Below are positions 1 to 25,448 of a stretch of 25,448 nt of DNA, piece after piece. Source of the stretch: a virus; IMG/VR virus record IMGVR_UViG_3300036978_000392, positions 1-25,448 of that record, one strand, 5' to 3'. The stretch's first letter is position 1; the number at the start of each line of letters is the position of its first letter. The translations under genes and the position numbers were made by a program. A model generated the notes under the pieces. That model was not told where the DNA came from. It was given only the letters and a program-made list of their open reading frames with translations, and did no database searches.

Positions 1-940
1 AGTATGTTGCGGTTGAGAATTTAATTGGTATATCAAAACCATTTAATTGTGTGATATTTACTATTTTTGCTGTCCCTGTTGCTCCGGTTGATCCAGTGCC
101 GTAGTACATGCCACAACCAAGATTTCTCCTCTCATAAATTATCTGAGCTATCCCAGTGGTTCCAGTCGGGCCTGTACTCCCCGCTCTATCTACCACGGCC
201 CATATTGAATGTGCGGGTATTCCGTATGCGTCTGTTGCTGATGTATTGTTTTCAAACACCTTAGCATAGATGACATCCTCAACAGCAAGCAAGGCACCCA
301 TGAGCCCGTCTAAATAGCCCGATGAAGGGTTAGAGACTGATACCGATCTGCGATACCTCAAAGCTGCGTCGGTCTCCTCATCAACTCCAGCAACCGTTGC
401 ACCCCCTGCATTTGACACCGACACAACTCCAGCCGTTACTGTGTCGATAATGCTAATAGATCCCGTTGATATATCGATCACCCCTGCAACCGCTGCCGTG
501 AAGTGAAGCGAATTAGCTCCAATTCCAGTTGTGACTGATGTGGTCAAATAAAACTTGTTTCCAGCTGCATCCGCTACGGTAAAAGGTGTACCGCTTCCAG
601 CTGACAAACCAATAAGGCTTACCGCTGCGGTAGTCGTCACAACCACGTATACCGTGGCTATTGTGGAGCCCTTTCTGATGATCCCATTGATAGCGCATCT
701 TTGGTCGAGCACTACCCCTGCCGCTGCACTTGGCGAGAATGAACTATAAACGCTGCTTATCACATCAAGGATATCAATCTTTGCCTGAGCAAAAAGGTTT
801 ATCATCTGGCCATCGGGTGAATTGGCATCAACATTAATATCATTGCCATAGATTCCTTTAAAGCCATCCTCTAATTCAGTGACGATATCAGCCAAAACTT
901 GCAAGTGAAGCCCGGTTAAATCTACATAATTTGATGTCAT
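1..940 (-). CDS. Baseplate J-like wedge protein (C-terminus cut by window edge)
   Basis: The reading frame is open from the ATG at 940 to base 2, giving 313 residues before the window ends. The N-terminal part (NDINVDANSPDGQMINLFAQ) and the later stretches LDQRCAINGIIRKGST and DEETDAALRYRRSVS are typical of the baseplate J / Mu gp47 family, which forms the wedge arms of contractile-tail baseplates. Its start overlaps the gp25-like gene by 4 bases (ATGA), so it is translationally coupled. Oddly, two loops near residues 254-262 and 281-290, on either side of the family-typical IAQIIYERRNLGCGMY stretch, are made of Gly-X-Thr triplets (GSTGPTGTT; GSTGATGT), as in the decoration and sheath proteins of the same phage. 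The family call is firm; the true C-terminus is not visible. Confidence 0.88.
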   Translation of the reverse strand, partial: MTSNYVDLTGLHLQVLADIVTELEDGFKGIYGNDINVDANSPDGQMINLFAQAKIDILDVISSVYSSFSPSAAAGVVLDQRCAINGIIRKGSTIATVYVVVTTTAAVSLIGLSAGSGTPFTVADAAGNKFYLTTSVTTGIGANSLHFTAAVAGVIDISTGSISIIDTVTAGVVSVSNAGGATVAGVDEETDAALRYRRSVSVSNPSSGYLDGLMGALLAVEDVIYAKVFENNTSATDAYGIPAHSIWAVVDRAGSTGPTGTTGIAQIIYERRNLGCGMYYGTGSTGATGTAKIVNITQLNGFDIPIKFSTATY

Positions 941-1284
941 ATTATCACCGTACCCTGTACATTATTTGAATATAAAGTTTCAATCTGGTATTTAATCTCA
1001 AATATCCTAGTTGTTTCGTAAGAATATTCTAAAGCAGTTATGCGAATAACACCATATAGATTTGCGATAGCTCCCTTTATTGCGAGGACTACCGCATCTT
1101 TGTTTTTGAAGTTTATGATGTCAAACCATGGCTGGCCTATTGTTGGTTCAAAAAAGCACTCCGATAAAAATGTTCTCAGTGTTGTTTCGATGTTTAGAAT
1201 GATTGCATCGTTCAATCTGGCATAAGAGGCTTTACCACAACCGAACCGCCAATCCCCATCAGATGTCAGTGATCGAAATATCAT
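937..1284 (-). CDS. gp25-like baseplate wedge protein
   Basis: This 115-residue protein has the look of the small gp25/W wedge family of contractile tails. An N-terminal WRFGCGKASYARLNDAIILN stretch is followed by a region (LRTFLSECFFEPTIGQPWFD) resembling the family's conserved core. The C-terminal half is beta-rich (IRITALEYSYETTRIFEIKY). gp25-type proteins join the sheath initiator to the baseplate wedge and normally sit between the spike/hub genes and baseplate J, as here. It overlaps the spike gene upstream and baseplate J downstream by 4 bases each. The assignment rests on motif feel plus position; the structural role is inferred from synteny. Confidence 0.72.
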   Translation of the reverse strand: MIFRSLTSDGDWRFGCGKASYARLNDAIILNIETTLRTFLSECFFEPTIGQPWFDIINFKNKDAVVLAIKGAIANLYGVIRITALEYSYETTRIFEIKYQIETLYSNNVQGTVII

Positions 1285-1916
1285 ATTGCACCCTCGTCTA
1301 ATAATGTTGCTAATTGAGCCTTCAAAGCTGTAAAGACAGCGATGTTTACAGGGACCGTTGATGTCACACCACCAGTTACAACAGTTATCGCGCTTATGGC
1401 ATCAATCAAAGCACTAAGCACTGTTTTTAAATCCGTTGCTGTGTTCTTAATTGAAACCTTTTTTGAACCACCATTGACGCATACACTATTCAACGGCGTT
1501 ACCTTTGGCGAGCTAATGGGATTCAATCCAACCAATACGATTCCATCTGCAATGCTATGGGATCGGTTGTTGGCGTGTGTTGTAACTGCTCCGGTCAAAT
1601 ACCAGTTGTCAATATTTCGGTCATTAAAAAGCACAAGGCAGTTATCACCAACGGCTATCGGACATGACACGAATGATGTCCCGCCACTGAGGGTAAATAC
1701 CGGGCAATCATCAAGGATGGGGTATTCAATAATTGCATCGTTTGGCATTTTTATTTGAAAGTTGATTTTCACCTTGGCCGTGTTTGTTGCTGGCTTGTAT
1801 TCTTGGATAGTGCCAATTTGCACGCAATTGATTGCAAGCATGGTTTGCCGCTTCATTTGATCCAAAAGAGTTTTGAGCTCTGGTTGTGTCGATGGTCCTA
1901 TGAATTGTTGTGTCAT
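1281..1916 (-). CDS. Gp138-type membrane-puncturing spike / baseplate central spike
   Basis: The protein has 211 residues. The N-terminal helix is followed by an OB-fold-like stretch (INCVQIGTIQEYKPATNTAKVKINF) and the segment YPILDDCPVFTLSGGTSFVSCPIAVGDNCLVLFNDRNIDNWY, split here only by my description. This is characteristic of the phage Gp138 N-terminal domain family of central spikes. The C-terminal third (residues about 145-211) is low in charge and rich in Val, Thr and Ala and probably forms the trimeric beta tip. The spike caps the inner tail tube and pierces the outer membrane. It overlaps the hub gene (4 bases) and the wedge gene (4 bases), matching the usual hub-spike-wedge order. 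Confidence 0.82.
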   Translation of the reverse strand: MTQQFIGPSTQPELKTLLDQMKRQTMLAINCVQIGTIQEYKPATNTAKVKINFQIKMPNDAIIEYPILDDCPVFTLSGGTSFVSCPIAVGDNCLVLFNDRNIDNWYLTGAVTTHANNRSHSIADGIVLVGLNPISSPKVTPLNSVCVNGGSKKVSIKNTATDLKTVLSALIDAISAITVVTGGVTSTVPVNIAVFTALKAQLATLLDEGAI

Positions 1917-2836
1917 GGTGTGGATACTCCCGCTCTATATTCCCCTGTTGCGATATCCACAACAACAGTCATGCCCTTTTGTTGCATCATTGTTAAGACG
2001 GTTCTACAATCCCCGCCTACTGCGCCCGATATGGTTCCGCGATGAATTATCCCGGTTACTTGATATACCCCACTAAAACCGTTCTCAGTAACGGATTGCA
2101 ATTCAATTAATTGCATCGGTCTTATCCTTGATTCAAATATCATTTCAACTTCGACGGTTAAATCTGCCCTTTTCGGTGTCCCTAATAAACCGTTCTCATA
2201 ATTTATAAGCCGGATTTCTGAATCTACTACCTCACCATCTCCGAGAACGTAAAGAGATCCCTCATCAACATAGGATTTGCCGTTTGACATCTCATTGAAC
2301 ACATCTTGCGGTGATCCAAGTATTGCTGTGTATCGCTTTGCTGCTTCGGTGAATGAATTACCAACGGTTACTTTATCAACACCATCTAATTGACCGGCCA
2401 TCTTTTTAATAGCGTTCTTTTGTGTCTCACCCGCATTGATATTACCAGACATCATTTGCGTAGCGAAGGAAGGCATCCCATCATAAGCCTCAATTACTGT
2501 GCGATAGTCCGAGCCTTGTCTTACCGAGTATGCGCGTCTTATAGTGCCATTAAAGCACCTTGGGATCAACTCGGTTTGGCTCTCAGCATAACCAGCAAAA
2601 AACTGGATAGACCTTCTGTTAGCCTCTAAATTATAGTCCTGTGAATCTTTGACTAGCTTTGCTCTGTTCACACTCCCAAGATTGTAGATGGTAAAAGTAG
2701 CCTCATTTGATTTTGATAAATTGTTTCTTGTGATGACAAATTCAACAGTATATGGCGACCTTATTTCAAGGAATTCATCACTTGTTTTTGTTTCTGCTTT
2801 TAATATAAAAGCCCTATTAAATTTTCTATTTGACAT
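1913..2836 (-). CDS. Baseplate hub protein (gp27/E217 gp41-like)
   Basis: This 307-residue protein has features of the hub protein of small myoviruses. The N-terminal strand-rich segment (YTVEFVITRNNLSKSNEATFTIYNLG) is typical of the first hub barrel. Mid-protein segments include RTVIEAYDGMPSF and SPQDVFNEMSNGKSYV. The second barrel (VEMIFESRIRPMQLIELQS, then GVYQVTGIIHRGTISG) is typical of the gp27-like fold. A trimer of this protein would connect the tail tube to the spike. The gene overlaps the plug gene upstream by 11 bases and the spike gene downstream by 4. Function is inferred from sequence pattern and synteny; no catalytic activity is expected. Confidence 0.78.
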   Translation of the reverse strand: MSNRKFNRAFILKAETKTSDEFLEIRSPYTVEFVITRNNLSKSNEATFTIYNLGSVNRAKLVKDSQDYNLEANRRSIQFFAGYAESQTELIPRCFNGTIRRAYSVRQGSDYRTVIEAYDGMPSFATQMMSGNINAGETQKNAIKKMAGQLDGVDKVTVGNSFTEAAKRYTAILGSPQDVFNEMSNGKSYVDEGSLYVLGDGEVVDSEIRLINYENGLLGTPKRADLTVEVEMIFESRIRPMQLIELQSVTENGFSGVYQVTGIIHRGTISGAVGGDCRTVLTMMQQKGMTVVVDIATGEYRAGVSTP

Positions 2837-3170
2837 AAAGAGCCTCGATATCGTCTAGCTCGGTATCATCAAGAATATAAATTTCCCATCCCGTTAACCA
2901 TGCATCGTTTGAAAAGGGATCGATTGCATCCACATTAGAAACTTGTACCCCGAATGGAATTATGTTTTTGAATTGGCGCAACAAATTTGGCGCTATCGCT
3001 ACACGTTCTTGGTTCAATGAAAAGGTTCCCCATGTAAGGGACATAAACCAAGCATATTGTTGCGGTTTAAATTCAAGCAAGATTTCTACCGCCGAATATC
3101 CGTCAATCGGGAAACGGAAAACTTGCTTGTATGCATCGCTTAAATTTGTAATTTGTCTCATTTTTCCCAT
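2826..3170 (-). CDS. Baseplate plug-like protein
   Basis: The protein has 114 residues. The segment FRFPIDGYSAVEILLEFKPQQYAWFMSLTWGTFSLNQERVA, described here in pieces, and the later NAWLTGWEIYILDDTEL resemble the small baseplate plug family known from Pam3-like and E217-like phages, which sits inside the tube above the hub. The start is uncertain: ATG at 3170 or ATG at 3161. A GGATGGG tract lies just before the second start, which would make the protein three residues shorter. About 79 bases of AT-rich non-coding sequence separate it from the Dit-like gene upstream, the widest gap within the tail module. I see no convincing promoter or terminator in that gap. Confidence 0.66.
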   Translation of the reverse strand: MGKMRQITNLSDAYKQVFRFPIDGYSAVEILLEFKPQQYAWFMSLTWGTFSLNQERVAIAPNLLRQFKNIIPFGVQVSNVDAIDPFSNDAWLTGWEIYILDDTELDDIEALYVK

Positions 3171-3249
3171 CCACTTTTATGCTTATAATTTCAATGCCTT
3201 ATATCAATATCAATTTAAACATCGTTTTTAGCCATTTTAAGCTATTTGA

Positions 3250-4032
3250 CTAGTTGGTAACGCCAAGCCCTTGCCCGATGTTTAAAAGCACGCTCCCGCC
3301 CGTTTGTGTCGCCTTGTTATCCGGTTCAGCCGCTTGTGCTGCGTTACGTCCGAGCAATCTACCCTTGTTTGTGATCGTCTGGATAAATCGCATTTGCTTG
3401 AAGGTCAGAGTAAAAGTTGTCTCCATAGTTGTGTCCTCAGCTTGGTCGGCTGACCATGATTCAATAACCATATCCTTATAAGTTTTCCAAGGTGTCTCGA
3501 CTGAGAGCAAAGACCTCCCTAGAAAATACTTTTCAAATGTTGCAAATGCTGTTTGCTGTTTGTTTAGCGAAGGTTCATCGGTAAAGATATCCGACAAGTT
3601 GTTGTATGTCTTTTGTATCGTATCAATTGCAGATACTACTTCGTAAGCGGATGCAATTGCCTTTGTTGCCATGAGCCCTTGCTCTGGGGAAAAGATCGCG
3701 AATGGTGCAAGGCGATCAATTGCGGCATTGAGAAAGGTTAACCCAGCTAGCTTAGTATAAACGAGCTCACCAACCTTGCCCGTCAATGTGATCTTTATTG
3801 GTTCAAGTGCCACATGGTCCTGTATTGAACTATTATCCTCTGTAAAGTGATCGGTTATTTGCGCTGAATACGAGATATTCTCGGTCAAAGGGACATCAAA
3901 CAAAAAACCGTCAATTCCCTTTTTCAAGTTTTGATCGGTTACTAATGCGGTTCCCATACCAATAAGAGACAATGCGGAACCGCCAATGCTTATGCTATTG
4001 CTGACACCGCTGATGCTATTTAAAACTGACAT
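3250..4032 (-). CDS. Dit-like baseplate/tail protein
   Basis: This 260-residue protein has a hydrophobic, Gly/Ser-rich start. It continues with GFLFDVPLTENISYSAQITDH and HVALEPIKITLTGKVGELVY, split here, the signature of the N-terminal domain of Dit-like tail proteins that circularise at the tail-baseplate junction. The C-terminal part contains the strand-rich WKTYKDMVIESWSADQAED and MRFIQTI, then a flexible tail ending in GVTN. It follows the tape measure gene after 16 bases, the usual place for the first baseplate protein. The role (adaptor between tail tube and hub) is known for the family and inferred here. Confidence 0.72.
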   Translation of the reverse strand: MSVLNSISGVSNSISIGGSALSLIGMGTALVTDQNLKKGIDGFLFDVPLTENISYSAQITDHFTEDNSSIQDHVALEPIKITLTGKVGELVYTKLAGLTFLNAAIDRLAPFAIFSPEQGLMATKAIASAYEVVSAIDTIQKTYNNLSDIFTDEPSLNKQQTAFATFEKYFLGRSLLSVETPWKTYKDMVIESWSADQAEDTTMETTFTLTFKQMRFIQTITNKGRLLGRNAAQAAEPDNKATQTGGSVLLNIGQGLGVTN

Positions 4033-4048
4033 TAGTCACACTCCATTG

Positions 4049-5521
4049 TTAACCGTAGGCTTGGCCTTCCCAGTATGCACCTTGCACTGTTCGATCAAAT
4101 GCTTCCTTGACAGCTATTGCTGTTTCCCTCGGTGTTGTTGATTCATTCACGTTTATTATGACGTTGTTGCTTGTCTGATCACCTGCTTTTCCAGAACTAA
4201 CACCTTGCAATGGTCCCAGTGGAGACGATCCAAATCCTTTTATTTTATCCCACATAGACTGGATAAAATCGTTTGTTTTGTCACCCATGCCGGGTAGCAT
4301 GTCACCCATTGCTTTGTCGAATGCCCCGCCTGTGAATAGACTTACAACAGTTTTCAACCCGCTAATAAGTGATTCAACGTAATTGTCCATGTCTTGGAAG
4401 TATTTGACCATTCTACCGAGTACGCTATCGTCTCCTCTCATGAACGACCAGAGATCCTCTATTGCCAAAGCGAGCAAAGCCAAAACCGCTTGCACTGGAA
4501 ACAAGGCGATAAAGAGAGCCGTACCCATTGCCACAATAATAGGCATATACTTTTTCAAACTACCGAAAAATGGCTCCATTCTTTTCGATACATCAAAAAA
4601 CATTTGTGACATGCGATCAAAGAAATATGTCACGTTTGTTGCAATGGGAGTGAGAAAAGACGCAAACTTTTGAAGAGCCCTTTTATTCTGCTCAAATATA
4701 CGGTTGAAATAGAAATTGAAGTCTTTGAGCCTTTTAATTTCTTTGTCAGTAAGTAGCGTCTCCTCGCTTGCGGGTTTAAGGTTCTCAGCATTTTTAAGAA
4801 AGTAGATCAAATCGTCTGATAAACCGAGATCCCTTGCCAAGTTTGTTCCCAGTGCTGTTGGCATGGTTTTTAATTTTGCGCCTATTTGGTCGAGTAACTT
4901 CAATGGATCGTCATGTGGATTCAATCCAAACATTTGATAAGCGCCTACATTTCCACCTCGACCAAGCATGATATCAACCGATTGCTTTTGGAAATTGCTT
5001 ACCGCACCGGCTACGTCATCAATATTGCCGCCAGTCTGTGCTGCCATGTCTCCCAGTCTTTGAATTGCATTGGTTGATAGTCCGGTGAGGCTGGATATTT
5101 TATCGATGTGGACAGCTGCGTCTGATGCCTTTTTGACAAAGTATGATAATGCTGATGTCCCGGCTAAAAGTTGTATTCTTGCCGCTGCTAAATTTCCCCA
5201 ATAGCTTTTCATTTTTCCATTTAAAACATCAAGAATGCCATTTCCTTTTTTCCGTTCAACATTGCCATTTTTCTCAGATAAATTTAGGCCTGTTTGAGTT
5301 TTACCCAGCTTCTCTTTTGACTTTATCTCAGTCAATTCGGCTTGGGTAATTGCTCCCATCTTCACAGCAATTTTACCCAGTATCTCACCAAAGCCTGACA
5401 TTGTTTCAGTCAGCGCAATAGTCACGTCTTGAGCTCCGGCTAAGGCATTCTCAAAGTTTTTAGCTTCACCCAATCCCTCGCTCTTGAATCCCAAGCTGAA
5501 AAATAACTCACCTATGTTCAT
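4049..5521 (-). CDS. Tail tape measure protein
   Basis: The protein has 490 residues, the longest tail gene in the window. It has a helical N-terminal half, a family-like stretch DKISSLTGLSTNAIQRLGDMAAQ, and one strongly hydrophobic segment at about residues 326-354 (MPIIVAMGTALFIALFPV onward). Hydrophobic segments are typical of tape measure proteins, which set tail length and leave with the DNA. It is unusually short for a myovirus. At roughly 1.5 angstrom per residue, known from other phages, it would specify a tail of about 70-75 nm. It overlaps the second chaperone frame by 14 bases, and gene order (chaperones, tape measure, Dit) is classical. Confidence 0.85.
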   Translation of the reverse strand: MNIGELFFSLGFKSEGLGEAKNFENALAGAQDVTIALTETMSGFGEILGKIAVKMGAITQAELTEIKSKEKLGKTQTGLNLSEKNGNVERKKGNGILDVLNGKMKSYWGNLAAARIQLLAGTSALSYFVKKASDAAVHIDKISSLTGLSTNAIQRLGDMAAQTGGNIDDVAGAVSNFQKQSVDIMLGRGGNVGAYQMFGLNPHDDPLKLLDQIGAKLKTMPTALGTNLARDLGLSDDLIYFLKNAENLKPASEETLLTDKEIKRLKDFNFYFNRIFEQNKRALQKFASFLTPIATNVTYFFDRMSQMFFDVSKRMEPFFGSLKKYMPIIVAMGTALFIALFPVQAVLALLALAIEDLWSFMRGDDSVLGRMVKYFQDMDNYVESLISGLKTVVSLFTGGAFDKAMGDMLPGMGDKTNDFIQSMWDKIKGFGSSPLGPLQGVSSGKAGDQTSNNVIINVNESTTPRETAIAVKEAFDRTVQGAYWEGQAYG

Positions 5522-5729
5522 TCTTATTTTCTCCGATCAAGTAACATTGCTTTTCGTATTTGTTTTTGAATGTCAAATAATCATAAGCATCGCATATTAG
5601 ATCAACCCGTTCACCCATAAGCACCTCGGGAGAACCAAAGCCAGCACTTGCCAGCTCCATGATTATAAATCTATGGCCTTCCATATTGATAGCTATTTTA
5701 GGGGATTCACGCTTGCTGGTATCAATCAA
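5508..5729 (-). CDS. Tail assembly chaperone, C-terminal (T-like) frame
   Basis: This 73-codon frame lies between the first chaperone gene and the tape measure gene. It has no good start of its own. The first possible start is TTG at 5729, overlapping the upstream stop. The first ATG is at 5684, and neither has a convincing ribosome binding site. The frame is exactly -1 relative to the upstream gene and stays open upstream through the slippery sequence at 5759-5765. I therefore read it as the second half of a frameshift fusion (gpG/gpGT type), giving an extension that begins about RKSLFVFKSELIDTSKRES. The chaperone binds tape measure during tail assembly. Independent translation from TTG is the alternative. 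Confidence 0.72.
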   Translation of the reverse strand: MIDTSKRESPKIAINMEGHRFIIMELASAGFGSPEVLMGERVDLICDAYDYLTFKNKYEKQCYLIGENKNEHR

Positions 5730-6109
5730 TTCGCTTTTAAAGACGAAAAGAGATTTTCGAAAAAAGGGGAGATATTCTCTTTCAAAACGTAGAAAACTAC
5801 AGGCAAGAAGTCTGAACGAAATTCCCTTTTCTCAAATGTCTGTGAATCGATCTTAAGCCCGTTGTATGTGACGCGCTTGAAACATGTCTTTGCCGCATCA
5901 ACTACAGCTTGGCTTGATAAAATAGCGCAAATTGGATTCTTTAGATTTAAAGCATCTGACATCTTAAATGCTGTCCAATCAACACTTTTAATGTCAAGAT
6001 TAATTTTCTCAATTTCCTTTGTGATGATCTGAGATACCCCCCAAGCCTCCTCGAAAGGGAGCAGGGTGATATCTATGATCGAACCACTTGGCAAAGTTAT
6101 TTTACTCAT
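5726..6109 (-). CDS. Tail assembly chaperone (G-like)
   Basis: The protein has 127 residues, starts with MSKITLPSGSIIDITLLPFEEAW, and is mainly helical. Size, position between tail tube and tape measure, and the -1 slippery heptamer near its 3' end identify it as the first tail assembly chaperone, equivalent to lambda gpG. It overlaps the tube gene's last base with its first (shared base 6109). Zero-frame translation ends at 5726; a minority of ribosomes should shift and make a fusion running to 5508. Primary-sequence similarity within this class is low, so the call relies mostly on synteny and the frameshift signal. Confidence 0.76.
   Translation of the reverse strand: MSKITLPSGSIIDITLLPFEEAWGVSQIITKEIEKINLDIKSVDWTAFKMSDALNLKNPICAILSSQAVVDAAKTCFKRVTYNGLKIDSQTFEKREFRSDFLPVVFYVLKENISPFFENLFSSLKAN
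5759..5765 (-). promoter_or_regulatory. -1 programmed frameshift slippery heptamer T TTT TTC
   Basis: On the minus strand the heptamer reads T-TTT-TTC, with TTT (5764-5762) and TTC (5761-5759) in the zero frame of the first chaperone gene. This is a canonical X-XXY-YYZ site, 31 bases before that gene's TGA (5728-5726). Slipping back one base enters the frame of 5508-5729 with no stop between. A short CGAAAA/TTTTCG hairpin follows at once but is weak and too close to be a sure stimulator. Confidence 0.65.
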
Positions 6110-6564
6110 TAACTGATTGCCCTATCGCTTGATGAGAATACCCAAGTAAAAACGCTAATGCCTTGCTCAGAATCACCCTCAGTATTGATTACCACTTCCA
6201 CTTGTTTTGTCGGGATACCACCAGTTAAAACATACGTGTCAGACGATACGATGCCAGCACCGTCGCCGATTTTTTTCACCAATTCTGCATTCTGAACAGA
6301 ATACCCGGTTGGATTTGATCGGTATGAAGTGAGATAAGTTTGCAATGCTTTATCATCTGCACTACCTCGGATAACCTTAACTTCAAGCGATGCTTGAAAA
6401 CCGCTTGCGTTCTGAACAAAAATGGTGTTGCCGTTCTTACCAGTTTTCACAGTTGCGAGCTCGGTTGCATAAGAAATCTTTGCTACCTCACCAGAACCAA
6501 AATCAGATAAGATTCTATCCCCAATTTTAATGGTGTCTGAACCAAGTAACGATAGTGTGCCCAT
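6109..6564 (-). CDS. Tail tube protein
   Basis: This 151-residue protein is beta-rich. It begins with MGTLSLLGSDTIKIGDRILSD and continues through GEVAKISYATELATVKTGKNGNTIF, matching the pattern of contractile-tail tube proteins of the DUF3277 type. In that family a conserved stretch reads D.F..G.V......N..A....GKNGN. It lies directly downstream of the sheath gene (24-base gap) and upstream of the chaperones, which is the standard order. A ribosome binding site (GAGAGGATA on the minus strand) lies just before the ATG. The product would polymerise into the inner tube through which DNA passes. Confidence 0.83.
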   Translation of the reverse strand: MGTLSLLGSDTIKIGDRILSDFGSGEVAKISYATELATVKTGKNGNTIFVQNASGFQASLEVKVIRGSADDKALQTYLTSYRSNPTGYSVQNAELVKKIGDGAGIVSSDTYVLTGGIPTKQVEVVINTEGDSEQGISVFTWVFSSSDRAIS

Positions 6565-6588
6565 ATGTCATATCCTCTCAGTTATACT

Positions 6589-7752
6589 TTATTTATTGAT
6601 GTTTACGATCACATTTGTGGAATGAATTGCTCCACTATATTTCAAAGCAATTTGAACCGTAGGGGCAATCCTTGCCGCTCTATCCGCTACCGACTGAGTA
6701 GCTACAGGCGAGGAGTAAATATAAAAGCCAAAATCGGTTATGTTGCGCTTGAAATCTTCTGGACTACCAAAGGTGTCGGCCCCTGTCCATTCACCTGGAG
6801 CTATGAAGCCATTTGATACAGCTTGAGAACAAACCCGACGGTAAGCACCTTTGAGCCCGTCCATGCCTTGTTCAGTTTGTGGGATCTTTGTCCCGGCTGT
6901 GCGAAGGAAGTTAAAGCCAGCTACCTCAAGAGCTCCGATGATCCAACGAAGATTGTAAACATCGTCAAAAAACTCATTTGCTCCATGTGACATCACACAT
7001 GCCTGACCTGCGATATTGACGTAACAGTCAGCACCCACGGCTTTAGCTGCGGTCAATAGCGTTTGTGTCATAGCATCATCAGATGAAACACCAACCAGAG
7101 ATTTAAGGTTCATGGTTTGCGCTGTGTTCACCGCTGAAAAGTTTGTACTCATGCCACGGCCAGCATAGGCCCATTTGAAACCATCTATTCCGGTTGCTCT
7201 CGCATAGTGCAACACTCTGGTTAGGCTTAAGGATGTCTCGTCAACCTCATACGCCAAACCGCCATTTTGCAATGACGCCGCAGATGAATCAGCCAAGAAC
7301 AAAAGTTTTCCAGCCGCTTGAGCTACGGCGCCAGCCCTTAGAGCCTCTAAATTGGCTCCGGTTGCTCCCGTAAATCCACTTGGGCCAGTTACACCAAGAG
7401 TGTAGTTCGCACTACATCCACCGAAATAAAGCAAGCCAGAAGCTCTGGTAATCGCTTCCTCAAGGACTTCCCCGGCAAGCATGGGAACCACAATAAAATA
7501 ACCACCGCCTGTCAAAATGTTTGGTGATTGGCTAAAAACTGCCGTAGCTGCTCCCGCTGTTACGCTTGCCGATCCCCAGTTAGTAATAACATCAGCTGCG
7601 CTTGAATATACCGCGAAAAGTGCGGTCCCAAGCGATACGGCTGGATTCTCTTTGGTGAAGCAAACAAGATTGTTAATACTGTATGCGGCAAGCCCTGCCG
7701 GTGGTGTGATAACGCTTATATTGACTACGTTTGTAATCCCGATCATGGTCAT
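6589..7752 (-). CDS. Tail sheath protein (DUF3383-like) with a collagen-like loop
   Basis: The protein has 387 residues, typical for short DUF3383-type sheath proteins. Family-like segments include PAVSLGTALFAVYSSA, EEAITRASGLLYFGG, GFKWAYAGRGM, and the C-terminal half around QAVSNGFIAPGEWTG and FYIYSSPV. The C-terminal strand (HSTNVIVNINK) would join neighbouring subunits. Between YFGGCSANYTL and LEALRAGA, at about residues 120-134, the protein has five Gly-X-X triplets (GVT GPS GFT GAT GAN), which look like an inserted surface loop. The start at 7752 has a strong AGGGAGA ribosome binding site; a second ATG lies two codons downstream. The sheath contracts to drive the tube through the envelope. 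Confidence 0.86.
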   Translation of the reverse strand: MTMIGITNVVNISVITPPAGLAAYSINNLVCFTKENPAVSLGTALFAVYSSAADVITNWGSASVTAGAATAVFSQSPNILTGGGYFIVVPMLAGEVLEEAITRASGLLYFGGCSANYTLGVTGPSGFTGATGANLEALRAGAVAQAAGKLLFLADSSAASLQNGGLAYEVDETSLSLTRVLHYARATGIDGFKWAYAGRGMSTNFSAVNTAQTMNLKSLVGVSSDDAMTQTLLTAAKAVGADCYVNIAGQACVMSHGANEFFDDVYNLRWIIGALEVAGFNFLRTAGTKIPQTEQGMDGLKGAYRRVCSQAVSNGFIAPGEWTGADTFGSPEDFKRNITDFGFYIYSSPVATQSVADRAARIAPTVQIALKYSGAIHSTNVIVNINK

Positions 7753-7762
7753 AAAAATCTCC

Positions 7763-8260
7763 CTATTTTTCGGTAGTATCCATATCTACATCTTCAAAAG
7801 TATCGTAATAATTTGCTCCAATAAGCATACTGTATTTTCTGAGTACCGGCAATGTAATGGCAATCCGGTTTAAAAGAGTTGTACCTTCAATAGCCGATAC
7901 ATCGTTTATAGATGTTGGTGTCTCTGCTATTTTTAGAGCGAATTCCTCTTGTACTTGCTGGCTATATGTTGAGATGAGAGAGCCTAAAACTTCCGCATAT
8001 CTCTCAAGACATTCCGTTGTATAGCTCATCAAGTTGATTGATAGTGTTTCTTGGAAGTATTGGCTTAATTCATCATTATAAGTTGTTGCATTGAATTTTT
8101 TATTATTACCATAAGTCTTCATTGACATGATACCAACAGTGACATAAAGCCTCTTGTCCTCTGGTATCGATCTGCGCTGATTGTAAATCCATATCTGATC
8201 GTCTTTGAGAGACATGCCAGCCTTGATGATGTCGCAGATTATTTGAGGTGTGACTCTCAT
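7763..8260 (-). CDS. Neck terminator / tail terminator-like protein
   Basis: This 165-residue protein starts MRVTPQIICDIIKAGMSLKDDQIWIYNQ. Its middle section contains YVTVGIMSMKTYGNNKKFNA and NDELSQYFQETLSINLMSY, described in pieces. The pattern resembles neck or tail terminator proteins encoded just before the sheath gene in E217-like myoviruses, where a ring of this protein caps the tube and sheath. It overlaps the upstream head-closure-like gene by 4 bases (ATGA) and the sheath start lies 10 bases downstream. Synteny is strong, sequence recognition moderate. Confidence 0.66.
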   Translation of the reverse strand: MRVTPQIICDIIKAGMSLKDDQIWIYNQRRSIPEDKRLYVTVGIMSMKTYGNNKKFNATTYNDELSQYFQETLSINLMSYTTECLERYAEVLGSLISTYSQQVQEEFALKIAETPTSINDVSAIEGTTLLNRIAITLPVLRKYSMLIGANYYDTFEDVDMDTTEK

Positions 8261-8607
8261 AAGTATGTGCTCGTAATTCTGTATTCAACAAACCCGAATT
8301 GATTCCAATCGGTTTTGTTCATTACCCTGAATTTTTGTGACTCTTTGCATTCAAAAATTATGATGTCATCCACCTTGAGATCCAAGGCATTATCGGAATA
8401 CAAAATCTCAGTGTTCCATTTACGTTGTCCCTCTGGTTTCATCTCAAGAGCCTGTCCAGTTGGTACACGAAATATTTTAACCACTTTTTCAAAGTATGAT
8501 TCTTCGACTTTGTAGTCTTGTGTTCTCTTTGCTGAGATGAATACACGGATTTCTCTGGCCCATGCCATAACAGCTGCATTCATGTTTGGGAGTTGATTAT
8601 TCATCAT
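8257..8607 (-). CDS. Head closure-like (stopper) protein
   Basis: The protein has 116 residues with an SPP1 gp16-like pattern. An N-terminal helix is followed by a small beta-barrel region (NALDLKVDDIIIFECKESQKFRVM, in part) and a C-terminal strand FGFVEYRITSTYL. Such proteins form the ring that closes the portal channel after packaging. It overlaps the neighbouring connector genes by 4 bases at each end. I rely on order (adaptor, closure, tail completion, terminator, sheath) more than on sequence; the exact assignment between this and the next gene could be exchanged. Confidence 0.58.
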   Translation of the reverse strand: MMNNQLPNMNAAVMAWAREIRVFISAKRTQDYKVEESYFEKVVKIFRVPTGQALEMKPEGQRKWNTEILYSDNALDLKVDDIIIFECKESQKFRVMNKTDWNQFGFVEYRITSTYL

Positions 8608-9122
8608 ACTTCCTCATGATGGATAGAACGCATCATTTCGCCTGTATCCCAAAGTATCGAATGCTTTTCGGGATCTTTATTGCCTTTAGCTCTACCAGTT
8701 ACGCTACGTTCTGCAATTCTTCTTTGAGATAATGGAGCCCAGCCCGGGCCTTGAGCTATGAAGGTATCTTTTACCCAGTTAACCCATTTTTCGCCCACTT
8801 CAAATAAAAAAACATCGCCCCTGCCAGATGCAATCATATTCTGATTACGATCTTTAGCCTTAGCCATGTCGCTTTTAAATTTGTCTTGATAATTAGCGTA
8901 AGTTTTTCGTAAAAATGATCGCTCTGGAATTTCCCTTGATGGGGAACCAAACTCATGAACAGCGGCTAAAACCACTGCATCGATCGATTTACCTGTTTTC
9001 TTATCCGGTGGTCTTTTTGGCGAGATAGAGAGGACACCAATTTTCACATAATGATTAGCCTCGATAAACTTTTGAAGGTTATCAAGTGCTGTCTTGTCGT
9101 ATTTGAAAACTGTTTTTGACAT
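8604..9122 (-). CDS. HK97 gp10 / Mu gpG-like neck (tail completion) protein
   Basis: I start this gene at the ATG at 9122 (MSKTVFKYDKTALDN), 10 bases after the previous stop, rather than at a start 13 codons upstream that would overlap the neighbour. The 172-residue product has hallmarks of the virion morphogenesis / gp10 family: VKIGVLS near the N-terminus, AVHEFGSPSREIPERSFLRKTY in the middle (EFG followed by IPERSFL), and GWAPLSQRRIAERS then LWDTGEMMRSIHHE at the end. Family members help connect head and tail. The IPERSFLR and LWDTGEMMRS motifs make the family call solid. Confidence 0.76.
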   Translation of the reverse strand: MSKTVFKYDKTALDNLQKFIEANHYVKIGVLSISPKRPPDKKTGKSIDAVVLAAVHEFGSPSREIPERSFLRKTYANYQDKFKSDMAKAKDRNQNMIASGRGDVFLFEVGEKWVNWVKDTFIAQGPGWAPLSQRRIAERSVTGRAKGNKDPEKHSILWDTGEMMRSIHHEEV

Positions 9123-9132
9123 TAAACATCTT

Positions 9133-9603
9133 TCACCACGGTGTCGTAGCACCCTGTTCAACTACCAGATTACCGATCAAAAGCGGTTTCAACAGTGATA
9201 TGTATTTTTGACCATATCGAGTTGTTGCATACGCTCCAAGTATCGGGTCATTCAGCATCCATTGTGGTATTGAATATGATTCTGATACCCCACCAATGGA
9301 CCGAGATGACACTGCAAATGAACTAGAACCGCCCTGGCCTTGTGTCGCCGTATTAAGGTCGTTCACAAGGTAGTGAGCAGCAAGATACAAAAACATGATT
9401 TTCAGTTGAGTATCATCGGAAAACAGACCTTCATTAAAGTTGATTGTTGCTTCATTGTAAGCCCGGGTAATATCGCTATCCATCACGTAATCTTTTTGAC
9501 AGTCATATAAAGAAACTGTCTCACCTGATGCGATAGCATATTTAAAATCACGGACAAACAAATCCTTAAAATCATCCACGACAATGTCAGAGACTGAAAT
9601 CAT
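9133..9603 (-). CDS. Head-tail adaptor (DUF4054-like)
   Basis: The start chosen is ATG 9603 (MISVSDIVVDDFKDLFVRDF). It follows the preceding gene by one base and has AAGG about nine bases upstream. A longer frame beginning at 9672 would overlap the neighbour by 68 bases and is unlikely. The 156-residue helical protein includes DITRAYNEATINFNEGLF and LKIMFLYLAAHYLVNDLN, then SYSIPQWMLNDPILGAYATTRYGQ, in pieces. These fit the DUF4054 connector family, which sits under the portal. The Gly/Ser-rich stretch GQGGSSSFAVSSRSIGG is a typical flexible loop of this family. Confidence 0.74.
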   Translation of the reverse strand: MISVSDIVVDDFKDLFVRDFKYAIASGETVSLYDCQKDYVMDSDITRAYNEATINFNEGLFSDDTQLKIMFLYLAAHYLVNDLNTATQGQGGSSSFAVSSRSIGGVSESYSIPQWMLNDPILGAYATTRYGQKYISLLKPLLIGNLVVEQGATTPW

Positions 9604-9604
9604 T

Positions 9605-9805
9605 TCAATCAACCTTAAGTATAAATGTTGGAAACGAAGCAAACAGCCAATCAGCGGTCTCTTTTGTGACAAGAATCGCTGATTGGTGTTTCAAAACGCT
9701 TCCGTCTGGACACCTAATTTCACCAGCCCTGTTTGAGAAAACCCGGATTTTATCCGAGCTCTCTTTTTTGGGTTCGGCTTTTTTCTCGTACTCGTGCTTT
9801 GCCAT
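9605..9805 (-). CDS. Small conserved phage protein, function unknown
   Basis: This 66-residue protein has a charged N-terminus (MAKHEYEKKAEPKKESSDK) followed by a compact beta-rich part containing GEIRCPDGSVLKHQSAILVT and WLFASFP. It sits between the major capsid gene (12 bases upstream) and the DUF4054 adaptor (1 base downstream). Small genes at this spot occur in related head modules, but I do not know a function. It could be a minor head or connector component. The tight spacing on both sides supports it as a real gene. Confidence 0.66.
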   Translation of the reverse strand: MAKHEYEKKAEPKKESSDKIRVFSNRAGEIRCPDGSVLKHQSAILVTKETADWLFASFPTFILKVD

Positions 9806-9817
9806 TCTTCAAATCCT

Positions 9818-10798
9818 TTAAGCTGCTGTGTTACCGAAATAGAGCATCTCTTTTTCACGCTGAGCAACAACACCTGTGAAGCTGCCAAAGCCTACGTTCT
9901 CCCATGAGAAACCATTAAAAGTTCCAGCAGCGGTCATCGTATAATCGATTGGCAGGTCCATCTTTACGCTGGATTCATCGTAGTTCAACAACACATACCT
10001 GTTGTTTGTTGTGTCAAAATTTGCTTTATCCGCGTAGGCGCATGGCAAAATCTTAAACGCTTGGTTGCCGGTGATGGTCTTAAATGCTGCTTCGAGTAAC
10101 TCCAGTTTCGTTTTTAGGGGAAACGTAGAATCTGGAAAATTTATCAAACCATTGTAGTCCGTTTCCGGCATGATAAATATACTTGGCTTTGCTGTTCTCG
10201 CACAATTTGCCCTGTAAACTTCATAGATTGCACCAACGAAAGTATTAAATTCCGCTGCTGACATCGCATTAACTTTTTTGGTGATAGTGGTAGAATCCAC
10301 AGTCACGTTTGCGTTGTTGAGTAGTCCGGTATCAGCACCGTAGCCCAAGAACGCGACTTCCTGCAATCCCAAATCCCACTCTTGGCGTCTTGCTTTTTCA
10401 CGGGCTTCAATCAAACTGAACAGGGTATTTGCCCGCATCGCCTCTTCGAGCTCGAACACGTTGTATACCATACCTTTGGCCCAATTGTAGATCGTCTGGC
10501 TGATTTGGTCATAGGCTGCGTCAACCAGTGGTAGCTGTGCTTGGTTCGATGCGTTAGAGATTACACCAGATTTGAAACCCTCACCTTTGACGTATGTTCT
10601 CCAGTTGATGATTGCACGCTGATAAGCGCCGTTACCAACAACTACAGGAACGTACTCCGCGAAGTCAATGGTATAGAATTTCTGCTCAGACACCTTGCGG
10701 CCCACGGCTGTCAGGGTCGTGATTAACTGAGAATAACCGAGTGAGTTTTTGTTGAGCTCACCTTTATTTGCATCAAAAAATTTATATGGGTTCTGCAT
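9818..10798 (-). CDS. Major capsid protein (HK97 fold, DUF2184-like)
   Basis: The protein has 326 residues. Characteristic stretches include the N-terminal QLITTLTAVGRKVSEQKFYT, the E-loop-like region (YVPVVVGNGAYQRAIINWRT), ELEEAMRANTLFSLIEAREKA, FLGYGADTGLLNN, and FIMPETDYNGLINFP. The C-terminal part has a DLPIDYTMTAAGTFNG region. Together they match the DUF2184/encapsulin-like capsid group of small myoviruses. It lies after the decoration gene, separated by 68 bases that contain a GC-rich hairpin, and has an AGGAAAG ribosome binding site. The product forms the icosahedral shell. No N-terminal scaffold domain is present, fitting a separate scaffold upstream. Confidence 0.87.
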   Translation of the reverse strand: MQNPYKFFDANKGELNKNSLGYSQLITTLTAVGRKVSEQKFYTIDFAEYVPVVVGNGAYQRAIINWRTYVKGEGFKSGVISNASNQAQLPLVDAAYDQISQTIYNWAKGMVYNVFELEEAMRANTLFSLIEAREKARRQEWDLGLQEVAFLGYGADTGLLNNANVTVDSTTITKKVNAMSAAEFNTFVGAIYEVYRANCARTAKPSIFIMPETDYNGLINFPDSTFPLKTKLELLEAAFKTITGNQAFKILPCAYADKANFDTTNNRYVLLNYDESSVKMDLPIDYTMTAAGTFNGFSWENVGFGSFTGVVAQREKEMLYFGNTAA

Positions 10799-10824
10799 TT
10801 AATCTTTCCTTTTTTTTCAAAGTT

Positions 10825-10848
10825 GGGAGCTCCTCCCTTGGAGCCCCC
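10825..10848 (-). terminator. GC-rich hairpin between decoration and major capsid genes
   Basis: On the minus-strand RNA, GGGGGCUCC pairs with GGAGCUCCC (nine pairs, one of them G-U) around a six-base loop. No U-run follows in that direction, so it is not a standard intrinsic terminator. It could be a leaky terminator, an RNA-processing or stability element ahead of the highly expressed capsid gene. Confidence 0.45.
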
Positions 10849-10866
10849 GTGATTTTCATTTCAACA

Positions 10867-11448
10867 TTAAGGTGCGGTAGCTCCAGTCGGGCCTGTGGGG
10901 CCAGTCACTCCAGTCACTCCAGTTGGGCCTGTAGGTCCTGTTCCAGAGGCGCCAGTTGCGCCAGTTGCGCCAGTTGCGCCAGTTGCGCCAGTTGCGCCAG
11001 AGATTGCAAGCCTGAAAATAAACGCCCTGATAAGGCTTGCATTACCCAAGGAGTTATCAAGCGCAACACCAACGATTGTGTTGGATGTGGTTTGTGTCGC
11101 CACCTTGAAGGTATCATATGCATATTGAAGCGAAGCGCCAGCCGTGATAACCGCACTTGCTTGCATGATAACCGTTGAACCGAGGATGGCAATTTCCATC
11201 TTCTCGCCGACTGCATAACTCTCTTTAAGAGGATTGGTCAGTACAACACCGAAGTATGGATCTGTCAGTGCTGTACCCTTAATAACTTTCGTTACGTTTG
11301 GAGCGACAGTTGATCCAATACAAACCATCTCACCGGGGGCGATGGTTGCAGCTGCGTTTGCGGAATAAAATTCCACAGTCATTGTTGGCCCGCCGATACG
11401 AGTACCGGTTGTGGTCAACATTCCAAATTGGTTCTGATTTAAAGCCAT
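10867..11448 (-). CDS. Head decoration protein with collagen-like C-terminal tail
   Basis: Residues 1-150 form a beta-rich domain ([60 protein letters not shown]), fitting capsid decoration proteins encoded just upstream of the capsid gene. Residues 151-191 are about 14 Gly-X-Thr-type triplets (GATGAT..., GPTGPTGVT...), a collagen-like sequence with Thr at nearly every third position. A natural trimer would project a fibre from the capsid surface. The repeats are encoded by nearly perfect 9-base tandem units. Thr at the third position of such triplets can carry sugars in bacterial collagen-like proteins such as BclA. Decoration is inferred; the collagen-like tail is directly visible. Confidence 0.78.
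10951..11000 (-). repeat. 9-bp tandem repeat coding Gly-Ala-Thr
   Basis: On the plus strand the unit GCCAGTTGC occurs five times in a row from 10951 to 10995, followed by a partial copy. It encodes GAT triplets of the decoration protein. Because the unit is three codons, slippage would change fibre length without breaking the frame. Confidence 0.85.
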
Positions 11449-11474
11449 CTCGAAATCTCCTAATGTTTATCTGA

Positions 11475-11966
11475 TTAAACTTTTTTGCCGTATCTTGCTT
11501 TGCCCATGTCAACACGCTCTTTTGTGCTTGTGAACTGATCTACCAGTTTATAAGTGATTCCATTCTCATGGAGCTCCTTGACCATGTTGAATCTTTCTTC
11601 GGTTTCTTTATCGTCTTTAGAATTCTTTTTAGAATCCTCTTTCTTTTCTTCCTTTTTTTCTTCTTTATCGTCTGCTACTGCGTTTTTCTTTTTGTTTTCT
11701 TTGTACATCTGCTTCAGTGCATTGACGCTGATCTTTTCACCGTCAACATCGACCTCATCAGTATCGTTAGCCATTTTTTTGGCTTCTTTCTTTTCTTCCT
11801 TTTTTTCTTCTTCTTCATTCTTTTTGTTTAGCCTAAGCGTTTTGATGTCGCTTATGACTTCGGTCAGAGGAACGTCAACACCGTCGATATCGACAAAGAG
11901 CTCCTCGCCTTCATTTGTTTTTAGTTCTTCCCGTGAGACTAATCGCTTAAATATCTTGCCGATCAT
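11475..11966 (-). CDS. Candidate nested scaffold protein (internal start in the protease gene)
   Basis: Codon 183 of the protease/scaffold gene is an ATG (11966) preceded by AGAGG on the minus strand, with ten bases between. It is in the same frame and would give a 163-residue product beginning MIGKIFKRLVSREELK and containing the whole acidic/basic helical region. Lambda gene C/Nu3 and similar head operons make scaffold from an internal start in the protease gene, which is the model here. The evidence is only the ribosome site and domain boundary, so this remains a prediction. Confidence 0.45.
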   Translation of the reverse strand: MIGKIFKRLVSREELKTNEGEELFVDIDGVDVPLTEVISDIKTLRLNKKNEEEEKKEEKKEAKKMANDTDEVDVDGEKISVNALKQMYKENKKKNAVADDKEEKKEEKKEDSKKNSKDDKETEERFNMVKELHENGITYKLVDQFTSTKERVDMGKARYGKKV

Positions 11967-12512
11967 ATTTTGTTGACCTCTCGTTTTTGGTTCAATTATA
12001 TCGTTACTCACATTTATAATATCTTTTTTAAGATCGTCTTGTAAAGTATTGCTATTTAGAAAGATCGGGTTTACTGCCATTTCGTATCGTGGGGTTTTAA
12101 CAATAGCTAAATGCTCGTAGCGACCTTCGATCAATTCCCTATCATAGCCGACATTGTTATGGGTGCCGCCCGATGCATACTTGTCTCCAAACCATGCTGT
12201 ACTGACACCCCATCCGTTTTGGAGTAAACTGATAGCTTCTTCATTGTCAACCACAAACACGGCATCCCATGTATCTGAAATAGCATCATACTCCATTGCG
12301 CTGACACGGCCCACCACAGCAAGGTTTGACACGTTCTCATCAGTTATGAGCTCACTTGGGTGATCTACCACAACCGGGATACCCAGAGCGCTATTAGATA
12401 ACTGCCATAAAGCCTCTTGAGAGACGTAAATTGTCTCTTTGGGATAAGCGCATAAACCCCGTCTCATGCATTGCATTCTGATAACTTTGCCGATTGCTAA
12501 TTGCTCTTTCAT
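11475..12512 (-). CDS. DUF2213-type prohead protease with C-terminal scaffold region
   Basis: The 345-residue protein has two parts. Residues 1 to about 160 match the DUF2213 pattern: VVVDHPSELITDENV with His51, WGVSTAWF with Ser104, and RYEHLAIVKTPRYEMAVNPIF with His134. These would be candidate catalytic residues of a herpes/S78-like serine protease fold. Residues about 228-345 are extremely Lys/Glu-rich and helical, like a scaffolding core that fills the prohead. The protease would then clear the scaffold. An internal ATG at 11966 with its own AGAGG suggests a separate scaffold product. The AGAGGA site before the main start is strong, and the upstream GT-B gene ends 20 bases away. Confidence 0.8.
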   Translation of the reverse strand: MKEQLAIGKVIRMQCMRRGLCAYPKETIYVSQEALWQLSNSALGIPVVVDHPSELITDENVSNLAVVGRVSAMEYDAISDTWDAVFVVDNEEAISLLQNGWGVSTAWFGDKYASGGTHNNVGYDRELIEGRYEHLAIVKTPRYEMAVNPIFLNSNTLQDDLKKDIINVSNDIIEPKTRGQQNMIGKIFKRLVSREELKTNEGEELFVDIDGVDVPLTEVISDIKTLRLNKKNEEEEKKEEKKEAKKMANDTDEVDVDGEKISVNALKQMYKENKKKNAVADDKEEKKEEKKEDSKKNSKDDKETEERFNMVKELHENGITYKLVDQFTSTKERVDMGKARYGKKV

Positions 12513-12532
12513 TTTATGTCCTCTGTGTCGGG

Positions 12533-13279
12533 TTATCTTATTATACCAAAAATATCCCCAACATCATTCAAAAATTTATCTGCCAGTAATAGATCCCTCT
12601 CTATGTCCATGACAACATCATGAGCCCGATCATTTGTGTACTCTCGGAATTCTATCCCATTCCACAGCAAAACTTTGCATCCACACAGCAAAGCCTCGTC
12701 ATTGAACACCGTGTATTGGTCAAATGAGTATGCGATGCCTGTCTGTTCGAGTAGTTGAACAAGCCCAAGCCTTGAACTAGGGAACCATCGGGTTATCTCT
12801 TGAGCCCCTTCGATGTATGGACACAAGTTTTTAGCCGCCTTGCCATACCATACCACACTCTCAACTGTTCTTTTCATTTCCAAGTTGATTGTCGGCATTT
12901 CGCAAAATGGAAGGCAAAACTTAAGTATTGGTTTGCGTGTTGCTGCTACGTTTGCTGCGTTATCATAAAGGTCACAATAAGAGACAATTAGCTCATGCTC
13001 TGGGTAAACCTTTGGCCCATCCCCTAGCACTCCCGGGAAGTAAAGCACCCATCTGACAGTGTTTCCCTCTGCCTTGGAGCTCACCGGATTTATCTCCGGG
13101 ATAATCCTAATGTCGGGCGGTCCGATTCTTCCAGAGTATTCACCCCATTCTGGATTGCAATATGGGCTATCCATTTTGACATTGTGGCCGATGAATTTTG
13201 CGAGGTATCCGAGATAGTGAAGTACCCTGATCCCACCACAGCCGTGAGTATATGAAGGTGCTGAAATAAGTATATTCAT
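12533..13279 (-). CDS. GT-B-like glycosyltransferase (putative)
   Basis: The protein has 248 residues. The N-terminus MNILISAPSYTHGCGGIRVLHY followed by LGYLAKFIGHNVKM is the usual first beta-alpha unit of GT-B transferases (GT4-like), with a glycine-rich acceptor loop. The C-terminal part YSFDQYTVFNDEALLCGCKVLLW matches the sugar-nucleotide region, where a conserved Glu precedes ALLCGC. At 248 residues it is short for GT-B enzymes, so a reduced or specialised enzyme is possible. It sits in an accessory cluster with a second glycosyltransferase (3 bases upstream) and a methyltransferase, between head genes. The acceptor is unknown; virion collagen-like threonines or host surface glycans are guesses. 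Confidence 0.6.
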   Translation of the reverse strand: MNILISAPSYTHGCGGIRVLHYLGYLAKFIGHNVKMDSPYCNPEWGEYSGRIGPPDIRIIPEINPVSSKAEGNTVRWVLYFPGVLGDGPKVYPEHELIVSYCDLYDNAANVAATRKPILKFCLPFCEMPTINLEMKRTVESVVWYGKAAKNLCPYIEGAQEITRWFPSSRLGLVQLLEQTGIAYSFDQYTVFNDEALLCGCKVLLWNGIEFREYTNDRAHDVVMDIERDLLLADKFLNDVGDIFGIIR

Positions 13280-13282
13280 TGT

Positions 13283-13909
13283 TTACTCGATTATGCTGCA
13301 TGTTGTGTGGATCGGGAGCAAGAAACGCCATTTTTTCTTGATGTATTCTTCCGCTATTGAATAGTCTGGTGGTAAGGATACCAGTGTTGAATTGTGCTCA
13401 CAGTATGCATCTATCACGTAATTCCACATTATATGTTGATTGGATTGTAAACAAATATCAGCGCCAAACAAATGATGGTTTGGGATATTCTCGTCAAAGG
13501 TTATTTTCTCGCATGTTGATTTTTTCATGACAAGTAATAGCTCGTCAAGGGTATCAACTATGCTTGGCTTCTTATCTTTTGACCTTAGCAGATTACCCCG
13601 ATCTAATACATTATATGAGTATATCGAGCCAAACCTACCGGCTACCCCTAAAACACCCCAATTATCATCCCCTAATTTATGGATTGAATATTCGAGATCC
13701 CCGAAGAATGATTCAGGCAAATAGACATCCTGATGAACAAATATGATGATATCCTCAGTGCACTTTTTGACAGCTTCGTTATAAGCCACGCACGGCTTTG
13801 TGTGTCCCATGACGATATGTAAATCATGCTCTTTGATGTTTGGTGATCTACGCAAGTTATCTAATAGAGTTGTTGTGCTATTGCACGCGCAAACAATTGA
13901 AAAACGCAT
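13283..13909 (-). CDS. StrF-like GT-A glycosyltransferase
   Basis: This 208-residue protein reads MRFSIVCACNSTTTLLDNLRR, then VAYNEAVKKCTEDIIIFVHQDV and YLPESFFGDLEY, followed by GVLGVAGRFG, in pieces. The FVHQDVYLP motif (His59, Asp61) and downstream GVAG are the signature of the StrF-like branch of family 2 glycosyltransferases, where the Asp-containing motif binds metal and nucleotide sugar. It is soluble, with no membrane segment. Spacing to neighbours is 2 and 3 bases. It probably works with the GT-B-like enzyme next to it; the substrate cannot be read from sequence. Confidence 0.72.
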   Translation of the reverse strand: MRFSIVCACNSTTTLLDNLRRSPNIKEHDLHIVMGHTKPCVAYNEAVKKCTEDIIIFVHQDVYLPESFFGDLEYSIHKLGDDNWGVLGVAGRFGSIYSYNVLDRGNLLRSKDKKPSIVDTLDELLLVMKKSTCEKITFDENIPNHHLFGADICLQSNQHIMWNYVIDAYCEHNSTLVSLPPDYSIAEEYIKKKWRFLLPIHTTCSIIE

Positions 13910-13911
13910 AT

Positions 13912-14232
13912 TTAAAACTCACATACTAAAGAATATTTCAATTTTCCTCTTTTACAATCCCAATTATTGGGTGATGCCTTTGTGCAAAAATGACGTTGTT
14001 CACCGGGAAATTCAATTATTAAATCGTTCTCTGTTTTGAAAAGATATGTCCCTACATTGAGTGAAAAAGTATTATTTACGCCAAAATATCTTGACGCCCC
14101 CATTGCACCTGCTGTGCCTGCTGTACCGTCAAATCTCGTTTCAGATTCATACCGGGCACAAGTGCAATAGTATGTTGCTGCCATTGCGTTTGATGCCAAA
14201 AATAAACCAGCAATTAACATTAATTTTTTCAT
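13912..14232 (-). CDS. Small exported cysteine-containing protein
   Basis: The 106-residue protein begins with a textbook Sec signal peptide (MKKLMLIAGLFLASNAMA, cleavage expected after residue 18). The mature part (about 88 residues) has cysteines at YYCTC, HFC, WDC and LVC. It also has a short Gly-rich run of collagen-like triplets (GTAGTAGAMGAS, residues 36-47). There is no lipobox, so it would be periplasmic or secreted. AAAGGA lies eight bases before the ATG. I do not recognise the family. In this position, within a cargo cluster of a head operon, superinfection exclusion or envelope modification is possible but unsupported. Confidence 0.68.
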   Translation of the reverse strand: MKKLMLIAGLFLASNAMAATYYCTCARYESETRFDGTAGTAGAMGASRYFGVNNTFSLNVGTYLFKTENDLIIEFPGEQRHFCTKASPNNWDCKRGKLKYSLVCEF

Positions 14233-14233
14233 T

Positions 14234-14686
14234 TTAAATATCCTTTACTGCTTTCATTATAGCGACGACATGGCAAACACCGTTTTGATCGTATTCGGTT
14301 GTTGCAAGACTTAATATATCAAACTTTGGTTTGATGTCATACAAAGCCCTGTGTATATCACATGCGAAGTAATGAAATGAATTTTCATTCCAAAAAGAAT
14401 AGTGCGTAGGGTCTTGAAAAGCACCACGGCCATCAGTTGACGGGGTGAATGATAAGAATAGACCACCGGGCTTTAGAATACGCCAAATCTCAGTCATGAT
14501 ATGTATTCGCTTGTGGTTATCAATGTGCTCCAAGAAGTCCGATGCATTTATCTCATCAGCGATATTGTCATCAAGAGGGATCGGATTGTTGCAATTGCAT
14601 ACGAGATCTACCCCGTCTAGCTCTTGGCAATCGATTCCAAAGTAGCCTATTTTTTTCCTGCGTCCACAACCTAAGTCAATGTTCAT
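14234..14686 (-). CDS. SAM-dependent methyltransferase (class I)
   Basis: The protein has 150 residues. Motif I is MNIDLGCGRRKKIGYFGID; the acidic turn VDLVCNCNNPIPLDDN follows. Next comes ASDFLEHIDN (motif II-like), then EIWRILKPGGLFLSFTPSTD and GAFQDPTHYSFWN. These are usual in methyltransferase domain proteins of phages and of glycan or lipid methylation loci. There is no DPPY/NPPY, so DNA N-methylation is unlikely. It lies one base after the Acb2/Tad1-like gene and just before the exported protein. Given two glycosyltransferase genes next to it, a sugar-methylating role is a fair guess, not shown. Confidence 0.75.
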   Translation of the reverse strand: MNIDLGCGRRKKIGYFGIDCQELDGVDLVCNCNNPIPLDDNIADEINASDFLEHIDNHKRIHIMTEIWRILKPGGLFLSFTPSTDGRGAFQDPTHYSFWNENSFHYFACDIHRALYDIKPKFDILSLATTEYDQNGVCHVVAIMKAVKDI

Positions 14687-14687
14687 T

Positions 14688-14891
14688 TTATCCTTCTTCT
14701 TTAATCTGTTCGTCCCTTAAAGATTTACCGGCCCACATGTAACATTCTTCTAATTTTGTCATAAATAAAGATTTCGAACGTCCTTCAATGAAGTTATTAT
14801 CTGCATAATCTTCTAGTTCTTCAAACATGCCTTTTAATGTCTTTTGTTTTACAATTCTTAAACCATCGTATTTTATATAATCAAATCTCAT
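14688..14891 (-). CDS. Acb2/Tad1-like cyclic-nucleotide sponge (anti-CBASS/anti-Thoeris), putative
   Basis: This 67-residue helical protein has a C-terminal half (GRSKSLFMTKLEECYMWAGK followed by SLRDEQIKEEG). It closely follows the pattern I know for the Acb2/Tad1 hairpin domain, roughly GR..AL..T.LEEA.MWA.KA. Acb2 and Tad1 proteins bind and sequester the cyclic nucleotide signals of CBASS and Thoeris defence. Known Acb2 genes of Pseudomonas phages lie among capsid assembly genes, as here (9 bases after the MuF gene). Ligand-binding residues cannot be checked without an alignment. It could also be a related hairpin protein of unknown function. Confidence 0.55.
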   Translation of the reverse strand: MRFDYIKYDGLRIVKQKTLKGMFEELEDYADNNFIEGRSKSLFMTKLEECYMWAGKSLRDEQIKEEG

Positions 14892-14900
14892 TTTATCTCC

Positions 14901-16766
14901 TCACCATTCTACAATTGGTATTGCTTGACACCGACAGTTTGAAACTATAGTATCACCTGCAAGATACAGGTTAGATTCAGTCTCTAAATTATATACATTA
15001 CCGGAGTATTCTTCATGAGTAATTGTCCTAAAGGTTGCGAGTGTAAAAGGCATAAAGATTCTTGGAACAAAAAATATCTGCCTACCAAGGATATCATCCA
15101 AATGTACAAATCTGGTAATAGCGAGAATATCGTCGCTAAAAAGTTTAATTGCGCAAGAGGAACCATTAGAAGAATTCTCAAAGAGAATCATGTCACCATC
15201 AGAAATCAAAGTTCCGCTGAAAAACTTAAATGGGATAGGATGGATGCTATCACTAGGAGCAATCAAGTTAAAGCCTGTCATGCTGCTACCATTAGCCGGG
15301 AAGTGCCAATCAAAGAGGCCATTCGACGAGCTAAGTCTTTGGAAAAAACTGGAGGGAGAATCGGAAAAGGAGAGTATATTCTCGCTGATATTTTTAGGGA
15401 AAATAACATCAGTTTTAGTCATCAAGCTGCTGTCCATACTTACAATGTTGACTTCCTCATTGGTTCCATCGCCGTGGAATTGAATATTGGAACCGTCTAC
15501 CCTGACAGAAGGAAAACTGATAGCAAAAAAATCATGCACTTCCTTAATGAAAACCGATCTATTATTTATATCTTGTGTAGGGATATTAGCTTTATCAGGG
15601 GAAAGCCTCTCAAAGACTTGATCGGAATCATTAATGAACTGAGCTGGAACCCATCCTCTAAGAGTAAGTATTGGGTGATTCGGTGTTGTCTTGATCCTAA
15701 TCGTTCCAGTGTCGAGAGTTATGATCTTGCCGACGTAATGACGGTTATACGATCTGATTGGAATGCCGATAGTTGATATTGGAGTATCTCCCACAAAACA
15801 ATTAAAATCCATTCCTGCGTGAGCTGTTCTGCCTGTCTTTGGATCGACAATTGGGGGCCGATCCCAATCAATTTCGTCATTATTCAATTCAGCATGGCTT
15901 TGCCTTACTTTATGATCCCCTACAGTTTTCCATTTATACTTGTCAATGCCATATTGCTGATATTGAGATTTTTTAAATGTTGTGACCAATAGTGCAGTTT
16001 CTTGCCTTGCGATGAATTTACATCTTTGATGGCTTATTCCAAGCCTCTTTTGAATGGCATTACGGAGATCCACCCTTGAGCTCCCAGACAGTATCATGTC
16101 GCTGATATCCGTTCTTAGCCTCTCCACGACTTCCTGCTCGAAATCCTCTAAAACAGCTTTTGTTTGGTCCTCAAACTCATGCAATAGTTTCTTGCGTATC
16201 GGGAGCTCAATAGTGGTCAAATAATCCTTGCTGATCTGTTCGAGCCCTTCAACACTGAGTTGTGGAGCAACACCAAGGTTCTTGCGAATGATCTGCTTGA
16301 ATTCCTTTGACACCCTATCGAGATTTGTTACACCCATGCTTTGGATTGACATGTTTTTGACAAACGAGGATGTCTTACCAACCATGGTATCGAGTTTTTT
16401 TGTCAGGGATTCACTGAGAGCCTTCATTGTTTTGACGTTGTAATCAATTGCTCTCTTTAAAACGAAAGGCATTCTGTGTTCAGGTAGATGCCAGTTACCA
16501 CGCTCAAATTTTCCACCCAAGCCCTTTATCTCTTTTGAGATTGAAGCCGATATCTGACCGCTGAATTTACCATCCTTGTATTGAATCTTCCCATCCTTTA
16601 GATACCGCTCTAATAGTGTGTCCTTGGCGTTATCAAGCCTCTCTTTGTTGACATCCACTAGCAGAGGATAAAATACAGACTGATATAAAATCATTGAAAG
16701 ATAACCGGCTAATTCAGCATGCCATGTGTCTTTGTAGATGATCGGCTGGAGTATTTTCTTTGGCAT
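14901..16766 (-). CDS. MuF-type head morphogenesis protein with an embedded intein
   Basis: The 621-codon frame has a helical N-terminal part, then the MuF/SPP1 gp7 domain: RCKFIARQETALLVTTFKKS, YKWKTVGDHKVRQSHAELN, and PPIVDPKTGRTAHAGMDFN. In ordinary members that region ends with a CRC.A.P motif. Here the motif is interrupted after MDFN by 288 residues that begin with Cys323 and end with Asn610, followed by CRCQAIPIVEW. Splicing would restore a 333-residue protein. It overlaps the portal stop by one base (TAATG). MuF proteins are minor head proteins near the portal, possibly ejected. Because only 11 residues follow the intein, an unspliced protein would lose just its conserved C-terminal motif. 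Confidence 0.88.
   Translation of the reverse strand: MPKKILQPIIYKDTWHAELAGYLSMILYQSVFYPLLVDVNKERLDNAKDTLLERYLKDGKIQYKDGKFSGQISASISKEIKGLGGKFERGNWHLPEHRMPFVLKRAIDYNVKTMKALSESLTKKLDTMVGKTSSFVKNMSIQSMGVTNLDRVSKEFKQIIRKNLGVAPQLSVEGLEQISKDYLTTIELPIRKKLLHEFEDQTKAVLEDFEQEVVERLRTDISDMILSGSSRVDLRNAIQKRLGISHQRCKFIARQETALLVTTFKKSQYQQYGIDKYKWKTVGDHKVRQSHAELNNDEIDWDRPPIVDPKTGRTAHAGMDFNCFVGDTPISTIGIPIRSYNRHYVGKIITLDTGTIRIKTTPNHPILTLRGWVPAQFINDSDQVFERLSPDKANIPTQDINNRSVFIKEVHDFFAISFPSVRVDGSNIQFHGDGTNEEVNIVSMDSSLMTKTDVIFPKNISENILSFSDSPSSFFQRLSSSNGLFDWHFPANGSSMTGFNLIAPSDSIHPIPFKFFSGTLISDGDMILFENSSNGSSCAIKLFSDDILAITRFVHLDDILGRQIFFVPRIFMPFTLATFRTITHEEYSGNVYNLETESNLYLAGDTIVSNCRCQAIPIVEW
14925..14951 (+). promoter_or_regulatory. 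Candidate sigma70 promoter for the antisense endonuclease
   Basis: TTGACA (14925-14930, perfect -35) is followed after 15 bases by TATAGT (14946-14951, five of six matches to -10). The spacer is shorter than the ideal 17. The -35 lies opposite the C-extein CQ codons and the -10 inside the intein, so the promoter straddles the splice junction. Transcription would start about 50-60 bases before the endonuclease ATG and run antisense to MuF. A weaker alternative is TTGAAA 14939-14944 with GATACA 14963-14968. Confidence 0.4.
15003..15006 (+). promoter_or_regulatory. Ribosome binding site of the antisense endonuclease
   Basis: GGAG lies eight bases before the ATG at 15015. A good plus-strand site is not needed by the minus-strand protein (it falls in the block F codons for Tyr and Ser), so its presence at proper spacing supports translation of the plus-strand gene. 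Confidence 0.6.
15015..15776 (+). CDS. Homing endonuclease-like protein encoded antisense inside the intein
   Basis: This 253-residue protein runs opposite to every neighbour from 1 to 22031 and lies wholly inside the intein. It has a metal-finger-like motif C4-x3-C8-x-C10-x2-H13 (CPKGCECKRH), familiar from phage homing endonucleases. A helix-turn-helix follows at about residues 26-60 (DIIQMYKSGNSENIVAKKF then GTIRRILKENHV). The nuclease core at about 119-210 is Vsr/PD-(D/E)xK-like: GEYILADIFRENN with Glu120, YNVDFLIGSIAVELN with Asp146 and Glu155, then KKIMHFLNENRSIIYILCR. Codons align exactly with those of the intein on the other strand. GGAG lies eight bases upstream. The call as a nuclease is confident; its target, presumably the intein-free MuF gene, is inferred. 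Confidence 0.82.
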   Translation: MSNCPKGCECKRHKDSWNKKYLPTKDIIQMYKSGNSENIVAKKFNCARGTIRRILKENHVTIRNQSSAEKLKWDRMDAITRSNQVKACHAATISREVPIKEAIRRAKSLEKTGGRIGKGEYILADIFRENNISFSHQAAVHTYNVDFLIGSIAVELNIGTVYPDRRKTDSKKIMHFLNENRSIIYILCRDISFIRGKPLKDLIGIINELSWNPSSKSKYWVIRCCLDPNRSSVESYDLADVMTVIRSDWNADS

Positions 16767-18112
16767 TAGACAGAGCCTTTCTTCGATCCCGCTGATGCTG
16801 TAGTTTGCTCCATTTGATCGATCCCCATTGCTTTGAGATCCTCAAGAGAGATAGCCTCGCTTTCTTCGAGATCGATTGCAAAAATCTTTTCAGTATTGAT
16901 GAGCTCAACGGCTTTCTCGCTTGTGCAAAGGCCGCTATTAACCGCTGTGGTGATGCGATTCAATGCATCGGTCTTGACCATGGATTCTTGCTGATTAGTC
17001 ATGATGCGAAGCGGTTTAAAATCAAACGTGATATTCTCCGGGATGTGTCCGAGCACCTTTTGACATGCGATGTTAAGTATTTTAATTAGCCCTGATTTGC
17101 ATTTCGATCTGATATCGCTTTCGACCATTGCATTATAGTTTTCGATATCATCCTCACCGCTCGAAAAGCCTGCGGCACTAAGACCGAACAGCTTTGCCAT
17201 GGGCATTCTGAGATCACATGCGAGCCCTATTCTGATCTGTGTCAGTATCTCAGCCAGGCCAGCGAAGGCTAGGGTTTTCTGCTCGTATTCATCCTCAATG
17301 TCCATGACCAATGCGTTCTGATAGTTCTTTATTTTAGCTGCGAGGGAAACCCGTGTTGCTGTTTTTTGTGCTCCGTCTCTTGTAGCGATTGCACTGTTAA
17401 AGCCGGAAATGCGGAACACGTCTAGCTTAGCCTCATCCAGACATTCGTAGGTGATATTTTGATGTTTCAAATATTGATTGTATGACCGGATCATTTTTTC
17501 GAGCTCTGATACTCCCCATCCACCAAACTGACCTCGTATTAATGAGGGTGCATCCTTATTCTTTAGCTTGATTACGTTGTCCTTGTGGATTGTATGGCCA
17601 TAGTAGTTGTATGGACAATCCAAGGTATCCTCGGATTTTAGTTGGTCAAGTAGCGACATGCCTGAAGGTGAATACGATAGCTCCCATCTATCTGCTGCGT
17701 AAAATTCAACTGGTGTTGTTTCTTTGATTGAATTGATGTTAAGCGGTTTTGTGAGGTCCTGTCCTGCGTTTATGAGGATACCCGATCCACCATAGAGCCT
17801 TGCCCATTTTAGAGCCTGAGAGTATGTCTCAAGGATTTGCTCATTGGATAAATATGAATCGAGCTCCTTAATGTCATCAGCTGATAATTCAGGACATTTG
17901 ATTATGATTCCACCCCGGAAGGCATCGTCAATGGGCTGATCGATCACAACTTGAATGATGCCATGCTCAAGGTATGTCTGAGACAATAGAGCTCTGTTAA
18001 GCGTGATTGAATGAAACCTGTTATTGAAACTCAAAGCATCTGTTTGGCTTACATTCGCACCCAAAGATTGCGTAAAATCCATCATTGAATTGATTTGTAG
18101 ATCGTCAGTCAT
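16766..18112 (-). CDS. Portal protein (DUF1073-like)
   Basis: The 448-residue protein has the portal pattern of DUF1073-type phages. It includes HGIIQVVIDQPIDDAFRGG, ALKWARLYGGSGILINAGQ, YYGHTIHKDNVIKLKN, a long clip/stem region, and LRMPMAKLFGLSAAGFSSGE followed by DDIENYNAMVESDIR. The last motif is highly typical of the family. The C-terminal tail (residues about 425-448) is polar. Its ribosome site (AAGGGGAAAAAT before ATG) is strong. It lies after the HNH gene with a 51-base AT-rich gap and overlaps the MuF start by one base. The dodecameric portal is the DNA channel and packaging motor platform. Confidence 0.88.
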   Translation of the reverse strand: MTDDLQINSMMDFTQSLGANVSQTDALSFNNRFHSITLNRALLSQTYLEHGIIQVVIDQPIDDAFRGGIIIKCPELSADDIKELDSYLSNEQILETYSQALKWARLYGGSGILINAGQDLTKPLNINSIKETTPVEFYAADRWELSYSPSGMSLLDQLKSEDTLDCPYNYYGHTIHKDNVIKLKNKDAPSLIRGQFGGWGVSELEKMIRSYNQYLKHQNITYECLDEAKLDVFRISGFNSAIATRDGAQKTATRVSLAAKIKNYQNALVMDIEDEYEQKTLAFAGLAEILTQIRIGLACDLRMPMAKLFGLSAAGFSSGEDDIENYNAMVESDIRSKCKSGLIKILNIACQKVLGHIPENITFDFKPLRIMTNQQESMVKTDALNRITTAVNSGLCTSEKAVELINTEKIFAIDLEESEAISLEDLKAMGIDQMEQTTASAGSKKGSV

Positions 18113-18163
18113 ATTTTTCCCCTTTTTAAAACCCTATATATCATATTACTATTTTATATATTA

Positions 18164-18850
18164 TTAAAGTATTAGTTTTTTATAACTTGTCGTACATTGC
18201 CTTGAACATGTCTGTCTTGTTTGATACTTGTTTACTTCAAATTCTTTACTACAAAATTTACATATTCTATTGACGTTATCTACCCCTGATTCTCTCCTAT
18301 TTGCACTTACACATATTCTTGAGCAAAATTGATTGGCATGGTCATGTCGTGTTGTTTTAAATTCTTTACCACAAAACAAGCAATTTTTAGTAATTGGAAC
18401 AAAATTTATATACGATAATTTTGCTATTCTTTTATGAAACCCTTGCCCTTTTGGGGAATCCCTAAACTCTCTGGAAATTCTTGTATTGGTTGCGATACCC
18501 TCTTTAGTAGAATGCCATGCTGTTGCGGCTGGTCGGATATCAGCAAGATGCTTATTTTGCTTTTCAAGTTTTTCCATACTCCATGGATGCTTTTTTATAT
18601 GTTCTTTTGCTGTGAGCATTTCAAGGTTTTCAATTGAATTATTTGCTGGATTACCGTCGATATGATGTATATGCATTTTGTCTGGTATTTTGCCGTTATA
18701 AAATTCCCAAACTTCCCTATGCATCGAAATGCGTACTCTTTTTAAATTTGTTTGTTCTCTCCTATAAAAATATAACCTTGAATTTTTGCATCCGGGTTTT
18801 GGTATTCTTGTATATTTTTTACCATTCCATTCTATTACTTCTTGTGTCAT
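18164..18850 (-). CDS. Free-standing HNH homing endonuclease
   Basis: The 228-residue protein starts with a segment like HNH_3/NUMOD-associated endonucleases (WNGKKYTRIPKPGCKNSRLY; MHREVWEFYNGKIPD). It has the HNH core MHIHHIDGNPANNSIENLEML (His62, His63, Asn71, Asn75), split here by position only. Two zinc ribbons follow: C157-x2-C160 with C176-x3-C180, and C197-x2-C200 with C215-x3-C219. It sits between terL (12 bases away) and the portal gene and is markedly more AT-rich than both, as expected of a mobile gene. The target is probably a neighbouring gene such as terL or portal in related phages. Ribosome binding is weak (GAAAG). Confidence 0.85.
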   Translation of the reverse strand: MTQEVIEWNGKKYTRIPKPGCKNSRLYFYRREQTNLKRVRISMHREVWEFYNGKIPDKMHIHHIDGNPANNSIENLEMLTAKEHIKKHPWSMEKLEKQNKHLADIRPAATAWHSTKEGIATNTRISREFRDSPKGQGFHKRIAKLSYINFVPITKNCLFCGKEFKTTRHDHANQFCSRICVSANRRESGVDNVNRICKFCSKEFEVNKYQTRQTCSRQCTTSYKKLIL

Positions 18851-18862
18851 GTTATATTTCTT

Positions 18863-20059
18863 TCAAATAACTCCCTCATCATAAATAGATTTCCTGTGTT
18901 GAATAAGAGAATTTAGGGCATATCTGACGCTGTCGATGCCGTGATCATAGTCATCTATTACAATAGGTAATATCTCATTTGTTCGCTTATCAACCTTAAA
19001 AGAAAACCTTTTAAATTCTTCTATTATATTTATGCATGAAGGATGGATTACTACTTTGTCGAAACCTTTTATATACTCGATACCATCGATATTTGAATTT
19101 GTCCACTTTTTTGCTGCTTCAATATTCCAACCTTCATTTTTCAGATATGAAATAGTCTCTGGCCTCGCACAGTCGGCTTTGATCTTATAATACTTGTTGG
19201 CTATAACCTTCCTGATTAGCTTCCCTAGGTCGTTTATCTCAACATGATGTCCATATGCCTCTTTATCAATATAGAGCCTCTTATCTCTTATAAAACACCG
19301 TACAACTGTACTTGGATCATTAGCGAAACCAAAGTCCATTCCGTGATAATAAGCCTCCACCCCCTCCGAGCTGAATTCTTCAACCACGAAATTACCTTTG
19401 AAGACCTGTGCGTCCGATACTGTTCTGAGCTCCCCCTCCCAGACATGGAGATACTTCTCATAATCGATCGCCATCATGTGAAGGCGCTCTTTTTCTAACA
19501 CCTCAGGGAAGTAATCATTATCGCTATAGTTCACTTTTCTTTTGACCATATCATGCTGACCTGTCACGATGAACATTTGATAGACGGGATCATCCTCGTG
19601 CGTAGGGTTAAACGTGATAATGAGCCTACTGCCTGATTTTCTAATTGTAGGTATTAAGATATCCCACGAGGATTGAGATACTTTGTCAGCTTCCTCAATC
19701 CATACGATATCGACGCCTTCAGTTGATTTGACAGATTCGATATTATGAGCAAGCCCTTTGAAGATAAAAACAGACTTATTTATTTTGCATTCAATAGACG
19801 CTATTTTTAGTGAAAACCATTTTTGAAAACCATAAAGATAAATGACTTCTTTTAACAGGGTGTAAACTGATTCTGTAATTGAGTTTTGCAGCTCCCTTGC
19901 ACAGAGTATTTTTACTTTTTTTGATAGTGCTGTAAAAACTAAAAATCTCGCAATCGAATGAGATTTACCGCTACCACGTCCACCGTAGTAAACATAGTAA
20001 CGATAATCATCAAAAAGATCGTCGAAGATTTCAGGTACAACTATTTCAATGTTACTCAT
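18863..20059 (-). CDS. terL: Terminase large subunit
   Basis: The protein has 398 residues, typical for PBSX/Terminase_3-type large subunits. The ATPase domain has Walker A GGRGSGKS (residues 26-33), Walker B DIVWIEEAD (117-125) and a coupling motif ITFNPT (148-153). The nuclease domain has Asp242 in MDFGFANDPS, Asp296 in KADCARPE and Asp376 in DHGIDSVRYAL. It packages DNA through the portal and cuts the concatemer. It overlaps the small subunit by 4 bases. All expected motifs are present with no sign of an intein or intron here, although an HNH gene sits directly downstream. Confidence 0.95.
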   Translation of the reverse strand: MSNIEIVVPEIFDDLFDDYRYYVYYGGRGSGKSHSIARFLVFTALSKKVKILCARELQNSITESVYTLLKEVIYLYGFQKWFSLKIASIECKINKSVFIFKGLAHNIESVKSTEGVDIVWIEEADKVSQSSWDILIPTIRKSGSRLIITFNPTHEDDPVYQMFIVTGQHDMVKRKVNYSDNDYFPEVLEKERLHMMAIDYEKYLHVWEGELRTVSDAQVFKGNFVVEEFSSEGVEAYYHGMDFGFANDPSTVVRCFIRDKRLYIDKEAYGHHVEINDLGKLIRKVIANKYYKIKADCARPETISYLKNEGWNIEAAKKWTNSNIDGIEYIKGFDKVVIHPSCINIIEEFKRFSFKVDKRTNEILPIVIDDYDHGIDSVRYALNSLIQHRKSIYDEGVI

Positions 20060-20430
20060 TTTTCTGCTTTTTTATCTGCTCGTCTTGCTGAGAATGTCAC
20101 TACAGGAATAGTGGAATCTTGGCTTTGCGTGTCTGTCGTTATTTTATCAGACCAACCGAGAATGTTTTTTAGCGCAAAAATAAGGACAGCTGTATTACCC
20201 TCCTCAATTTTCTGCCATGTTTTTCTTCTGAGACTAATCTTGCCTCTCGCTGCTTTTTGTCGCCATAGATCCGCAAAACCCTTTTTTTTCTCGGTTACAC
20301 ATCGCCTTTCAATCGTATCCTCAGAGACATTAAAAAAACTGGCTATCTCTTCTAACGTGCAATGCATAGCGCATAGTTTATCAAATTGAGCCCAATCAAT
20401 AGGAATTTTTGGCCTTCCTATTTTTTTCAT
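20056..20430 (-). CDS. terS: Terminase small subunit
   Basis: The 124-residue protein begins MKKIGRPKIPIDWAQFDKLC, then CTLEEIASFFNVSEDTIERRC, a helix-turn-helix that recognises the packaging site. It then has RGKISLRRKTWQKIEEGNTAVL and LGWSDKI, an oligomerisation region well known in this terminase group. Overlap with the large subunit by 4 bases (ATGA) supports coupled translation. It starts one base after the glycosyltransferase gene ends. Confidence 0.88.
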   Translation of the reverse strand: MKKIGRPKIPIDWAQFDKLCAMHCTLEEIASFFNVSEDTIERRCVTEKKKGFADLWRQKAARGKISLRRKTWQKIEEGNTAVLIFALKNILGWSDKITTDTQSQDSTIPVVTFSARRADKKAEK

Positions 20431-20431
20431 A

Positions 20432-21286
20432 TTAACCCTCTTTTTTTAGTATTTGTCTTAATATCATTGGTACTGCTGCCTTCCAGTTAATTGAATGATG
20501 TAACCTTGCGTTCGAAGTATTCATTAATTTTACTGTTACACACGACGGTGAATACATGACGGAGTAAAAACTTTTAACGTATGTCCCAGAATCTAAATAT
20601 AGGTCTGTCATACCACCTTTATTTTTTTGAGTTTGTACCTGAGACAAAGCCACATGATTAGTCGTGAGCAAAATCAATCCACGGCTTGCGGTATTGGTAT
20701 AAGTATTCACATCTTCATTGATCCGACCAACGAACTTGAATGGCCTGTCGGTGGAGCATAAAAAAGAATTCATACATTTTCTAGTCAACATGATGTTTTT
20801 TGCATATTTTCCTTTTACGCCGCCGATATAATCCCCATTTTGAGCCATCGCAATCGATGAGATATTTGTACTTTTATAAAAATCAAGTAGTGCACAGAAT
20901 ACCTTATCCAAATTTTTTTTGATTCTAACCTCTTTGTAATCACCCTTTTGATCAAACTTGAAATAAAATGCTTGATAATCATCATCAAGCTGAATGAAAT
21001 ATTTTATCCCTAGTTTTTTTGCTATTTCAAAGCTTGCGTTGCGAGCATATATGATAGCTCTCATATCATTGAAATTATCCCCCTGATCGAAGGTCTCTGC
21101 TATCTCCTTTTTATTAAAAATTATAACTTTATCGCCATATTTTTTAAGATACTCATCTCTCGTCTCATCCATGTTATCTATTATGATGTAAATTTTACCA
21201 GTGTACCCACATTTTTTTAGTGTGTGATAGGTTTTTACCCTATCCGGTCTGCCATGAGTTAGAATAAACGCAGCAAAATCATTCAT
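20432..21286 (-). CDS. GT-A glycosyltransferase, resembling phage TET-associated (TAGT-like) family
   Basis: The 284-residue protein starts FAAFILTHGRPDRVKTYHTL (residues 4-23). IDNMDETRDEYLKKYGDKV follows, then ARNASFEIAKKLGIKYFIQL and DDD (101-103), the metal-binding motif. Later parts include GRINEDVNTYTNTASRG and DSGTYVKSFYSVMY. This pattern resembles phage glycosyltransferases that I associate with DNA base hypermodification, often near ParB-like genes. It overlaps the ParB-like gene by 8 bases and precedes the terminase, so modification of DNA before packaging is one idea. No modified-base biosynthesis gene is visible in the window. A protein or glycan acceptor remains possible. Confidence 0.62.
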   Translation of the reverse strand: MNDFAAFILTHGRPDRVKTYHTLKKCGYTGKIYIIIDNMDETRDEYLKKYGDKVIIFNKKEIAETFDQGDNFNDMRAIIYARNASFEIAKKLGIKYFIQLDDDYQAFYFKFDQKGDYKEVRIKKNLDKVFCALLDFYKSTNISSIAMAQNGDYIGGVKGKYAKNIMLTRKCMNSFLCSTDRPFKFVGRINEDVNTYTNTASRGLILLTTNHVALSQVQTQKNKGGMTDLYLDSGTYVKSFYSVMYSPSCVTVKLMNTSNARLHHSINWKAAVPMILRQILKKEG

Positions 21287-22031
21287 CGGATTGATCCTCT
21301 AAATAAGATTCTACGAGATTTTCAGTAAGTTTTACAAAACCATTTTCAATTGCTTGGTTAAAATCGATTATGATTAGTGCTGATTTCTCCATTAAACCCT
21401 GTACATCCTTTGGAGCATGGGCGTAATATTCAGCGATTTTATCGTATCTAAACACAGTATGGCGATAAGCTGATTTTATCATAAAATCTTTTATATCGTC
21501 ATCAATATTTGATTGCTCAATTTCTTCAATAAGCTTTTTTGTTTTAAGATAATCGAGCAATTCTTCTAATTCTGGCTTTTTTCCCTTTGGCTCGTAGATA
21601 GGTGATTTTATTTTTTTTGTATAAGCATCCTCATAGTCTTTAGTCTTATCATCATCTAAACTAAAATCATCGAAGCCAATATCACTGCTATTGAAGTCCT
21701 GCTTATCGAGCCAATCGAGTTGATATCTGAGAGTGTCGTCATCCCACTCAGCGAGCTCAGAAGTTTTGTTGTCTGCAAGTGCAAAGGCCATTTTACCTAG
21801 CTCGTCTAGCTCTGTGACAACAACATCAATATGCGTCCATCCTAATTCTTTTGCTGCCTCCAGCGTACCATTACCAGCTATCACAACATTTTTCGAATCA
21901 ATGACAATAGGTTTTTGCTGACCGAATTTAGCAAGCGATCCCTTTATTGCCTTGAGGTTTTTCTCCGGGTGCCGCCTTGCATTATTGGGATCGTTTGCAA
22001 GCCTCCCTATCTCCATTTTGATAATTTCCAT
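21279..22031 (-). CDS. ParB/Srx-like nuclease-domain protein
   Basis: I start at ATG 22031 because AGAGGA lies five bases upstream; an upstream TTG at 22058 lacks this. The 250-residue protein has the ParB N-terminal core: IGRLANDPNNARRHPEKNLKA, then FGQQKPIVID, then IAGNGTLEAAKELGWTHIDV (G-N-G-T in place of the usual G-E-x-R). A Glu/Asp/Lys-rich linker and a helical C-terminal part follow (YRHTVFRYDKIAEYYAHAP). Phage proteins of this type accompany DNA modification or replication modules. It is the first gene of the minus-strand operon, with a TATAAT box just upstream. Confidence 0.78.
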   Translation of the reverse strand: MEIIKMEIGRLANDPNNARRHPEKNLKAIKGSLAKFGQQKPIVIDSKNVVIAGNGTLEAAKELGWTHIDVVVTELDELGKMAFALADNKTSELAEWDDDTLRYQLDWLDKQDFNSSDIGFDDFSLDDDKTKDYEDAYTKKIKSPIYEPKGKKPELEELLDYLKTKKLIEEIEQSNIDDDIKDFMIKSAYRHTVFRYDKIAEYYAHAPKDVQGLMEKSALIIIDFNQAIENGFVKLTENLVESYLEDQSDE

Positions 22032-22062
22032 GCCATTCCTCTGTGTTGTGTTGTGCAATCTT

Positions 22063-22068
22063 ATTATA
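22063..22068 (-). promoter_or_regulatory. -10 box (TATAAT) of the minus-strand operon
   Basis: A perfect TATAAT on the minus strand lies about 32 bases before the ParB ATG, giving a short leader. No strong -35 stands at 17 bases; CATATA is what is found there. The 190-base divergent region 22032-22221 is very AT-rich (especially 22070-22135) and contains other TATAAT-like boxes. Confidence 0.45.
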
Positions 22069-22138
22069 CATCATTTCTATCAACTTATATGATTAATCTA
22101 ATTATAACAATATATTATAAAATAATTTAAAGTTTTTG

Positions 22139-22167
22139 TTGATTCTTGCCGATATGTTGGATATGAA
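22139..22167 (+). promoter_or_regulatory. Candidate promoter of the plus-strand small-gene block
   Basis: TTGATT (22139-22144) and TATGAA (22162-22167), spaced 17 bases, match four of six positions each. They lie 55 bases before the first plus-strand gene. The spacing is ideal but the boxes are moderate. Confidence 0.35.
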
Positions 22168-22221
22168 CAATGAGCAATGAGCCATTGTCAGGTACAAGGG
22201 ATAAACAAGAAAGGATTAAAT

Positions 22222-22413
22222 ATGCAAATAAAATATTGCTGGAAAACGGATGAAATGAAAAACCTCCTTACCATGATCGATCATATGACCGCACAAGGTG
22301 CTTCAATGTTAGCTATTCAAAATATAAAAATCCTGCGCCGTAAGCTGCATAATTTCAGAGGTAATAAATTTGATTGGTCAAAAATAGTAAGTAAGAGTTT
22401 AGGTGAGCGTTAA
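22222..22413 (+). CDS. Small phage protein, unknown function
   Basis: The start at 22222 has AAGGA six bases upstream. A longer frame from 22177 lacks such a site. The 63-residue product (MQIKYCWKTDEMKNLLTMID...) is basic and helical, ending in WSKIVSKSLGER. It is the first gene of the divergent plus-strand block. I recognise no domain. It resembles the small, fast-evolving early proteins of phages. Confidence 0.6.
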   Translation: MQIKYCWKTDEMKNLLTMIDHMTAQGASMLAIQNIKILRRKLHNFRGNKFDWSKIVSKSLGER

Positions 22414-22480
22414 TTTCTAACGATCACTGATTATATGGAACAAAACATGTTAACCGATACAACTGGAAAGGATTATTGAA

Positions 22481-22681
22481 ATGAAAAAACCACAACTAAT
22501 TAAATGTTATGAGAAATCAGCTTATGGCCGTACTCATATCTATTTTGAGAGCCCAGAAGTAGAGCTCCTGGTCTCAGTATTGACGGGCAAGAAAACCGTC
22601 TCACGCGATGAATTGCAAGCTCTAGCAGACCTCGGCTTAAGCATCGAGCTCAACAAAGTTGAAATATGGAGGACTGCTTAA
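22481..22681 (+). CDS. Small phage protein with CYEKSAYGRTHIYF motif
   Basis: The 66-residue protein begins MKKPQLIKCYEKSAYGRTHI. After this come a hydrophobic strand and a helix with VSRDELQALADLGLSIEL. A ribosome site AAAGGA lies upstream. The pattern (K.YGR.HIY ... L..LTGKKT....L..L..LG) recurs in small hypothetical phage proteins. Function is unknown. Its stop TAA overlaps the start of the next gene (TAATG). Confidence 0.66.
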   Translation: MKKPQLIKCYEKSAYGRTHIYFESPEVELLVSVLTGKKTVSRDELQALADLGLSIELNKVEIWRTA

Positions 22682-22944
22682 TGGTTTCGATTCAAATCGG
22701 ACATATTCAAAATGAATATATTTTGCATGTTACCAATGCAGCTATATCGTTTGATTTGCCGACAACAATAACAGCAATAAAGGACGGTGAATTCCGTTAT
22801 GTTTTCCTTTTAGATGAGGATATGGCAGAGCAATTAAAACTGTATCCCAGGGATTGCAGCACTGTCGTGCACGTAAATACTCATATACTTAAGTATGCAT
22901 GCGAAAAACTGTTTAAAAAACTACTGAAAGGAATTGAATCATGA
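22681..22944 (+). CDS. Small phage protein, unknown function
   Basis: The start at 22681 is chosen because GGAGG lies eight bases upstream and the TAATG arrangement links it to the previous gene. An ATG at 22666 is less suitable. The 87-residue product starts MVSIQIGHIQNEYILHVTNA and ends with a basic helix (KLFKKLLKGIES). No known domain. It overlaps the next gene by 4 bases. Confidence 0.62.
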   Translation: MVSIQIGHIQNEYILHVTNAAISFDLPTTITAIKDGEFRYVFLLDEDMAEQLKLYPRDCSTVVHVNTHILKYACEKLFKKLLKGIES

Positions 22945-23165
22945 AGAAAGAAGGCTTTGATTTAGTCCATTCTGTTATCCCCATAGCAAACACTGGGAAA
23001 ACATTTGAATGGGGCCGCAATGAATGCGTTTTGATAGGTATCTATATCAATAAATATGGTACTGAAATTGGGTGTTTATGTAGAAACCTGACCAACAATA
23101 AAATTATGAGCATGGACCCATTTTTGCACGAAGAATTTTTAAACTACGGTGGTGTTTTTGAATGA
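22941..23165 (+). CDS. Small phage protein, unknown function
   Basis: The 74-residue product has a strand-rich middle (ECVLIGIYINKYGTEIGCLC) and an acidic C-terminal end. AAAGGA precedes the ATG, and both neighbours overlap by 4 bases, indicating coupled translation. No family recognised. Confidence 0.62.
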   Translation: MKKEGFDLVHSVIPIANTGKTFEWGRNECVLIGIYINKYGTEIGCLCRNLTNNKIMSMDPFLHEEFLNYGGVFE

Positions 23166-23341
23166 AAATTGCTCTAAAAATTAACGGCCAAGGCCGCTTC
23201 GTCGCTTACGAAATTAAGCATGATACTCGCGTTTGCATCGGACAATATGCGGGATCGATTGAAGCCGTGAAAAAGATGGTCGAAACGAAAGTTAAAACAC
23301 CTGTAACGATTATTAAACTATCAACAAGAGGATGGTATTGA
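23162..23341 (+). CDS. Very small phage protein (59 residues)
   Basis: Reading the sequence gives MKIALKINGQGRFVAYEIKH, then a strand/helix segment with YAGSIEAVKKMVETK and ending LSTRGWY. It starts within the stop of the previous gene (ATGA, overlap 4 bases) and stops at 23341, three bases before the next start. Composition and codon use match the neighbours. No function known. Confidence 0.58.
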   Translation: MKIALKINGQGRFVAYEIKHDTRVCIGQYAGSIEAVKKMVETKVKTPVTIIKLSTRGWY

Positions 23342-23344
23342 CGA

Positions 23345-23491
23345 ATGAAAAACATGTATTTGTGTGAACTAATTTTTGACGGCTACTTGCAAAAAACCTT
23401 CTTCCGAGAGGGCTCTACTGCTAAAGACGTTTTGGACGACCTATTACTGTTTCAATGGCCCGCTGGCGAATGGAGGATAACATTAACATGA
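23345..23491 (+). CDS. Very small phage protein (48 residues)
   Basis: The frame begins ATG at 23345 (MKNMYLCELIFDGYLQKTFF) and ends TGA at 23489-23491. It has a strand-rich start and an acidic helix (DVLDDLLLFQW), ending AGEWRITLT. Its stop overlaps the start of the next gene by 4 bases. Tight packing supports it as real; function unknown. Confidence 0.52.
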   Translation: MKNMYLCELIFDGYLQKTFFREGSTAKDVLDDLLLFQWPAGEWRITLT

Positions 23492-23727
23492 CTGACACAA
23501 GAATTGTAACCCGCAACTACATGCTCAAGCGCCTACGCAAGTGCCAAGCTGATTTGTGCGGATGGGTGTTTGACGGTAAACACTATATCGTCAATGTCCG
23601 TTTGCATCACAATGGCGAGACTGTACATGTCCTATACAAGGAATTCCCTACCTACTTAACAAAAAAATATGACCAAAAATTTGCTGGATTTTTAGTGGGA
23701 GAAACAACAGATGACCATCAACAATAA
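23488..23727 (+). CDS. Small basic phage protein, unknown function
   Basis: I use the ATG at 23488, which has GGAGGA about ten bases upstream, not the ATG at 23455 that would overlap the previous gene more deeply. The 79-residue product (MTDTRIVTRNYMLKRLRKCQ) is basic, with a central strand pair (GKHYIVNVRLHHNGETVHVL). It might bind nucleic acid, but I recognise no domain. It overlaps the next gene by 17 bases. Confidence 0.58.
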   Translation: MTDTRIVTRNYMLKRLRKCQADLCGWVFDGKHYIVNVRLHHNGETVHVLYKEFPTYLTKKYDQKFAGFLVGETTDDHQQ

Positions 23728-23938
23728 AACTATATGGGTTATGGTTAAAAACGGCATCCCCTGCGGTACTTTTGCGACCTTTGAGCGATTGCTATCACAT
23801 GTTGAGTTGTTTTATGGAAAAGTATTTGCGGCTGATTTATGGGCATGCCATGCGTCTGATACAATATTTATCCACGACGAACAAACTTATGCATATTATT
23901 GCATGAAGATTGACGACTATGAAATGCAAAACACCTAA
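23711..23938 (+). CDS. Small phage protein, unknown function
   Basis: The 75-residue product starts MTINNKTIWVMVKNGIPCGT. It is rich in aromatic residues and ends DDYEMQNT. GGGAG lies about ten bases upstream, within the previous gene. No family recognised. It belongs to the same tightly packed block. Confidence 0.58.
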   Translation: MTINNKTIWVMVKNGIPCGTFATFERLLSHVELFYGKVFAADLWACHASDTIFIHDEQTYAYYCMKIDDYEMQNT

Positions 23939-23955
23939 TTAATAAGGAACAATCT

Positions 23956-24273
23956 ATGGAAATTAAACTTGAATTTTATGAGCGTGATATAACATTTTTA
24001 TACCATTCTCGCTGCCCGTCTTTCGTCCTAGAACAACCTGATCGCTTCATTTTATTTGATAGCGGAGGTCAAGCAAGTTGTCATCCATTCATTAAAATGA
24101 ATTCTGAGAAAAATGCGTCAAGTTTATTGTTTTGCAAATCTTTTCTTGAAGCCAAAATACTCATGGCATTTTACGAGAGCTCAGAAAAATACTCCCCAAT
24201 CATGTTGTTCGATGAATATGATTCTTCTGGCACATGGGTTATCTGGATAAACATCCCCTTTCCGAGGAAATAA
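23956..24273 (+). CDS. Small acidic phage protein, unknown function
   Basis: The 105-residue product starts MEIKLEFYERDITFLYHSRC and has alternating strands with a helical middle (SFLEAKILMAFYESSEKYS). It ends in SSGTWVIWINIPFPRK. AAGGA precedes the ATG. It lies 17 bases after the previous gene and 3 bases before the next. Function unknown; I recognise no motif. Confidence 0.6.
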   Translation: MEIKLEFYERDITFLYHSRCPSFVLEQPDRFILFDSGGQASCHPFIKMNSEKNASSLLFCKSFLEAKILMAFYESSEKYSPIMLFDEYDSSGTWVIWINIPFPRK

Positions 24274-24276
24274 ATC

Positions 24277-24498
24277 ATGGAAAAACGATACATGATGGTT
24301 AGATACTACGCATCTGGTAGAAAGCGAATCATAAAGATAAACATGACGCGAGATGATGTCATGGCCCTTTGGAATGATCCCGAGCGCAGCTTTAAAACTT
24401 GCGTTAAACCTAAAGGCATAGCTCGTACTGCAAAGATGGGGCCTTGGTTTGATGGTTATGTTGAACAAGCTGACCATACTTTCTGCCCCAACAAATAA
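24277..24498 (+). CDS. Small basic phage protein, unknown function
   Basis: The 73-residue product begins MEKRYMMVRYYASGRKRIIK and contains NMTRDDVMALWNDPERSFKT, then RTAKMGPWFDGYVEQ. The mix of a basic start and a conserved-looking WNDPE...WFDG pattern suggests a compact fold, but I do not recognise it. It is the last gene of the plus-strand block. A structured RNA element lies right after its stop. Confidence 0.6.
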   Translation: MEKRYMMVRYYASGRKRIIKINMTRDDVMALWNDPERSFKTCVKPKGIARTAKMGPWFDGYVEQADHTFCPNK

Positions 24499-24511
24499 TC
24501 AATTTTCCTGC

Positions 24512-24559
24512 AATACTCCCGTGTGCTACAATACCGAGCAACAACAACATGGGAGTATT
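24512..24559 (+). promoter_or_regulatory. Long hairpin hiding the next gene's ribosome binding site
   Basis: AATACTCCCGTG (24512-24523) pairs with CATGGGAGTATT (24548-24559): twelve pairs including one G-U, with a 24-base loop that has its own TGCT/AGCA inner pairing. The 3' arm contains the GGGAG (24551-24555) that serves as ribosome site for the ATG at 24563. A short U-run (24558-24562) follows. It could act as a terminator of the plus-strand block and as a translational lock on read-through RNA. Confidence 0.6.
24524..24532 (+). promoter_or_regulatory. Extended -10 promoter inside the hairpin loop
   Basis: TGCTACAAT (24524-24532) matches the extended -10 consensus TGnTATAAT with one mismatch. 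No good -35 is seen 17 bases upstream, as is often true for extended -10 promoters. Transcripts would start about 24539, after the 5' hairpin arm, leaving the ribosome site open. Confidence 0.42.
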
Positions 24560-24562
24560 TTT

Positions 24563-25087
24563 ATGCCTTTAATTCTTCTTTTCTTCACTCTTTTTTCATC
24601 AATGGCTATCTCTGATTCTCTTTACAATGGCGAGACAACGGCCTTTGGCGGAAGTGCTGCATGGGATAACAACGGATCTACCCTTTCCGAGGTCTCCATT
24701 GCCCCATTGTCGCCTTCAAACCATCTCCGGGCCACATTGGCCAACAAATCATGGTGGGGAGCCTCTGGGTATGTCATATCGCATTGGGGAGCTATCGATT
24801 TTTCGGGTTATAAGACGATCACCTTGGCGATCAAATCAGACACGGCAAACCACGCGCTTGGCATCCAGCTTTTCGATTCAGCACAGAATACCAGCACAGC
24901 AATAAAGATCGATCCCAGCCAAAGCTACGATCAATTTACAATCCCGCTGTCAGCGTTTGAAGGTGTCGATATGGCCAAGATTACGGTTATCGTCTTTTCA
25001 GTGTCTCGCAAAGATCCCGGGACATATGTAATTGACATCGATGATATCACGCTTGAGAAGGAAGTTTTGCCGCCTGATGAATCTTAA
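24563..25087 (+). CDS. Exported protein with a galactose-binding/CBM-like beta-sandwich domain
   Basis: The start at 24563 follows GGGAG by seven bases; an upstream ATG at 24449 would overlap the previous gene and is rejected. The 174-residue product has a hydrophobic N-terminus (MPLILLFFTLFSSMAIS), a likely signal peptide. A beta-sandwich follows: SNHLRATLANKSWWGASGYV, FSGYKTITLAIKSDTANHAL, then FTIPLSAFEGVDMAKITVIV and GTYVIDIDDITLEKE. This order (W..., ITLAIKS, F.IPLS.F..., I.VFS, Y.IDIDDI.L) is typical of galactose-binding-like or ExoP/CBM-type domains. A sugar-binding exported protein is plausible. Its higher GC sets it apart from the small genes upstream, so it may be a later acquisition. 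Confidence 0.62.
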   Translation: MPLILLFFTLFSSMAISDSLYNGETTAFGGSAAWDNNGSTLSEVSIAPLSPSNHLRATLANKSWWGASGYVISHWGAIDFSGYKTITLAIKSDTANHALGIQLFDSAQNTSTAIKIDPSQSYDQFTIPLSAFEGVDMAKITVIVFSVSRKDPGTYVIDIDDITLEKEVLPPDES

Positions 25088-25428
25088 GGCGAGTACCAAC
25101 AACCGGGCCGGTTCCTACAAACTGCATTATGCTCCATGGGTATTCTCTTATCATCCCAAACTTTGTCGCACAGTATTCCAGCGAGGTAGGTATCAAGCCT
25201 GCACTGCGCGGGAGTGTGCAGCTGGTATGTGATCTTTACTTTGAACGTGTCTGGTTGGTCTATCTCAGGGGATCTTACTTGCCGGTTTGCAACATAGAGA
25301 GTATCGGCGAGGCTTTTTGCTGCAAAGACTGATCGGTAGCAAACATTTTGCTCGTATGTGGTATCAAAATTCTTGTCACACAATTCAACTTTTACCCCAC
25401 CACGAATCATCGGGCTTTTCTTTTCCAT
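25084..25428 (-). CDS. Unknown protein, convergent with the exported protein (may extend past the window)
   Basis: The frame from ATG 25428 gives 114 residues (MEKKSPMIRGGVKVELCDKN...) with several cysteines, a beta-rich middle (FKVKITYQLHTPAQCRLDTY), and the end RNRPGCWYSP. It is also open upstream to 25448, so the real start may lie outside the window. It ends tail-to-tail with the exported protein; the two stops share the bases TTAA at 25084-25087. I recognise no family. Confidence 0.5.
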   Translation of the reverse strand: MEKKSPMIRGGVKVELCDKNFDTTYEQNVCYRSVFAAKSLADTLYVANRQVRSPEIDQPDTFKVKITYQLHTPAQCRLDTYLAGILCDKVWDDKRIPMEHNAVCRNRPGCWYSP

Positions 25429-25448
25429 GGCGCCAAAAACCTTGCGAG

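What the first reader, a model, noticed from the sequence alone, without database searches (positions are those of the whole stretch)
15015..15776. Homing endonuclease gene encoded antisense, in codon register, inside an intein
The 762-base frame on the plus strand lies wholly inside the coding sequence of the MuF intein on the minus strand. Both frames look real. The minus frame has splicing blocks A, B, F and G and an uninterrupted extein. The plus frame has a C-x3-C-x-C-x2-H motif, a helix-turn-helix and a Vsr/PD-(D/E)xK-like core. The codons of the two genes occupy the same triplets. An open plus frame therefore forbids TTA, CTA and TCA on the minus strand, and about 30 Ser and 16 Leu codons there indeed avoid them. 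Normal inteins carry the endonuclease in frame between blocks B and F. Here the ATG is opposite His584, just before block F, and the stop opposite Ser331, just after block A. This would be a bidirectional selfish element in which one DNA stretch encodes splicing on one strand and homing on the other. I know of no well-described precedent but cannot search for one.
Basis: partly seen in the sequence, partly recalled or inferred. Interest (0 to 1): 0.95.

Follow-up and report, generated by a model that had tools for sequence, protein, structure and literature searches.

The report
Intein with antisense homing endonuclease gene
A self-splicing protein insert (intein) in a phage capsid gene carries, on the opposite DNA strand and using the very same codons, the gene for the DNA-cutting enzyme that probably spreads it, and this two-strand arrangement turns out to be the rule for a large family found in phages of many bacterial phyla.

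Summary
Window 15015-15776 (+) encodes a 253-aa HTH/Vsr-like (EDxHD, PD-(D/E)xK) endonuclease, confidently modelled (pLDDT 88). It lies in codon register, antisense to a class-1 intein (14937-15800, -) in a MuF capsid gene. All 80 viral inteins fetched with the sense (intein) profile carry this endonuclease antisense. Both proteins are selected: codon-shuffle tests give median pairwise z 5.1 (intein given endonuclease) and 7.8 (endonuclease given intein) against 0.0-0.1 in single-coded exteins. In two unrelated phage groups substitutions switch from sense position 3 (exteins) to sense position 1 (endonuclease position 3) inside the overlap. Intein blocks F and G double, on the other strand, as promoter, Shine-Dalgarno and ATG of the endonuclease. 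Mobility: most Guernseyvirinae MuF genes lack exactly the 816-nt intein, and near-identical inteins (4% different) sit in MuF genes 28% different. Double constraint is uneven: about 118 intein residues are a disordered loop that only stays open; about 35 codons are strongly selected on both strands. Nothing was tested at the bench. A 2025 preprint on actinobacteriophage intein 'non-canonical architecture' could not be read, so priority is uncertain.

The parts
14901..16766 (-). MuF (Phage_Mu_F, SPP1 gp7-like) minor capsid gene including the intein, 621 aa
   Evidence: Pfam PF04233 3e-13, TIGR01641 5.8e-12
15801..16766 (-). N-extein (MuF residues 1-322, ending ...GMDFN)
14937..15800 (-). Class-1 intein, 288 aa, Cys1 to C-terminal Asn, inserted before the Cys of the MuF 'CRC' motif
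   Evidence: profile vs Mtu RecA intein E 2.8e-9; predicted HINT fold Z 12.4, rmsd 1.4 over 106 residues
14904..14936 (-). C-extein (CRCQAIPIVEW), Cys+1 first
15774..15800 (-). Splicing block A (CFVGDTPIS)
   Evidence: Sequence; Cys1 in 50 of 51 aligned loci
15663..15689 (-). Splicing block B (TTPNHPILT), opposite the endonuclease C-terminal part
   Evidence: T39, N41, H42 (near-)invariant; strong intein-specific constraint
15465..15479 (-). Conserved intein motif FHGDG, exactly opposite the endonuclease catalytic motif (window S-I-A-V-E, family x-V-A-V-E); strongest doubly constrained spot
   Evidence: intein z 12-22, endonuclease z 4-26 at these columns
15069..15422 (-). Intein residues 127-244: predicted disordered loop with no own conservation, opposite endonuclease residues 19-136
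   Evidence: pLDDT about 35; intein-given-endonuclease z 0.44 for residues 25-147
14982..14999 (-). Splicing block F (NVYNLE); in relatives HVYNLE, whose His and Leu codons give the endonuclease ATG and Shine-Dalgarno on the other strand
15015..15776 (+). Antisense endonuclease gene, 253 aa, in codon register with the intein
15084..15185 (+). Helix-turn-helix DNA-binding domain (endonuclease aa 24-57)
15360..15686 (+). Vsr/EDxHD-like PD-(D/E)xK nuclease core (aa 116-224); invariant E120, Y143, N144, D146, E155
14925..14953 (+). Candidate antisense promoter TTGACA-17-TAGTAT spanning the intein/C-extein junction
   Evidence: not above chance in the window alone; such sites enriched across 49 loci at recurrent positions
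15003..15006 (+). Shine-Dalgarno-like GGAG, 8 nt before the endonuclease ATG
   Evidence: Sequence

Best explanation
This is a mobile intein whose homing endonuclease is a separate gene on the opposite strand, read in the same codon register. The minus strand encodes MuF plus a class-1 intein that splices itself out of the capsid protein (inferred from complete splicing motifs and predicted fold). The plus strand carries an HTH plus Vsr-like (EDxHD-type) endonuclease with its own promoter, ribosome-binding site and start codon embedded in intein blocks G and F. It is therefore made independently of the capsid operon (expression inferred). The endonuclease is inferred to cut intein-free MuF genes at or near the conserved CRC site. 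Repair from the intein-bearing copy then inserts the whole element together with short flanks. The shared stretch persists because the two constraints mostly alternate: the DNA-binding half of the endonuclease is written opposite a disordered intein loop, and the intein N-terminal blocks opposite the tolerant endonuclease C-terminus. Selection on the capsid gene keeps the loop open. Shown: conservation and selection on both strands, structures by prediction, exact presence/absence at one site, horizontal transfer. Inferred: splicing, cleavage, expression.
For: (1) Unbiased breadth: all 80 viral inteins fetched with the sense intein profile have the endonuclease antisense (E 2.7e-25 or better). 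(2) Codon-shuffle test on 51 dereplicated loci: intein beyond the endonuclease's shadow median z 5.05, endonuclease beyond the intein's shadow z 7.8, extein control 0.10, and 0.04 with identity-matched pairs. (3) Substitutions flip from sense position 3 to sense position 1 inside the overlap: Guernseyvirinae loop p1/p3 2.35 vs 0.17-0.37 in exteins, Fisher P 8e-15; replicated in Gordonia phages and further pairs. (4) Block F codon choice: His CAT 40 of 42 (P 1.6e-12), Leu CTC 30 of 43 (P 5e-12), giving ATG and GAGGT on the other strand. Sigma-70 sites exceed the synonymous null (8.43 vs 7.15, sd 0.25), four perfect 12/12, with -10 boxes clustered at +9 and +26 to +28 from the intein edge. (5) Structures: endonuclease pLDDT 88, Vsr Z 12.1, I-Bth0305I Z 11.4; intein RecA-intein Z 12.4. 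(6) Mobility: 391 related MuF records, 58 covering most of the query; the listed empty ones span 1041 vs 1857 nt or equivalent, i.e. minus exactly 816 nt = 272 codons (empty site PNCRS). Intein 4.4% different in MuF genes 28% different (L083-L091); divergence spike beside the site between empty and occupied Jersey alleles. (7) A free-standing relative sits next to an intein-less MuF in Acinetobacter phages, its opposite strand not open.
Against: No splicing, cleavage, expression or homing has been measured for any member here. The window has no close, non-identical relative, so strand-specific rates come from other clades. Much of the intein loop shows no selection of its own, and the endonuclease C-terminus (183-253) only weak own constraint (z 1.9). 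The window intein has Ser instead of the usual penultimate His (14 of 51 aligned loci have Ser). The window's own promoter-like site is not above chance in that stretch, and the block F start/SD design is shifted in the window.
Confidence: 0.9

Rival explanations
1. Only the intein is real; the plus frame is a chance open frame whose similarity is the shadow of intein conservation.
For: Same-register antisense frames share the middle base, and open antisense frames are common in GC-rich genes (general knowledge).
Against: Endonuclease given intein z 7.8 vs 0.1 control; substitutions favour endonuclease synonymous sites; coherent nuclease fold at pLDDT 88; open in 33-41% GC loci; free-standing homologue; start-codon and SD codon bias.
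Confidence: 0.02
2. Only the endonuclease is real; the minus reading is merely an open insertion tolerated in MuF, without protein splicing (as proposed for the ShiLan element).
For: The loop opposite endonuclease residues 25-147 shows no intein-specific conservation (z 0.44) and is disordered.
Against: Cys1 (50 of 51), TxNH block B, terminal Asn (51 of 51) and Cys+1 (51 of 51) conserved; intein-specific constraint z 5.3 in blocks A-B; HINT fold Z 12.4; exact 272-codon insertion in a structural gene.
Confidence: 0.03
3. Both proteins are real, but the antisense protein is no longer (or never was) the homing enzyme of this intein: it may regulate, repair, or have lost activity.
For: Vsr itself is a repair nuclease; L061/L062 carry a stop in the endonuclease with an intact intein; HTH domains also serve regulators.
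Against: Catalytic residues invariant in 45 sequences, same insertion site across 51 loci, recent horizontal spread, and a free-standing copy beside the same target gene all point to homing.
Confidence: 0.07

Closest known systems
Canonical mobile inteins with an in-frame LAGLIDADG or HNH homing endonuclease domain (e.g. PI-SceI, TliVMA; PMC8966425)
   Same: Self-splicing HINT domain, conserved insertion site, presence/absence polymorphism and horizontal spread
   Different: Canonical endonuclease is a domain of the intein on the same strand and is released by splicing; here it is a separate gene on the opposite strand in codon register, with its own expression signals
ShiLan-type hidden HNH endonuclease in a phage methylase (Arsenault, Gosselin and Gogarten 2025, PMC11855218)
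   Same: Endonuclease hidden in another frame of an insertion that stays open in the host gene's frame; horizontal spread; disordered host-frame product
   Different: ShiLan is same-strand, HNH, has no splicing domain and no detectable RBS; here antisense, Vsr-like, inside a complete intein, with promoter and RBS
EDxHD (Vsr-like) homing endonucleases, I-Bth0305I (PDB 3r3p; PMC3943268)
   Same: Same nuclease fold and recognisable sequence profile
   Different: I-Bth0305I is intron-encoded; here antisense in an intein, with an N-terminal HTH
Split inteins in fractured genes with stand-alone Vsr-like endonucleases (Dassa et al. 2009, from memory, not read)
   Same: Vsr-like endonuclease associated with inteins in phage-type sequences
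   Different: There the endonuclease gene lies between split halves; here the host frame is uninterrupted and the two genes share codons
Group I introns with antisense endonuclease genes in nuclear rDNA (from memory)
   Same: Homing endonuclease gene opposite the host strand of a self-splicing element
   Different: An intron tolerates stops; an intein must remain translatable, which forces double coding

Membership tests
Class-1 intein | Nucleophile Cys1 in block A | tested here: met
   C at first position in the window and in 50 of 51 aligned loci
Class-1 intein | Block B TxxH | tested here: met
   TPNH; T39, N41 near-invariant, H42 invariant
Class-1 intein | C-terminal Asn followed by Cys/Ser/Thr +1 | tested here: met
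   N|C in 51 of 51
Class-1 intein | Penultimate His (usual, not universal) | tested here: not met
   Ser in the window; His in 33 of 51 aligned loci. Not treated as defining, because active inteins without it are known (general knowledge)
Class-1 intein | HINT fold | tested here: met
   Predicted; RecA intein Z 12.4 over 106 residues
Class-1 intein | Protein splicing activity | not testable with these tools
   Bench assay needed
Canonical endonuclease-containing intein | In-frame endonuclease domain between blocks B and F | tested here: not met
   Loop 127-244 disordered, no domain, no own conservation
EDxHD/Vsr-like homing endonuclease | Vsr-like PD-(D/E)xK fold | tested here: met
   Vsr Z 12.1, I-Bth0305I Z 11.4; profile E 5.7e-6
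EDxHD/Vsr-like homing endonuclease | Catalytic residues of the EDxHD motif | tested here: inconclusive
   E120, D146, E155 invariant and the profile aligns E and AxEV to 3r3p; exact residue-for-residue correspondence not established
EDxHD/Vsr-like homing endonuclease | Cuts the empty site and drives homing | tested here: inconclusive
   Exact empty alleles, horizontal transfer and flank signature; no assay
ShiLan-type hidden endonuclease insertion | Endonuclease in an alternative frame of the same strand, no splicing domain | tested here: not met
   Opposite strand; complete intein present
Spurious antisense ORF | No selection on the antisense protein beyond the sense shadow | tested here: not met

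The most novel reading that the evidence does not exclude
A large, ancient class of mobile inteins in which splicing and homing are encoded on the two strands of the same codons, with promoter, ribosome-binding site and start codon of the endonuclease written into intein blocks G and F. It would be undescribed, and among the clearest natural cases of two full-length, folded, conserved proteins coded in register on complementary strands.
Probability: 0.6. Interest if true: 0.95.

Novelty: new variant of a known kind. Interest (0 to 1): 0.93.

Why it matters
Inteins are thought of as one polypeptide carrying splicing and endonuclease domains. Here the selfish enzyme has its own transcription unit on the other strand, so its timing can be uncoupled from a late capsid gene, and the host frame protects its reading frame. 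The family gives a well-sampled natural system for in-register sense/antisense coding. That bears on the old question (Rodin-Ohno type hypotheses, general knowledge) of whether complementary strands can both encode folded proteins. It also shows that gene callers miss conserved antisense genes: of the deposited phage regions opened here only PK2 annotates the full-length antisense frame, as 'hypothetical protein'.

Tried and rejected
Alignment of nine divergent endonucleases was too diverse for pattern scans, so sub-clade alignments were used. Promoter scan of the window alone was not above chance; only the family-wide test was informative. The Cys/His motif was considered as a zinc finger but is not conserved. 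An apparent stop in L058 was only the endonuclease's own end; L061/L062 carry one real internal TGA; L024 looks frameshifted. L005 was first expected to be an intein but is a free-standing gene. Literature: ten searches found no paper on MuF inteins or antisense endonucleases in inteins. [quoted passage not shown] It could already describe this in Gordonia phages. A phylum-wide genome search centred on a fetched locus was not accepted.

Full report
OBSERVATION. The plus ORF 15015-15776 (253 aa) lies wholly inside, and in codon register with, the minus ORF 14901-16766 (621 aa, MuF plus intein). Given the window's codon usage, the absence of TTA/CTA/TCA among 16 Leu and 30 Ser codons has probability 1.7e-8; the reverse calculation from the endonuclease gives 3.7e-7. 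So the double open frame is not chance, and what follows shows it is not a peculiarity of one sequence either.

WHAT THE TWO PROTEINS ARE. The minus product is MuF (PF04233) with a 288-aa intein: Cys1, TPNH, terminal Asn, Cys+1. The intein profile matches solved inteins (best Mtu RecA intein, E 2.8e-9) and its model superposes on the RecA intein with Z 12.4 over 106 residues. The plus product is modelled at mean pLDDT 88 as HTH, helical linker and nuclease. Profile and structure searches give I-Bth0305I (E 5.7e-6; Z 11.4) and Vsr (Z 12.1). E120, Y143, N144, D146 and E155 are invariant in 45 sequences.

BREADTH. tblastn with the plus protein finds 117 of 50,697 phage records. Relatives also lie in contigs binned as Actinobacteria, Firmicutes, Gemmatimonadales, Alphaproteobacteria (Phaeospirillum, Rubellimicrobium), Solirubrobacterales and cyanobacteria. 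Nearly all keep both frames open. In 51 aligned loci the insertion site is the same, before the Cys of the MuF C-R/C-x motif. Of ten host genes checked, eight match MuF or phage minor capsid families, sometimes fused to portal or other domains; one (L055) gave only portal and one (L049) no Pfam match.

WHICH STRAND IS SELECTED WHERE. Independent alignments of the two proteins agree on a median of 89% of codon pairs. Shuffling synonymous codons of one protein while keeping its sequence shows how much similarity the other frame would have as a mere shadow. The intein exceeds the endonuclease's shadow (median pairwise z 5.05), the endonuclease exceeds the intein's (z 7.8), and single-coded exteins give 0.10 or 0.04 for identity-matched pairs. 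Column by column, opposite endonuclease residues 25-147 the intein has no constraint of its own (z 0.44; predicted disordered) while the endonuclease is strongly constrained (z 7.1). At 148-182 both are constrained (2.3 and 4.9), peaking where the catalytic VAVE motif faces an intein FHGDG motif. At 183-253 the intein dominates (5.3 vs 1.9).

SUBSTITUTION FLIP. In 13 Guernseyvirinae sequences, exteins vary at sense position 3 (position 1/position 3 ratio 0.17-0.37). In the loop the ratio is 2.35, and in the block A-B region 0.90 with low rates at both. The part of the intein outside the endonuclease returns to 0.17; loop against extein Fisher P 8e-15 (sites in related sequences are not fully independent). 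Gordonia phages repeat it: extein 0.0065/0.129, loop 0.160/0.103. Three further pairs agree: L062-L069, L033-L067, L037-L075.

EXPRESSION SIGNALS. Block F (HVYNLE) read backwards is TTCGAGGTTATAAACATG: Shine-Dalgarno and start codon. His uses CAT in 40 of 42 and Leu CTC in 30 of 43, far above extein usage (P 1.6e-12 and 5e-12). Upstream, sigma-70-like promoters exceed a synonymous-codon null (mean best score 8.43 vs 7.15, sd 0.25). Four are perfect TTGACA/TATAAT (two of them from near-identical loci), and the -10 boxes fall mostly at two recurrent positions, +9 or +26 to +28 from the intein edge. In the window the -35 lies in the C-extein and the -10 in the intein (14925-14953), with GGAG at 15003-15006.

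MOBILITY. A Salmonella MuF query matches 391 phage records, 58 covering most of it; listed empty relatives lack exactly 816 nt, the length of the 272-codon intein, for example Ent1 with PNCRS intact. Inteins of Salmonella Jerseyvirus and E. coli Kagunavirus differ by about 4% where the surrounding MuF genes differ by 28%. Empty and occupied Jersey alleles differ most next to the site (about 0.22-0.24 per base in the first ten codons, falling to about 0.01-0.13 beyond 30 codons), as co-conversion of flanks would produce. Acinetobacter phages have a free-standing relative converging on an intein-less MuF. L061/L062 show an endonuclease with an internal stop and an intact intein, a decay stage expected of homing elements.

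INTERPRETATION. The best account is an intein whose homing gene sits antisense and in register. Steps shown here: both proteins exist as conserved, selected families; the arrangement is the rule in the family; the element is exactly present or absent at one site and moves horizontally. Steps inferred: splicing, antisense expression, cleavage of the empty site and copying by repair.

PRIOR KNOWLEDGE. The nearest described case is the ShiLan hidden HNH element (PMC11855218): same strand, no splicing domain. Intein reviews and phage homing reviews that I could search do not mention antisense endonucleases in inteins. The unread 2025 preprint on actinobacteriophage inteins is the main threat to priority.

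Noticed in passing
window 18164-18850 (-): Free-standing HNH_3 endonuclease gene (Pfam 2.8e-17) between portal and terminase, a second likely selfish nuclease within 3 kb of the intein.
   Followed up: no
window 20432-21286, 13283-13909, 14234-14686 (-): TET-associated glycosyltransferase (TAGT, 1.5e-38), a family-2 glycosyltransferase and a methyltransferase near or among the structural genes, suggesting DNA hypermodification or virion glycosylation.
   Followed up: no
L005 455-1348 and L096 2501-3394 (Acinetobacter Obolenskvirus): Free-standing relative of the endonuclease, convergent with and overlapping by 7 nt the end of an intein-less MuF gene; its opposite strand is not open.
   Followed up: partly
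window 15465-15479 (-) and relatives: Intein motif FHGDG is conserved beyond what the endonuclease requires; its role in the intein is unknown.
   Followed up: partly
L061/L062: Endonuclease frame has one internal TGA while the intein is intact, a decay stage of the homing cycle.
   Followed up: yes
records MZ560703, OQ507916, MZ955866 (Salmonella phages): MuF genes annotated 'NAD+--asparagine ADP-ribosyltransferase', probably an automatic misannotation.
   Followed up: no
record LC507823 (L095 1697-2098, +): Annotators called a 402-nt piece overlapping the antisense region as a hypothetical protein, alongside a minus-strand ORF inside the MuF gene; gene callers handle this region inconsistently.
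   Followed up: no
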